A stretch of 64,000 bases of DNA from Shouchella oshimensis. Its GTDB lineage: Bacteria; Bacillota; Bacilli; Bacillales; Bacillaceae_D. Every line of letters begins with the position of its first letter. Within the stretch, counting starts at the first letter, position 1. The stretch lies in the NCBI RefSeq assembly GCF_002019765.1, contig NZ_KV917380.1, forward strand, positions 9,454-73,453, read 5' to 3'. The notes beneath the pieces were generated by a model, which saw only the letters and a program-made list of their open reading frames with translations, did not search any database and had not been told where the DNA came from. Made by a program: the position numbers and the translations under genes. Of this stretch, positions 1-64,000 are shown piece after piece.

Positions 1-1667
<1,667 letters not shown>

Positions 1668-1750
1668 AGTGTTTGACTTGCTCATTTGCACAATTTAAAG
1701 CTGTGTCTAACTTCATTGACGAGATACCTTGTATCTCTTTTTACGCTTGG

Positions 1751-1765
1751 CTTTTGTTCAGTTTT
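1751..1765 (-). other. 5' half of the pre-16S processing stem
   Basis: Leader segment upstream of 16S with perfect 15-nt complementarity to the spacer at 47-61. Together they enclose the whole mature 16S. Confidence 0.7.
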
Positions 1766-1797
1766 CAAAGAACTCTTATTGTTTTAGCAACTTTTAT

Positions 1798-1826
1798 ATC
1801 TTATCAGAAGCTAACCCGAAAGTCAA
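1798..1826 (-). promoter_or_regulatory. rrn promoter P2 (SigA)
   Basis: On the minus strand TTGACT (1821-1826) and TAAGAT (1798-1803) are separated by exactly 17 bp. It lies about 130 bp upstream of mature 16S, the usual place for the proximal rrn promoter. Confidence 0.8.
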
Positions 1827-1883
1827 TCATGTTTTTTCTTAATTTCTTTCGTGCCGCTTGTGTCTATCGCGGCGACAAGAAAT

Positions 1884-1912
1884 AATATACCACCCTATAA
1901 ATAAATGCGCAA
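1884..1912 (-). promoter_or_regulatory. rrn promoter P1 (SigA)
   Basis: TTGCGC (1907-1912) and TATATT (1884-1889) on the minus strand, 17-bp spacer, about 86 bp upstream of P2. Tandem promoters are the norm for Bacillus rRNA operons. Confidence 0.65.
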
Positions 1913-1944
1913 GGCTTTTTTAAAAGTTTTTTTATAAAAAAGAT

Positions 1945-1973
1945 CTGCTGCTCTTTTAAAGCAAGAACAGCAG
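1945..1973 (-). terminator. lysS terminator
   Basis: CTGCTG/CAGCAG hairpin extended by a TCTT/AAGA stem with one mismatch, followed on the minus strand by a T-rich run. It begins 14 nt after the lysS stop and separates lysS from the rRNA promoters. Confidence 0.8.
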
Positions 1974-1987
1974 AAGTAACATTGTGG

Positions 1988-3556
<1,569 letters not shown>

Positions 3557-3708
3557 TCATCAAGTTATTTAGAAGTGTACTATAAAGCTAGCGCCTTTGC
3601 TAGTTCATCCTCGTTAAAAATTAAATCGATAAACGCCGTCACTTACACAGACAGCTCTACCTCTCATTTTAGGAACACTTTACCCTTCACACATATCATC
3701 TATCCCAG

Positions 3709-3915
3709 TTAGAGCTGCATCATATCCTCTTTTGTAACATCTAAACTTGTACAAATTCGACTAATTAATTCATCATCAGGGTTTCGAATACCACGTTCAA
3801 TTTCTCCTAGTAAAGAAACAGATACATGGATTTCTTTTGCAAAATCCTGCTGTGTATATCCTTTTAACTTTCGATAGGCTCGTATGTTCCTACCCCATTC
3901 CATTGCTTCCACCAT
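3709..3915 (-). CDS. yazB: Small XRE-family DNA-binding protein (YazB-like)
   Basis: A 68-residue protein that is essentially one Cro/CI-type helix-turn-helix domain: Y-T-Q-Q-D-F-A near residue 20 for the first helix, then SVSLLGEIERGIRNPD for the recognition helix and turn. It probably binds DNA; its targets are unknown. It overlaps the end of folK by 52 nt and is the last gene of the folate operon, as in B. subtilis. AGAGGG lies 6 nt before the chosen ATG; an ATG at 3903 is an alternative. After it come about 220 nt with no recognisable gene before lysS, where dusB would be expected. Confidence 0.85.
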   Translation of the reverse strand: MVEAMEWGRNIRAYRKLKGYTQQDFAKEIHVSVSLLGEIERGIRNPDDELISRICTSLDVTKEDMMQL

Positions 3916-4394
3916 CTCACACCCTCTTTATCATTAAACTGCTTGTTTATGACTTCACTTAGAGGTAAACCGCTTTTCTCGCTCTTTATCTTAGGTGCAA
4001 TTTCAGCTAGAGGAACTAAAACGAACGCACGATCCCACATTCTTGGATGTGGAATTTGTAAATCATCTATATCGAGTCTTACCCCTTCATATAGTAAAAG
4101 ATCAAGATCCACTGTTCTTGGTCCGTTCACTATTTCTCTCTCTCGGCCCAACACTAATTCAATGTCTTGCGTTATTTCCAAGAGTTCAAGGGGATGGTAA
4201 CTAGTTGCTACCTCAATAACCATGTTTAAAAATGGGCCTTGATCTTCGTAGCCGACGGGGTCTGTTTCATATATGGAAGATGCACGAACAACTTGAATGC
4301 TTTCATCAGCTTGCAGGCGTTCAACCGCTACCATTAAGTTCTGTTCCCGATTTCCTAAATTCGATCCGATGGCGATAAATACTTGACTACTCAT
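3864..4394 (-). CDS. folK: 6-hydroxymethyl-7,8-dihydropterin pyrophosphokinase
   Basis: Transfers pyrophosphate from ATP to 6-hydroxymethyl-dihydropterin, the step before dihydropteroate synthase in folate synthesis. The N-terminal IAIGSNLGNREQNL and the signature GPRTVDLDLLLYE (about residues 91-103) are diagnostic of HPPK, followed by IPHPRMWDRAFVL. At 176 residues it is full length. It overlaps folB by 8 nt at its start and yazB at its end, showing tight translational coupling in the fol/pab operon. Confidence 0.96.
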   Translation of the reverse strand: MSSQVFIAIGSNLGNREQNLMVAVERLQADESIQVVRASSIYETDPVGYEDQGPFLNMVIEVATSYHPLELLEITQDIELVLGREREIVNGPRTVDLDLLLYEGVRLDIDDLQIPHPRMWDRAFVLVPLAEIAPKIKSEKSGLPLSEVINKQFNDKEGVRWWKQWNGVGTYEPIES

Positions 4395-4752
4395 TGCGAC
4401 CTCTTTTTAATTCCACTGCCACAGACTGATAGTGACCTGGTATAGGCGGATCTGGCTTCGTTACTTTAACTGTACACGCTACTACTTTTTCATAGGAGTC
4501 GAGCAGCTCGTCGCAGATTGCTTTTGCGATTGTTTCCACAAGTTTAACAGGCTTTCCTTCAACAATTTTCTTAACGCTTTTATAAATTTCTCCATAATCA
4601 ACCGATTCTTTTAGCTCATCATCTGCTGCAGCCTTTTCTAAGTCTAATTCGAGAATTAAATCAACTAAAAATCGTTGTCCCAATGTATTCTCTTCGGTGA
4701 ACACTCCGTGATAACCATAAAAAGATAGTTGATTCATATAAATTTTATCCAA
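4387..4752 (-). CDS. folB: Dihydroneopterin aldolase
   Basis: Cleaves 7,8-dihydroneopterin to 6-hydroxymethyl-dihydropterin and glycolaldehyde. Family marks are FYGYHGVFTEEN near the N terminus, the PVKLVETIAKAI segment and KPDPPIPGHYQSVAVEL at the C terminus. AAAGGAG at 4761-4767 is only 2 nt from the ATG at 4758 but 8 nt from a TTG at 4752. The TTG gives MDKIYMNQL, 121 residues, closely parallel to the 120-residue B. subtilis protein, so TTG is chosen. It overlaps both folP and folK. Confidence 0.94.
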   Translation of the reverse strand: MDKIYMNQLSFYGYHGVFTEENTLGQRFLVDLILELDLEKAAADDELKESVDYGEIYKSVKKIVEGKPVKLVETIAKAICDELLDSYEKVVACTVKVTKPDPPIPGHYQSVAVELKRGRNE

Positions 4753-5569
4753 CTTCATCACTCCTTTGTAGCATAGCATCCATCATCAACGCCATTCGCT
4801 TCATCTCTTTTACATCGTGAACTCTTACAACACTCACACCTTTCGTTATGCCTAAGCAAACAGTTGCGCCAGTGCCTTCTACTCTTTCATCGACTGGTAG
4901 CTGTAGCGTTTTAGCAATCAATGATTTTCTGGATGTCCCAAGTAAAACAGGGTACCCTAAATCAACAATTTGGTTTAGCTCTCGCATCACCTCTAAGTTT
5001 TGTTCATATGTTTTCGCAAATCCAACACCTGGATCTAGCCAAATTCGTTCGGATTTCACACCTGCATTTGTACAAATTGAGATACTCTGCGACAAATCGG
5101 CTAACACATCATCCATAAAAACGCCGTACGGGACTTCATCCCGATTATGCATCAATATAATGGGTACTTCATATTTAGCAGCTATATAAGCCATTTGCGG
5201 GTCGGCCTTTGCACCCCAAACATCATTAATAATCGAGGCTCCTGCTTGTAATGCCGCTTCAGCTGTTTTGGCTTTAAATGTATCAATGGAAATCGGAATA
5301 TCAAAGCGCTCAACTAACTTTTCAATGACCGGACAAGTTCGCTCCATTTCTTCATCAATAGAGACTGGCGTGTAACCAGGGCGAGTGGATTCACCGCCAA
5401 TATCAATTAAATCAGCACCTGCTTCAATCATATCGGCTACTCGACTAATTGCAGCATCGACGTGATTAAATTTACCTCCATCGGAAAATGAATCTGGCGT
5501 CACGTTAAGAATTCCCATTATTTTTGTCCTTGACCCTTGTTTCACTTCCATATCAAGCCCCTTACTCAT
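4745..5569 (-). CDS. folP: Dihydropteroate synthase
   Basis: Condenses 6-hydroxymethyl-dihydropterin pyrophosphate with p-aminobenzoate; the sulfonamide target (sul in B. subtilis). Signatures: MGILNVTPDSFSDGGKF near the N terminus, DIGGESTRPG, IINDVWGAK, LDPGVGFAK and the C-terminal VVRVHDVKE. TIM-barrel protein of 274 residues from the ATG at 5569, which has AGAGGA 6 nt upstream; a second ATG at 5551 also has a good ribosome site. It overlaps pabC at its start and folB at its end. Confidence 0.96.
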   Translation of the reverse strand: MSKGLDMEVKQGSRTKIMGILNVTPDSFSDGGKFNHVDAAISRVADMIEAGADLIDIGGESTRPGYTPVSIDEEMERTCPVIEKLVERFDIPISIDTFKAKTAEAALQAGASIINDVWGAKADPQMAYIAAKYEVPIILMHNRDEVPYGVFMDDVLADLSQSISICTNAGVKSERIWLDPGVGFAKTYEQNLEVMRELNQIVDLGYPVLLGTSRKSLIAKTLQLPVDERVEGTGATVCLGITKGVSVVRVHDVKEMKRMALMMDAMLQRSDEVG

Positions 5570-6410
5570 TTCCAATCCTCTCTTCCATCTTTATCGCTAA
5601 TTGGTACGATTTTGCTAATTGCTCTGTAATTGTATAACTCGCTAGCGATTGATGATCGACTGAATGAACGGCTACAATGCCTTGTATCGCATTTGTTAAA
5701 AATACTTCGTCAGCTTGAGCGAGCTCTTCTTTTGTATAAAAACCTTCTTCGACTTTTTTTCGATTCTTTTTACACCACGCCAATACGTATTGGCGAGTCA
5801 CTCCATTTAAAATACCCGTTTCAAGGCTAGGTGTATACACGCTACCGTTTTTCACAAAAAACAGATTCGATACAATACCCTCTGCTGCATATCCTTCAGC
5901 TGTATAGAAAAGCCCCTCTGTATTCGGTTGATTACCTAGTTCTTTTTTGGCCAGCACATTGTTTAAATAATGATGTGACTTATATCGCCTGTTACCCTCA
6001 ATTGAATTCCTATTAAGCTTTAGCGACACTAAGCTCTTGGCTGCGGCTGGCAATGGTGGTAATGCTTTTACATATACAATTTCCTGTGGGTCGAGAAACG
6101 GCTCGTTAGCCAATCCAATCTCTCGAATACCAGCTGACACATTCCAGCGTATATAAGCTTCTTGTAAATCATTTTTCTTAAGAAGCTTACGAACAGTGCG
6201 ATAGACAACGTCCTCTGTAAGTACGTATTCAAAGCCTAGTTCTTGAACACTTACATTAAGCCTCGCCAGATGATGATCTAAAAGAAAAATAGCATCATTT
6301 CTTACAGCAAATGTTTCAAACAACCCTAATCCATAAAGGAATCCATGATCATAGGGTGATATGGATGCTTCTGTATCCTGTACAATTTGACCATTTACAC
6401 TAATGTACAC
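5562..6410 (-). CDS. pabC: Aminodeoxychorismate lyase (PLP, class IV)
   Basis: Converts 4-amino-4-deoxychorismate to p-aminobenzoate and pyruvate. The class IV aminotransferase fold is visible in [17 protein letters not shown], the PLP-lysine region [17 protein letters not shown], and [18 protein letters not shown]. The 282-residue length fits the family. D-amino-acid and branched-chain aminotransferases share the fold, but its place between pabA and folP fixes the role. The start is GTG with GGTGGGG a few bases upstream; it overlaps pabA by 16 nt. Confidence 0.93.
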
Positions 6411-6991
6411 GAAACCCCACCTTTATACGTTTCGACAAATTGACGCAACATCCTCTTTCCTTCAGTGGTCAGGATTGCTTCCGGATGAAATTGTACGCCC
6501 TCTAACGCATACTCTTTATGACGAATTGCCATAATTTCTCCCGAAGCTGTTTCTGCACTTATGTCAAAGCAAGACGGGAGCGTCTCTCGTTCAACAATAA
6601 GAGAATGATAGCGCGTTACTCTTAGTGACTCGGGCAAACCTTCAAACAACGTTCGTTTGTCATGTTGGATGTAAGACGTTTTTCCATGCATGAGCTGGTC
6701 TGCCTTCTTTACAACGCCACCGAATGCTTGTGCAATCGCCTGATGACCAAGACAGACGCCTAATATTGGTATCCTGCCACTGAATGTACGAATGACGTCT
6801 AAACTAATACCCGCTTCATTTGGCGTGCAAGGACCTGGCGAAATCATTATCATCGCTGGTTTCAACACCGTTTCAATTTCCTCTATGTCAATTTTATCAT
6901 TACGTCGAACGACTAGCTCTTCTCCCATTTCACCTAAATATTGCACTAGATTATACGTAAAGGAATCATAGTTATCAATCATTAAAATCAT
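6395..6991 (-). CDS. pabA: Aminodeoxychorismate/anthranilate synthase glutamine amidotransferase subunit
   Basis: Class I glutamine amidotransferase supplying ammonia to PabB. The triad shows as the nucleophile in [15 protein letters not shown] (about residue 79) and the His/Glu pair in [10 protein letters not shown] near the C terminus. In B. subtilis the same subunit serves both PabB and TrpE; the same dual use is likely here, though no trp genes are in the window. Starts 4 nt inside the end of pabB. Confidence 0.95.
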
Positions 6992-8412
6992 TGTTTGATT
7001 TTCGCCCTCTCTTTAGCAATATCATACGCACGCCACAGTGCTTTTGCTTTTTTTAGGGATTCCTTGTACTCGGCTATTGGATTTGAATCAATGACAACAC
7101 CGGCACCTGCTTGAACATATGCATAGTCACCTTGACAAATCATTGTTCGAATGACAATATTCAACTCCATATCGCCATGGAAACCAATCCACCCGATTGC
7201 ACCTGTGTATAAACCCCTTCTAACAGGTTCGAGCTCTTCGATTATTTCCATCGTTCGCACTTTTGGCGCTCCGGTAATCGTACCTCCGGGAAACACTGCC
7301 CGAATACAGTCATATAACGAGTACCCTTCCGCAAGCTTGCTTTTTACATTTGAAACCAAGTGCATAACGTGAGAGTATTTTTCCACTACCAGTAGCTCAT
7401 CTACTTCAACACTCCCATATTCACTCACTCTTCCAAGATCATTTCGCTCTAAATCCACAAGCATCACGTGCTCCGCAATCTCTTTTTCATTGGAGAGAAG
7501 TTCTTCTTTCAGCCGTTGATCCTCTACTTCGGTTCTGCCTCTTGACCGTGTACCGGCAATGGGCCGTGTACTCAGTTCATCGTTTCTTTTCTTCACAAGC
7601 AATTCAGGAGAGGCACTAACAATCTGACGTTCAGGAGCATGAATGTAGCTCATATACGGAGAAGGATTAAGCTCTCGTAGTGCTTCATAAATATAGATGG
7701 GCGGAATGTCATTTCGTTTATGATGTCGAACAGACAAGTTGACTTGGAAGACGTCACCCTCACTAATGTACGTCTGAATTCGATCAACCGCTTTTGAAAA
7801 TTCTTCTTCACTCATCGTACCAGCTAATGGAGACGATTCCTCAGAAAAAGAAAACGTGTCATGCTCTGCTGCAGCTTGTACCCCTTCTTGAGACCAAATG
7901 GCTTCGTACGTCCTTAACCAGTTATCTAACTTCTTTCCGTCATTACCATTCACACAAATCCAAAGTGCTTTTTGTACATGGTCATACACAAAAACATGTT
8001 CAAAGACCATAAAATACACTTCTGGTAAATGTAAATCGTCCACTGCACTCGTTGCTAATGTTTCAATTTGACGTACATAATCATAGCTAATATAGCCTAG
8101 CGCGCCGCCTTGAATAGGAGGGCCTCCCTCTAACAATGGTTCATTTACTTGATACGATTTTAAAACAAGTTCAACACTCTCTAATAATTCCCCGTCATAC
8201 GTTTTCGTTGTTCCATTTGTTTGTACAGTTAACGTTCTATCTTTCCCTTCAATAATGGCTTCTGGTTTTAAGCCCATAATGCTATATCGTCCAGAACGTC
8301 CACTCTCTAAGACAGCATAGTGTTGTTCTTTTTCTGTTAATCGTCGAAATGCGCAAAACCATTCACTTTCTGGCATTGGCAACGTCATTGTTTTTGTTAA
8401 ACGATCAGACAC
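6988..8412 (-). CDS. pabB: Aminodeoxychorismate synthase component I
   Basis: Aminates chorismate to 4-amino-4-deoxychorismate with PabA. The chorismate-binding domain fills the C-terminal half, with [31 protein letters not shown], the [10 protein letters not shown] stretch and [23 protein letters not shown] is also found in TrpE proteins, but the pabA-pabC-folP context settles it as PabB. The open frame begins at 8430; GGGGG lies 7 nt before a GTG at 8412, giving 474 residues against 470 in B. subtilis. First gene of the folate operon, just after the cysK terminator. Confidence 0.95.
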
Positions 8413-8470
8413 ATTCTTTCCCCCGTCCATAACTATATGGACTCATTTTACTAAACTACTAACAATAATA

Positions 8471-8495
8471 AAAGCAGACTCTTATTGAGCCTGCT
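8471..8495 (-). terminator. cysK terminator
   Basis: AAGCAG...CTGCTT hairpin with an inner CTC/GAG stem, between the cysK stop and pabB. T-rich on the minus strand downstream, so it ends cysK transcription. Confidence 0.75.
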
Positions 8496-8529
8496 TCTTT
8501 TTATTTCCCGGGGAGTAAAAAATCCCCTA

Positions 8530-9468
8530 TTATGCTTTTGCTTCTTCTTCTTCGAATTGATAAAGTGGCGTGCTAAGGTAACGCTCACCATTTGAAGGAA
8601 TAATCGCGACCACTTTTTTACCTGGACCTAACTCCTTCGCGAGTTGGAGCGCTCCGTAAATAGCTGCACCAGAAGATATTCCCCCTAGTATTCCCTCTTC
8701 TTTTGCTGCTCTTCTTGCATACTCAAACGCTTCATCCGTTGATACTTTTAACACTTCGTCGTAAACTTCCGTATTTAAGATACCGGGTATAAATCCAGGT
8801 CCAATTCCCTGCAATTTATGGGGACCAGGCTTTCCACCAGATAAAACTGGTGAATCCTGGGGTTCAATAGCAACGATCCTTAAGTGTGGAAAGTTCTCTT
8901 TTAACAAGCCGCCAGCCCCTGTAATCGTTCCACCGGTTCCAATACCAGCTACAAAACCATCTAATTGACCATCTACTTGCTGCAATAACTCTTTACCAGT
9001 TGTCTCACGGTGAATCTTAGGATTTGCACCGTTTTCAAACTGTTGTGGCATGAAATGGCCTTCTTCACTAGCTAGTTCAGTTGCTTTACGAATGGCTCCG
9101 CCCATACCTTCTGGTCCAGGAGTTAGTACAAGGTCTGCACCGTAAGCTCTTAATAAGTTCCTTCTTTCTAAGCTCATCGTTTCCGGCATAACAAGCTTAG
9201 TCTTATATCCTTTTGCCGCTGCAACCATGGCTAGACCAATTCCGGTGTTCCCACTAGTAGGCTCAACAATAACAGTTCCAGGCTTTAATTCTCCAGCTTC
9301 TTCGGCTGCATTAATCATAGCAAGGGCAATTCGGTCTTTAACACTGCTTCCAGGGTTTTGATATTCTAACTTTAAGTAAACATCTGCATGCTCTTCTGAT
9401 GTTAAACGATTTAACTTAACCAATGGGGTATTACCAATTAATTCAGTAATGTTGTTGACGACCGTCAT
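8530..9468 (-). CDS. cysK: Cysteine synthase (O-acetylserine sulfhydrylase)
   Basis: PLP enzyme making cysteine from O-acetylserine and sulfide. The PLP lysine is in [12 protein letters not shown] (K44), the substrate loop is [11 protein letters not shown], and the phosphate-binding GTGGTITG follows near residue 180. The C-terminal [10 protein letters not shown] is also conserved. 312 residues, usual length. AGAGGAGG sits upstream of the ATG. It is monocistronic, with its own SigA promoter and terminator. CymR control is known in B. subtilis; I did not identify its box. Confidence 0.96.
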
Positions 9469-9521
9469 ACTGAAAAGCCTCCTCTAGATTAATTCCTAGT
9501 ATTTTTATGCGATTTACAAAA

Positions 9522-9550
9522 ATAATAGCAGACATTTTCTGATAAGTCAA
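9522..9550 (-). promoter_or_regulatory. cysK SigA promoter
   Basis: Minus strand TTGACT (9545-9550), 17-bp spacer, TATTAT (9522-9527). It ends about 53 bp before the cysK ATG. Confidence 0.75.
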
Positions 9551-9576
9551 TTAAAAAGAACAGAGCTAAATTAAAA

Positions 9577-9600
9577 GGCTGGAACGCTAAGGTTCCAACC
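9577..9600 (-). terminator. hslO terminator
   Basis: GG-TGGAAC/GTTCCA-CC hairpin followed by TTTTAATTT on the minus strand, starting 2 nt after the hslO stop. Confidence 0.8.
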
Positions 9601-9602
9601 TC

Positions 9603-10481
9603 TTATTTTGCGAAATCGAGAAGCGATACAAGCTCGTCTTCTGTAAATGTATACGTTTCGTTACAGAAATTACACGTCGTCTCGGCTCCTTGATCTTCTT
9701 TAATCATTGCATCAATCTCTGCTTGACCTAGGCTTATAATAGCATTGGCTATCCTTTCCTTTGAGCATGAACAGTTAAACTGTACAGGTTTGGTTTCTAG
9801 TAGCTTTACATTGCTTTCTCCTAAGAGCGTGTGAAGGATTTCTTCTGGTGATAAACCTTTTTCAACAAGCTTCGAAACAGCAGGAACATTGGATAGACGT
9901 TGTTCAATATCCGAAATGGTATGTTCTTGAGCGCCTGGCATCATTTGAATGACGAATCCTCCAGCAGCCAGAATCGTTTCATCTGGATTAACGAGCACAC
10001 CAACACCTACAGAGGAAGGCGTTTGTTCGGAATTAGCAAAGTAATAGGTAAAATCATCTCCAATTTCACCAGATACAAGTGGTACACTACCTGTAAAAGG
10101 CTCTTTCATGCCTAAGTCTTTCACAACAGATAACGTTCCCTCTGTACCAACGACACGGGCTACATCCAATTTACCTTGGCTATTTAAATCAGGACTGACA
10201 TGAGGGTTCGTTACCGTTCCTCTTGTTGATCCATCTGCGTGGCTATCAACAATCACTTGCCCAATCGGACCGTTTCCTTCAATTCGAACCGTTAATTTCG
10301 CCTCGCCCTTCAGCATAGAAGCCATCATTGTACCGCCCATCATCGCACGACCGAGAGCAGCTGATGCCGTTGGCCACGTTCCTTGCCTTCTACATGCTTC
10401 AGACACCATGTCGGTAGCTGTTAAAGCAATGGCTCTCACTTCTCCGTTGTATGCTGTAGCTCTTACTAAATAATCATTCAT
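9603..10481 (-). CDS. hslO: Redox-regulated chaperone Hsp33
   Basis: Cytoplasmic holdase activated by disulfide formation. The C-terminal zinc centre is visible as a CxC pair (CSCSKERI) followed about 30 residues later by CNFC. The N-terminal domain has [15 protein letters not shown] and [12 protein letters not shown]. The frame opens at a GTG at 10490, but that codon abuts the AGGAG; the ATG at 10481 is 8 nt away and gives 292 residues, matching B. subtilis HslO (291). Gene order with coaX and cysK is conserved. Confidence 0.95.
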
Positions 10482-10496
10482 TGCGTACACTCCTTC

Positions 10497-11264
10497 TTAC
10501 TTATTTCGATCATATATTTGCTTTAAACCTTTATGTGTTAAATTCTGATCCACATATTGAATCTGCTTGGAATCTTCTGCATACAAATGCACAAGGCCTC
10601 CAGTTGCAATCACAACGGCGTGAGGTTGTGATACCTCTTTTTTCATGCGTTCAATCATACCATCAATTAAACATAAATACCCGTAATACGTACCACTATG
10701 AATGGAACTAAGTGTTGTCTTATTAATGACTCTTTCCGGTTTTTGTAATTCGACACGCGGTAGTCTGGAAGCATTTTGAGACAAAGCATCAACCGAGAGG
10801 GCGGGACCTGGCGCTATCACGCCACCTCGATAACGGTGTTTTTCATCAATGTAACAAAACGTTGTGGCTGTACCTATATCAACCACAATACAAGGAGCTT
10901 GATACATCGATAAAGCGGCAACAGCGTTTGCAATTCGATCCGACCCCACTTCTTTAGGATCTTCGTAAAGAATGTTTAGGCCAGTCTTTACGCCCGGGCC
11001 AATTATAACGGGTTCAACGTTAAAATAGTCTCTGCACATTCGCTTAAAACGATGCATCATGCTTGGCACTACTGATGAAAGAATCACGCCTTCTACTTCT
11101 GAAAAAGAATAATCCCGATGTTGAAAAAAACTATATAGAAGCATACCGTATTCATCACTTGTTTTTTCTGTTGCCTTTGCCATTCGAAATAGAGTTTCAA
11201 GCTCATTTTCTCGGAAGATTCCCGTTACAATGGATGAATTTCCAATGTCTATCGTTAAAATCAT
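10497..11264 (-). CDS. coaX: Type III pantothenate kinase
   Basis: Phosphorylates pantothenate, the first step of coenzyme A synthesis. It belongs to the ASKHA fold: N-terminal LTIDIGNSSIVTG, the GSDRIANAVAAL segment, a second phosphate motif VVDIGTATTFCYID (about residues 125-138) and GGLVHLYAEDS. 255 residues, typical length. Lies between ftsH and hslO as in B. subtilis. A strong terminator separates it from ftsH, but only 15 nt separate it from hslO. Confidence 0.95.
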   Translation of the reverse strand: MILTIDIGNSSIVTGIFRENELETLFRMAKATEKTSDEYGMLLYSFFQHRDYSFSEVEGVILSSVVPSMMHRFKRMCRDYFNVEPVIIGPGVKTGLNILYEDPKEVGSDRIANAVAALSMYQAPCIVVDIGTATTFCYIDEKHRYRGGVIAPGPALSVDALSQNASRLPRVELQKPERVINKTTLSSIHSGTYYGYLCLIDGMIERMKKEVSQPHAVVIATGGLVHLYAEDSKQIQYVDQNLTHKGLKQIYDRNK

Positions 11265-11282
11265 GTCGTCTCCCCCTGAACA

Positions 11283-11309
11283 AAAAGAGAGTGCGGCTGC
11301 ACTCTCTTT
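11283..11309 (-). terminator. ftsH terminator
   Basis: AGAGAGTGC/GCACTCTCT perfect 9-bp stem with a 4-nt loop and a T run on the minus strand, 5 nt after the ftsH stop. Confidence 0.85.
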
Positions 11310-11314
11310 AGGTG

Positions 11315-13303
11315 TTATTCTTTTCGATCGTTTGGATCCTCAGATGCTGGACGATTTTCTTCCATATTCGTCGTCTCCTCGTATGCACCTGTTAAATCCT
11401 CTGACTCGTCTTTCGATTGAATGTTCACTTTCACGTCATCATCTTTTCGATTTGAATGATGATTTTCAGGAAGCTTTCCTTCGTTAATAAGAGACTGAAT
11501 TTGTTCCGCATCTAACGTTTCTAATTCAATTAGCTTTTGCGCTACAAGATCTAGACTATCTTTATTTTCAATAAGAATTTGTTTACAACGCTCATAAGAG
11601 TCCTTAATAATGCGCTGTACTTCTAGATCAATCTCATGGGCAATCGCATCTGAATAGTTTTGCTCGTTTTGGATATCTCTTCCTAAGAAAACTTGACCAC
11701 CAGAAGTTGAACCGAATTGCATTGGTCCAAGCTTATCGCTCATACCATACTCTGTTACCATCTTCCTCGCAATAGCGGTTGCACGTTGGAAGTCATTGTG
11801 AGCGCCAGTAGATACTTCTCCAAATTGCACTTCCTCAGCTACACGTCCACCAAGAAGCCCGACAATCTTGTCTAGTAGTTCAGGCTTTGTCATAAAGTAG
11901 CGATCTTCTTTTGGAAGCATCATCGCATACCCACCTGCCATACCTCGAGGAACAATTGTTACTTTGTGAACAGTGTCAGCACTTTCCAGCTTCACACCTA
12001 CGACGGTATGACCAGCTTCATGCCACGCAACAATGTTTTTCTCCTTCGCGGATATCACACGGCTTTTCTTAGCCGGACCAGCAATAACACGGTCGATAGC
12101 TTCTTCGATGTGTTCCATACCTATTTCTTTTTTATTATCTCTTGCAGCGACCAACGCCGCTTCATTTAAAAGATTCTCTAAATCAGCACCTGAGAAACCT
12201 GGCGTTCGTACAGCAATTAAATCAAGCTTAACGTCTTCGCGTAGAGGCTTGTTACGTGCATGTACATGAAGAACTTCTTCACGTCCTTTTACATCAGGAG
12301 CATTAACTTGAATTTGTCTGTCAAAACGACCTGGACGTAATAACGCCGGATCGAGAATATCTGCTCGGTTTGTTGCAGCAATGATAATAATTCCTTCATT
12401 TGCACTAAAACCATCCATTTCAACAAGCAATTGGTTCAGGGTTTGTTCACGTTCATCGTGACCGCCACCGAGACCTGCTCCACGTTGACGTCCAACTGCA
12501 TCAATCTCATCAATAAAGATAATACATGGAGAGTTTTTCTTCGCATTTTCAAAAAGGTCACGCACACGTGATGCACCAACACCGACAAACATTTCAACGA
12601 AGTCAGAACCACTGATAGAGAAGAAAGGAACACCAGCTTCTCCTGCAACAGCACGAGCTAACAATGTTTTACCCGTACCTGGAGGACCTACTAAGAGGAC
12701 ACCTTTCGGAATACGTGCGCCAATCGCCGAGAACCGTCTTGGGTCTTTTAAGAATTCAACCACTTCAACAAGCTCTTGCTTTTCTTCGTCTGCACCAGCA
12801 ACGTCTTTAAATTTCGCTTTTTTCTTCTCATCACTAACCATCTTCGCTTTGCTCTTACCAAAGTTCATGACGCGGTTTCCACCACCGCCGCCACCACCTT
12901 GAGCCGAACTCATCATAAAGATAATAATTAAAACGATAAGTAAGAATGGGGCAATAAATAATATAGTTGTAAACCAGTTGCTCTGCTCTTCTTCTGGTTC
13001 GATCGAGATCTCAACGTTATCAATCTCTGCTAAGAAACCAGTCGTAACCTCAGAGTTAAAAACAGATGTAGAGAAGTTTTCATCTTCATTTTGATCTGTG
13101 AAACGTCCTGTTACAATAAGAACACCACGCTCTGGTTGAACATTTATGCTTTCAACCTCGCCTTGCTCAAGTCTTTCAATAAATTCATCGTATCGTACTT
13201 GAGTTGTCTCAGATTGATCACTTGTCACAGCATTCACTGCAGCAATTACAACGACCATGACAAGAACTAAAATTAAGACAGTACGCAACGTACGTCCTTT
13301 CAT
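11315..13303 (-). CDS. ftsH: ATP-dependent membrane zinc metalloprotease FtsH
   Basis: Membrane AAA+ protease for quality control and, in Bacillus, sporulation. Two membrane segments (about residues 7-24 and 111-132) flank an extracytoplasmic domain. A Gly-rich linker leads to the AAA domain, with Walker A GPPGTGKT (206-213), Walker B IIFIDEID (261-268) and the second region of homology [19 protein letters not shown]. Zinc motif HEAGH is at 428-432. The charged C-terminal tail (residues about 600-662) is Glu/Asp-rich. Length 662 against 637 in B. subtilis, mostly tail. Follows hprT with a candidate promoter of its own. Confidence 0.98.
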
Positions 13304-13339
13304 CCTTTACCTCCTCCCACATCCAACAAAACTGCACCT

Positions 13340-13369
13340 ATCTTACCATAACACGTTCGTGGACACCAA
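13340..13369 (-). promoter_or_regulatory. Candidate ftsH promoter
   Basis: Minus strand TTGGTG (13364-13369), 18 bp, TAAGAT (13340-13345), in the 69-nt gap between hprT and ftsH. The -35 is poor, so this is tentative. Confidence 0.4.
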
Positions 13370-13372
13370 TAA

Positions 13373-13915
13373 TTAGCCTTCATAAACTTCTGGCTTTAAG
13401 ATGCCTACATACGGTAGGTTTCGGTAGCGTTCTGCGAAGTCTAATCCATATCCAACAACAAATTCGTCTGGAACAATAAACCCGGTTAAATCCGGCACTA
13501 AATCAACTTTTCTTCCTTCAGGCTTATCAAGAAGGGTAACCACTTTTACAGACTTTGCTTTGCGGTATTTAAAAAGCTCAATTAAATAGCTTAACGTTAA
13601 ACCACTATCAATAATATCTTCTACAATGAGGACATCTCGACCTTCTACTTTTGTATCTAAATCTTTGACGATTTTCACTTCACCTGAGGAAACCATACTT
13701 TTTCCATAACTTGACACATCCATAAAATCCATTTCCAGGTGTGTATCGACAGATTTAACTAAATCAGCCATAAATGGAAGCGCACCTTTTAAGACACCTA
13801 CGAACAAAGGAAAGCGGTCTTTATACTCTTCCGTAATAGTATGCCCTAATTCTTTAATTTTCTCCTGGATCTGTTCTTCGGTTAGTAAAATCTCTTTCAT
13901 GTCGTTCTTCATCAA
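13373..13915 (-). CDS. hprT: Hypoxanthine-guanine phosphoribosyltransferase
   Basis: Purine salvage enzyme transferring phosphoribose from PRPP to hypoxanthine or guanine. The PRPP-binding loop is [18 protein letters not shown] (about residues 94-111), and [18 protein letters not shown] near the C terminus is typical. 180 residues, identical in length to B. subtilis HprT. The start is TTG at 13915 followed by ATG, with AGGAGG 10 nt before it. Sits between tilS and ftsH; this tilS-hprT-ftsH order is widely conserved. Confidence 0.95.
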
Positions 13916-13953
13916 CCGTCTTTTACCTCCTGTTATAAACCATTTGCTTTTTT

Positions 13954-15336
13954 TTAAGTGTTCCCTACAAACGCGATTCGTACATAGTGGTCAACTGCTT
14001 GTTGTTTAGGCAACTCCGCCTTATGTAGTAAAAGAATCCACAGTATGTTACCTGCCGAATCAACCAGTAAAGGCCAGTCATGCCTACGGGGTAAATCAAT
14101 TTTTCGGTCAATGAACACACGACTTACTTTCTTTGAACCGTTCACGCCTTTTGGATGAAAACGGTCCCCTGATCGTCGATTCCTTATGAATAAGGGGGAC
14201 GAAAAACTTGATACTGGGATATACATACATTCCACTGTTTCATCACCACAAGTAGAAACGATTTCCGTACGAATCCTTCCTAACGGCGTAGTGATGATCC
14301 CTGGCACAGCCAGTTCTAAACAGTAATTATCTGATTCCACATAAACCTCTTGCGTAAACCTGTAGCAATTGTTTTCTCGGTAAACTTTTAACCCATTGCG
14401 TAAGTCAATTGAAGCAAAGTTCGAATGGCTTTGCAGGAAAAGCTCAATTTGCTCTATGTATGAAGAGAAGTCACGGACTATCCCTTTGTTATACAGACAA
14501 TTTAATATTAGATGAATCACCCTTCTTTGTAAAGGAATCGCTAGTTTAAGATAGCGATCTTTGTCAATTGTGACTGTATCCTTCTCTTTTACTATAATTA
14601 TTTCGGCTAATTGATCTTCTGCAAGCCCCATTAGTACTTTATTATCGTCATGTTGCCATTCTTCAAAACGTCTAATATGTATGGTATTTAATGGATTTTC
14701 CTTTTTTAATTCAGGGACAACGTATTTTCGGTATCGGTTTCTTGTATAGCTGTCAGACTCATTACTTGAATCGTCCCGATGAAGAATTTTTTTTTCAGTA
14801 CAATACTTAAGTATAGCTTCTTTTGTTACACATAGAAGGGGTCTGATGAGTCTCCCGTGTTCAAATTGTCTTTCCATAGCGATTCCTAACCTTACATAAG
14901 GGGATGTGCCGCGGTTTAACTTCATTAAAACAGATTCGGTATTGTCATCTCCATGATGGGCTGTTGCTAAAACATCGGCGTTCACACGGTTCATTTCTGC
15001 AGCAAACGCCTGATAGCGGAGCGTATGAGCCGCAGCTTGTGTCCCTACTTTCTCTGTCTGTTTTTCTGCAAGCACATCAACGCGATACTCTCGAAAGTGA
15101 ATATTCCTTTGTTGACACCAATTCTGAACAAACATACGATCTTCCTCAGACTCATCTCCTCGTAGCTGATGATTTACATGAACCACATGAATCGTCAATG
15201 ACCATTCCGCCCTCATATCAGATAGCAACGACAACAGAGCCATTGAATCCGCACCGCCAGAGACAGCTACAAGTACTGTCTGCCCTTTTTCCAGCAATTG
15301 ATTCTCTATCATAAAACGCTGCACTTCTTGCTCCAC
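13954..15336 (-). CDS. tilS: tRNA(Ile)-lysidine synthetase
   Basis: Converts C34 of tRNA-Ile(CAU) to lysidine so that it reads AUA; essential in most bacteria. The N-terminal PP-loop motif is [16 protein letters not shown] (about residues 23-38), followed by [16 protein letters not shown] and [20 protein letters not shown]. The C-terminal TilS domain includes [20 protein letters not shown]. 460 residues. The start is GTG at 15336. Eighteen nucleotides separate it from the upstream kinase gene. Confidence 0.95.
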
Positions 15337-15354
15337 TGTTCAATCACGCCCTAC

Positions 15355-16320
15355 TTAAAACATCTTTAATACTAAGTATAGTGTAATTAATAGGCCAACA
15401 AAAGTCATGAGCATAAATAACTCTGTATATCCATAGCTTTTTTTCTGCTTATTGACCCGTGACATTCTTGTAGTAGAATGACGATTAAGTGTAGGTGAGG
15501 ATTCTGCTTGATACTGGCTTCGCAGCAGATCCTGTTTCATCTCACCTGCTTGTATATAGTGTCCATGGAGTGCTCCAATCATACTCTTCTTAAACGGCTT
15601 TAACTGATCGGACGATTCAATCATTTTTTTCAACTGTGCAAGCGGCTTTTCTGGCTGTTTTCTTAACTGCTGGGGATAGGCACAGTGAATCATTAAAATG
15701 GCAACAGAAAAAAGATCATAACTCACTTCTGCCTTTCGGCTTTCACCAAGCCAGTATCCTCGATCATATAATTCTGTATACTCTTTAATGGCCCGGTCTT
15801 TTTTTGTTGTACCACCTACATCTAACAAACGGACGCTCGTCGCATTTTTTGTGACAATAATATTTTCTGGTTTTATATCACCGAATATCCATCCATGATC
15901 ATGTAGAGCTTGCAGTTGGTCAAGCAGCTGTAAAACAACAACAGAGAGCCATTCACTGCCTTTCCCTTCCATGAAGCGTAAAAAATCGATCCCTTGAATA
16001 TATTCCATCACATAAAAAGGAACGATTGACTTGCTTCCTGCTTGTACATAATCGTCTACTTCATATAAATAAGGCCCAAGACAAGTATCTTGAACCTTAC
16101 TTAACTCTTTCAGTACATTGACTTCTTGAGCGATAGACATGTGATCAATACCAAACTTTATTGCCACTTTCCGTTCACTTGAGTGTGCAAGATAAACCGT
16201 ACCTGTTACCCCTTCACCTAGCTTGCGCACAATTGAATACTGCTGTTGATTCCATTTTCCAGTAACAACTGTTCCAGGAGTAAACCGTTTTTGCTTAGCC
16301 GAAGAGTTGGTCGTCTTCAT
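15355..16320 (-). CDS. yabT: Membrane-anchored Ser/Thr protein kinase (YabT-like)
   Basis: Hanks-type kinase. Glycine loop LGEGVTGTVYLA (about residues 35-46), ATP lysine in VAIKFG, catalytic loop FGDIKPENIIV (Asp about 146) where HRD is replaced by FGD, and LLDVGG in place of DFG. A hydrophobic segment of about 20 residues at the extreme C terminus anchors it with the kinase inside the cell. B. subtilis YabT has the same layout and acts during sporulation and DNA damage, phosphorylating RecA among others. It overlaps yabS by 26 nt. Confidence 0.9.
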   Translation of the reverse strand: MKTTNSSAKQKRFTPGTVVTGKWNQQQYSIVRKLGEGVTGTVYLAHSSERKVAIKFGIDHMSIAQEVNVLKELSKVQDTCLGPYLYEVDDYVQAGSKSIVPFYVMEYIQGIDFLRFMEGKGSEWLSVVVLQLLDQLQALHDHGWIFGDIKPENIIVTKNATSVRLLDVGGTTKKDRAIKEYTELYDRGYWLGESRKAEVSYDLFSVAILMIHCAYPQQLRKQPEKPLAQLKKMIESSDQLKPFKKSMIGALHGHYIQAGEMKQDLLRSQYQAESSPTLNRHSTTRMSRVNKQKKSYGYTELFMLMTFVGLLITLYLVLKMF

Positions 16321-17020
16321 GTTCCATTACTCTCCTTCTTGAGCGGCTTTCTCTCATAACAGAAAGAGCTGCTTTTAATGCCGGACCAGTGGGTGTCATC
16401 CCACCCGAAGATAATTTACTTAGTAATTTATTTAAACGGTTTAACGTCGGTGAAAAATCCATCACTTTTTCGATAGGATGTTTTCGTCCAGGGAATGTAT
16501 AAACGGCGAAAGACGTATCCCCTGTTCTAGAGTGTAAACCAATTGAGAGATCTTCCAATGCTTCTTGAACTTTAGTGAGTTTGTTTCCCATACTTGCACT
16601 CGTATCAATGAGAATACAGACTTCCAGATGAGCCGTTTCACTAATTTCATCAACGACCTCCATTACCTCCCCTCTTTTTTCAGGAGGTAGTGAATCCATT
16701 TCTTCTCCGTTACCTAAGATTTGCTTCAATTCTTGGTTGATAACACCATGTAAGGTTTGCGTCATCGCTTTCTGCGTTACTACTTGAACCGTTTGCGATA
16801 ATTGTCTTGCATACACAATCTCACTTACTCCACCACCAGCATCTGCAATGGCTTCTACTTCGTTTAACCCATGGGCATTTTCCTTTTGATCACCCATAAT
16901 TCCGATAACGTTGACAGCGATTCCGAATTCCTTTGCCAGTCGAGCAATGGCAATTGGATCTTCCCCATCGTTTGAATAACCGTCTGTTATAAGTAAGATT
17001 TGCTTTAAAGTCCCTTTCAT
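16295..17020 (-). CDS. yabS: VWA-domain protein (YabS-like)
   Basis: A 241-residue cytoplasmic protein with von Willebrand factor A features. A metal-ion site of the DxSxS type is seen in CILIDTSASMGNKL (about residues 134-147), with a Thr in a later TPTGPAL loop. The N-terminal LLITDGYSNDGEDPIAIARLA resembles the last part of a VWA fold. GGAGGG stands 7 nt before the ATG. In B. subtilis the gene likewise lies between spoIIE and yabT; its molecular role is unknown. A partner of the adjacent kinase is a reasonable inference. Confidence 0.85.
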   Translation of the reverse strand: MKGTLKQILLITDGYSNDGEDPIAIARLAKEFGIAVNVIGIMGDQKENAHGLNEVEAIADAGGGVSEIVYARQLSQTVQVVTQKAMTQTLHGVINQELKQILGNGEEMDSLPPEKRGEVMEVVDEISETAHLEVCILIDTSASMGNKLTKVQEALEDLSIGLHSRTGDTSFAVYTFPGRKHPIEKVMDFSPTLNRLNKLLSKLSSGGMTPTGPALKAALSVMRESRSRRRVMEHEDDQLFG

Positions 17021-17083
17021 TGCATTCCCTCCAGCTAGCTTTTAGTCTTACAAGCATCGCCATGAAGGTGCCCTTTTATACGC

Positions 17084-19603
17084 TTACGTTCCAGTTGCTT
17101 GCTTAAAGAATGTTCTTCCTTTCTTTTGTTTTTGAACTTTAGGATGAATGGGAATAGAAGTCCACTTCGGCTTGTGTAACTTTATTTGCGTAACGACAAT
17201 CGTCATATCATCTTCTATAATGTTACCTTCTTCTGAGCGAATGACCCGCTCTAAAATGATATCGGCCACTTCTTGTGGATCATCTGTAGCAATTTCAGAA
17301 ATAATGCGTTTCATCCACTGTTCTCGATTCTCCACAGATCGCTTCGCTTCTAGCACGCCGTCACTACACATAATAAGTAAGTCTCCATCTCGCAGTTGTT
17401 CTTGTACGACTTCCACTTCAAACTCGGGAATGATTCCCATCGGTAAGTTACCAGCCTCCACTTTTGAGACTCGGTTTCCACGTTTTATGAAACTTGGCGT
17501 CGATCCAATTTTCAGAAATTTAGCATGGGCATCATTCATATCAATCATCGCCAAGTCTAATGTCGAAAACATTTCCTCCGTATTACGTAGAGACAGTATG
17601 GAGTTTACCGACTTTATCGCTACGGTTTCTTCTATACCCGATTGAAGCACCTTTTGCAGTAGTGCTAGCGTTTCACTACTTTCTAAGTACGCTTTCTCAC
17701 CATTCCCCATTCCATCACTAATGGCAATGGCGTATTTATCACTATTAAGCTCAATCATTGAATAATTATCTCCAGATAACCATTCGCCTCCTTTTGCCAC
17801 TTTTGCTACTCCTGACTCCATCACAAATGCTTGAGCGGAACCAAACGATAGATGACTGTAGCCATTTGCATAAAATTGCGGTTCCTCCCGTTTTAATATA
17901 ATTGTTTCTTTCACCAAGTCCGACAGCATTGGTGCAATAATTTTTTCTGCTTCTCCGTTGTCATGATCGCATTGAACGCTCATCTCAATTTCAATTCGTC
18001 CGCTTTCAATGCTGTAGATGTCGATGTGACCAACGTCCATCCCCGCTCCACGTAATGCATCAACCATGTACTCCTCTTGAATTAAATGAGGCTGCTTCTC
18101 TTTTTGAATTTCTTTAGCAAAATCCCCCATCACTCTTGACACGCCTAACAATTGATCTGCTACTAAGCGTTGACTCTCCTGAACTTGCCGCTTTAATTCC
18201 TTATTGGCTCGATACTGATTTGTCTCCATATGAATCGCTGCAATTACTTGATCAGGCTTACGGCAATGGCTTCTCCATTGGCGTTGCAATTTTGGATCAC
18301 TCATTGTCCCATTCACTTCAATGTGTTCAACCATCTTCGCCATTGAGTCGTACGTTTGGTTAAAATTTTGAACCCAGCATTTTTCCTTCATCATGCACGT
18401 TTGGCATGTTTTTTCCGTGACGTGACTTAGCAACACATCCACATCGTTTGAATGCTGTTCTTCGTCACTTTTTTGCTGAACTTTAAAACTGTTTGAGAGC
18501 GTTTGAAAAAGCGAAGAAAAGCGCTCGACTCGTCCGGCTGTTGCATCTCGAACTTTTCGTAAGTACTGCTGTTGCTCTTGAGCATGTTCAACTGTACCAG
18601 GTATATACTTCGCTATCGACTGAAGCCAACTTCTTGGGGTTAGTAAAAACAACGCAATGGCAATACCTGTTTCGGCTACAGTTGCGAAAATACTACCGCC
18701 TCCATCACCATACAGTCCTATTAATAAGGTACCGACTAGTAACCCAAAAGCTACGCCAATGCGATTCCCTTCCTTTAATAATCCACCTAATAAACCAGCA
18801 AATGCGAGCAAACTCATTTGATACAAGCTCGCCACACTAGCCAAGCTCAATATCAATCCCGTTACAACGCCGACGGTAGATCCAATCGCCGCCCCGCCTA
18901 CAAAGGCGAAAATTAACACTAAATAGCGAGCAAGACTATGCTGCATGACTACATCATTTAATGCCCAGCCTATCGTCCCCGTCATGACAGAAGCAAGCAA
19001 AATAATAAGACAAATGATTTCCTCATTTCGCAAAGCTTGTCCGCCCCGTTTTCCTGTAATAAGCGGAATGCTCTGCACAAAGATCATTGTTAAAATAAAG
19101 CTTAATCCTGCCTCAACAGTTGCCATCATTAAGGCATATTGACTAATGGTTCCAGTTGTTACAAAGACTAAACCAAGTCGAGTTACTATGCTCGCTCCAA
19201 ATACTAAGTAAGGTAGGGCTTTTCCTGGTTGGTCTAAGAATGTTTTCGCACCTCTATATAATAAAAGAAAGATCGCCATTCCTATTAAAGCGAAGATTAT
19301 TTCTCCATGATAACTAAATACTGTACCTGCTAGTAACGCCGCACCAGCTATCAGCGCATGATTTCGCCGCAGTAAAAAAACCGAGGCCAAAAATGGTAAG
19401 ATAAACGGTGTAAGCTCAGCTAAGATCATCGCTCTTCCTAGAAGGAATCCGACAAGAGCAATTAATAAACCCCATTCAAAGAAAAGTGTTTTACTCATGT
19501 TTTTCAAAGCTTGTCCACTTACTTGTAACCGGGCTTGTACATGATTTATTCTTTCAAAAGCACCTGTAGCTAAAAGCGTTCCGTTTGACTTCTCTGTTTT
19601 CAC
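17084..19603 (-). CDS. spoIIE: Stage II sporulation protein E, PP2C phosphatase
   Basis: Dephosphorylates SpoIIAA to release SigF in the forespore and takes part in polar septation. The first 330 residues or so hold about ten membrane helices. A central regulatory region (about 340-590) contains CxxC pairs (CQTCMMKEKC). The C-terminal PP2C domain (about 600-820) has the metal-binding AIAISDGMGNGEKAY and IMCSDGVLEAKR. 839 residues against 827 in B. subtilis. The start is GTG at 19603, with AGGTGG upstream. Its promoter has the unusual 21-bp spacing known for Spo0A-dependent SigA promoters. Confidence 0.97.
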   Translation of the reverse strand: MKTEKSNGTLLATGAFERINHVQARLQVSGQALKNMSKTLFFEWGLLIALVGFLLGRAMILAELTPFILPFLASVFLLRRNHALIAGAALLAGTVFSYHGEIIFALIGMAIFLLLYRGAKTFLDQPGKALPYLVFGASIVTRLGLVFVTTGTISQYALMMATVEAGLSFILTMIFVQSIPLITGKRGGQALRNEEIICLIILLASVMTGTIGWALNDVVMQHSLARYLVLIFAFVGGAAIGSTVGVVTGLILSLASVASLYQMSLLAFAGLLGGLLKEGNRIGVAFGLLVGTLLIGLYGDGGGSIFATVAETGIAIALFLLTPRSWLQSIAKYIPGTVEHAQEQQQYLRKVRDATAGRVERFSSLFQTLSNSFKVQQKSDEEQHSNDVDVLLSHVTEKTCQTCMMKEKCWVQNFNQTYDSMAKMVEHIEVNGTMSDPKLQRQWRSHCRKPDQVIAAIHMETNQYRANKELKRQVQESQRLVADQLLGVSRVMGDFAKEIQKEKQPHLIQEEYMVDALRGAGMDVGHIDIYSIESGRIEIEMSVQCDHDNGEAEKIIAPMLSDLVKETIILKREEPQFYANGYSHLSFGSAQAFVMESGVAKVAKGGEWLSGDNYSMIELNSDKYAIAISDGMGNGEKAYLESSETLALLQKVLQSGIEETVAIKSVNSILSLRNTEEMFSTLDLAMIDMNDAHAKFLKIGSTPSFIKRGNRVSKVEAGNLPMGIIPEFEVEVVQEQLRDGDLLIMCSDGVLEAKRSVENREQWMKRIISEIATDDPQEVADIILERVIRSEEGNIIEDDMTIVVTQIKLHKPKWTSIPIHPKVQKQKKGRTFFKQATGT

Positions 19604-19638
19604 GATTGCGCCACCACCTATTTAGATATCGTAGTGTC

Positions 19639-19671
19639 ACTATACCAACTGTAAACAACAGAATTTGTCAG
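19639..19671 (-). promoter_or_regulatory. spoIIE promoter (SigA, 21-bp spacer)
   Basis: Minus strand CTGACA (19666-19671) and TATAGT (19639-19644) are separated by 21 bp. The B. subtilis spoIIE promoter is known for good hexamers with this same abnormal spacing, activated by Spo0A~P. Confidence 0.7.
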
Positions 19672-19696
19672 AATTACGAAACATTATTAAAAAGAC

Positions 19697-19704
19697 TTTC
19701 GACC
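19697..19704 (-). promoter_or_regulatory. Candidate Spo0A box upstream of spoIIE
   Basis: GGTCGAAA on the minus strand, one base from the 0A core TGTCGAA, 25 bp upstream of the -35. Confidence 0.45.
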
Positions 19705-19850
19705 TTCTTCGGCTTAACTAGCAAAAAAATTTCACAAAAAGTAGCAATTAAAAGAAGGTGACTAGCATATTCTTGCTAGTTTACACTAGCTTTGCCAACA
19801 AATGACGGACAAAAGTACGTTTAAAAATAGAAAAATTGGTTCTAAGGCAC

Positions 19851-19889
19851 AAAAAAAGATGACCCTCTATAGGAGAGTCATCTTTTTTC
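19851..19889 (-). terminator. tRNA-Met terminator
   Basis: GATGAC/GTCATC stem with inner CTC/GAG pairs and T runs on both sides, 6 nt downstream of the tRNA. Confidence 0.8.
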
Positions 19890-19894
19890 TTTGA

Positions 19895-19968
19895 TAGCGG
19901 CGGAGGGGATCGAACCCCCGACCTCACGGGTATGAACCGTACGCTCTAGCCAGCTGAGCTACACCGCC
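19895..19968 (-). tRNA. tRNA-Met (CAU), elongator type
   Basis: The 74-nt cloverleaf folds fully: acceptor GGCGGTG/CGCCGCT with G-U pairs, D arm GCTCAGCTGGCTAGAGC, anticodon stem TACGG/CCGTG with loop TTCATAC (anticodon CAT), and a T arm with TTCGATC. The CCA end is not encoded. It lacks the three G-C pairs of an initiator anticodon stem, so it is elongator-like. tRNA-Ile2 (also CAU) is not strictly excluded. B. subtilis has a Met tRNA at this place, next to spoIIE. Confidence 0.95.
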
Positions 19969-19989
19969 ATGTTTTTCACGACGCTTATT

Positions 19990-20018
19990 AATATACTTCT
20001 TTTTTTTATTGAAGTCAA
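19990..20018 (-). promoter_or_regulatory. tRNA-Met SigA promoter
   Basis: Minus strand TTGACT (20013-20018), 17 bp, TATATT (19990-19995), about 20 bp before the mature tRNA. Confidence 0.75.
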
Positions 20019-20035
20019 TAGGAATTAAAAGAAAA

Positions 20036-20056
20036 AAGAGTGATCATCTCACTCTT
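20036..20056 (-). terminator. yabR terminator
   Basis: AAGAGTGA/TCACTCTT 8-bp stem, 5-nt loop, T run on the minus strand, about 50 nt after the yabR stop. Confidence 0.75.
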
Positions 20057-20108
20057 TCTCTTAACCATTCGTTCTATATAACGGACGATACGTTACACAA
20101 GCTGCATG

Positions 20109-20570
20109 TTAACCTCGTTTCGCACCTCTGCCGCCACGTTTTGATTCTGTTTGACGTTTAATCGTCGTTAGGCGTTCCTCACTATCTTTTAAGAAACGGC
20201 TCATCTTATCTTCAAAAGATGGTGTGACACGCGGTTTGCTACCACCTCGGAAACCACCTGACTGACGATTCGGACGCGGTGAATCAGATTGAGAAGGGCG
20301 AGACGGACGAGGCGGTCTCTTTTCTTCTACTGGTTTGTCAATGGCTTTGCGGATAGAGAGTCCGATTTTGCCATCATTTTCTACATTGACGACTTTAACG
20401 GTAACCTCATCGCCGACTTTTAATAGTTCATTAATATCTTTAACATAGTGATCCGCAACCTCACTAATGTGCACAAGTCCTGTTTTTCCTTCTGGCAATT
20501 CAACGAATGCACCAAAGTGTGTAATACCAGTAACCTTGCCTTGCAGCTTGCTGCCTGCTTCTATGGACAT
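20109..20570 (-). CDS. yabR: S1 RNA-binding domain protein (YabR)
   Basis: A single S1 domain at residues 1-75 (GSKLQGKVTGITHFGAFVEL...TGLVHISEVADHYV) followed by a basic, Pro/Arg/Ser-rich linker and a conserved FEDKMSRFLKDSEERL segment. It ends in a Lys/Arg/Gly tail. RNA or ribosome binding is likely; the precise role is not established. The ATG at 20570 aligns with the B. subtilis start (MSIE-GSKLQGK). The ATG at 20582 directly abuts the ribosome site, so the inner one is chosen, 153 residues. Confidence 0.9.
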   Translation of the reverse strand: MSIEAGSKLQGKVTGITHFGAFVELPEGKTGLVHISEVADHYVKDINELLKVGDEVTVKVVNVENDGKIGLSIRKAIDKPVEEKRPPRPSRPSQSDSPRPNRQSGGFRGGSKPRVTPSFEDKMSRFLKDSEERLTTIKRQTESKRGGRGAKRG

Positions 20571-20646
20571 GAAAACGTACATCCTCCTTAAAATTTTAGG
20601 TAAATTCCATACTTGAAAACATTATACTCGACAGCAAAAAAACGTG

Positions 20647-21033
20647 TCAATCGCTGTTTTGCTTCGTTACGTTAATTCTTTGCTCACCAGGCAATGTAAG
20701 GAAATAATCTCTTCTTGCAATTTCCATAATATACTCTACGTCTTGATAGTTTTCAATTTCTTGCTTTAAGAAATCTCGTTCTTCCAATAACGAAGCTTGC
20801 TCGGTTTGCAAGTGCTCAACCTCTGTCTTTTTTTCACTAATTTGAGCTGATTGTTTAAACAGTGTCATACCGCATACAATCATTAGAATCCCGAACACGA
20901 CGCCCATAAATGTCAAGCGTCTATATAGTCCTTTACGCCGCTTTGATTGTCGATCTAACTCCTGTTGCCGTTGTTCCATGTACTTTGTATCAATTTCTCT
21001 TATTGTTGCTCGTTTAGACGCCACACTACTCAC
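20647..21033 (-). CDS. divIC: Cell division protein DivIC (FtsB-like)
   Basis: Bitopic divisome protein working with FtsL and DivIB. A basic cytoplasmic N-terminus (residues 1-36) leads to one membrane helix (about 37-57, LTFMGVVFGILMIVCGMTLF). A heptad-rich extracellular coiled coil follows (about 63-95), then the conserved EYIMEIARRDYFLTLPGEQRI. 128 residues, typical. Two nucleotides downstream of yabQ. Confidence 0.94.
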   Translation of the reverse strand: MSSVASKRATIREIDTKYMEQRQQELDRQSKRRKGLYRRLTFMGVVFGILMIVCGMTLFKQSAQISEKKTEVEHLQTEQASLLEERDFLKQEIENYQDVEYIMEIARRDYFLTLPGEQRINVTKQNSD

Positions 21034-21035
21034 CT

Positions 21036-21593
21036 CTACTTCTTCTTCATTAAACGATCGCAGAAACCCTTTATTTTTTCAAAGATAGGCTGTCCTTTCT
21101 TGGCAACTTTGACAACGCCTAGAAGAGACAGAACAAAATAAAGAGGCTTCCATAACAAATAGAAGATAAGACTCCACAATGTAAGTACTATCATCATAGC
21201 GAAACGCCTACAAATGTGCAATAACCATTTTACAGGATTAAACAACAGCGTCTTTATAACAATCACTAAGAAAGCAAAAAGTTTTTTGAAGAAAAAGATT
21301 ATCCCAGTAAGCACCTTGTTGTATAAACGTTTAAACATGGCTTGATATGCAGCAAACCCAAGCATAAGAGCAATGAATACAAAAATGCGAACTTCTCCAA
21401 AATTGACCTGATAAAGGATATAGAAAACGAGTAGAGCCTGTACCGTCCAAAAACAAAAGTCTGCTACTGCTGTTTGAATGTCGAAGGAATGTTTCTTACC
21501 AATAAACCGATGATAGGTATCTAAAGCCGCTCCGAGCCATACGCCCATCGCGGCCATTGATAACATTGATAGAAACTGCACAGTGAGTGTCAT
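21036..21593 (-). CDS. yabQ: Spore cortex biosynthesis protein YabQ
   Basis: Membrane protein with roughly four to six helices in 185 residues; the N-terminal FLSMLSMAAMGVWLGAALDTY and the next hydrophobic blocks match the YabQ family. In B. subtilis YabQ is a mother-cell protein of the outer forespore membrane needed for cortex formation. It shares one nucleotide with the yabP stop and is followed directly by divIC. Confidence 0.9.
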   Translation of the reverse strand: MTLTVQFLSMLSMAAMGVWLGAALDTYHRFIGKKHSFDIQTAVADFCFWTVQALLVFYILYQVNFGEVRIFVFIALMLGFAAYQAMFKRLYNKVLTGIIFFFKKLFAFLVIVIKTLLFNPVKWLLHICRRFAMMIVLTLWSLIFYLLWKPLYFVLSLLGVVKVAKKGQPIFEKIKGFCDRLMKKK

Positions 21594-21907
21594 TATTTAA
21601 ATAGCTTTCCAAATAATCCTTTTGATTTCCCTTGCTGATTCTGGTCTACATAAATAAGATCGTAAATCTTTCCTTCTATTGACACATTCCCTTGCTCGAC
21701 ATTTAAATTTTTCATATGCAAATTTTGACCTTTAATCGATAAGTAACCCATGACCGTTTCCAATAAAAACTCTTCATTGTCAAAACTATCTACTTGCTTA
21801 ACACCTGTAATATCTAATTGTTTGCGACCTTTAATGGTAATATCGTGGTCGTTGTTTTTTCTTTCCCTTCCCATTGGTGCTCCAAACTCGTAGTTTGTTT
21901 GATCCAT
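21593..21907 (-). CDS. yabP: Sporulation protein YabP
   Basis: A 104-residue YabP/YqfC-family protein with the typical HDITIKGRKQLDITGVKQVDSFDNEEFLL and a later IKGQNLHMKNLNVEQGNVSIEG. B. subtilis YabP is needed for spore formation under SigE. The frame opens at a GTG at 21916 that abuts GAGGAG; the ATG at 21907, 10 nt away, is preferred. In B. subtilis it directly follows yabO/rlbA; here a 3.5-kb insertion separates them, so it must start its own transcript. Confidence 0.9.
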   Translation of the reverse strand: MDQTNYEFGAPMGRERKNNDHDITIKGRKQLDITGVKQVDSFDNEEFLLETVMGYLSIKGQNLHMKNLNVEQGNVSIEGKIYDLIYVDQNQQGKSKGLFGKLFK

Positions 21908-21941
21908 TCTATGCACGCTCCTCGAAAAAACAGTTCTTTAC

Positions 21942-21970
21942 TTGATACTTATGCAATGCTTAAGTATGGT
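21942..21970 (+). promoter_or_regulatory. Promoter of the unknown gene at 22010, filled by a palindrome
   Basis: TTGATA (21942-21947), 17 bp, TATGGT (21965-21970). A 23-bp near-perfect palindrome (21945-21967, 11-bp arms, one mismatch) occupies the whole spacer and overlaps both hexamers, an operator-like layout. Confidence 0.55.
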
Positions 21971-22009
21971 AGAACAAGCTATTTCTTACGAGAACAAGGA
22001 GAGTGTTAA

Positions 22010-22495
22010 ATGACCGTCTATTTACTTACAGAGACGTTTGATGAGCAGAGTTCGATGTCGCCACAGGTACAGCACATCCGGAAACACAAAGACTCTATAC
22101 GTGCACATGCTAATATTGTATTGTGTACATCTTCTTATTTGACGGAATCAGACGACGCAGCTTTACTTTACGACGCCTTACAAAAAAGCAGCTGGCCTAA
22201 TCAAGCCGTTCTTATGATTAACGATGACACGGTTCTTTCTTATAACGTCCATATCACACTTCTCTCTTTTATCCGCTATATGAGAGCCATCATACTGCCT
22301 AACCTGATGCTACAACAACTAACAGGTGAACAGAATGAGTCGCAAGCCATCCGTAAAATTTTTCAAAACCAACAGCTTACAACCCTCTATTTATCTCATC
22401 AAAAGACGTATGTTCGTTTCACAAAAAATTCTACGAATGGGACAGAACCTCGGTCCATTCAACAAGTAATTACTGAGCTTCAACACGACTTATAA
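22010..22495 (+). CDS. Protein of unknown function, 161 residues
   Basis: I do not recognise this protein. It has no signal peptide and no clear membrane span; a hydrophobic stretch lies at about residues 83-104 (ITLLSFIRYMRAIILPNLML). An acidic segment precedes it. The N-terminal half alternates strands and helices (VYLLTETFD, ANIVLCTSSYLTE, NQAVLMINDDTVLSYN), suggesting a soluble alpha/beta fold. AAGGAGAG precedes the ATG and the frame fills the gap well, so it looks genuine. It is divergent from yabP, with a palindrome-containing promoter, and converges with the reductase gene. Absent from this place in B. subtilis. Confidence 0.7.
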   Translation: MTVYLLTETFDEQSSMSPQVQHIRKHKDSIRAHANIVLCTSSYLTESDDAALLYDALQKSSWPNQAVLMINDDTVLSYNVHITLLSFIRYMRAIILPNLMLQQLTGEQNESQAIRKIFQNQQLTTLYLSHQKTYVRFTKNSTNGTEPRSIQQVITELQHDL

Positions 22496-22500
22496 AAAAA

Positions 22501-22534
22501 AGATATGTAGTGGACAGAGACGCCCTACATATCT
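22501..22534 (-). terminator. Terminator of the ferredoxin-NADP reductase gene
   Basis: AGATATGTAG/CTACATATCT 10-bp stem with an eight-T run on the minus strand. It overlaps the reductase stop codon by one base and stands between two convergent genes; the T run favours minus-strand use. Confidence 0.75.
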
Positions 22535-23598
22535 TACGTAAATTCAAGTTTTTTACGTTTATCTTTATGTTTGTGTTCAATTTTTATTTCTTGGTTTCGC
22601 TGTTTAAACTTTTCATTATGAGAAGAAACAAATGCTTGTTTAGTAGCAGCTGGATCTAGATATTGCTTAACGCCATTCACAGCTGTAGCACCTTCAACAA
22701 ATGCACCGGAGATCAGCTGAAGCTTACCTGCGTGCCTTGTCACATCTCCAGCAGCAAAGATACCAGGTTGACTGGTTTCCATACATGGTGAAACACGGAC
22801 AAATCCATCTGCCTCTAACTCTAAGCCCGCTTCCATTAGAAAACACCCGTCCATCTTCATGCCGTGGTTAACAATCACAGCGTCAATGTCAAATCGCTCC
22901 TCAAGTTCTGAATCACAATGCGAAAGAGTCACTGAATCAATGGATGTTCGCTCACCATGTAGCTCTTTAATTTGAAATGGCGTTCGTAGCTCCACTTTTG
23001 ATTTCATATGAGCAACGTTTTTTTCGTGCCCTCCAAAATCGTGCCTTCTGTGGCAGACAATGACTTCTTTTGCAACACCCACTAATTCATTTGCCCAATC
23101 TACCGCAGCGTTTCCGCCTCCTGATATTAACACCCGCTTATCTCGAAAGCTTTCAATTTGAGTCACCGTGTAATGAAGGTTAGCCACCTCAAAACGATCC
23201 GCACCCTCTAGCTCTAACTTCTGCATCACAGGAATGCCGTGACCTGAAGCCAGCAACACCGTCTTACTGTAATGCTTCTCACCTTTATCATTAAAAAGTG
23301 TAAACGTTCCGTCAGGCTCACGCACCATCTTCTCAATATGTTCGTTTGTGCAGATTGTTGGATCAAATGTATTTGCTTGGTTCACTAATTGATCAATAAG
23401 AGTCGCTCCCGGTGTAGGTGGCATGCCGCCTACATCCCAAATGATTTTTTCTGGATAAAAGAGGATCTTTCCGCCCAATTCGCTATTATATTCAATTAAT
23501 TTCACTTTTAAGTCTCGCATTCCCGCATAAAACGTACTGTAAAGCCCAGCAGGCCCAGCACCAATAATTGTAAGATCGTACATCTCGTTTTGTTGCAC
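22534..23598 (-). CDS. Ferredoxin/flavodoxin-NADP reductase, thioredoxin-reductase-like
   Basis: Flavoprotein of the YumC/YcgT class passing electrons between NADPH and ferredoxin or flavodoxin. The FAD-binding site is LTIIGAGPAGLYSTFYAG near the N terminus. The NADPH site is ISGGGNAAVDWANE (about residues 160-173), and AAGDVTRHAGKLQLISGA is the second FAD motif. No CxxC redox pair, so it is not a thioredoxin reductase. 354 residues; the last 30 are a Lys-rich tail longer than usual. GTG start with GGAGG 7 nt upstream. A near-consensus Fur box upstream points to iron-regulated expression, as for B. subtilis ycgT. Confidence 0.88.
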   Translation of the reverse strand: MQQNEMYDLTIIGAGPAGLYSTFYAGMRDLKVKLIEYNSELGGKILFYPEKIIWDVGGMPPTPGATLIDQLVNQANTFDPTICTNEHIEKMVREPDGTFTLFNDKGEKHYSKTVLLASGHGIPVMQKLELEGADRFEVANLHYTVTQIESFRDKRVLISGGGNAAVDWANELVGVAKEVIVCHRRHDFGGHEKNVAHMKSKVELRTPFQIKELHGERTSIDSVTLSHCDSELEERFDIDAVIVNHGMKMDGCFLMEAGLELEADGFVRVSPCMETSQPGIFAAGDVTRHAGKLQLISGAFVEGATAVNGVKQYLDPAATKQAFVSSHNEKFKQRNQEIKIEHKHKDKRKKLEFT

Positions 23599-23621
23599 GG
23601 TCCTTCCTCCAATTTCGCTAG

Positions 23622-23640
23622 GATAATGAAAATCATTCTC
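23622..23640 (-). promoter_or_regulatory. Fur box of the reductase gene
   Basis: GATAATGAAAATCATTCTC matches the 19-bp Fur consensus at 17 positions. It lies about 24 bp upstream of the GTG start, where bound Fur would block initiation. Confidence 0.8.
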
Positions 23641-23737
23641 ATATATAAATACAGTGTATGCAACAATCGCCTGAATTTCAAGTCAAATCTTTTACACAAT
23701 CGTGTCAATCCCTCAGTCGCGACGATAAGGTTTTCTT

Positions 23738-23766
23738 TTGATTTCTATTTGCGTTACCTTTATAGT
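23738..23766 (+). promoter_or_regulatory. Promoter of the 2-hydroxyacid dehydrogenase gene
   Basis: TTGATT (23738-23743), 17 bp, TATAGT (23761-23766), about 30 bp before the ATG. Confidence 0.6.
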
Positions 23767-23796
23767 TACTAGAAAAAGCATTCTGAGGAGTGATTT

Positions 23797-24768
23797 ATGT
23801 TGAGCAAACCTAAAGTATTCTTAGCACACCCTGTTCCTGAAAGCGCATTAACGTACCTTTCCCAGCATTGTTCGTATACGATATGGGATCAACACAAGCC
23901 ACTTCAAAAGGATGATTTAAGAAACATTTTGAAACAGGTTGATGGGGCGTTACTTACCGGTCATGCAGTGGATGCAGCACTTGTAGAAGGGTGTGACCAA
24001 TTAAAAGTAATTAGTACGGCAACAGTTGGCTATGACAAATTTGATCCTACAGAATTAGCAAACGAGGGTGTGTTGTTGACAAATACCCCTTATGTATTAG
24101 ACGAAACGGTAGCTGATCTTGTTTTCGGTCTTATTTTGTCAGGCGCCAGAAGAATCGCTGAATTACATACTCATATTCAAAAAGGGGAATGGCACAAGGG
24201 AACGCCGTCAAGTGCATTATTTGGACAAGATGTTCATGAGAAGACAATCGGAATTGTTGGAATGGGGCGGATTGGTGAAAAAATTGCTCACCGAGCCAAG
24301 GAAGGATTTGGCATGAATATTCTCTATCATAACCGCTCTCACCGACCTGAAGCCGAGAAACGCTATAACGCGGAAAAAGTGGAATTAGATGTTCTACTTT
24401 CACGCTCAGATTTCGTCGTATTAATGGTTCCTCTGTCTGATGAAACAAAGCATTTAATAGATAAGGAAGCATTGCGCAAGATGAAATCAACTGCATTACT
24501 CATTAACGGTGCTCGAGGAAATGTCATTGATGAAAAAGCCCTCATTGATGCGTTACAAAATAATGAGATCTTTGGTGCCGCCCTCGATGTATTCGAAACG
24601 GAACCATTACCGCAGGATCACCCATTTTTAACGATGAAAAATGTTACTCTTACTCCTCATATTGGCTCGGCTACTGCTGCTACGAGAGAAGCGATGGCGA
24701 TGCGCGCCATTGAAAACCTAGTTGCTGGTGCCAAAGGCGAAACACCAACGGATGTTGTAAAAGGCTAA
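23797..24768 (+). CDS. D-2-hydroxyacid dehydrogenase (glyoxylate/hydroxypyruvate reductase type)
   Basis: NAD(P)-dependent reductase of 2-keto acids. The cofactor site is GIVGMGRIGEKIAHRAK (about residues 150-166). The catalytic trio lies in LINGARGNVID (Arg), DVFETEPLPQDHP (Glu) and TPHIGSATAATREAM (His). 323 residues. Most like glyoxylate/hydroxypyruvate reductases of the GyaR/YvcT type; the natural substrate cannot be fixed from sequence. AGGAG is 6 nt before the ATG. Plus-strand gene, divergent from the Fur-box reductase, with its own promoter and terminator; absent here in B. subtilis. Confidence 0.88.
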   Translation: MLSKPKVFLAHPVPESALTYLSQHCSYTIWDQHKPLQKDDLRNILKQVDGALLTGHAVDAALVEGCDQLKVISTATVGYDKFDPTELANEGVLLTNTPYVLDETVADLVFGLILSGARRIAELHTHIQKGEWHKGTPSSALFGQDVHEKTIGIVGMGRIGEKIAHRAKEGFGMNILYHNRSHRPEAEKRYNAEKVELDVLLSRSDFVVLMVPLSDETKHLIDKEALRKMKSTALLINGARGNVIDEKALIDALQNNEIFGAALDVFETEPLPQDHPFLTMKNVTLTPHIGSATAATREAMAMRAIENLVAGAKGETPTDVVKG

Positions 24769-24772
24769 AAGA

Positions 24773-24806
24773 AAAGCGTACCCATTGCAAAAGTAGGGTA
24801 CGCTTT
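24773..24806 (+). terminator. Dehydrogenase terminator (possibly bidirectional)
   Basis: AAAGCGTACCC/GGGTACGCTTT 11-bp stem followed by a T run on the plus strand. It also stands just beyond the HAD gene end on the other strand. Confidence 0.85.
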
Positions 24807-24815
24807 TTTTACTTC

Positions 24816-25445
24816 TTAGATAGTAATAGCTGCAATGTCTTCAATGCGTAAATCAGCCTTAGACAAGTCTTGATTTCCTGAATATGGATTCACATACCCA
24901 ATGACAGTCATTCCAGCTTCTTTTCCTGCTTGAACACCGTGTGCAGCATCCTCTAAAACCGTGCAGTGCTGAGGGCTAACCCCTAAACGATCGGCAACTG
25001 CTAAATAAATGTCTGGCGCAGGCTTTCCTTTTGCTACTTGTTCTCCACTTAAAACAACATCGAATTGGTCTTTTATTGAAAATGCGGTTAAGACTGCATC
25101 AATAAAAGCAACCGTTGACGACGATCCTAGGCCAATCTTGTACCCTTTTTCTTTTAATTGTTCAAGTAACTCTCGAATACCATCTATAGGTTCCATGTTG
25201 GCATCGTGTAAATAGGCTAATTTTTTTTCGTTAGCCTCTTTTAACAGCGTGTCTACATCAAAATCTGCCTGATGTGCAGCTTTCAAGGACGACCACATCT
25301 CATCTGCACGTGTACCAACGTAAGATTCCAGCTCCCCTTCTTTTAGAATGATACCGTTTTCCTTTGCGAGCTCCGCTTCAACAGCAAAATGTAGTGGTTC
25401 GCTATTAATAATGACCCCATCCATATCAAAAATAAATGCTTTCAT
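24816..25445 (-). CDS. HAD-superfamily phosphatase / beta-phosphoglucomutase-like
   Basis: HAD hydrolase of subfamily IA. Motif I FDMDGVIINSEPLHF with nucleophile Asp7 and Asp9, motif II GLGSSST (about residues 105-111), motif III Lys in GKPAPDIYL, motif IV VLEDAAHGVQAG. A helical cap domain lies at about residues 15-90. 209 residues. It resembles YhcW/PgmB-type sugar-phosphate phosphatases; the substrate is not determinable. Its start overlaps the rlbA stop, so both are likely read from one message, yet it is not part of the B. subtilis operon. Confidence 0.85.
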   Translation of the reverse strand: MKAFIFDMDGVIINSEPLHFAVEAELAKENGIILKEGELESYVGTRADEMWSSLKAAHQADFDVDTLLKEANEKKLAYLHDANMEPIDGIRELLEQLKEKGYKIGLGSSSTVAFIDAVLTAFSIKDQFDVVLSGEQVAKGKPAPDIYLAVADRLGVSPQHCTVLEDAAHGVQAGKEAGMTVIGYVNPYSGNQDLSKADLRIEDIAAITI

Positions 25446-25699
25446 TAGACCGATTCCTCTTTCACAATTGTATACATCTCTGCTGCTGTTTCTTTCTTTG
25501 TTGTCTCTCTTAAATCGTTAATTTCAACGGTAACAAGCTTTTGACCAAAGCGAATCGAAAGCTCATCTCCAGGCTTAACCGTTGTACCTGCCTTTGCTGT
25601 TTGACCGTTCACTGTAATTCTTCCTTGATCACTAATCTCTTTTGCTAATGTTCGTCTTTTAATCAAACGGGATACTTTTAAAAATTTATCAAGTCTCAT
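25445..25699 (-). CDS. rlbA: S4-domain RNA-binding protein RlbA (YabO/RqcP)
   Basis: An 84-residue S4 domain: MRLDKFLKVSRLIKRRTLAKEI, then GRITVNGQTAKAGTTVKPGDEL. B. subtilis YabO (RqcP) binds stalled 50S subunits and supports RqcH-driven alanine tailing in ribosome quality control. Downstream of yabN as in B. subtilis, but the next gene is the HAD phosphatase rather than yabP. Confidence 0.93.
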   Translation of the reverse strand: MRLDKFLKVSRLIKRRTLAKEISDQGRITVNGQTAKAGTTVKPGDELSIRFGQKLVTVEINDLRETTKKETAAEMYTIVKEESV

Positions 25700-25717
25700 A
25701 GGTTAGCTCCTTTATCC

Positions 25718-27166
25718 TTATCTTTCTAATCGTTTGGCTTCTTCCCACCATGCGTCAAGCGTAGTCATATTCACATGATCAATTGTCATGTTTGCTTTTT
25801 CTGCTTGAGCTTCAACATACTCAAATCGTGTTAGAAAAACTGTTAGTGCCTTATGCAGAGCTACTTCTGGTGATTGCCTAATAAATCGACCTAAGCTCAC
25901 AACTGCAAGCAGCAAATCACCATATTCTTTCTCCAATTCTGAAGCGTCAGCTGTTCTTACTTCATTTAGTTCTTCTAACACTTTATCATACACTTGCTCA
26001 ATTGCTTCATATTCAAAACCGGTTTTTGCAATGTCTTTCTGCATCGTCTCCGCAGCTGCCAACATAGAAGGAAAAGAAGAGATGGATCGCTTTGGCTGAA
26101 GCGCTTCACTTTCTGCCTTTTCTTTTCGCTTCACTTCTTCCCAAACCGAAGTCACTTCTTCAGCAGACTGCACAGGCTTGTCTCCAAATACATGTGGGTG
26201 ACGACGAATCATTTTTTCTGTCAACGTCTTAATAACATCTCCAAGCTGAAAATAACCTGCTTCTTCACCAATTTGTGCGTGCAGGAGCACTTGCAGGAGC
26301 ACATCCCCAAGTTCTTCAGTTAACTGCTCATCATCTTCTTGATCAATTGCCTCTAGTACTTCATAGGATTCCTCTAATAAGAATCGCTTTAACGATTGAT
26401 GCGTTTGTTTTCGATCCCAAGGGCACCCTTCTGGACTCCGTAACTGAGCAATAACGCTTTTTAAATACTGTATGTCTCCATAAAGGAGTTTTTCGTTGTG
26501 AACTGGCGGCACGTACACAGCGGTTAAATTATTTACTTCCGTTTGATGATCGAGCTCATAAAGCGGTACTCTCGTAAGCTTTTCTTCTGCCGTACCCGCC
26601 GCTGTACAGATTGTCACCTCATAATCGTCTGGATAGGTTTCCATTAGCGTAAGTTTAACATCAGAAGCGATGAGGCTATCATACACTTGGACAATAATAA
26701 GATGATGACGCATTTGAATTTCCTCTTGCTTCAAAACTGTTCCATCCAGGATTTGACAGCCTTCGATTGGGTCAATTCTTAGACTCGAATACATTTGGTC
26801 AAGAAAAGATGTCCCTCCAACAACGTCTAGCTTTACCTGATGGTGATCGGTTGCATCTTGCAGAAGTTGAACGGTCTTCTCTGCCACAAACGGATGGCCT
26901 GGTACGGCATAAACCAGATCCTCTACTTGAGCACGATCGATTAAGTCGTTTACTATTGTTTCGTATACGGCTTCAAACGAATCAAACTGCTCGTACGTTT
27001 CGTCGTAGGACTCGAACGTCACACCCTCATGCTGCAAGTCCTTCACAACTGGATGATCAAGGGTACGTACACGAACAGTTGGTGCTTCCTTCAAGGTACG
27101 ATACACACCTAATGGCATCTGATCTAATTCTCCTGCTCCTAAACCGACTACTTTAATTATTCCCAT
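25718..27166 (-). CDS. mazG: YabN: tetrapyrrole-methylase-like domain fused to MazG pyrophosphohydrolase
   Basis: The N-terminal half (about residues 1-225, starting IIKVVGLGAGELDQMPLGVY) has the SAM-dependent methyltransferase fold. The C-terminal half is MazG, with SPEGCPWDRKQTHQSL and the metal motifs LLEESYEVLEAI and EELGDVLLQVLLHAQ. A second, less conserved MazG repeat is seen near LEELNEVRTADASELEKEYGDLLLA. It probably hydrolyses non-canonical or stress nucleoside triphosphates. 482 residues. AGAGGTG precedes the ATG; it starts 9 nt after the yabM stop. Confidence 0.93.
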   Translation of the reverse strand: MGIIKVVGLGAGELDQMPLGVYRTLKEAPTVRVRTLDHPVVKDLQHEGVTFESYDETYEQFDSFEAVYETIVNDLIDRAQVEDLVYAVPGHPFVAEKTVQLLQDATDHHQVKLDVVGGTSFLDQMYSSLRIDPIEGCQILDGTVLKQEEIQMRHHLIIVQVYDSLIASDVKLTLMETYPDDYEVTICTAAGTAEEKLTRVPLYELDHQTEVNNLTAVYVPPVHNEKLLYGDIQYLKSVIAQLRSPEGCPWDRKQTHQSLKRFLLEESYEVLEAIDQEDDEQLTEELGDVLLQVLLHAQIGEEAGYFQLGDVIKTLTEKMIRRHPHVFGDKPVQSAEEVTSVWEEVKRKEKAESEALQPKRSISSFPSMLAAAETMQKDIAKTGFEYEAIEQVYDKVLEELNEVRTADASELEKEYGDLLLAVVSLGRFIRQSPEVALHKALTVFLTRFEYVEAQAEKANMTIDHVNMTTLDAWWEEAKRLER

Positions 27167-27175
27167 GGTACACCT

Positions 27176-28768
27176 CTATTTGTTAATAAACTTTTGAATA
27201 ACTTGTTTTCGAAGAGCCCCTAATTTAGGCGCACTAGCCCATTCTCTTAACGTAAAAATATGGGTAAATAATACAGCCACTCCAACATAACCTGCACCAA
27301 TTCCTGCAAGGGTAAGGGCTTGAATGGCATGTACACTTCGTTGATTTGGTAAAGAAAGCAATTGATTCATTCCTACCTGAATTCCAAACACGAGTACTCC
27401 CATACTGAAGAGCACTACAAGCAACATTACATATGATTGCTTTTGCACAAACAGTCGCTGATCAATCTTTTTGACCGAATACAGTACAATACCCATCATC
27501 ACTGAAAAAGCAAGCACATTTGAAAGGGCTGCGCCCATCGTCGATTTCATAAATGTTATAAACAACACATTTCCTACTATTTTTGTTCCTATACCTGCAA
27601 TAATTGCATACACCGGAATATGAATTCGTCCGTATCCTTGAATAATAGCAGCTCCAGCCAAATAGATAGAACAAGGGAAAATAGACAAAACAAAGACTCT
27701 TAATACATCTGTTCCTGCTTGGTTTGTAAAAAGCATTGCGTTTATTGAGTCCATCAATAAAAAGAGTCCAATTGTTGCCCCGCCACCTAACAAGATCGTC
27801 AGCCTCATCATGACATCGCGATAGCGGCGTGCATCTTTGTATCGTTTCGAAGCAAGGGCGTTTGATAACAAAGGTACTACAGCTAAAGCAATCGCTGTAA
27901 TTAAGATGGTTCCTAATTGAATCAATGGCTGTCCACGATCATAAACTCCTTTTGCTGTATAAATCGCGACATCGGACATGGGTGTTGCTTGCAAGGAACG
28001 TACAACAGTCAAAACGTCTACCACTTGAAACAGCAATAAAATAAGTGAATTTAAGCAAATAAACAAGCTTTGCTTTAAAAAAACAGCCTGATGACGAAAA
28101 AACGTTTTGAAAGAAAAGTGAGTATAAAAACGCATCTCTTTTTTATTCGCTAGCATTAGTAAGAAAACACAGCCAACTGCGCTCCCTAGAAGAGAGGCGT
28201 AAATTGCACCCTCTCCTATCACATAGGCATCATATCCTTGAGAAGCTAGCACATAGGTTAGAACAAGAATAGCCACCACCCGAACAAATTGCTCACTTAC
28301 TTGAGATAAAGCTGTCGGTGTCATCTGATTTATTCCTTGTCCAGCTCCTCTAAAAACACTTAAAATAGGTAAGAATAGAAACCCAAAGCCAACCAATTGA
28401 ATGACACTTGTCAGAGATTCATCCCCGATAAAAAAGGCAAGCTGAGGTGCAAAAACCAAAAAGAGAACGCATATCATAATGGATAAGATTGATAATCCTA
28501 AAAACGTATAGCTTAATAATTCGTTGACCTCTTCGTCTTTTCCTTGTGCTTTTTTCTCAGCAATTTGACGGGACAGTACAACAGGAAAACCATATAGCGC
28601 GAGGATTGTCATCATGCCAAAGAAAGGATAGACTTGCTGATAGACGTAGAAGCCTAAATCGCCAGCCAGATTCTGAAAAGGAATGCGGTAGACAGCACTT
28701 AATAATTTCGTTACGAGTGCAGCAACCGAAAGGAGAAAAGCCCCTTTTAACACGTGTGATGTATTCAA
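27176..28768 (-). CDS. yabM: MOP-superfamily polysaccharide/lipid transporter (YabM, SpoVB-like)
   Basis: Integral membrane protein with about 14 helices over 530 residues; the N-terminal GAFLLSVAALVTKLLSAVYRIPFQNLAGDLG is typical of the SpoVB/MurJ branch. Such proteins move lipid-linked precursors; B. subtilis YabM lies here between spoVT and yabN and its substrate is unknown. The start is TTG at 28768 with AAAGGGGG upstream. In this genome a plus-strand pair and a Yip1 gene separate it from spoVT. Confidence 0.9.
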   Translation of the reverse strand: MNTSHVLKGAFLLSVAALVTKLLSAVYRIPFQNLAGDLGFYVYQQVYPFFGMMTILALYGFPVVLSRQIAEKKAQGKDEEVNELLSYTFLGLSILSIMICVLFLVFAPQLAFFIGDESLTSVIQLVGFGFLFLPILSVFRGAGQGINQMTPTALSQVSEQFVRVVAILVLTYVLASQGYDAYVIGEGAIYASLLGSAVGCVFLLMLANKKEMRFYTHFSFKTFFRHQAVFLKQSLFICLNSLILLLFQVVDVLTVVRSLQATPMSDVAIYTAKGVYDRGQPLIQLGTILITAIALAVVPLLSNALASKRYKDARRYRDVMMRLTILLGGGATIGLFLLMDSINAMLFTNQAGTDVLRVFVLSIFPCSIYLAGAAIIQGYGRIHIPVYAIIAGIGTKIVGNVLFITFMKSTMGAALSNVLAFSVMMGIVLYSVKKIDQRLFVQKQSYVMLLVVLFSMGVLVFGIQVGMNQLLSLPNQRSVHAIQALTLAGIGAGYVGVAVLFTHIFTLREWASAPKLGALRKQVIQKFINK

Positions 28769-28946
28769 GCACTCTTCCCCCTTTACCTTTATAAAATAGC
28801 ATCATCCTGGCATGTTGTCGAACTTATCTCATCAATAAAAGTCATCTAAAAATCTTACCGGGTCTAATTCTTTTTTCAGCCTATTCATACATAATCATAA
28901 AACATGGTATGATAAGAACAAAAGATATGATATAGTAGGTGATTGC

Positions 28947-29555
28947 TTGAAACAAACAAATCCATGGCTCGCCATATGGGTTGCGCCTCGCCAAACAATG
29001 AAAGATACATTGAAAAGTGACATACATAAACAAGCGACTCTCATACTATCCATTATTTTTGGAGGGTTAACCGGTTTCTGGTTTTCTAGAAGTGAAACAT
29101 TGCTTCTAGCCTCTACAGGTAATTTTTTTCCACTTATTGTTACCATTTTAATTGGTGCATTTACTGGACCAATCCTTTATTATGGCTTTAGTTTTGCGTT
29201 TGGCCATGTAGGCGGTTGGTACGGAGGAAACGGTAACATCAAAGCGACACGAAAAGTATTTGTTTATGCTTTGTTTATGCCGGGGATTTTTGTTGGTTTA
29301 CTGAATTTAATCTTATTTGGTCTCGCTTTACTTACTCTTCAAGCCCAAACACCAATACTTCGAACCATTGTGAGTTTTGGCTCAGTCATGATTGACTTAA
29401 CAGTCGTTTGGGTATTTGGCATTTTTTTAATTGCTTATTCTGAAGCACAGAAAATCGGTATGATGAAAGCACTGCTAGTTATCATCGCCATGATTGGTTG
29501 TCTTGCAGGGCTATACATTGTTGTCGATTTACTCGCACATTTACTAATCGGTTAA
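28947..29555 (+). CDS. Yip1-family membrane protein (A)
   Basis: A 202-residue Yip1-domain protein with about five membrane helices. The N-terminal NPWLAIWVAPRQTMKDTL is the usual pre-helix motif (W-x-x-P-R-x-T). AGGTG stands 6 nt before the TTG start. It is followed 26 nt later by the MurG-like gene, so the two are probably one operon. A second Yip1 protein (30688-31323) lies just beyond, on the opposite strand. Function unknown. Confidence 0.8.
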   Translation: MKQTNPWLAIWVAPRQTMKDTLKSDIHKQATLILSIIFGGLTGFWFSRSETLLLASTGNFFPLIVTILIGAFTGPILYYGFSFAFGHVGGWYGGNGNIKATRKVFVYALFMPGIFVGLLNLILFGLALLTLQAQTPILRTIVSFGSVMIDLTVVWVFGIFLIAYSEAQKIGMMKALLVIIAMIGCLAGLYIVVDLLAHLLIG

Positions 29556-29581
29556 GATTGAAATAGACGGAGAGGTATGGA

Positions 29582-30640
29582 ATGAAAAAAATTATTTTTA
29601 CCGGTGGGGGAACCGCAGGGCACGTAACACCAAATTTAGCGATTATTCATCAAATGGATCGAAGCAAATGGTCCATCGCTTATATTGGTTCTTATGATGG
29701 AATTGAAAGAGAACTTGTAGAGAAAAACAATATTCCTTACTTTGGAATAGCAAGCGGCAAGTTAAGACGCTATTTTGATATGAAAAATGTAACCGATCTT
29801 GCTCGAATCTCAAACGGACTTAGACAGGCTCGAAACATTTTAAAAAAAGAGAAGCCTGACGTAGTCTTCTCTAAGGGTGGATTTGTAACGGTCCCTGTTG
29901 TGATTGCAGCCTATTCACTAGGCATTCCTGTTCACTTACACGAAAGCGACTTAACACCTGGATTAGCAAATCGTATCGCCAAGCGCTTTACAAAGACGTT
30001 CTACACGTCGTTTGCTGAAACAGCAAAGCATTTTCCTAGCGAACAAACAAACGTTGTCGGTTCACCTATTCGAGATGACTTATTGTCTGGTTCACGTACA
30101 CAAGGATTAGCACTCACTGACTTTATTAAGCAAAAGCCCGTACTACTCGTGATGGGTGGAAGTTTGGGGGCTAAAGCGATTAATGAAGGCATCCGGCAAT
30201 CACTAGATGATCTGCTTAATACGTATCAGATCATTCACATTTGCGGAAAGGGTCATCTAGATCCTGCATTAGAAAGAAAACGTGGCTATAAACAATATGA
30301 ATATGTGCACGAAGAGCTGCCCCACCTTATGCAAGCCGCTGATATCGTTGTCACTCGTGGTGGGTCAAATGCCATTTTTGAATTTCTTGCATTGCAAATT
30401 CCGATGCTTATTATTCCGTTGTCGAGACAGAGCAGTCGCGGTGACCAAATTTTAAACGCCCAAACGTTTGTAAAAAATGGTTATGCCCACATGTTAGAGG
30501 AAGAATCCATGAAGGACGATGCACTCGTAAAAGAAATCCACGCATTGTATGCGAACCGTGAGCCTATTCTAACGACAATGCAGCAAAGCAAAGCGACTCA
30601 CGCCGTTCCTCTTATAATTGAGCAACTAAATCGCATCTAA
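29582..30640 (+). CDS. MurG-like UDP-GlcNAc:lipid glycosyltransferase (MurG2 type)
   Basis: GT28 glycosyltransferase. The N-terminal FTGGGTAGHVTPNLAI, the acceptor loop HESDLTPGLANRI (standard MurG has HEQN), GGSLGAKAINEGI and the C-terminal donor-site VTRGGSNAIFEFLALQIPMLII follow the MurG pattern throughout. 352 residues. It should transfer GlcNAc to a lipid-linked acceptor at the inner membrane face. It is outside any division/cell-wall cluster and differs at the acceptor loop, so I read it as a paralogue, not the housekeeping murG; that must be elsewhere. Forms an operon with the upstream Yip1 gene. Confidence 0.85.
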   Translation: MKKIIFTGGGTAGHVTPNLAIIHQMDRSKWSIAYIGSYDGIERELVEKNNIPYFGIASGKLRRYFDMKNVTDLARISNGLRQARNILKKEKPDVVFSKGGFVTVPVVIAAYSLGIPVHLHESDLTPGLANRIAKRFTKTFYTSFAETAKHFPSEQTNVVGSPIRDDLLSGSRTQGLALTDFIKQKPVLLVMGGSLGAKAINEGIRQSLDDLLNTYQIIHICGKGHLDPALERKRGYKQYEYVHEELPHLMQAADIVVTRGGSNAIFEFLALQIPMLIIPLSRQSSRGDQILNAQTFVKNGYAHMLEEESMKDDALVKEIHALYANREPILTTMQQSKATHAVPLIIEQLNRI

Positions 30641-30650
30641 TCTATACATG

Positions 30651-30682
30651 AAAGGCCCCTGTCTAGCAGACAAGGGGCCTTT
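30651..30682 (+). terminator. Bidirectional terminator between MurG-like and Yip1 (B)
   Basis: AAAGGCCCC/GGGGCCTTT stem extended by TGTCT/AGACA with one bulge, between two convergent genes; it can serve both strands. Confidence 0.8.
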
Positions 30683-30687
30683 CCTAT

Positions 30688-31323
30688 CTAAATAAATAGT
30701 ACACCAATCGTTAACGCCAAGATCAAACCAACAATTACTAAGACAATGGTTAGTAAAACAGTAAAAATGATGTAGACGAGTAATGACTTCCACGCAGAGA
30801 AACCGTGTGCCTCCCCTAATCCTTGTAACATCACAATAAATTGCCATACAAATAATAGAATGAGAAGCAACGAGGCTACAAGTAGTGCCCAATTTTGTAA
30901 GCCGCTTAGCTGGGGTTCTAGAGAATTCTCATAAACTAAGAAAAAGTTCTCACCAATTAATAAGATAAACGGTAATAGTAAAATGCCAATGAAGATCTGA
31001 GGTAACACTTGCGTATAAATGACAGCGACTCTCACTTCTGCTAATGAACCTCTACCACCAACCCAACTACCGAACCATTTAAATAAAACAGGCATTAAAA
31101 AGACCGATAAAACAGACGTAACGATCGCTCCAAGGAAGACCGAAAGACTAAAGATGGTAGCTGAAAAAGGAGCCTCCATTTCAAAAGAAAACATAATCGA
31201 GAAAACTCCAGATATGTAGGCAAGAAGTAAATACTTCCCAAATGGTTGTACGGTTGCTTCCTCCTCTATCTTGTTGCGTATAACTCCTCTTGGATTTATC
31301 CAAACTTTAAAGAATGTACTCAT
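30688..31323 (-). CDS. Yip1-family membrane protein (B)
   Basis: A 211-residue protein with about five membrane helices and the N-terminal motif KVWINPRGVIRNKIEEE, the same family as the gene at 28947 but clearly diverged. It starts with MSTFFKVW and follows spoVT by about 95 nt in the spoVT direction, after the spoVT terminator in the order read. Its product is probably in the cytoplasmic membrane. Function unknown. Confidence 0.78.
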   Translation of the reverse strand: MSTFFKVWINPRGVIRNKIEEEATVQPFGKYLLLAYISGVFSIMFSFEMEAPFSATIFSLSVFLGAIVTSVLSVFLMPVLFKWFGSWVGGRGSLAEVRVAVIYTQVLPQIFIGILLLPFILLIGENFFLVYENSLEPQLSGLQNWALLVASLLLILLFVWQFIVMLQGLGEAHGFSAWKSLLVYIIFTVLLTIVLVIVGLILALTIGVLFI

Positions 31324-31380
31324 ATAATCCTCCCTTTTTTCTTTATTTTATTCTAAATGGTTACGAAATAAAATTAAAAA

Positions 31381-31410
31381 AAACATACGAGCGAGAGCGC
31401 TCATATGTTT
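31381..31410 (-). terminator. spoVT terminator
   Basis: AACATA-GAGCG/CGCTC-TATGTT imperfect hairpin followed by an eight-T run on the minus strand, 7 nt after the spoVT stop. Confidence 0.75.
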
Positions 31411-31417
31411 TTTAACA

Positions 31418-31957
31418 CTATTGCTCCATTTGACGGGCTAGGAAGCCGGCTGCTGTTTCAGCCATTTTTTGTTCTAGTTTTCCTGAAAGTGATTCTGACT
31501 TAGAGAAAATCACAACTGCACCGATAGGATCACCACTAGCAATGATTGGTGCTGCCACGTAGCCTTTATAATCATCTTTGTGATCGCCAACAAGGTTATA
31601 CTCGCCTGCATTCGCTTCCATATGGGATTTACGGTTAGCCATTACCGTTTCAATTACTTCACCAACGGCCTTGTTTGCGTATTCTTTTTTAGAAGCGCCA
31701 GCTACCGCAATATATGTATCACGATCAGATATTAACACATATTGATTTAAACTATCGTATAAGGCCTCGGCATATTCCTTTGCGAAGTCACCTAGCTCAG
31801 AGATTGGTGAGTATTTCTTTAAAATAACTTCACCTTCTCGGTCGACAAATATCTCCAGCGGATCACCTTCACGAATGCGTAATGTTCTTCTTATTTCTTT
31901 AGGTATCACAACCCTGCCAAGATCGTCAATACGTCTTACAATTCCAGTTGCTTTCAT
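31418..31957 (-). CDS. spoVT: Stage V sporulation protein T, AbrB-family regulator
   Basis: Forespore transcription regulator that tunes SigG genes. The N-terminal AbrB-type swapped-hairpin domain (residues 1-50: MKATGIVRRIDDLGRVVIPK...LRIREGDPLEIF) is followed by a GAF-like domain (about 55-178). 179 residues, as in B. subtilis (178). A SigG-like promoter lies about 70 bp upstream. Homologous N-terminus to abrB at 56904. Confidence 0.97.
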   Translation of the reverse strand: MKATGIVRRIDDLGRVVIPKEIRRTLRIREGDPLEIFVDREGEVILKKYSPISELGDFAKEYAEALYDSLNQYVLISDRDTYIAVAGASKKEYANKAVGEVIETVMANRKSHMEANAGEYNLVGDHKDDYKGYVAAPIIASGDPIGAVVIFSKSESLSGKLEQKMAETAAGFLARQMEQ

Positions 31958-32024
31958 ACATAAAGCCTCGCTTTCTAAGATGTAAAATCAAATCATTTAG
32001 GAAGAATACAATTTGTTATAACTG

Positions 32025-32053
32025 TAGTATCCTTCCTTTTTTAAGAACTATTC
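32025..32053 (-). promoter_or_regulatory. spoVT promoter, SigG-like
   Basis: Minus strand GAATA (32049-32053), 17 bp, GATACTA (32025-32031), close to the SigG consensus GHATR...CATAMTA. B. subtilis spoVT is a SigG gene. Confidence 0.6.
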
Positions 32054-32093
32054 ACCAATTGATGAAATATCTTATTGATTTGATGACTACTTC

Positions 32094-35000
32094 CTAGCTA
32101 ACGGTAACTTGCCCTTGACTTAGATGGGCTCGCTTCACAGCTTGCAGTACTTCAAACGTCGTGTCTAGCATTTGCTCTGCTAACATACTCTTTGTTTTTA
32201 TTGTTACTTTCAACTGATCTCCTTGAGTTCCGACTGTTATAAACCGACCAATGGCGCGTGCAGATTCCATGAATGACGCAATCTTAATCGATTGTGTGGT
32301 TTCGTTCGAAAGGAGTATAACAATGGCATCTTTCGCTTCATTGATTTTTTCAACTTTATATTGATCTGCAAGATGCTTTATTTTCGTAAGACCTAACAAA
32401 TAGTCGACTTGTTTTGGGTATTCACCAAACCGATCAATTAATTCATCTTGAAGGTCGGTTAGTTCATCCATTGTTTCAATACCTTTAAACCGCTTATACA
32501 TTTCAATTTTTTGTTTAGCATCAGGAATGTACCGCTCTGGAATATAGGCATCTACACTAATGGATAACTCTGATTGGAACGTCTCTTCTTTCGTTTTCGT
32601 TCCTTTCCGCTCGTCGATTGCATCTTTTAGCATTTGTGAGTACAAGTCAAAACCAACGGAATCAATAAACCCATGCTGCTGAGCTCCTAATAGATTACCT
32701 GCGCCTCGAATTGTTAAATCCCTCATCGCTATCTTAAATCCAGATCCAAGTTCCGTAAATTCTTTAATAGACTGAAGTCGACGCTCAGCTACTTCCGTTA
32801 GCACCTTGTCTTGTTGGTACGTAAAATAAGAGTACGCAACACGATTTGAACGACCAACTCGACCACGAATTTGATAAAGCTGCGATAGGCCCATTTTATC
32901 GGCATTACTAACGATGAGTGTATTCACATTTGGAATATCGACACCTGTTTCAATGATTGTCGTTGTGACCAGTACGTCACTTTCACCTTCTAAGAAACTT
33001 AAAATAATCGATTCTAGCTCACGCTCATTCATTTGCCCATGCGCATAAGAAACCTTTGCATCTGGTACGAGCATGGCTATTTGTTCAGTCATTCTTTCAA
33101 TATCTTCTACTCGGTTGTAAAGAACATAGACTTGACCACCCCGAGTCATTTCACGCTCAATAGCTTCCCGTACAATGGATGGATTGTACTCCACCACGTA
33201 TGTTTGAACAGGAAAACGATTTTCTGGAGGCGTTTCAATAATAGATAAGTCACGTACACCTAACATGGACATATGAAGCGTTCTTGGAATTGGCGTTGCT
33301 GTTAGCGTTAATACGTCTATGTTCGATTTTAACTGTTTAATTTTTTCCTTATGAGTAACGCCAAATCGCTGTTCCTCATCAACAATTAACAAGCCGAGGT
33401 CTTTAAAGACAATATCCTTTGACAATAAACGGTGCGTTCCAACAACCAAGTCCACAGAACCAGCCTTTAAGCCTTTTAGTACTTCTGTTTGCTCTTTTCT
33501 CGAGCGGAATCTGCTAAGCACACCAACCGTAATTGGGAACTCTGAAAACCGTTCTGAAATGGTTTCAAAATGTTGCTGTGCTAATATCGTTGTTGGTACA
33601 AGGATCGCCACTTGTTTTCCATCCATAATAGCTTTAAAGGCAGCACGAATTGCAACTTCAGTCTTACCGTAGCCTACATCACCACAAAGTAAACGATCCA
33701 TCGGACGTTGCTTTTCCATGTCTTCTTTTATCTCTGCAATAGCACGTATTTGATCTTCTGTTTCTTGATATGGGAACGAACCTTCAAAATCCGCCTGTTC
33801 TGGCCCATCTTCTGAGAATTTGTGGCCAACGCTCGCTTCTCTTTCTGCATAAAGCTTGATTAAATCATCTGCTATATCTTCAACAGACGACTTCACCTTA
33901 CTTTTTACTTTTTTCCAATCGTTTCCACCAAGGGCATAGATTTTTGGATCTTTTTCTTCAGATCCTACATATTTCTGGACTTGATCGATTTGTTCTACTG
34001 GAACATACAGCTTGTCATTTCCAGCGTAACGCAAATTTAAGTAATCTTTATGAACGCCATTTATTTCTAAGGTTTCAACGCCTAAGTACTTCCCAACACC
34101 ATGATTAACGTGAACAACTAAGTCACCAACAGCGAGTTCTGAGTAACTTTTAATTCGTTCTGCATTGGACATGGTTTGACGGCGCTTTGGCTTTCTTGCT
34201 TGTTTGGCAAACACTTCTTCTTCCGTAATAACAACAAGCTTTTGCTCAGGTAATTCAAACCCCGCATGCAAATGACCTGTGTAAATTTGCACCGTTCCAC
34301 TGGTTAATGTTGTTTTTCCTTCTATAAGATGAGCGTCAATATTCTCGTCAGAAAGATTTAACGAAAGTCGCTTTGCCCGATCTTCTGTTCCAGCGATAAA
34401 CAGAACCGTATAATGATTAGCAATCCAGCGATTGATTTCCGATGTAAGCAAATCCATTTGTCCATGAAAATTCTGCATGGATTTACAAGAGACATTAAGC
34501 ACCTGCTGCGGTTTTGTCCCTGGAATTTGTTTTTGAAATAAAGCGGAGTAAACTATTGATTGCGGGATTTCTTGTAATCGATTTAGCAGTTCATAAGACA
34601 TTTCTGCACCGTGCACAATAGCCCCTTGTTCAATCATGCTTGTATGCCACTCTGCTTCTTCTTTTATAAGGTTTTCCGACATCTCTTTTACTCGAGTCAT
34701 TTCATCAATCCAAATAACAGCGTGCTCTGACATATAGGAAAGAAGCGTATGCGGACTCTCATAATAAAACGACATGTATTTATACATACCTTCGAACGGT
34801 TGTCCTTGCTTTAATTGCGCAATTTCAAACGGGATTCGCTCTTGCAAGGATTCCCGTGTTTTTTTATTCGCTATTTTTTTGGTGGTTACGTTTAGCTGTT
34901 CTTCTAAAACAGACGCTGCATGACTATAGTGTGTTGATGTTAATAATACTTCTTCAGCTGGTCCAATTTTAATGGTTTCGAGCTGTCCCTCGGAGCGCTG

Positions 35001-35636
35001 CGTCTCTAACGAGAAGTATCGCAAAGAATCAATCTCTGTATCAAAAAGTTCGATCCTAATTGGATGTTCTTCTGTAAGTGGATACAAATCAATGATGCCA
35101 CCACGGACACTCATTTCACCAGGTGCCGAGACCATATCCGTTCGTCTATAGCCCATTGACACGAGCTGACTAATAAACGCATCAAGTTCTTGAACGTCCG
35201 TTCCAACCGTTACATCCAGTTGATACTGAGCCCATACTGTTTTCGGCGGTAGTAATCGGCGAACTCCTGCAAGAGGAACGACAATTATGCCTGAGAATCC
35301 ATTTACAAGTCGATTTAACACATCAATGCGTTGCGCTTTCATTTCAGGACTAGCAACAGCAATTTCTGCTGAGATTAATTCATTTACTGGATAAAGATAA
35401 ACTTTTTCTTCCCCTAATAAATCAACAAGATCTTCGTACATTTTTTGTGCTTGGAATAAATTATGTGTCACAATAAGCTGGTTGCGCTGCGTTTCCCGGT
35501 AAAGAGAAGCGCTCGCAACTGTTCTCGACGAACCTGTTAAGCCTGATAACACCTGTTCACTTTGACCTTTTTCTATTCCGTTAGCAATGGTTTGTAGCTC
35601 ATTCGTTCCACTGACAAACTGTTGCAATCCTAACAT
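32094..35636 (-). CDS. mfd: Transcription-repair coupling factor Mfd
   Basis: ATP-driven translocase that removes stalled RNA polymerase and recruits UvrA. A UvrB-like N-terminal module (about 1-340) is followed by the RNA-polymerase-interacting domain (AERIKSYSELAVGDLVVHVNHGVG, from about 490). The superfamily 2 motor has Walker A LLCGDVGYGKTEVA, DEEQ box LLIVDEEQRFGV and TATPIPRTL. A TRCF domain lies at the C terminus. The frame opens upstream at 35663, but AGGGGG stands 7 nt before the ATG at 35636, giving 1,180 residues (1,177 in B. subtilis). Confidence 0.97.
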   Translation of the reverse strand: MLGLQQFVSGTNELQTIANGIEKGQSEQVLSGLTGSSRTVASASLYRETQRNQLIVTHNLFQAQKMYEDLVDLLGEEKVYLYPVNELISAEIAVASPEMKAQRIDVLNRLVNGFSGIIVVPLAGVRRLLPPKTVWAQYQLDVTVGTDVQELDAFISQLVSMGYRRTDMVSAPGEMSVRGGIIDLYPLTEEHPIRIELFDTEIDSLRYFSLETQRSEGQLETIKIGPAEEVLLTSTHYSHAASVLEEQLNVTTKKIANKKTRESLQERIPFEIAQLKQGQPFEGMYKYMSFYYESPHTLLSYMSEHAVIWIDEMTRVKEMSENLIKEEAEWHTSMIEQGAIVHGAEMSYELLNRLQEIPQSIVYSALFQKQIPGTKPQQVLNVSCKSMQNFHGQMDLLTSEINRWIANHYTVLFIAGTEDRAKRLSLNLSDENIDAHLIEGKTTLTSGTVQIYTGHLHAGFELPEQKLVVITEEEVFAKQARKPKRRQTMSNAERIKSYSELAVGDLVVHVNHGVGKYLGVETLEINGVHKDYLNLRYAGNDKLYVPVEQIDQVQKYVGSEEKDPKIYALGGNDWKKVKSKVKSSVEDIADDLIKLYAEREASVGHKFSEDGPEQADFEGSFPYQETEDQIRAIAEIKEDMEKQRPMDRLLCGDVGYGKTEVAIRAAFKAIMDGKQVAILVPTTILAQQHFETISERFSEFPITVGVLSRFRSRKEQTEVLKGLKAGSVDLVVGTHRLLSKDIVFKDLGLLIVDEEQRFGVTHKEKIKQLKSNIDVLTLTATPIPRTLHMSMLGVRDLSIIETPPENRFPVQTYVVEYNPSIVREAIEREMTRGGQVYVLYNRVEDIERMTEQIAMLVPDAKVSYAHGQMNERELESIILSFLEGESDVLVTTTIIETGVDIPNVNTLIVSNADKMGLSQLYQIRGRVGRSNRVAYSYFTYQQDKVLTEVAERRLQSIKEFTELGSGFKIAMRDLTIRGAGNLLGAQQHGFIDSVGFDLYSQMLKDAIDERKGTKTKEETFQSELSISVDAYIPERYIPDAKQKIEMYKRFKGIETMDELTDLQDELIDRFGEYPKQVDYLLGLTKIKHLADQYKVEKINEAKDAIVILLSNETTQSIKIASFMESARAIGRFITVGTQGDQLKVTIKTKSMLAEQMLDTTFEVLQAVKRAHLSQGQVTVS

Positions 35637-35759
35637 TTCTTTTCCCCCTGGTTTCGCTAACACGATTTGCAGTTCACTACATCGTTTATATTATCAATCC
35701 TACGCTCGTTTTAATTGAAAAATGCCTTGGTCTTTAAGGATACCAAAGCTTTGTTGCTA

Positions 35760-35987
35760 TTAATGAATCACATTTTGAATTTCATGCAAAAGCGGATTTA
35801 ATTGGAAAGCTTGATAACAATCTTCGCAAATTGCCGCAATATGGATATCACCTTCTTGAGTTACTCGAACGCTTTCTAACTGATCTACCGCACCTAATTT
35901 GCTTATCCCTAATTCATCGAAAGTATATTGATCTTCCAGCGTTGCCATTTGTTTTTGACAGTACTTACAACCATAATGCACAGCCAT
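35760..35987 (-). CDS. fin: Anti-sigma F factor Fin (YabK)
   Basis: In B. subtilis Fin binds SigF and helps the forespore change from SigF to SigG. The 75-residue protein has an N-terminal CKYC pair and a C-terminal CEDC pair, the two halves of a zinc site, plus the conserved HIAAICEDCYQAF. The long open frame starts at 36068, but AAGGAG precedes the ATG at 35987, whose MAVHYGCKYC matches the 76-residue B. subtilis protein. A perfect dyad stands just upstream of the ribosome site. Confidence 0.9.
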   Translation of the reverse strand: MAVHYGCKYCQKQMATLEDQYTFDELGISKLGAVDQLESVRVTQEGDIHIAAICEDCYQAFQLNPLLHEIQNVIH

Positions 35988-36000
35988 TTTAACCACTCCT

Positions 36001-36024
36001 TGTAAACAGATATTCTTGTTTACA
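36001..36024. repeat. Inverted repeat before fin
   Basis: TGTAAACA and TGTTTACA, 8-bp perfect arms with an 8-bp centre, ending 2 nt before the fin AAGGAG. It could be an operator or an RNA hairpin shaping fin translation. Confidence 0.6.
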
Positions 36025-36051
36025 GTATGATCAAAAGAATGAGACATTATC

Positions 36052-36612
36052 CTATCGGTTGTATACATTCATCACTTCAAGGAACGGCTTTGTTATCCAT
36101 GCTTCAATCGATTGTGCCGTCTTTTTAATGGCATCCTCTAAAAGCGCTTTCTCATCACCTGCAGCGCGGTTTAAGACGTATTTCACGACTGGTTCATTGT
36201 TAGTCGGGCGTCCCACACCAATACGAACCCGGTTAAATTCTTGAGTTCCTAAATGATGAATAAGTGATTTAATTCCGTTATGACCACCTGCACTCCCCTT
36301 TTGGCGTAAACGTATTTTTCCTGGTGGTATATCTAAATCATCATACAAAACAACAAGCTCATCTAAGCTTACATTGAAATAATCCATAAATGGCCGAACA
36401 CACTCTCCAGAGAGGTTCATATACGTTAAAGGCTTTAGCAACATTACTTTCTCACCATGTACAATCGTTTCTCCATATAAGCCGTTGAATTTTTGCTTGG
36501 TAAGAGATGAATCGAACTGTTCAGCTATGAGGTCAACACTGTCAAACCCAATATTGTGTCTTGTATTATCAAACTGTTTACCAGGATTTCCTAGCCCCAC
36601 AATTAACTTCAT
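36052..36612 (-). CDS. pth: Peptidyl-tRNA hydrolase (SpoVC)
   Basis: Releases tRNA from prematurely dropped peptidyl-tRNA. MKLIVGLGNPGKQFDNTRHNIGF carries the catalytic His (residue 20), and LVVLYDDLDIPPGKIRLRQKGSAGGHNGIKS is the substrate-binding region. 186 residues from the ATG at 36612, with AAAGGAG 6 nt upstream; the open frame extends further but without a ribosome site. Between ctc and fin as in B. subtilis. Confidence 0.97.
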   Translation of the reverse strand: MKLIVGLGNPGKQFDNTRHNIGFDSVDLIAEQFDSSLTKQKFNGLYGETIVHGEKVMLLKPLTYMNLSGECVRPFMDYFNVSLDELVVLYDDLDIPPGKIRLRQKGSAGGHNGIKSLIHHLGTQEFNRVRIGVGRPTNNEPVVKYVLNRAAGDEKALLEDAIKKTAQSIEAWITKPFLEVMNVYNR

Positions 36613-36641
36613 GTGTAACTCCTTTATTCTAACTTGACGAA

Positions 36642-36671
36642 AAAGGCATAACCCCAAAGGGTCATACCTTT
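36642..36671 (-). terminator. ctc terminator
   Basis: AAGG-ATGACCC/GGGTTAT-CCTT hairpin followed by a T run on the minus strand. It starts 15 nt after the ctc stop and just before pth. Confidence 0.75.
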
Positions 36672-36685
36672 CGTCACTTTATTTA

Positions 36686-37342
36686 CTATTCAACACGACC
36701 TGGACGATCTTTGTCGTCATCCTCACGCTCTTCTGTTGCTTCTACACCTAGCGCAGTCGTTCCATCTTCTTCTGTTTCATCTGGATCTTCTGTTACCGTC
36801 GGTGCTTGTACCGTCACAATCGCTTCGTCATCTTCATTTACGATGTCCACAGAAACGGTAGAACGCATCTCTGAAATTGATAGCGTATCACCAACGTTTA
36901 AACTTGAAATGTCTACCGTAATGCTTTCTGGAATATCCGCTGGTAAACAATGTACCGTAATTTCATAAAGAAGATGATTCACGATACCGCCTTCGCTTGC
37001 CCCTGGCGCTTCTCCTTCTAAATGAACAGGTACATTTGCATCACGTTTTTCTTTCATATTCACTTCGAAGAAATCAATATGCGTGTAATGATTTTTCAAA
37101 GGATCCACTTGAACTTCTTGCACCATAACGTGATGCTTTTTACCGTTTTCTAATTCAAGATCAAATAAACCATTTTGGCCTACTTCTCTCATTGTTTTTA
37201 AGAAAGCAACACTTTCTACTGAAACCGGCTGACTTTCGATTTTATTACCATATAGTACGCCTGGCACAAAACCATTTAGACGAATATTTCTTGTTTCTTG
37301 TCCTGTTAAGTCTTTACGATCACGAGCTTGTAATACTGTCAT
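36686..37342 (-). CDS. ctc: Ribosomal protein bL25, general stress form (Ctc)
   Basis: 5S-rRNA-binding L25 of the long TL5/Ctc type. The N-terminal L25 domain (about 1-92) includes GFVPGVLYG, and the C-terminal TL5 domain has HCLPADIPESITVDISSLNVGDTL. An acidic tail of about 35 residues closes it. 218 residues. In B. subtilis ctc is a classic SigB gene, and a SigB-like promoter can be seen here. Flanked by prs and pth as in B. subtilis. Confidence 0.94.
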   Translation of the reverse strand: MTVLQARDRKDLTGQETRNIRLNGFVPGVLYGNKIESQPVSVESVAFLKTMREVGQNGLFDLELENGKKHHVMVQEVQVDPLKNHYTHIDFFEVNMKEKRDANVPVHLEGEAPGASEGGIVNHLLYEITVHCLPADIPESITVDISSLNVGDTLSISEMRSTVSVDIVNEDDEAIVTVQAPTVTEDPDETEEDGTTALGVEATEEREDDDKDRPGRVE

Positions 37343-37384
37343 CTTTCTTTCACCTCATCTTAGTTTTACACGTCTGTTAATTGT

Positions 37385-37410
37385 GTTCCCTTAAAGGTCA
37401 GTTTTCAAAC
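37385..37410 (-). promoter_or_regulatory. Candidate SigB promoter of ctc
   Basis: Minus strand GTTTGA (37405-37410), 14 bp, GGGAAC (37385-37390). Close to GTTTAA...GGGWAW, with one mismatch in each hexamer. Confidence 0.5.
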
Positions 37411-37459
37411 AGAATTCCTTGTTCTTTTTCGTAAGTTCTCTCTAGGTTGATAACAAAAA

Positions 37460-38410
37460 TCAATCGAATAAAGTTGATACAGAAGCATCTTCATGTACAC
37501 GAATAATAGCCTCAGCCATCAACTCCGCTACAGACAACTCTGTAATGTTCGCACCTTTTTTCTCTTCCTCCAGATCAATTGTATTCGTTACAACCAATTC
37601 TTTAATCTTAGAATTACGAATTCGATCTACTGCTGGACCAGATAGAACAGGGTGCGTACAGCAAGCATATACCTCTTTTGCTCCTTGTTCTACTAAAGCA
37701 TTCGCCGCAAGTGTAATTGTTCCTGCTGTATCAATAATATCATCAATAATAATGGCTGTCTTTCCTTCAATATTACCAACAATATTCATTACTTCTGACA
37801 CGTTTGGTCTTGGTCGACGTTTATCAATAATAGCAATTGGTGCTTTTAAGCGATCGGCCATTTTACGAGCACGCACCACTCCACCATGATCTGGAGAAAC
37901 AACAACAATATCGTCAAGCCCTTTGCTGCTAAAATAATCAGATAAAATTGGTACACCCATTAACTGGTCAACTGGGATATCAAAGAAACCTTGAATTTGA
38001 GTTGCATGGAGGTCAATTGTTAATACCCGAGTTGCACCAGCTGTTTCAAGCAGATTAGCCACAAGTTTAGCTGTGATAGGTTCTCGCGCCCGTGCTTTGC
38101 GATCTTGTCTCGCATAGCCGTAATAAGGCATGACGATATTAATCGTACGCGCTGAAGCTCGCTTTACTGCATCAATCATAATTAAGAGTTCCATTAAGTG
38201 TTCATTCGCTGGAGCCGATGTTGATTGAATCAAATATACATCACAACCACGAATACTTTCTTCAATGTTAATTTGAACTTCACCATCACTAAAACGCATG
38301 ACAGAATTCTTTCCAAGAGAAACTCCAATATGTCGAGCGATTTCTTCAGCCAAAGCCTTGTTAGAATTAAGAGTAAAGACCTTTAAGCTTGGGTCGCTAT
38401 AGTTTGCCAT
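37460..38410 (-). CDS. prs: Ribose-phosphate pyrophosphokinase
   Basis: Makes PRPP from ribose 5-phosphate and ATP, feeding purine, pyrimidine, His and Trp synthesis. Class I signature: [25 protein letters not shown], the flexible-loop RPRP region, and the PRPP loop [14 protein letters not shown] (about residues 215-228). 316 residues, as in the family. Lies 24 nt after glmU. Confidence 0.98.
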
Positions 38411-38434
38411 TTCTTGTGTTACCTCCAGTAAATG

Positions 38435-39799
38435 TTATTGATCTTTTTTTATATAGTTTGTTTTATCTACTTGTCTAGCTCGTGCTATCGCCAGTGAGTA
38501 ATCATTTACATGATTCGTTATCGTTGAACCAGCTGCTACAAAGGCATGCTTTCCAATCTCAACAGGTGCGACTAAGTTTGATCCTGAGCCAATAAACGCA
38601 CCGTCATGCACTGTTGTTTGATGCTTATTTGTGCCATCATAATTAACAGTCACGACCCCACATCCAACGTTAACATCTTTGCCAATGTCTGCATCCCCAA
38701 TGTATGTTAGATGGGATACTTTACTGCGGTCATTGATACTTGCTTTCTTCAATTCCACAAAATTACCGACTTTAACCTCTTTACCGACAGTGGAATCAGG
38801 TCGTATGTGAGCAAAAGGCCCAATAGCAGCACCTTCGTGCACATAACTATTATAAATATAAGAGGAGCGAATGTGAACGCCTTTCTCAATGACAGAATGG
38901 TGAATTTCACTACCTGACTCTATGATACAATCTTCACCAATGGTAGTGTTCCCTTTTATACTAACGTTAGGAAATAGTGTCGTATCTTGTGCAATTGTTG
39001 CATCAACGGAAATATATGTGGTGTTCGGATCAATGAACGTAACCCCTTGTGTCATCCAGTACGTGTTTATTCGAGCTTGCATCGCTTTTTCGGCTTGTGC
39101 TAGTGCAACTCGATCATTTACACCAATGGTTTCTTCCATTGTTGGTGTTACATAGGCACACACTTTTTCCTCTTTTTTATTTAAGAGTCCAATTACGTCT
39201 GGTAAGTAGTATTCACCTTGGTTATTATCATTTGTCACCATTTGTAATACGTCAAATAACGTATTGTTATCAAAACAGTAAATACCTGTATTAATCTCAT
39301 TCACAAGAAGCTCTTCACTAGATGCATCTTTTTGTTCGACTATTTTATCGACTTCACCGTTTGAGCCACGAATCACTCGTCCATACCCGTGTGGATTGTC
39401 TGCATATGCTGTTAAAATAGTTGCTTTTGCTGCTTCCTGTTCATGATACGCAATTAGAGTCTTTAACGTTTCAGCTGTTATTAGCGGCGTATCGCCACAT
39501 AAGACTACGGTTGTACCGTTCTTCCCTTTCAACAAGGGTTCTGCACATCGTACCGCATGTCCAGTACCAAGTTGCTCATTTTGCAGTACAAAGGAAGCGC
39601 CAGTTGGGATTGCTTCTTTTACTTGCTCCGCACCATGACCAACAACAACTGCGATATCATCAAAGCCGACCGCTTTCGCTTGATCTACAACGTGTTCGAC
39701 CATTGGTTTACCACAAACTGGGTGTAACACTTTATAAAGCTTTGACTTCATTCTTGTTCCTTGCCCAGCAGCAAGAACAATTGCATATCGTCCGCTCAT
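38435..39799 (-). CDS. glmU: Bifunctional GlmU: glucosamine-1-P acetyltransferase / UDP-GlcNAc pyrophosphorylase
   Basis: Last two steps of UDP-GlcNAc synthesis. The N-terminal pyrophosphorylase has VLAAGQGTRMKSKLYKVLHP (about residues 7-26) and AYADNPHGYGRVIR. The C-terminal left-handed beta-helix holds hexapeptide repeats and the acetyl-CoA site VNYDGTNKHQTTVHDGAFIGS. 454 residues from the ATG at 39799; GGAGGGG overlaps the longer GTG start at 39811. Its product is the donor for MurG-type enzymes such as the one at 29582. Confidence 0.97.
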   Translation of the reverse strand: MSGRYAIVLAAGQGTRMKSKLYKVLHPVCGKPMVEHVVDQAKAVGFDDIAVVVGHGAEQVKEAIPTGASFVLQNEQLGTGHAVRCAEPLLKGKNGTTVVLCGDTPLITAETLKTLIAYHEQEAAKATILTAYADNPHGYGRVIRGSNGEVDKIVEQKDASSEELLVNEINTGIYCFDNNTLFDVLQMVTNDNNQGEYYLPDVIGLLNKKEEKVCAYVTPTMEETIGVNDRVALAQAEKAMQARINTYWMTQGVTFIDPNTTYISVDATIAQDTTLFPNVSIKGNTTIGEDCIIESGSEIHHSVIEKGVHIRSSYIYNSYVHEGAAIGPFAHIRPDSTVGKEVKVGNFVELKKASINDRSKVSHLTYIGDADIGKDVNVGCGVVTVNYDGTNKHQTTVHDGAFIGSGSNLVAPVEIGKHAFVAAGSTITNHVNDYSLAIARARQVDKTNYIKKDQ

Positions 39800-39901
39800 A
39801 TTCCCCTCCACACTCGTTCATGTTCATCATTAAAACTATACTTGAAACCACCACGTATTTCAATATCTCTGGACGTCTTTACATACTTGAAAAATATACA
39901 A

Positions 39902-39932
39902 AAAACCAGCCTGCGTTTTGCGCAGACTGGTT
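39902..39932 (-). terminator. spoVG terminator
   Basis: AAACCAG-CTGCG/CGCAG-CTGGTTT hairpin with a T run on the minus strand, 16 nt after the spoVG stop. Confidence 0.85.
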
Positions 39933-39948
39933 TAGCTTTAACCTATTG

Positions 39949-40245
39949 TTACGAAGCACCAGCTTCCTCATAATTGGTAGCGTCTTCATATTCTCCTACA
40001 CGCTCATACTCGTCTATAACAGCCACTTGGATCTTTTCCCTAGTTTTAGAAGAGATTGGGTGTGCGATGTCTCTAAATTCTCCGTCAGGTGTTCTCTTGC
40101 TCGGCATTGCAACGAATAGGCCATTATTTCCATCAATTACACGAATATCATGAACAACGAATTCGTGGTCAATTGTTATAGATGCAATTGCTCGCATACG
40201 CCCTTCCGTTTGGACACGCCGTAACCTTACGTCAGTAATTTCCAT
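39949..40245 (-). CDS. spoVG: SpoVG, septation/sporulation regulator
   Basis: Small nucleic-acid-binding regulator. [17 protein letters not shown] and [32 protein letters not shown] are near-invariant in the family. 98 residues from the ATG at 40245, 6 nt after AGAGGTG; the GTG at 40254 overlaps that ribosome site. B. subtilis spoVG is the classic SigH and AbrB target, and a SigH-like promoter with AT-rich upstream DNA is visible here. Confidence 0.96.
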
Positions 40246-40281
40246 GATGGTCACCTCTCTTATAGATTATCTGTATACTAC

Positions 40282-40306
40282 ATTCTAGAGAGGTTTCCTT
40301 TTTCCT
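40282..40306 (-). promoter_or_regulatory. spoVG promoter, SigH-like
   Basis: Minus strand AGGA (40303-40306), 17 bp, GAAT (40282-40285), the core spacing of B. subtilis spoVG. Upstream (about 40317-40360) is very A/T-rich, like the AbrB-bound upstream element known for spoVG. Confidence 0.6.
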
Positions 40307-40440
40307 TCAAAGAATTGAACTTTTTTTACGATTTTTCAAAAAATAAATACGATCATTCTTTTTCCAGTATGATCTATCCTCGACATTTCACGGTGCAGAC
40401 AGTTAAAACAACCTTTCATTACACATCTCCACTTACAAAA

Positions 40441-40483
40441 AAAAGCTAGCAAAACAGAGGAATCGTCGTTTCGCTACGCTTTT
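40441..40483 (-). terminator. ridA terminator
   Basis: AAAGC-TAGC-AAAC/GTTT-GCTA-GCTTT imperfect stem with a T run on the minus strand, 6 nt after the ridA stop. Confidence 0.7.
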
Positions 40484-40488
40484 TCTTT

Positions 40489-40860
40489 TTACACTAAAGC
40501 AATTACTTCAATTTCAATTAGTACGTCTTTTGGTAAACGAGCCACTTCCACACATGAACGGGCTGGCTTATGCTCAGAAAAGTATTCGCCATAAACCTCA
40601 TTAATACGTGGAAAATCATTCATATCTTTAATGAATACGGTTGCTTTAATTACCTTATCAAGAGAAGAACCAGCTTCCTTTAAAACCGCTTTAAGGTTAT
40701 GGAAAACTTGATGCGTTTGCTCTTCCACAGTCCCTTTTATAAGTTCGCCATCGGCCGTTAAAGGAATTTGACCGGAACTGTAGAACATATTGTTTACAAT
40801 CATTCCTTGTGAGTAAGGTCCAATTGCTTGTGGTGCATTTGTCGTATGAACAATTTTCAT
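40489..40860 (-). CDS. ridA: Enamine/imine deaminase RidA (YabJ)
   Basis: Removes reactive 2-aminoacrylate-type intermediates; a YjgF/YER057c/UK114 trimer. [26 protein letters not shown] at the N terminus and the catalytic Arg in [19 protein letters not shown] are diagnostic. 123 residues. Fifteen nucleotides after purR, the same pairing as in B. subtilis, where the two are cotranscribed. Confidence 0.96.
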
Positions 40861-40875
40861 TTGAATCGTCCCCTT

Positions 40876-41703
40876 TTAATGTAATCGATCTAAGATATTA
40901 CCACTTAACAATTCAATTTGCTTTTCACGAGCATCGACATTCGTTAGCTTTGTTAACGATACGTAATCATCGACCAATCGTTCAGAAACCTCAGCAGCTT
41001 CAACTAACACACCGATCCCTACAAGATCTGCGTCAAATTCTGCTAATAAATCGACCATACCGCGAATGGTGCCACCAGCTTTCATAAAATCGTCCACAAT
41101 GAACACTTTAGATCCTGCTGCTAAGCTCCGCCTTGCTAATGTCATCGTTTGAATACGGTCTGATGATCCTGATGCATAATTTATGCTCACCATCGACCCT
41201 TCTGTAATTCTATGATCACGCCGAACAATACTAACCGGTACTCCTAAGTGCTGACCTACTGCATATGCAAGTGGGATACCTTTTGTGGCAACCGTCATAA
41301 CAGCATCAATCTCTTTATCATAGAGCGCAGCCGCAAATAATCGACCGACTTCATGTAACAATTTAGGATTTCCTAATACATCCATCATGTACAAATACCC
41401 GCCAGGTAAAATCCGTTCAGGCTTATTAAGATCAAGGACTAGTTGATGAACAAGAGTTTCTGCTTCATCTTTATTCATTCTCGGCATGTATTTCACACCG
41501 CCACTTGCCCCTGGGATCGTTAACAGCGCTCCATAGCCTTCATCTTCAAACATTTCTTTAATAATGACTAAATCCTCACTAATAGATGACTTCGCTGCTT
41601 GGTAACGCTCCGAAAAATGCGTTAATGAAATCACTTCATGTGGATGTTGGAGCAAAAAATACGTCATATCAACTAGACGTGAACTACGTTTTAATTTTTT
41701 CAT
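40876..41703 (-). CDS. purR: Purine operon repressor PurR
   Basis: PRPP-sensing repressor of purine genes. An N-terminal winged helix (about 1-70: RSSRLVDMTYFLLQHPHEVISLTHFSERY) is joined to a phosphoribosyltransferase-like domain with the PRPP loop KVFIVDDFMKAGGTIRG (about residues 197-213). The open frame starts at 41754, but GGAGGG is 3-4 nt from the ATG at 41703, whose MKKLKRSSRLVDM matches the family. 275 residues. Confidence 0.96.
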   Translation of the reverse strand: MKKLKRSSRLVDMTYFLLQHPHEVISLTHFSERYQAAKSSISEDLVIIKEMFEDEGYGALLTIPGASGGVKYMPRMNKDEAETLVHQLVLDLNKPERILPGGYLYMMDVLGNPKLLHEVGRLFAAALYDKEIDAVMTVATKGIPLAYAVGQHLGVPVSIVRRDHRITEGSMVSINYASGSSDRIQTMTLARRSLAAGSKVFIVDDFMKAGGTIRGMVDLLAEFDADLVGIGVLVEAAEVSERLVDDYVSLTKLTNVDAREKQIELLSGNILDRLH

Positions 41704-41734
41704 AATCCCTCCGAGCCATAACCGAATTATATAC

Positions 41735-42628
41735 TTATAAGATATCACTTTCATCCGGTTTTGGACAAGTATTGCTTGTACGAATTAATCGAACAGCGTG
41801 AACTTCTTCGCAAAAACCTCTTAATCCGTTATAAATTCGGTTCACTCTTGATTCTGTTTTCACTAAACCAAAAACAGTTGGCCCACTTCCACTCATTAAC
41901 ACAGCATCTGCACCAAATCGCTTCATCTGGTCTTTTAAATGCTTTACTTCTGGATACAATTCGAGTGTCACGTCTTCTAACGTATTATGAAGATGGGCGA
42001 AAATGCCGTCTGTATCTTGATTCTCAAGCGCTGTAAGCATGGCATCAGTATCCGCATGCTTAGCCCGATGAAGCTTTACATTACCATATATTTCCTTTGT
42101 GGAAACACCAATTGGTGGCTTAGCAAGGATGACCCATAAGGGTGGAGGAGATGGAATGGATTCAATGATTTCACCTCTGCCTGTCGCAAGCGCAGTTCCA
42201 CCATACACACAAAAAGAAACATCAGAGCCAATTTCGGCGCCTAATTCAGCTAGTTGATCCAGCGTCAAACCAAGCTCCCATAGCTGATTTAACCCTTTCA
42301 ACGTTGCTGCTGCATCGCTACTCCCGCCTGCAAGTCCTGCAGCTACAGGTATACGCTTTGTAATATAAATATGAACACCTGCTGATACCTTGTATTTCTT
42401 CTTTAACAGAGCCGCCGCTTGATAAGCAAAGTTCCGTTCGTCATTTGGAACAAAACCCTCTGAAACGTCTACTGTTATTTTTCCAGAGTCGCAATTCGTT
42501 AAATCAATTCGGTCCGCTAAATCAACCATGGTCATAATCATTTTTACTTCATGATAACCATCGTTACGCTTTCTTAATACATCTAATGATAAATTAATCT
42601 TTGCCGGTGCCTTAATGGAAACCTTCAC
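41735..42628 (-). CDS. ispE: 4-diphosphocytidyl-2-C-methylerythritol kinase
   Basis: GHMP kinase of the MEP isoprenoid pathway. N-terminal [27 protein letters not shown] loop [20 protein letters not shown] (about residues 90-109) and C-terminal [14 protein letters not shown]. 297 residues; GTG start with GAAGGTGAG upstream. Thirty-one nucleotides precede purR. Confidence 0.96.
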
Positions 42629-42724
42629 TTTCTCACCTTCTATACATGCATAATGCTGAGGTTATTTTATCACTTGTGAATCGAACATACCACCTTTTCT
42701 CCTGTTTGATGCATCATAAAAAAA

Positions 42725-42746
42725 CACCCTTAGTGAAAAAAGGGTG
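42725..42746 (-). terminator. Terminator of the 27-codon ORF
   Basis: CACCCTT/AAGGGTG 7-bp stem, 8-nt loop, followed on the minus strand by a run of eight T. It begins 3 nt past the small ORF stop. Confidence 0.75.
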
Positions 42747-42748
42747 AT

Positions 42749-42832
42749 TTAATCGTTATTCTCATTATGTATAGGTGTTTTCGCTTCTTCCAACATATTG
42801 TTAATTTCGGTAATGTATTCTTGTAAACTCAT
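42749..42832 (-). CDS. Small ORF, 27 residues, SigB-like promoter
   Basis: Product begins MSLQEYITEINNMLEE and ends AKTPIHNENND: an amphipathic, acidic peptide without signal or membrane segment. GGAG at 42842-42845 is 9 nt from the ATG at 42832; ATGs at 42838 and 42841 are in frame but too close. It has its own SigB-like promoter upstream and its own terminator, so it is a complete transcription unit between ispE and sspF. I do not recognise it; an RNA with an incidental ORF is the alternative. Confidence 0.6.
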   Translation of the reverse strand: MSLQEYITEINNMLEEAKTPIHNENND

Positions 42833-42870
42833 GTTCATCATCTCCAATTTAATAGGTTAGTAGTATTACT

Positions 42871-42895
42871 ATTCCCAAATAGAGATTGTTTAAAC
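42871..42895 (-). promoter_or_regulatory. SigB-type promoter of the 27-codon ORF
   Basis: Minus strand GTTTAA (42890-42895), 13 bp, GGGAAT (42871-42876): matches GTTTAA...GGGWAW in both hexamers. It ends 26 bp before the GGAG. Confidence 0.65.
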
Positions 42896-42902
42896 AAAAA
42901 AA

Positions 42903-42937
42903 TCTATGGTTCAGTGGAAATTCCACTGAACCATAGA
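42903..42937 (-). terminator. sspF terminator
   Basis: TCTATGGTTCAGTGG and its exact complement form a 15-bp perfect stem with a T run on the minus strand, 9 nt after the sspF stop. Confidence 0.9.
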
Positions 42938-42946
42938 CCACAATGA

Positions 42947-43123
42947 TTATTTTCGTGAATGAAGGTTTTGTTCCGCCAGCTCGATAGCTCGCTTTACCAT
43001 GTTGCCAGCATCTTTTGCTTTAATGCCGCCCCAACCTTCTTTTTCTACAGTGTCATAAAAGCCAAGCTCTTTTGCAATTTCTTCCTTTAAGCGATCGGAC
43101 ATAACGCCTCGTCTTCTGCTCAT
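42947..43123 (-). CDS. sspF: Alpha/beta-type small acid-soluble spore protein SspF
   Basis: Spore-core DNA-protecting protein. 58 residues: [19 protein letters not shown], then [38 protein letters not shown] resembles the germination-protease site region. The open frame goes to 43159; AAGGGGCGG precedes the ATG at 43123, which matches the family start. Between ispE and veg as in B. subtilis; the 27-codon ORF is inserted after it. Confidence 0.95.
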
Positions 43124-43187
43124 GATAAAACCGCCCCTTTGCTTGATTATTAACTGCATTTATAGTGTGCACAAATCCAATAAAAAA

Positions 43188-43216
43188 AGACTTTCTTTTT
43201 TTTGGAAAGAAAGTCT
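43188..43216 (-). terminator. veg terminator
   Basis: AGACTTTCTTT/AAAGAAAGTCT 11-bp stem with a T run on the minus strand, 6 nt after the veg stop. Confidence 0.9.
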
Positions 43217-43222
43217 CGTTTC

Positions 43223-43486
43223 TTAGATGAGCGTTGCGGGCTTACCGCCGTCACTTGGTAATAGTAATTGTACCGTTTCCGTTAGAACATCTGCATAGCT
43301 ATAAGAAACGCGCTCAACAGAATTTTGATCTTCATCTAGCTTAACAATAAATACAGATGGATACGTTTCTTCAATCATACCTGATTGTTCAGACGATTTT
43401 TTACGTCCTCCATTTGCTTTAATTGTTATTTTCTTTCCAATGTTACTATCTAGTGCTCGCTTAATGTCAATTAACGTCTTTGCCAT
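43223..43486 (-). CDS. veg: Veg, small biofilm-related protein
   Basis: An 87-residue Veg-family (DUF1021) protein: [55 protein letters not shown]. subtilis Veg is abundant and promotes biofilm matrix genes by hindering SinR. The ATG at 43486 matches the family; the frame opens further upstream at 43558. Two tandem consensus-like promoters support strong expression. Confidence 0.95.
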
Positions 43487-43511
43487 TTTCCACAACCACC
43501 TCACTATAGAC

Positions 43512-43540
43512 ATTATACCAAGGAATGGTTTGAAAGTCAA
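43512..43540 (-). promoter_or_regulatory. veg promoter, proximal (SigA)
   Basis: Minus strand TTGACT (43535-43540), 17 bp, TATAAT (43512-43517). A/T-rich DNA lies immediately upstream. Confidence 0.85.
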
Positions 43541-43548
43541 AATAAATA

Positions 43549-43577
43549 ATTTTAACAACGTTCCATGCCTGTGTCAA
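43549..43577 (-). promoter_or_regulatory. veg promoter, distal (SigA)
   Basis: Minus strand TTGACA (43572-43577), 17 bp, TAAAAT (43549-43554), 37 bp upstream of the proximal promoter. Confidence 0.65.
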
Positions 43578-43859
43578 TGACTAATATTGTAATATGTTGT
43601 AGATAGTATATGTTTTGTGTCCTATTTTATTAGAAATTGACATCTTTTCATTAATTTTTTTTAAAAAATATACCCCATCATGATGCACAAGCATTTCTCT
43701 CGCCACGGTTAAAAGGCTTTGAAGGAACGTTCTTACGTTAAAATCGCACACGGAAACAGCTAACAACGGCTTTAAGTGATAAACCCGCTTATAAAAGTAC
43801 AATATGGCCAGCGCCCTACATTTAGGTCACGTTGTTTTTTTCGTACGCTTTACTGTTAG
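43578..43859. other. Intergenic region between veg promoters and yabG
   Basis: About 280 nt, A/T-rich towards the veg side. An open frame at 43581-43802 on the minus strand has no convincing ribosome site or family features. No clear terminator for yabG is seen. Confidence 0.5.
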
Positions 43860-44741
43860 CTAAGAAGGATCGATTTCATCTTCGTATTCTTCTTTATAAG
43901 GTAACCCAAGTCTCATGCTGCCTTTTGTTTCAATGCCACCAAGACCTTTTTGACCAGTAATGGTATTTCGGATAATATCCCATAGATTAACCGTATCAGA
44001 AAAGGATGTTCGACTTAATTTAGAGGCAATATATACAGGATCTAAGGCGTGGATATTGACACGATCTGGTGAGGACGCAAAGTTCGCTCCCGCCCGTATT
44101 AACGTTTCAAAATGGGACTGGCAGGCGCCAGCAAAGATCAGTAAACGATCGAGGTCTTTTGTATGGTCACGGGCAATACGCACACATTCAGCGAAATACT
44201 TCGTGTGACGATAAGCCTTTAGGTCATTGCGATTCCCTTTTGCTTTTGAATACGCATCATGACCTGTGACCACTAAAATATCTGGTTGCACCATTTTTAA
44301 TAAAGATGCTAATTGGGATGGCATTTCTTTTTCTGCAAGATGAACACCGTAAACGGGAACACCTAATTTATTGTAAATATCTGTACATCGATTTAAATAG
44401 TTTGCATCACCATCGAGGTGTAATACTCTCCCTCTTAACTCAAAGAAATGTGATGTTTCTTCGTATCCAGCATGTGTTTGATAATCTTGTCTGCGTTTCA
44501 TGAGCTTAGCGTCCTGACGAAATAAACGATAAGAGGCTTCTTCTTGCTCTTTCACTTTATTCTTATCCTCTTCTCGTTCCTTTAACGTCATCACTTTTAA
44601 ATCAGCCATTGGCGCATCAGCAAGTAAACGCATTTCTTCCCCAACGAGGGTTACTACATCATTCGAAATGGTCAATACTCGGAATAAAAGATCACATTTA
44701 TAAGAGAGACGACCAACTATATCACCCGTTTTCACTGTCAT
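43860..44741 (-). CDS. yabG: Sporulation-specific protease YabG
   Basis: Mother-cell protease that processes spore coat proteins and, in clostridia, cortex-lytic enzymes. The 293-residue protein carries VLHLDGDANYLNRC, KMVQPDILVVTGHDAYSK, and LIFAGACQSHFETLIRAGANFASSP, the last with the likely catalytic Cys. GGGGG lies 7 nt before the ATG at 44741. A near-perfect SigK promoter overlaps the gap before ksgA. Confidence 0.94.
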   Translation of the reverse strand: MTVKTGDIVGRLSYKCDLLFRVLTISNDVVTLVGEEMRLLADAPMADLKVMTLKEREEDKNKVKEQEEASYRLFRQDAKLMKRRQDYQTHAGYEETSHFFELRGRVLHLDGDANYLNRCTDIYNKLGVPVYGVHLAEKEMPSQLASLLKMVQPDILVVTGHDAYSKAKGNRNDLKAYRHTKYFAECVRIARDHTKDLDRLLIFAGACQSHFETLIRAGANFASSPDRVNIHALDPVYIASKLSRTSFSDTVNLWDIIRNTITGQKGLGGIETKGSMRLGLPYKEEYEDEIDPS

Positions 44742-44760
44742 CACGTTGCCCCCTCTCATC

Positions 44761-44788
44761 TAGCCTATGTGAGTATAGAGAGGGCTGT
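44761..44788 (-). promoter_or_regulatory. yabG promoter, SigK-like
   Basis: Minus strand -10 CATAGGCTA (44761-44769) fits CATANNNTA; an AC (44787-44788) lies 17 bp upstream. B. subtilis yabG is SigK-dependent. Confidence 0.65.
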
Positions 44789-44796
44789 GACTCGTT

Positions 44797-46241
<1,445 letters not shown>

Positions 46242-46303
46242 TTTGCTCCTCTTTCATGTATCTCATATACTCCTTATATTTTAGCTGTTTTATACCAAAA
46301 AAA

Positions 46304-46330
46304 AAAGAAGCGACTAGCGTCCGCTTCTTT
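46304..46330 (-). terminator. yabE terminator
   Basis: AAAGAAGCG/CGCTTCTTT 9-bp stem followed on the minus strand by a long T run, 7 nt after the yabE stop. Confidence 0.9.
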
Positions 46331-46337
46331 TCATTGA

Positions 46338-47642
46338 TTAATCAAGGATGGTGACATTAACTGTCTTACGCCCATAACTCATTGCTTCACTACTCGTTGG
46401 AACATGAAGATCAATTTTGTTGCCAGTAATTGCACCACCAGTATCCCCAGCAATCGCTTCCCCATAACCTTCTACATGAACTCTTGATCCTAATGGAATC
46501 ACACTTGGATCAACGGCAACAACTTTCATGTTTCGGTCATTTAAAAGATTAATTCCTGTTGCCGTAACCCCGCTACACCCATTACATTCAGCTGAATAAG
46601 CGGTTGCTGTCATTTGAATGGTTTTTGCCTGGGTTGCTTTAGGTTGGCTTGTTTCTTTCGGTTTATTAGTTTCACTTGAAGAACTTGACGTACTTGTTTT
46701 TGTCGGTTGACTAGCAGTAGCGGTGGCGTTAGCTGTTTTTGTTTCGGCAATAAACTGTTTCGCCTCTTCTTCTTTTGTTCCTACGGCAATAACTCGCTCT
46801 TTTGGCTCTGCTACCATTTTTGTATCTATTACCTTACGGCTAATTTCTTCGCCGTTCTCATACGTAATCTCATAATGCAACTCTTGCTTTCCGCGCTCGC
46901 CTTGTTCAACAACTCGTTCTACACCTGTCTTAAGCGTATCATCATTTTCACGAATCGTCTCGTAGGCGGTTGACTCCTCAATGACATCGGTGACTTTTTC
47001 AACTCTAATTAGCTGTATGGATAACCCTTCTTTAAGAACTTCATCAAGACTTGGTTCTACTCGGTCTTCTTCACCTAGTTCCACATTTGCTTCTTTCAAA
47101 AAGTCAGCGACAGTCGCTGATGCACTCCAGTAAGTATCTTCGGTTCCATCATATGCAAAATGAAACTCAACTGAAGGTTTATATGTAATAGTCAAACCGT
47201 CTTCAATAGCAGCGTCGCCATGAGGTACTAATTGATCTTCTGAGCGATAGTCATACCCTTGTTCCTTTATAAAATCATAGATGGTGTCCACCGTAGTTGG
47301 TACTTGTACTTGTTCATCGTTCACTTCTAAGGTGACTACATGGGCTTGCTTATAAAGAATATTCATGTCATCAGATAATTCAGTCTCAAGGTGCGGTACA
47401 ACCAAATCATGCTCTGTTACATTTATGTCTAAACCAAGAAGTAATTCTTCTATTGATTGTGCATGTGTAGTGATAACCGACTCTTCACCGTTAACATTAA
47501 TGGTTACGGATTTTTTGTTCCACTCGTATAGGCCTGTAAAAAATAAAATAAGAGCAATAAATAAGCCAACTACGAGAAACGTTTTTGTTTGTAATGGAAG
47601 TCGATTATTTGTTAAATCAACGTGTTTTGACAATTGGTCCAT
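46338..47642 (-). CDS. yabE: Cell-wall-active protein YabE: DUF348 repeats, G5 and 3D domains
   Basis: Predicted Rpf/Sps-type muralytic protein. An N-terminal anchor helix (about residues 22-40) is followed by three DUF348 repeats (about 49-235) such as VTINVNGEESVITTHAQSIEEL. A G5 domain follows (about 250-300), then a Thr/Ser/Lys linker, and a C-terminal 3D domain (about 345-434) with MTATAYSAECNGCSG, DPSVIPLGSRVHVEGYG, DTGGAITGNKIDLHV. The two terminal Asp and Glu of the 3D site are present. B. subtilis YabE is a paralogue of YocH and is controlled by an antisense RNA. Promoter and WalR-type box are upstream. Confidence 0.94.
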   Translation of the reverse strand: MDQLSKHVDLTNNRLPLQTKTFLVVGLFIALILFFTGLYEWNKKSVTINVNGEESVITTHAQSIEELLLGLDINVTEHDLVVPHLETELSDDMNILYKQAHVVTLEVNDEQVQVPTTVDTIYDFIKEQGYDYRSEDQLVPHGDAAIEDGLTITYKPSVEFHFAYDGTEDTYWSASATVADFLKEANVELGEEDRVEPSLDEVLKEGLSIQLIRVEKVTDVIEESTAYETIRENDDTLKTGVERVVEQGERGKQELHYEITYENGEEISRKVIDTKMVAEPKERVIAVGTKEEEAKQFIAETKTANATATASQPTKTSTSSSSSETNKPKETSQPKATQAKTIQMTATAYSAECNGCSGVTATGINLLNDRNMKVVAVDPSVIPLGSRVHVEGYGEAIAGDTGGAITGNKIDLHVPTSSEAMSYGRKTVNVTILD

Positions 47643-47666
47643 TTTCAGCCCCTCCTCAAGGACTGA

Positions 47667-47695
47667 ATTATAAAGACCAACCTGTACACTGTCAA
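47667..47695 (-). promoter_or_regulatory. yabE SigA promoter
   Basis: Minus strand TTGACA (47690-47695), 17 bp, TATAAT (47667-47672): full consensus in both hexamers. Confidence 0.85.
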
Positions 47696-47700
47696 CAGAC

Positions 47701-47717
47701 GTTACATAAACGTAACA
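47701..47717 (-). promoter_or_regulatory. WalR-type box upstream of yabE
   Basis: Minus strand TGTTAC, 5 bp, TGTAAC: exact fit to the WalR consensus TGTWAH-N5-TGTWAH, ending 5 bp upstream of the -35, a position suited to activation. Confidence 0.65.
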
Positions 47718-47767
47718 TTTAAGTAATCTTTGACATTCTTTTGCATTGTCGCTGCATTATTTGTTTT

Positions 47768-48541
47768 CTATTGTTCATTAAAACCAAATAAATTCTTTGC
47801 ATTTTCAGTTGTTTTTTGACACAATTCCTCAAATGACATTTCACGTATATCAGCAATATCCTCTGCTACTCGTTTTACATAAGCAGGTTCATTTCGCTTC
47901 CCACGGTACGGATGAGGTGCGAGAAACGGTGCGTCTGTCTCTACTAAAAGTCGGTCCAGTGGGATTTGTTTAGCGACTTCTTTTGGCCGCTTTGCATTCT
48001 TAAACGTAACTGGTCCTCCTAAACCAATATAAAAATTATTCTTTATACAACGTTCAGCAATTTCAACACTGCCCCCGAAACAATGCATGACGCCACCCAC
48101 TTCTTTTGCGTGTTCCTCTTCTAATAATTCCACTACATCTTGATCCGCATCTCTATTATGGATGATAATCGGAAGATTTACTTTTTTCGCCAAAGCTATT
48201 TGCTTTCGAAAAGCGTCCTTTTGCACATCTTTAGGGGATTTATCCCAATGATAATCCAATCCCATTTCGCCTATTGCCACTACTTTCGGATGCTTTGAAA
48301 GTTCTTCAATCCAACTTAAATGATCATCAGTCATATCGATTGCATCCACTGGGTGCCAACCGATTGCCGCATAAATATAGTCATCTTTTTCAATAAGTTC
48401 CATCGCTCGATTAATTGTTTTCTCATCAAAACCGACGACAATCATTTCCTTAACACCCGCTTCTCTTGCGCGCAAAATTGTCTCGTTTACATCATCTTCA
48501 AACTGATCTGCATTTAAATGAACATGTGTATCAATTAACAT
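47768..48541 (-). CDS. tatD: TatD-family metal-dependent DNase (YabD)
   Basis: TIM-barrel hydrolase. Metal ligands: LIDTHVHLNA at the N terminus (HxH), the Glu in AIGEMGLDYHW, HNRDADQDV and HCFGGSVEIAE, and LVETDAPFLAPHPYRG at the C terminus. 257 residues. The frame opens at a GTG at 48553 that overlaps GAGAGGTG; the ATG at 48541 is 9 nt away and matches B. subtilis. Upstream of yabE, same order as B. subtilis; metG is displaced by the Usp and ABC-F genes. Confidence 0.94.
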   Translation of the reverse strand: MLIDTHVHLNADQFEDDVNETILRAREAGVKEMIVVGFDEKTINRAMELIEKDDYIYAAIGWHPVDAIDMTDDHLSWIEELSKHPKVVAIGEMGLDYHWDKSPKDVQKDAFRKQIALAKKVNLPIIIHNRDADQDVVELLEEEHAKEVGGVMHCFGGSVEIAERCIKNNFYIGLGGPVTFKNAKRPKEVAKQIPLDRLLVETDAPFLAPHPYRGKRNEPAYVKRVAEDIADIREMSFEELCQKTTENAKNLFGFNEQ

Positions 48542-48623
48542 GATTTTTATCACCTCTCTGTTCGCATTTTAAATAAAATAAAGAAGCATTTCAAATTCGG
48601 AGTCTGTTTAGTGCTTTAAACGC

Positions 48624-48648
48624 GTTTAACCCCTAAGAAACGGGGAAT
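48624..48648 (+). promoter_or_regulatory. SigB-type promoter of the Usp gene
   Basis: GTTTAA (48624-48629), 13 bp, GGGAAT (48643-48648): same hexamers and spacing as at 42871-42895, about 34 bp upstream of the ATG. Confidence 0.7.
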
Positions 48649-48681
48649 AATATCGCTTAGTAATGGAAGGAGTGTATAGAC

Positions 48682-49350
48682 ATGTCAACAGAAGAAAACA
48701 TACTCGTTTGCGTAAACTATGGACATAATGGAAAAAAGCTTATTACGAGAGGTGCTGGATTAGCTAAACAATTAAACGCTCCTTTAACTATACTTGTTTT
48801 TGATTCTTTACCTGATGAAGAATTTAAAAATGATAAAGAAGTAGATATGACTTTTTTTCGTGAACTAGCTGATACATATAAAGCTACTCTTCTTGTGGAA
48901 AAGTCACATTATCACGATATTACAAAAGTCATTACATCAAAAGCCAAAGAGTTACGTGTCTCACAAATTATCATAGGTCAGTTTATTGAAAGCATTTGGG
49001 CGAAGTTGCTTGGTGGATCAATTGTACACGAATTATTAGAGGGTGCCCCATTTGCTGATCTTCACGTTGTTCCGAGAGAACGTGCTGAGGAGACAGAAGA
49101 CTGGAATTTTGAACGCGGTGTTCATGCTTATTTAGTAGAAGATGAAGAAGGCACCTTTATTCTTCATTTTGATGACCTAGATGGACAAACATATGAAGGT
49201 ATTTTCTTCAAACATTTACAAACCGATTTTAATAGTGGAATCTTCGCCCTAAAAAAAGAAGACCAACTTTTAGAAGTGCGAGTTGACGATGGGAAAGTAG
49301 TTAGTTTAACCGACATCGATGAGGAAGAAGTAAAGGATGACCACTCTTAA
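48682..49350 (+). CDS. Universal-stress-like protein with acidic C-terminal domain
   Basis: The N-terminal 140 residues look like a universal stress (KdpD/OKCHK-type) fold: NILVCVNYGHNGKKLITRGAGLA, PLTILVFDS, KELRVSQIIIGQF. The C-terminal 80 residues (VHAYLVEDEEGTFILHFDDLDGQ...) form a separate acidic, beta-rich part I do not recognise. Nucleotide binding is possible but unproven; the GxxG loop typical of ATP-binding Usp is not clear. AAGGAG precedes the ATG. It is the only plus-strand gene here, with a SigB-like promoter, followed at once by the nested palindromic element. Absent here in B. subtilis. Confidence 0.75.
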   Translation: MSTEENILVCVNYGHNGKKLITRGAGLAKQLNAPLTILVFDSLPDEEFKNDKEVDMTFFRELADTYKATLLVEKSHYHDITKVITSKAKELRVSQIIIGQFIESIWAKLLGGSIVHELLEGAPFADLHVVPRERAEETEDWNFERGVHAYLVEDEEGTFILHFDDLDGQTYEGIFFKHLQTDFNSGIFALKKEDQLLEVRVDDGKVVSLTDIDEEEVKDDHS

Positions 49351-49532
49351 AAAGAGGCTGGGACATAACGAAAAGTAGTAGTTGAAAAGACGAATAGTCT
49401 AAAATATGCTGAGTAGCACCGCTACAGGAGAATCCTTCTGCTCATTTTCATATAAAACAAACGACGAACGTTCCTATTTTCAGGAATGTTCGTCATTTTG
49501 GTCTGTCTATCTACTTTTGTCCCAGCCTCTTT
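49351..49532. repeat. Nested palindromic intergenic element
   Basis: The ends AAAGAGGCTGGGACA and TGTCCCAGCCTCTTT are a 15-bp perfect inverted repeat, 182 bp outside to outside, and an inner hairpin of 13-bp arms with one G-U pair sits at 49463-49494. Elements ending in GAGGCTGGGACA are known as repeats in several Firmicutes. It starts 1 nt after the Usp stop and may also stop transcription. Confidence 0.75.
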
Positions 49533-49563
49533 TCCTTTTTTTCAAAATCCACATTAAGCGTCA

Positions 49564-51186
49564 TTATTGTCTAGCTCTCACATCTTGTGCGTATGAAATG
49601 GACCCTTCATACCGTGTTAGTACCCCTTCTTGTAACCAGTACGTAATAGGAAAATATTTATTAAGAAAATACCGATCGTGAGAGATCGTTATAACCGTTC
49701 CGTCATAGTGATCGATTGCTTCTTCTAGCACTTCTCTCGATTCAATATCAAGGTGATTGGTAGGTTCATCTAATAGAAGTACATTATGAGATTCTTCCAT
49801 TAGTTGCGCTAACCGTAACCGCATTCGTTCTCCTCCACTTAAGTCCTTTGTTCTCTTATAAACATCCATACCATAAAATAAAAACTGTGCAAGCTTCGAA
49901 CGAGCTGCCCCAATATCAATAGTGGCATATTCTCGATAAGCCTCTAGAACGGTCTTTTCATTCATTAATTCAGGAATATGCTGTGACAAATAGCCCGCTG
50001 AAACACTTGCTCCCACCTTAACATTCCCTTTTTGCGGAGAATATTTCCCGAGCAATAGTTCGAAAATTGTCGATTTCCCTTCCCCATTTGGGCCAGTTAT
50101 GGCAATACGTTCTTGATGTCGTGCAAGAAAGTGAGCTTCCTTAAGAATAACGTTAGTATGATAAGCAAAGAAGACGTCCTTAATTTGAAACACCTCTTCA
50201 CCACTACGGTGAGATTCAGTAAAGCTCAAATCTACCTTCTTTCCATAAACAGGTTTTTGTAGAAGTTGTATTCGATTTAATGCCTTTTCCATGCTTTTTG
50301 CTTGTCTATGCATACCTGCATTAGGCGGATTTGCTCGGTTTGCCCATTCTTTTAAACGTTTGATGGTTTCTTTCATTTTTTTTATTTTCTTTTGCTGATC
50401 CTCATAGTGCTGAAATGCTGTAAGCAATCGCTCTTCTCTCTGTTGAATAAAACTGGTGTAATTCCCATTATATTCATATACCACACCTTGATCCATTTCC
50501 CATACTTTTGTTATCACTTGATCCAAAAAAAAGCGGTCGTGGGATATGAGAACAAGACTACCATCATATTGATTCAACCACTGAATTAACCAGTCTACAG
50601 CAAGAAGATCCAAATGGTTGGTAGGTTCATCAAGGATAATAAGGTCTGGCCTCTTTGCGATCATACAAGCAAGTTCAACTTTGGAGCGTTCTCCGCCACT
50701 TAACTGCTCCCACTGCTGACCTAGCAATGGTTGCAGACCCAAACCTGTAGATACTTTACGTATAGTAGAATGGTAGTCATATCCTCCACTTATGCTGTAT
50801 CGTTCCTGTAGTTCGGCATAATCGTTTAGCAACTGGGACAGCACTTGCTGATTTTGCGGCTTACTCAATTTCACTTCAATGCCTTTCAACTTTTTTTCTA
50901 TTTCCTTTAATGAAGAAAAAGGAAGTTCTAACACATCCTTTACAGAAAGACCCTCATAGTGTGGCGTTTGGTTTAACAAGGCTTTCGTCAATCCCTTGCG
51001 CCAACCTACTTCACCAGTTGAGGGTTTTTCTATACCAGCTATTAGCTTAGCTAATGTAGATTTTCCCTCCCCGTTCCTGCCAACTAATCCAATGCGCGCC
51101 CCTACATGTAGTTGAATGGATACGTGCTCAAAAATTTGATTCCCTGCATAATTTTGAGCTATATTTTTTCCGTAAAAATCAATCAT
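49564..51186 (-). CDS. ABC-F ATPase, probable ribosome-protection type
   Basis: Two ABC domains in one chain without membrane segments. NBD1: Walker A GLVGRNGEGKST (about 33-44), signature LSGGERSKVELA, Walker B LIILDEPTNHLD. An inter-domain linker with KKIKKMKETIKRLKEWANRA follows (about 250-300). NBD2: Walker A ITGPNGEGKST, LSGGERMRLRLA, VLLLDEPTNHLD. ABC-F proteins act on the ribosome; some protect it from antibiotics (Vga, Lsa, VmlR), others are housekeeping (EttA, YfmR). The upstream leader ORF and attenuator favour an inducible resistance-type role, an inference. AAGGAG is 6 nt from the ATG at 51186, giving 540 residues; the open frame runs to 51222. Confidence 0.85.
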   Translation of the reverse strand: MIDFYGKNIAQNYAGNQIFEHVSIQLHVGARIGLVGRNGEGKSTLAKLIAGIEKPSTGEVGWRKGLTKALLNQTPHYEGLSVKDVLELPFSSLKEIEKKLKGIEVKLSKPQNQQVLSQLLNDYAELQERYSISGGYDYHSTIRKVSTGLGLQPLLGQQWEQLSGGERSKVELACMIAKRPDLIILDEPTNHLDLLAVDWLIQWLNQYDGSLVLISHDRFFLDQVITKVWEMDQGVVYEYNGNYTSFIQQREERLLTAFQHYEDQQKKIKKMKETIKRLKEWANRANPPNAGMHRQAKSMEKALNRIQLLQKPVYGKKVDLSFTESHRSGEEVFQIKDVFFAYHTNVILKEAHFLARHQERIAITGPNGEGKSTIFELLLGKYSPQKGNVKVGASVSAGYLSQHIPELMNEKTVLEAYREYATIDIGAARSKLAQFLFYGMDVYKRTKDLSGGERMRLRLAQLMEESHNVLLLDEPTNHLDIESREVLEEAIDHYDGTVITISHDRYFLNKYFPITYWLQEGVLTRYEGSISYAQDVRARQ

Positions 51187-51207
51187 TTGCTTCTCCTTTT
51201 TAGTCAA

Positions 51208-51223
51208 GAAAGAAACAAACACG
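51208..51223 (-). other. 3' arm of the outer leader helix
   Basis: Complementary, with a 4-nt bulge, to 51276-51287, which lies directly after the leader stop codon. It would close a large helix around the attenuator hairpin. Confidence 0.5.
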
Positions 51224-51227
51224 AAAA

Positions 51228-51247
51228 AGCAGCGAAAGATCGCTGCT
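51228..51247 (-). terminator. Attenuator between leader ORF and ABC-F gene
   Basis: AGCAGCGA/TCGCTGCT 8-bp perfect stem, 4-nt loop, with five T and T-rich sequence on the minus strand, 41 nt upstream of the ABC-F ATG and after the leader ORF. A terminator ahead of a coding region implies conditional readthrough. Confidence 0.75.
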
Positions 51248-51286
51248 GCATGTGTTACGTATGCGAGTAGACAGACGTGTTTCTTT

Positions 51287-51421
51287 CTAATGGTTTATTT
51301 TTCTATACAGTTGTTTAAAAACGGACAGACTGATCCAATTTTTAACTACCGCCGAAAAAATCGCCTGACAAATCCATAAATACGCTAATCGTTTTGCCTG
51401 GCTACCATTAAAAGAATTCAA
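51287..51421 (-). CDS. 44-residue leader ORF upstream of the ABC-F gene
   Basis: AGGAGGTGA, one of the strongest ribosome sites in the window, is about 5 nt from a TTG at 51421. The product begins MNSFNGSQAKRLAYLW, has an aromatic hydrophobic core (ICQAIFSAVVKNWISLSVF) and a basic tail ending RKINH. Its stop codon adjoins the 5' arm of the outer helix. It fits a regulatory leader peptide whose stalled translation exposes downstream pairing; a self-standing small membrane-active peptide is the alternative. No known relative comes to mind. Confidence 0.65.
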   Translation of the reverse strand: MNSFNGSQAKRLAYLWICQAIFSAVVKNWISLSVFKQLYRKINH

Positions 51422-51550
51422 TCTACTCACCTCCTACTTTATTTGTTTTTACGTTACCTGAAAAATGAAAAAATGTAAAGGAATTTAAACCAGCTCTAAG
51501 TGATCTTTTCTGTTCATTCTATTGGATCGTTTCGACAAAAGAAATGTAAA

Positions 51551-51580
51551 AAGGGAGCGGTTCGTTAACACCGCTCCCTT
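51551..51580 (-). terminator. metG terminator
   Basis: AAGGGAGCGGT/ACCGCTCCCTT 11-bp stem, 8-nt loop, T run on the minus strand, 9 nt after the metG stop. Confidence 0.9.
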
Positions 51581-51589
51581 GTAATGATG

Positions 51590-53845
<2,256 letters not shown>

Positions 53846-53875
53846 AATATAGCGAACTATACATCTATCTGTCAA
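53846..53875 (-). promoter_or_regulatory. metG SigA promoter
   Basis: Minus strand TTGACA (53870-53875), 18 bp, TATATT (53846-53851). The -35 overlaps the last codons and stop of herA. Confidence 0.75.
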
Positions 53876-55704
53876 GTGCGATCATAAAGAGTAGCAAACG
53901 GTGTTTTTTGTTTTGTTAAAAGGCCATCTTCACACAGTTGTTCTAACGATTGTTTCCATTCTGATACATCCCACGATTTTCCTGACTGTTTATTTAATTC
54001 ATCAAGTTTTTGCATGACGTGCATTTCTGCCAGAGGAAGAAAATCTTCAAGTGCTGCAACTAATTCTTCATTTCCAGCATTATTCATTTGTTCAAGCTCA
54101 TCAAATGGGTTCATCGTATGTGGGCTAGTTGAGTGAGCGAGCCGTATTCGAACAGCAACGGTTCTACCGATAATGGCTGAAGAAACAAACACATCCCCAG
54201 ATTGTAAATACGGAAGCCGTTTTCCTTCTTCTGCCGTTAAATCTGTTTCTTCCTTTATCGTTTGAATATCCGTTCCTCGAACCGTTCGAAAAACAAACTT
54301 AGAATTAAGCTGTGCCGTAATCGTTTCATCCAGCAAGGTTGGGCGTTGTGTAGCAAAAATCAAAAACGTCCCATACTTTCTTCCTTCTTGCGCAATTTCT
54401 TTCAGTACTGATTTTGCTGGTGCTTCATATCCTTTAGGTGCAAAGTTATGTGCCTCATCTGTGACAACAACAAACGGTGGAAAGAATTCGCTTTGCTGTT
54501 GTTGTAGCTTTGCATCTTTATAAGCGCGACGTTTAAAGTAAAGAGTTCCTATCACGTAGCTGGCAAACACCTGTAGTAACCAAACAGCCCCTTGAATCAC
54601 AACAAGTTTGCCGTTATGAATGCCGTGCTCAATCGCTCGAATGTTTTGTTGAAAAAGCCCTGACTGATGTAAACGATTTGCACGCCATTGGATACCCTTT
54701 ACAGAAGATGGGGGCAAGCTACCAAACTGATCGAGTAAACGTTTGAATTCACTATAGCGATTAATTTCATCTTTTGTCATGCCACCATCATGCAGCATGC
54801 CTTCGATCCTTTGTTTACCCATATCCAGTGCATCTATTAAATTGGCAATTCGATCACTAAACGTTTGATAACTGTCTTTTCGTTTATGAATCGTTTGAAT
54901 AACATTAATCATTGATTCAGTAAGGTGACCTGCCGCTCCAAGCAATCTCTCTACATCTCGAGTTGATAATGCCGAAAAATCAACACCGACGTCCCGACCA
55001 ATTTGAACAACCTCATACCTAGAAGCATAGTTAACGTCCCCACGATCTGCTTCTGTTTTGCCAGTAAAATTCATTTCAAAGTGTGGATCAAATACAAGAG
55101 AAGGAATTTTTAATTTCATCAATTCTTCTAGCATTACTCTTAAACCAAACGATTTACCTGATCCTGAGCCACCAAACACACCAATATGTGGGTACTGCTG
55201 CATAGCACGAATATCGAAAATAAACGGTACACCATTTTGTGCTCTCACCAATCCGTGTTCTTGCATATGCAAAATGTCATGTAACTGTGCCGGTAACGAC
55301 TCTGCGATAAAATCAGTAGACTTAATTTCCCCTAATACCATGCCTTTTTCTTTCGACGTTGAAACAAGCAAATGCTCAATCTCACTAAATGCTGGATGAC
55401 GTACACGGACGCCTGTTTGAATGGGCTTTTGAGCCTCGTCAAATAAACGCACCTTTGCAAGATGAATATCATCTTGACCGATGTCATACCCAATGGCCTC
55501 AAGAGTCTCTAACACATTTCGATCGACTAAACCTTTATCCATTCCCATTGGTATATAGCGATTATAAGATAAGGTTTCTACAACTTCACCTTTAGGTTCA
55601 TTCAGCTCTTTATCTTCAATAACAAGCATTTCATTCATGCGGAACTTATGTGATTTTGATGCAATATGCACTTCATGTTGAGTAGTAATTCCAACAACTT
55701 GCAA
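53872..55704 (-). CDS. herA: HerA-like DNA translocase ATPase
   Basis: FtsK/HerA-type hexameric ATPase. An N-terminal HAS-barrel-like beta domain (about 1-95) precedes the motor, with Walker A GGSGSGKS (178-185), Walker B FVVVTDEAH (411-419), sensor ATQRP (about 451) and a likely Arg finger in EGRKYGTF. 610 residues. HerA partners the NurA nuclease in archaea and some bacteria for DNA-end resection. Here nurA lies just upstream (14 nt), so the two form an operon. The last residues vary from archaeal HerA. Its stop codon overlaps the metG promoter -35. Confidence 0.87.
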   Translation of the reverse strand: MQVVGITTQHEVHIASKSHKFRMNEMLVIEDKELNEPKGEVVETLSYNRYIPMGMDKGLVDRNVLETLEAIGYDIGQDDIHLAKVRLFDEAQKPIQTGVRVRHPAFSEIEHLLVSTSKEKGMVLGEIKSTDFIAESLPAQLHDILHMQEHGLVRAQNGVPFIFDIRAMQQYPHIGVFGGSGSGKSFGLRVMLEELMKLKIPSLVFDPHFEMNFTGKTEADRGDVNYASRYEVVQIGRDVGVDFSALSTRDVERLLGAAGHLTESMINVIQTIHKRKDSYQTFSDRIANLIDALDMGKQRIEGMLHDGGMTKDEINRYSEFKRLLDQFGSLPPSSVKGIQWRANRLHQSGLFQQNIRAIEHGIHNGKLVVIQGAVWLLQVFASYVIGTLYFKRRAYKDAKLQQQQSEFFPPFVVVTDEAHNFAPKGYEAPAKSVLKEIAQEGRKYGTFLIFATQRPTLLDETITAQLNSKFVFRTVRGTDIQTIKEETDLTAEEGKRLPYLQSGDVFVSSAIIGRTVAVRIRLAHSTSPHTMNPFDELEQMNNAGNEELVAALEDFLPLAEMHVMQKLDELNKQSGKSWDVSEWKQSLEQLCEDGLLTKQKTPFATLYDRT

Positions 55705-55718
55705 AGCGATCCCTCCTT

Positions 55719-56672
55719 TTAATACGGCCGTTCCGTTCGCAATTTCACAAAGAATTGTCGACGAATGTCTTCATCAATATATTGTTCTACTAACCCTTCA
55801 ACAAGCTTGTCTGTTATGCGAATTTCCTTATCAATATGATCTAGCCAGAGTGGTATACCACGACCTTCAGACGGAGTAAGCGTACAGAGTAAATCACCAA
55901 TCCAGTTTAAATGATCCCTTTGCTCTTCTAATAGATCAAAGCCTGTAATGGTTGGGGTTGATCCGAGTCGCATCCACGTTGAAAGTAAACCTGCTTTATG
56001 TTGAATCGTATCAATATAAATCATTTCGTTTTGATCAAGCATGCCAAATAACAAATCTCGGTCATAGGAATAAGGGTTTCGCGCATAAGTCGCAAAACTT
56101 TCTAACGTAATAAGATTTTCTGTTGTAATTTCTTCAGATACACCCACTAATAACGTATTTCGTTTCAACGCTGATTCTCGAAGTTCTTCCCACTCCTCTT
56201 TCGCATCAATTCGATAGTGATAAAGCGCACCGTCCATTAACATGACAGCAATATCGTCTTTTTCAATTAAAGAGCGCGCCGCCTTTAACTCTAGAATCGC
56301 TAAACGTTTTGCCCGTTGTTTACTAATTGCTTCCTCTTCTTCATCGCCATGTTCTAATAAAGGAATAAATAAATCAGATGTCCATTCGGCACGACCGTCG
56401 GTTGCCTTTGAAATGGCTTGAAACAAATAAATAATATGGGGTGCTTCACCTTTCGTCTGATTAACGGACCCATCGGTTCCTGCTAATTTCCGACCAGCTA
56501 AGGTCTTTACAAGATGATCTGTAGATAGTCGCTCCATTTGTCGAAAAACATTTGCTTCTTTCGTCAATTTTTGTCGAATTAGGTCTTTGTTTCTATGACT
56601 CTGCGCATATGTATCTTTTAATCTTTGATTTGATTCTTGCAATTTTACAATTACATCTGCATGAATATCCAT
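55719..56672 (-). CDS. nurA: NurA-domain nuclease
   Basis: Predicted Mn2+-dependent 5'-3' nuclease partner of HerA. The NurA signature shows as LAGTDGSVNQ with Asp67 and LMDGALYHY with Asp147; the conserved C-terminal RNPYSYDRDLLFG and HKAGLLSTWMRL follow. An N-terminal coiled segment (about 1-55) precedes the core. 317 residues. AGAGAGGAG precedes the ATG. It is divergent from abrB, and neither gene is between abrB and metS in B. subtilis. Confidence 0.82.
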   Translation of the reverse strand: MDIHADVIVKLQESNQRLKDTYAQSHRNKDLIRQKLTKEANVFRQMERLSTDHLVKTLAGRKLAGTDGSVNQTKGEAPHIIYLFQAISKATDGRAEWTSDLFIPLLEHGDEEEEAISKQRAKRLAILELKAARSLIEKDDIAVMLMDGALYHYRIDAKEEWEELRESALKRNTLLVGVSEEITTENLITLESFATYARNPYSYDRDLLFGMLDQNEMIYIDTIQHKAGLLSTWMRLGSTPTITGFDLLEEQRDHLNWIGDLLCTLTPSEGRGIPLWLDHIDKEIRITDKLVEGLVEQYIDEDIRRQFFVKLRTERPY

Positions 56673-56791
56673 TTGAAAGCGCTCCTCTCTTTTTTATAAT
56701 AGATGTTTTTTCTCTACAAATACTGCTGTGCCGGGTTTCGTGGTACTTAAAATAAATTGTCGCAAAATATAAGTTTTTTTATTTAAAGCGA

Positions 56792-56820
56792 TTGACTTGT
56801 TTTGGAAATATTGTTATTCT
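56792..56820 (+). promoter_or_regulatory. abrB SigA promoter
   Basis: TTGACT (56792-56797), 17 bp, TATTCT (56815-56820), about 84 bp before the ATG. Confidence 0.65.
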
Positions 56821-56838
56821 TAGATTACTATAGAATTA

Positions 56839-56845
56839 TGTCGAA
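56839..56845 (+). promoter_or_regulatory. Spo0A box in the abrB leader
   Basis: TGTCGAA, the exact 0A core, about 12-18 bp downstream of the predicted start site, as in B. subtilis abrB, where Spo0A~P represses from there. Confidence 0.7.
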
Positions 56846-56903
56846 ATATGACATAAAATTCTTCTTGACTACACACTGGCTTCATATTTAAGGGGGAAAC
56901 GTA

Positions 56904-57185
56904 ATGAAATCAACTGGGATCGTCCGTAAAGTCGATGAATTAGGTCGCGTTGTTATTCCGATTGAGCTTCGTCGTACGTTGGACATTGCTGAAAAGGATG
57001 CGCTTGAAATTTATGTTGATAATGACCGAATCATTTTGAAGAAATACAAGGCCAACATGACATGTCAAGTTACAGGTGAAGTATCTGATGATAACTTATC
57101 ATTGGCAAATGGAAAGATCGTACTTAGCCCTCAAGGAGCCGAAGCAGTACTCGAACAACTCCAAGACTATGTGACAAAAAAATAA
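56904..57185 (+). CDS. abrB: Transition-state regulator AbrB
   Basis: Global repressor of post-exponential genes. N-terminal swapped-hairpin DNA-binding domain MKSTGIVRKVDELGRVVIPIELRR...DALEIYVD (1-50) and a C-terminal multimerisation part. 93 residues (94 in B. subtilis). It faces against its neighbours, as in B. subtilis. Its N-terminus parallels spoVT, but it lacks the GAF domain. Confidence 0.97.
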   Translation: MKSTGIVRKVDELGRVVIPIELRRTLDIAEKDALEIYVDNDRIILKKYKANMTCQVTGEVSDDNLSLANGKIVLSPQGAEAVLEQLQDYVTKK

Positions 57186-57192
57186 TTACTTG

Positions 57193-57211
57193 AACCTGCC
57201 CATGGCGGGTT
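57193..57211 (+). terminator. abrB terminator, shared with rsmI
   Basis: AACCTGCC/GGCGGGTT 8-bp stem with one G-T pair and a T-rich tail on the plus strand. It touches the rsmI stop on the other strand. Confidence 0.8.
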
Positions 57212-58083
57212 TATTTTTTTGCCTCATGATACTGTTGATACAGCTCTCGTTTGACTAATCCACGATCACTGGCAACTTGTTTGATCGCTTCTTTCTCAGA
57301 AAGACCTAATTCCACGTAATGCTTTACATGTTGAATGTCTGTTAATGCGTCATACCATTCGGTTTCAGCCTCTTGGTTTTCTCCATTATATCCTTCTACA
57401 CATAAACAGAACTCGCCTTTTACTTGCCCCGTTTTTATCCACTCTAATGCCTCTTCTACTGTCCCTCGGTTATATTCTTCATAGCGCTTCGTTAATTCTC
57501 TCGCTAGGACGATGTTTCGGTTTCCAAATACATCATAAATCGCTTGAAGTGTCTGATTTAACCGATGAGGGGCTTCATAGAAAATAACCGTATCCGTTTG
57601 TTTTTGTAAACGTTCTAATTCAAGCTTACGCTCTTTTTTTCCTCTAGGCAAAAATCCAATAAACAGAAAAGATTTTGTTGATAAGCCAGATGCTACTAAA
57701 GCGGTTATCGCTGCATTTGGTCCTGGTAAAGATAGAACAGAAAGCTTCTCCTCCAAACAGAGTGTAACGAGATCTTCGCCTGGGTCAGAAATACCTGGCA
57801 TCCCTGCATCCGTAACAAGGGCTACCACGGCACCGGCTTTGATTTTTTCTACCAGTTCTTTACCTGCCTTATACTTATTATGTTCATGATAGCTCAATAG
57901 GGCTGTCGAAATCTCAAAATGGTTCGTTAATTTTTTGGTTTGCCTCGTGTCTTCTGCAGCAATGTAATCAGCTTCTTTTAATATACGAATAGCTCGAACC
58001 GTCATATCTTCTAAGTTGCCAATAGGGGTCGGTACTAGATAGAGACCGCCACCATCAAGCGGATAACTTTTTTGTTCAATCAT
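57211..58083 (-). CDS. rsmI: 16S rRNA 2'-O-ribose C1402 methyltransferase
   Basis: SAM-dependent methyltransferase of the tetrapyrrole-methylase fold. GLYLVPTPIGNLEDMTVRAIRIL and the AEDTRQTKKL segment are the family signature; VALVTDAGMPGISDPG and LPGPNAAITAL follow. 290 residues, family length (yabC in B. subtilis). It overlaps yazA by 8 nt, in one operon with trmN6. Confidence 0.95.
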   Translation of the reverse strand: MIEQKSYPLDGGGLYLVPTPIGNLEDMTVRAIRILKEADYIAAEDTRQTKKLTNHFEISTALLSYHEHNKYKAGKELVEKIKAGAVVALVTDAGMPGISDPGEDLVTLCLEEKLSVLSLPGPNAAITALVASGLSTKSFLFIGFLPRGKKERKLELERLQKQTDTVIFYEAPHRLNQTLQAIYDVFGNRNIVLARELTKRYEEYNRGTVEEALEWIKTGQVKGEFCLCVEGYNGENQEAETEWYDALTDIQHVKHYVELGLSEKEAIKQVASDRGLVKRELYQQYHEAKK

Positions 58084-58342
58084 TTCCTTGTAAACTCCTT
58101 TGTTCTAAAACGTAACGCTCCTTGGCGCGCCTTGTTTTTCGCTTAAATTGATATTCTTGCTTTAATGCTTCCTTTTTTGTTGCAAACGTTTCAACATAAA
58201 CAAGCTTTAACGGTCCTCGACCTCGAGTGTATTTAGCGCCTTTTCCTTCTTCGTGTTTCTGTAACCGTTGTTCCACATTATTCGTGTAGCCGGTATACCA
58301 AGACTGATCGCCACATTCAAGTACATACATATAATGCTTCAT
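58076..58342 (-). CDS. yazA: GIY-YIG domain protein (YazA)
   Basis: A compact GIY-YIG nuclease-like fold in 88 residues: YMYVLECGDQSWYTGYTN at the N terminus gives the two motifs and VEQRLQKHEEGKGAKYTRGRGPLKL follows, with the Arg and Glu of the active site present. Stand-alone YazA/YhbQ-type proteins may act in DNA repair or structure-specific cleavage; role unproven. Overlaps trmN6 by 4 nt. Confidence 0.93.
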   Translation of the reverse strand: MKHYMYVLECGDQSWYTGYTNNVEQRLQKHEEGKGAKYTRGRGPLKLVYVETFATKKEALKQEYQFKRKTRRAKERYVLEQRSLQGND

Positions 58343-59073
58343 AAACGAAAGTAAACCTCGTTAAATTCCTTTGTGTAGCGGCCGTCCTCTTCGTAAACCA
58401 TTAAAGGAGGCTCTGTCTTTAATCCAGGTTTGCCTCCTTTAATACCTTCTATTAAAAGCATGTTCGCATGGCTACTTGCCTTACTATGGCAAAATTGGAT
58501 TCGCTTCGGCTCAACCTTATTATTTTTCATTGCTTCGATAATATCAACCAAACGGTCTGGACGATGTACAATGGCTAACTTTCCACTATGCTTTAACACG
58601 TACGCTGCTGATTCGACTACCTCTGATAATGTACAAGCAAGCTCATGCCGGGCCACAGCCTTGGTTCGGTTTTCTTTTATTTGTTCATGACTTGATTGTT
58701 TAAAATAGGGAGGATTGCATGTAACAGTATCAAAAAAACCGTGTGCAAAGTATTGTTTTATCTCCTTCAAATCGGCACATAAAGCAGTCACGTGTTCACA
58801 TAGGTTATTCTCTTCAATTGATCGTAGCGCCATTGTATGGAGTGGCTCTTGCAGTTCCATCAATGTGATGGCTGCTCTTGTTCGTTCCGTCATCGTCATA
58901 CCAACTACGCCATTACCGCTACATAGATCAAGTATTTGTCCTTTTTGAAGCGGAATGGAAGCGAATCGCGCTAGCAGAATAGCATCAATTGAATACGTAA
59001 AAACGTTATCGCTTTGGATAATCTGATACGTGGTACCTGCTATATGATCCATTCGCTCATCATCTTTAAGCAC
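58339..59073 (-). CDS. trmN6: tRNA1(Val) A37 N6-methyltransferase-type enzyme (YabB)
   Basis: Rossmann-type SAM methyltransferase. The SAM motif is ILDLCSGNGVVGMTM (about residues 46-60) and the catalytic NPPY appears in VTCNPPYFKQS (about 125), diagnostic of N6-adenine methylation. 244 residues. The TrmN6-family assignment is firm; the exact tRNA substrate is inferred. Start GTG at 59073. Confidence 0.9.
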   Translation of the reverse strand: MLKDDERMDHIAGTTYQIIQSDNVFTYSIDAILLARFASIPLQKGQILDLCSGNGVVGMTMTERTRAAITLMELQEPLHTMALRSIEENNLCEHVTALCADLKEIKQYFAHGFFDTVTCNPPYFKQSSHEQIKENRTKAVARHELACTLSEVVESAAYVLKHSGKLAIVHRPDRLVDIIEAMKNNKVEPKRIQFCHSKASSHANMLLIEGIKGGKPGLKTEPPLMVYEEDGRYTKEFNEVYFRL

Positions 59074-59097
59074 TCAACCTCACTCCTTTACTGTAAA

Positions 59098-59124
59098 AGC
59101 CGATCTCAACATACGAGACCGGCT
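59098..59124 (-). terminator. yabA terminator
   Basis: AGCCG-TCTC/GAGA-CGGCT hairpin with one mismatch, T-rich on the minus strand, 10 nt after the yabA stop. Confidence 0.75.
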
Positions 59125-59134
59125 ACTGGTTTTT

Positions 59135-59470
59135 TCATTTTTGATGTAGAAATGAAAGGCAGAACAAACAATCATCACCTTCTGGTCGAATACTCCCATA
59201 GTGCGTGTTGCATATATGAAAGCCCTCTTGGTAGAGCCTTGCCAAATTCTCATGACCTTCCCCAACCATCTTCTTGCGTTCAAACTCTTCAGGGAGAATA
59301 GGCTTTTCCGGTTCTAAGCGTTTACGTAAATTTTCATTCTCTATGTGTAAATAATGATTCTCTTCGATTAAGTAAGCGAGCTGCTCTTTTAAACCTCTTA
59401 ATTCTTCGTGCAAATCACCAATTCGTTCTTCAAGGCTTGAAACCTGCATAAAGATGGCCTTCTTATCCAC
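59135..59470 (-). CDS. yabA: Replication initiation control protein YabA
   Basis: Limits initiation by binding DnaA and DnaN. An N-terminal coiled coil (about residues 5-55) precedes the zinc-binding C-terminal [18 protein letters not shown]...CLFCLSFL, with C-H-C-C ligands. The open frame begins at 59515, but GAGGTG is 6 nt before a GTG at 59470, whose product [10 protein letters not shown] matches B. subtilis YabA. 111 residues. Downstream of ricT and holB as in B. subtilis. Confidence 0.93.
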
Positions 59471-59483
59471 ATCGTTCACCTCA

Positions 59484-60311
59484 TTAATCCGTTGCTTTTG
59501 AAGTGAGCTTTTCACTTTTCCTTAATTCATCAAAAGCATACTCAAGCGTCTGTTCTTCTTCAAAAAGTTGAACCTGAACAACCCGGTCAAGCAAATTCAA
59601 TCCAATCACTTTTCCTGTTCCATCAGGTGTAGAGATTTTCTTACCGATATCAGGCATTTCTTTCTTAGCTTCTTCATATGTGTCATTTTCATACTTCAAA
59701 CAACACATTAAACGACCGCAAAGTCCTGAGATTTTTGCGGGATTAAGTGAGAGATTTTGATCTTTTGCCATTTTAATTGATACAGGTTCGAAATCACCTA
59801 AGAACGTAGAACAACAAAGCATTCGACCACAAGGACCGATTCCCCCGAGCAACTTCGCCTCGTCTCTTACACCGATTTGCCTTAATTCAATTCTTGTTCG
59901 AAAGATTGCGGCTAAATCTTTTACTAATTCTCTAAAATCAATCCGACCATCGGCAGTAAAATAAAACAATACTTTATTACGATCAAACGTATATTCAACA
60001 TCAACGAGTTTCATATCTAACTTGTGTTCCACGATTTTCTTTGTACATACGTCAATTGCGTCTCGAGCTGCCTCACGATTCTCTTTTACCACTAATGTAT
60101 CTTCAACTGTTGCTAAGCGTATAACTTGTTTCAACGGCAAAACAACATCTTGTTCATCAACAAACTTTGGTGAAACGACTACTTTCCCGTATTCAACTCC
60201 GCGGGATGTTTCGACGATTACAGCTTCTTCACCAGCTATCTCGAGAGAACCTGGCGAGAAGTAATAAATTTTGCCCGCTTTTTTAAATCGGACACCTACA
60301 ACCTCGTGCAA
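59484..60311 (-). CDS. ricT: RicT (YaaT), PSP1-domain RNA-maturation factor
   Basis: Member of the RicA/F/T complex that directs RNase Y and supports competence, biofilm and sporulation. The PSP1 domain carries a Cys-rich iron-sulfur region: [14 protein letters not shown] and [10 protein letters not shown] (about residues 145-195). 275 residues, as in B. subtilis. Two nucleotides after holB. ricA and ricF are not in the window. Confidence 0.95.
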
Positions 60312-60313
60312 AA

Positions 60314-61303
60314 CTAGCCCTCCTGTATCGTGAAAAGCAATCTTTCCATCACTAACTGTACGGCAACATTAGCACTAAGTTGGCTTTTTGCTTCCATCAC
60401 TTTAGCCAACGAAAGAGTAATGAGACGCTGTGATGTTGATAGGGACAACTCTTTATAGGAATCATAAAAATCACTATAAACAAGCTCCCCTTGCTTTCCA
60501 ACTCGTATATATAAAAGGTCTCGCAACCATAAAGTCATCATTTCAAGACCCATTTCCTGATGAATACGCTCTTTCATTAACGGCAACCACTTTTCGGCTA
60601 GCGTAATAATCGCTTGATCAGGTCTTGTGTATAACTCATGCATCAATTGTAACACTACACCTCTAGCTTGAAAAGACCAGTCGTCCTCTGTTAAACGTAA
60701 TGCCGCCTCTTTATTTTCTGTAAGTTCAGCTAAAAAGGAACTATGCTTTTGATCTATTCCACTCTCCATTAATTGCTTTACAATTTCTTCTTTAAGTGGA
60801 GGGTGAAACCGGATATGCTGTGTTCGACTTCTAATCGTTGGTAGCACATTTTTGGCTTGTTCAGTCAGAAGAATTGCTAATGTTTCGCCTTGCGGCTCTT
60901 CTAAAAACTTCAACAACGTATTAGCAGCCGTTCCTGTCATCTTATCTGCATTAGAGACAATGTACACTTTTTGTCGTGACTCCACTCCTCGATAAGAAAA
61001 TTCTTTTTGGAGGTAATCCACTTGTTCCCGTTTTATGGATTGTCCATCAGGCGCAATCTTATGTAAATCTGGATGGTTACCAGAGTCTATTCGCGTACAA
61101 TCTAAACATGTTAAACAAGGATTCGGCCCTTGCTTATTCTGGCAAATAAAACTTTTAGAAAGAAGAATAGCAAGGTCCATTGTTCCACTTCCAGCTTGTC
61201 CTTCAAACAAGTAAGCATGCGCGAGTCGTTGTTTTTTTATGCTCTCTACTAGCATAGGCACAACCTGTGGCTGTGCCTCTTTCCAATCGTTCCAATTATT
61301 CAT
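60314..61303 (-). CDS. holB: DNA polymerase III delta-prime subunit
   Basis: Clamp-loader subunit that loads the sliding clamp. AAA+ core with an AHAYLFEGQAGSG stretch, a zinc site with CLTCLDC (about 60-66), and SNADKMTGTAANTLLKFLEEP with the SRC-like region after. The loop that would hold a P-loop lysine reads GQAGSGTM: Lys is replaced, unlike B. subtilis (GKKGTGK), so ATP binding is unlikely. 329 residues from the ATG at 61303, with GGTGG upstream; a GTG at 61315 is in frame. Confidence 0.94.
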   Translation of the reverse strand: MNNWNDWKEAQPQVVPMLVESIKKQRLAHAYLFEGQAGSGTMDLAILLSKSFICQNKQGPNPCLTCLDCTRIDSGNHPDLHKIAPDGQSIKREQVDYLQKEFSYRGVESRQKVYIVSNADKMTGTAANTLLKFLEEPQGETLAILLTEQAKNVLPTIRSRTQHIRFHPPLKEEIVKQLMESGIDQKHSSFLAELTENKEAALRLTEDDWSFQARGVVLQLMHELYTRPDQAIITLAEKWLPLMKERIHQEMGLEMMTLWLRDLLYIRVGKQGELVYSDFYDSYKELSLSTSQRLITLSLAKVMEAKSQLSANVAVQLVMERLLFTIQEG

Positions 61304-61321
61304 TTCATCCACCACGATTAA

Positions 61322-62290
<969 letters not shown>

Positions 62291-62291
<1 letters not shown>

Positions 62292-63721
62292 TATTCTTCT
62301 CCTGATTTACGCTTAACTACTATTCCTCTATAGGGCTGAAATCCTTGGAAGGTAACCCCTGTAGAAAGGAACTGTTTCATTTGTTCTACGTGCTCCTCAG
62401 AAATCTTTTCCCCTTTTATAAGCAGAGGAATTCCTGGGGGATACGGAATAACGTCCGTAGCAGCTACTCGGCCAACAGCATCTTGTAGAGACAAAAGCTC
62501 AACGTTTTCTTTATTATCTTTGTTTCTTATTAATTCGGACAAACACCCCTTAGCTCCTGCTTCAACAGCATTTTTTTCTTTAAGGGGTGTTGATTCTATC
62601 GTAACATGATTTAACCGTTTCTGCGTATCTGGATGTAAACTAGATAGTCCTAAAATGAGCAAGGTAACGTTTGGGTCTGCCATTTCAGCATCGATCCCCA
62701 CTTGTTTTAAGGCAGTTAAAACACTCACTCCCGTACCACTATCTCTTGGCTTCACCATTAGTTTTAAAGGATCTTTAAAATGTGCTTCTTCTTCTACTAA
62801 CTCTATATCTGGATGAACGTCTATCCATTCACACAGTTTTTTCTGTGCTTCAAGAGCTTGACGATAAGCATGATGCCCTTGTTCTTCTAGAAATGCCCTT
62901 GCTCCATCTAATGAAGCAAGCAAGACGTAAGAAGGACTGCTTGATTGAAACATTTGTAGCGCATGTTTTACTCGTTTTTTGATAATTGGATCAATCGTGT
63001 TAGAAAAATGAAGCCAACCTGTCATCGTCAGTGCTGGTAGCATTTTATGAGCAGACTGTACAACAATATCTGCACCTAACTGTAGGGCCGATGGTGGGCT
63101 ATTTAAAGATTCATTGCCTACAACAAAATGGGCACCATGAGCTTCGTCAACTAACAGGAGTAGTCGATGATCCTTAGCAAAGCGAAACGTTTCACGATAG
63201 TCAATTACATTTCCCCAATAATTTGGGTACGTTAAGATCATTGCTTTCCCTTGGGGGTGTTGCTCGTACGCATGTTTTAGCACTTCATACGTGACACCTA
63301 ATGGGTGATTGGTTATGCTTGACCGACGGGACGACAAGAACACAACATTCGCTTTACATAACTCTAATGCGTGCATAATTGATTTATGACAGTCGCGCTC
63401 AACAAATACAGTGTCTCCTTCTTGCAGAACACCGTATATCATTGCCAAATTACCACTCGTTGAGCCACCCACTAGATAACTGGTTTCGCCAGCTCCATAA
63501 AATTCAGCACAAAGTTGCTGTGATTCAGCAATTGCACCCTTTGCATCATGTAGGTCATCAAGACCACTTAATTCAGTTACATCATAAGGCAATAACTGCT
63601 CAAATAAAGGAAGAAACGAATGCCAGTTGTGCCCATTTTTATGTCCAGGTACATGGAAGGACAATGGTTTTCGATTCATATGAGCTTTTATAACATCAAT
63701 AATGGGAGTACGCACACTCAT
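62291..63721 (-). CDS. yaaO: Orn/Lys/Arg decarboxylase-family protein (YaaO)
   Basis: PLP fold type I enzyme. The cofactor lysine is in [18 protein letters not shown], with the Asp/His pair in [12 protein letters not shown] upstream and [10 protein letters not shown] earlier. The C-terminal domain includes [13 protein letters not shown]. 476 residues, matching the short B. subtilis YaaO and SpeA. The substrate (Arg, Lys or Orn) is not decided. It begins the tmk operon here; yaaN and xpaC, next in B. subtilis, are absent. Confidence 0.9.
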
Positions 63722-63791
63722 GTGACAACCCCCTCTCTTGTTTTCCTACTATCTATTTTAACGAATTATGGTTTAGTCGTCACCTAAAAAA

Positions 63792-63812
63792 GACTTGTTT
63801 CAGTAACAAGTC
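63792..63812 (-). terminator. gin terminator
   Basis: GACTTGTT/AACAAGTC 8-bp stem, 5-nt loop, six T on the minus strand, 3 nt after the gin stop. Confidence 0.85.
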
Positions 63813-63815
63813 TCC

Positions 63816-64000
63816 TTAATAATGTTTCCATATTTCTTTAACCGCTTGAATGTAACGATCATATAAATAATGATTACTTTCTTCAACCATATTTCTCTCA
63901 CATCGATTGCAAATTTCTGTACGACCTAAACGTAATCCTTTATTGATAAGATCCCCACACACATGACACTCTTTATAAAGTTTAAATCGAATCGTTCGTT
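63816..64000 (-). CDS. gin: Gin (CsfB) anti-sigma G factor, partial
   Basis: The frame is open into the right edge; the start lies outside. The visible 60 C-terminal residues have two Cys pairs, CHVC and CNRC, 15 residues apart, followed by ERNMVEESNHYLYDRYIQAVKEIW. In B. subtilis Gin binds zinc and inhibits SigG and SigE. The position before yaaO supports this. It is too short to be found without reading into the edge. Confidence 0.85.
   Translation of the reverse strand, partial: RTIRFKLYKECHVCGDLINKGLRLGRTEICNRCERNMVEESNHYLYDRYIQAVKEIWKHY

Follow-up and report, generated by a model that had tools for sequence, protein, structure and literature searches.

Which signal sets the expression of the ABC-F gene that follows metS in Shouchella oshimensis, and by what pairing would the RNA in front of the gene read it? 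Control by attenuation has been shown by experiment for the ABC-F genes vmlR and cplR, as reported in PMC9226507 and PMC10201436. A preliminary description of the window, the stretch of 64,000 nucleotides of S. oshimensis DNA analysed here, had proposed that a translated leader attenuates transcription of the ABC-F gene. The 44-codon leader open reading frame (ORF) with its Shine-Dalgarno (SD) sequence, the terminator hairpin and the ABC-F ATG are all found on the minus strand where that description had placed them (Table 1), and attenuation by a translated leader is backed by conservation of the ORF, by RNA helices and by the link to the gene.

Organization of the leader region

The leader sits between metS and the ABC-F gene on the minus strand. 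A candidate promoter read from the sequence is absent from the output of a consensus promoter scan, and inspection of the upstream DNA of a related locus, L002, reveals a promoter-like TTTACA-N17-TAATGT. A program-made list of ORFs gives a longer, GTG-started form of the leader ORF with 47 amino acids (51430-51287). The predicted fold of the 273-nt leader has a free energy of -77.4 kcal/mol (z -4.88), and none of 200 shuffled sequences folds equally well. At the gathering cut-off, Rfam models match only 16S, one tRNA and one T-box in the whole window; a low-score match to Termite-leu covers a hairpin behind metS and was set aside. The T-box leader (103 bits; 53602-53825, minus strand) stands ahead of metS, and adjacent genes for HerA (DUF87) and NurA domain proteins (53872-56672, minus strand) form a HerA-NurA pair beside metS.

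Table 1. Features of the leader region and of the ABC-F gene, in window coordinates.
Feature	Position	Strand	Remark
Candidate promoter, TTTACA-N17-TAACGT	51451-51479	minus	Read from sequence
Leader SD, AGGAGG	51430-51435	minus	Retained in relatives
Leader ORF (uORF), 44 codons	51287-51421	minus	TTG start at 51421, stop at 51289-51287; coding constraint at motif
Switch helix, 5' arm	51404-51430	minus	End of leader SD, start codon, codons 2-6
Conserved leader-peptide motif, codons 13-22	51356-51385	minus	Here AYLWICQAIF (QAIF, codons 19-22)
Apical hairpin within helix P1	51307-51349	minus	GGAU..GUCC (51336-51323), then GTTTTT
Switch helix, 3' arm	51263-51294	minus	Holds anti-SD strand UCUACUCGC (51271-51263)
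Enclosing helix	51208-51287	minus	51287-51276 with 51223-51208; alternative partner of switch strand
Candidate antiterminator	51240-51266	minus	UCGC (51266-51263) with GCGA (51243-51240, terminator 5' arm)
Intrinsic terminator hairpin	51228-51247	minus	8-bp stem, then TTTTC
Hairpin occluding ABC-F SD	51185-51220	minus	51220-51206 with 51198-51185
ABC-F gene, 540 aa	49564-51186	minus	ATG at 51186; NF000355 and ABC_tran domains

The ABC-F protein scores 440.7 bits with the NCBIfam model NF000355 (ribo_prot_ABC_F; cut-off 380) and contains two ABC_tran stretches and ABC_tran_Xtn. Among the best 25 of 193 NCBIfam matches, the Vga, Msr, Lsa, Sal, OptrA and CplR models stay under their own cut-offs, and identity to OptrA is about 35%. 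The best match to PoxtA spans the same length in both proteins (93-510 with 90-507), suggesting that the interdomain loop is similarly short, and the loop of VmlR is longer. The protein may act in resistance. The genome contains three further long ABC-F matches, and the leader precedes only one of the ABC-F paralogues. Convergent to the ABC-F gene, a weak match to a universal stress protein (22.7 bits, cut-off 24) lies at 48682-49350 on the plus strand.

Conservation and genomic distribution of the leader

A protein search of 40 related genomes gave 30 loci, and the upstream DNA of 27 of them (L001-L027) was examined. A leader ORF of 33-49 codons with an SD sequence is found in 25 of the 27; L027 has no leader, and L015 has none in the 171 nt upstream that were examined. 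The preliminary description had left conservation of the leader ORF in relatives to be checked, and the ORF is indeed conserved. A covariance model of the motif and the hairpin, R1, was built from 22 of the 25 sequences, with the near copies L003, L006 and L008 left out. It finds a single copy in the genome of S. oshimensis. Among 398 Bacilli genomes from 146 genera it matches 55, each of them once, and these represent 27 genera. A DNA pattern scan gave 71 named loci, including loci in Exiguobacterium, Sporolactobacillus, Virgibacillus, Heyndrickxia, Neobacillus, Cytobacillus, the B. licheniformis group, Listeria and Shouchella.

Both scans are blind to the neighbouring gene. For the R1 scan, tblastn with the window protein finds a same-strand ABC-F gene downstream in all 28 examined loci (28 of the 55 matches); for the pattern scan it does so in 63 of the 71 loci, the other eight having at most 269 nt of sequence. 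Both scans together thus place an ABC-F gene downstream in all 91 gene-blind loci with enough DNA. Apart from the genome's own match, 29 of the 55 R1 matches were examined; L051, in which the search expression found no hairpin, was dropped although an ABC-F gene follows it. R1 loci L032, L037 and L049 are re-found bait loci, and L066, L094, L096 and L107 are among the pattern loci that coincide with bait loci. The leader sets leave out L015 and L027 (no leader), L068, L087 and L107 (too short) and L122 (odd spacing), as well as L028-L030 and L132-L143; removal of 33 near-identical loci reduced 121 loci to 88. L128 (Virgibacillus subterraneus) and L046 have in common an extra stem-loop, AAGGCTTTCGCC...TTGGCGATAAGCC, inserted no more than about 200 nt past the leader hairpin; in L128 it stands between P1 and the switch strand, and it may be a small repeat.

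Selection on the leader peptide

The family motif has the consensus [FY]LxxC[RQ]AIF. The coding test used 41 nonredundant loci and left out those from the DNA pattern scan, in which GCGATTTTT is fixed by the search itself. Over codons -6 to +3 of the motif, 1659 of 5603 differing codon pairs (29.6%) are synonymous in the ORF frame, compared with 8.9% and 6.6% in the two other frames. In the same loci, the early leader codons have no in-frame synonymous excess (7.3, 8.5 and 6.2% over the three frames), and neither do the codons past the motif, where the ORF frame is the lowest (7.1% versus 16.1 and 8.8%). The leader peptide is under coding selection at the motif. This test at the motif rules out both a chance ORF and a riboswitch that operates independently of translation.

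Of the 53 loci obtained without the pattern, 52 have the Ala of the motif, encoded by four different codons, a frequency to be read with the search expression in mind, which demanded Ala or Thr at this position and was matched by every locus. In all but one of 124 loci (123), the first codon of the motif (Arg or Gln) is separated from the GT of the hairpin by 36-38 nt, with 30-62 nt allowed. The phase of the hairpin relative to the ORF frame varies (25, 15 and 1 loci), and therefore the hairpin is kept for its RNA and not for the amino acids it encodes. The Phe codon of the motif is TTT in all 37 Phe cases among the 41 loci; it falls within a U run, perhaps a second pause site.

Structure of the leader RNA

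The preliminary description had left the switch mechanism open, having seen no clear antiterminator pairing. In the predicted fold of the window, the ribosome binding site (RBS) of the leader is paired with a strand located after the ORF, forming the switch helix. The pairing was examined by a swap test, in which each strand is given the partner of another locus, with 2000 permutations over 87 loci below 85% identity. Codons 2-9 pair with their own partner at -12.75 kcal/mol versus -8.55 kcal/mol with swapped partners, the SD strand at -15.73 versus -12.07 kcal/mol, and P1 at -11.43 versus -6.42 kcal/mol (p<=0.0005 in each case, 87 loci); two control strand pairs in the same test give p=0.53 and 0.39. 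These narrower, controlled tests supersede an earlier wide-window version, in which own strands gave -33.5 and swapped ones -26.9, the own partner ranking first in 8 of 88 loci. The helix between the leader RBS and the post-ORF strand shows strong covariation, and covariance of the leader in relatives, put forward earlier as a check, is thereby observed at p<=0.0005 for the switch helix.

Helix P1 carries the apical hairpin. In the window fold P1 is formed in a shifted register (51349-51344 with 51315-51310), the family register (51349-51344 with 51312-51307) has a probability of 0.0, and the apical hairpin forms. In alignment A2, P1 and the apical hairpin contain 16 cells changed on both sides compared with 7.3 in shuffles (0 of 500 as high), and the number of pairs changed on both sides is unexceptional (6 versus 4.2; 54 of 500). 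A listing of all column pairs of the alignment was uninformative. The U-followed apical hairpin resembles the vmlR pause hairpin with its TTNTTT described in PMC9226507, and by this analogy RNA polymerase may pause after it.

Termination and antitermination

Between 49300 and 51700 there are six terminator-like sites, compared with 1.6 (sd 1.2) in shuffles. In a simple scan, 84 of 88 nonredundant loci have one or more terminator-like hairpins. The exceptions are L013, L088, L090 and L116, and for L013 a separate inspection shows one; across loci, one to three such hairpins lie downstream of the switch strand.

Pairing between the anti-SD strand and the terminator's 5' arm gives p=0.0026 over 83 loci, p=0.0004 in the 54 loci with a single terminator and p=0.052 for the last of several terminators; controls with the 3' arm give p=0.14 and 0.11. 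Measured against dinucleotide shuffles, the effect across the family is slight, with a mean z of -0.37 and 69 of 114 hairpins scoring below 0. In the window itself the candidate antiterminator has 4 bp at -5.2 kcal/mol and is no better than shuffles (z +0.9), and in a 17-locus subset around the window p=0.30. The antiterminator is thus supported across the family and not in the branch of the window. The gap left by the preliminary description is therefore filled in part: a covarying RBS helix with the post-ORF strand has been found, and the antiterminator is significant family-wide and not in the window or its branch. In equilibrium folding with the leader kept open, the terminator of the window remains at 0.95, and therefore antitermination would need co-transcriptional kinetics.

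Features specific to the Shouchella-type branch

A second helix, which begins at the leader stop codon and encloses the terminator, had been pointed out in the preliminary description. This pairing is possible, by inspection, in nine of nine nonredundant loci of the branch, and it has about 0 expected pairs in the equilibrium fold of the window because its 5' strand is taken by the larger switch helix. It is only modestly better than shuffles in the nine branch loci (z -0.5 to -2.9), and its covariation is not significant, with p=0.098 in the branch of the window and p=0.47 in 11 other loci. As the main switch, the enclosing helix was rejected for its lack of significant covariation and its absence from the equilibrium fold; it seems to be a feature of the Shouchella-type branch.

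Loci of the Shouchella-type branch offer the switch strand a further possible partner, the sequence that precedes the ABC-F SD and otherwise folds back on it. By analogy with vmlR and cplR, the enclosing helix may provide an additional lock at the level of translation. Whether the ABC-F SD is released was examined by equilibrium folding in 20 loci, with starts taken from an automatic leader-start finder; release is predicted for four of nine branch loci, but not for the window (0.03 to 0.05), and for 0 of 11 other loci. By eye, this finder chose wrong frames for L054, L055, L059, L060, L098 and L033, and it gave no start in 10 of 124 loci.

Members in Listeria and on staphylococcal plasmids

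The Rfam model rliI (RF01487) matches the whole leaders of two L. monocytogenes loci, L147 (291.9 bits) and L148 (282.6 bits), where it lies directly upstream of the ABC-F gene, which in L148 is two genes before guaB. Other Listeria loci score 46.4 (L084), 44.1 (L118) and 44.4 bits (L119), so that the 45-bit covariance threshold is reached in L147, L148 and L084; matches in further genera are below it. A search of 398 genomes with rliI gave 25 matches, none above the cut-off, and the 14 control genomes gave none; R1 also finds 23 of these 25 places, all but G170 and G223. The rliI model does not match the window up to E=5, and R1 matches both the window and the rliI loci, tying one to the other. 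The L. monocytogenes leader encodes MFLLNARTSIAKFLYIVRAIFS... with the motif FLYIVRAIF, and it has the RBS helix and an ABC-F gene downstream. L. monocytogenes rliI is the Listeria member of this leader family and encodes its motif.

rliI differs from the window leader in being filed as a Listeria small RNA gene. It was detected as a short RNA, and term-seq identified it as a putative conditional terminator of lmo2760, according to the review PMC8079631; because rliI stands before it, the L. monocytogenes ABC-F gene would be lmo2760. RliI is reported to bind the lmo1035-lmo1036 mRNA (PMC8079631) and Rli51 (PMC11394854). No mention of a uORF in RliI is found in the available portions of Listeria RliI literature such as PMC8079631 and PMC11394854.

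Three staphylococcal plasmids (L144-L146) carry an ABC-F gene whose product is 46% identical, preceded by a leader of the same build (MFLIAYCCRYLQIIRNKF...) with the RBS helix and the SD hairpin. A terminator scan of 271 nt around each of the three found none, and judged by their sequences these leaders look like a translation-only version. Their R1 scores are weak (16-24 bits, E 0.03-0.7), so it is their layout and motif that argue for kinship. In this motif Asn replaces the Ala of the family, which counts against a strictly Ala-dependent inducer. A type I Fst toxin gene is located nearby in all three plasmids, and a recombinase gene lies upstream in two.

A model for regulation of the ABC-F gene

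There is a good likelihood that the window leader senses ribosomes and attenuates the ABC-F gene in the manner of vmlR and cplR, with a uORF that is long and conserved. RNA polymerase would make the leader and, once past the apical hairpin, probably pause at the U run. When the leader is freely translated, its RBS would be cleared and would pair with the post-ORF strand in the switch helix, so that the terminator forms and transcription stops. When ribosomes stall at the [FY]LxxC[RQ]AIF motif, others would queue back to the start codon and cover the RBS; the anti-SD strand, left free, would pair with the 5' arm of the terminator or terminators, and the ABC-F gene would be transcribed. In the branch of the window there is in addition the ABC-F SD hairpin, with which the freed strand could compete. 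We infer stalling, queueing and readthrough from these elements, and the inducer would presumably be a ribosome-targeting drug whose action the ABC-F protein relieves. A phenicol- or oxazolidinone-type inducer is a guess: the near-invariant Ala and the length match to PoxtA make this class a reasonable first test, and no more.

The leader resembles that of vmlR of B. subtilis in having a uORF inside the anti-antiterminator, a pause-like hairpin, a terminator and an SD-sequestering hairpin; it differs in that the vmlR uORF has three codons (MIN) with arrest at initiation (PMC9226507), whereas the uORFs of this family contain an internal motif. Conserved uORFs also precede the ABC-F genes cplR, for which attenuation has been shown, vmlR2 and lsaA, but these encode MR[I/M], MK[L/Q] and MAGN, are 3-4 codons long and are unlike the window peptide (PMC10201436). 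A long conserved ABC-F uORF is not described in the available portions of PMC9226507 and PMC10201436. In the Bacillales leader uORFC-6-1, too, a structured RNA and a conserved peptide motif stand ahead of a gene for ribosome rescue, but its motif is Arg-Leu-Arg and its gene is hflX (PMC8632094).

It is conceivable, if doubtful, that the leader senses initiation, with the drug holding ribosomes at the leader start so that the RBS stays open and the motif merely tuning transit. The 5' arm of the switch helix consists of the RBS and the first codons, as would be expected of such a sensor, and VmlR and CplR, whose uORFs have only three codons, offer a precedent, VmlR induction relying on arrest during initiation (PMC9226507, PMC10201436). 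However, an initiation sensor needs neither coding selection at codons 13-22 nor a fixed distance between the motif and the hairpin, and both are found.

It is unlikely that the motif arrests ribosomes independently of any drug or senses the state of the cell, with the ABC-F protein as a housekeeping-like rescue factor and the circuit giving feedback on stalling instead of resistance. Such a role would suit a protein that, among its best 25 NCBIfam matches, exceeds the cut-off of only the general model NF000355 and has a shorter interdomain stretch than VmlR, and Arg-Ala-containing arrest peptides (RAPP-like) are known (PMC12992588). Yet one ABC-F paralogue alone in the genome has the leader, and the occurrence of like leaders before plasmid-borne ABC-F genes in staphylococci fits resistance better. 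A main role of the RNA as a trans-acting small RNA, proposed for rliI and in line with the reported binding partners of RliI, is very improbable given the same-strand ABC-F gene 3' of every gene-blind element with enough DNA, the coding-constrained ORF and the covarying internal pairings, although the terminated leader of the attenuator may act in trans as well.

An extension of the attenuator model can be offered as a speculation with little chance of being right in full. In it, [FY]LxxC[RQ]AIF would be a class-wide, hitherto unrecognised context-specific arrest peptide, the Ala two codons before Phe would occupy the -1 position favoured by phenicols and oxazolidinones, and the ABC-F protein would relieve that stall; rliI would be the terminated leader of this class and the staphylococcal plasmids would carry its terminator-less, translation-only version. 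The Asn of the three staphylococcal leaders speaks against this extension, as does the demand for Ala or Thr built into the motif search.

Implications

One regulatory family unites an arrest-like leader peptide, a covarying RNA switch and one group of ABC-F genes across Bacilli, and its long conserved motif is a directly testable case of sequence-specific stalling. For Listeria, rliI, whose proposed trans targets belong to sugar metabolism and a pathogenicity island, gains a simpler primary role as a cis-acting leader, matching the hint from term-seq.
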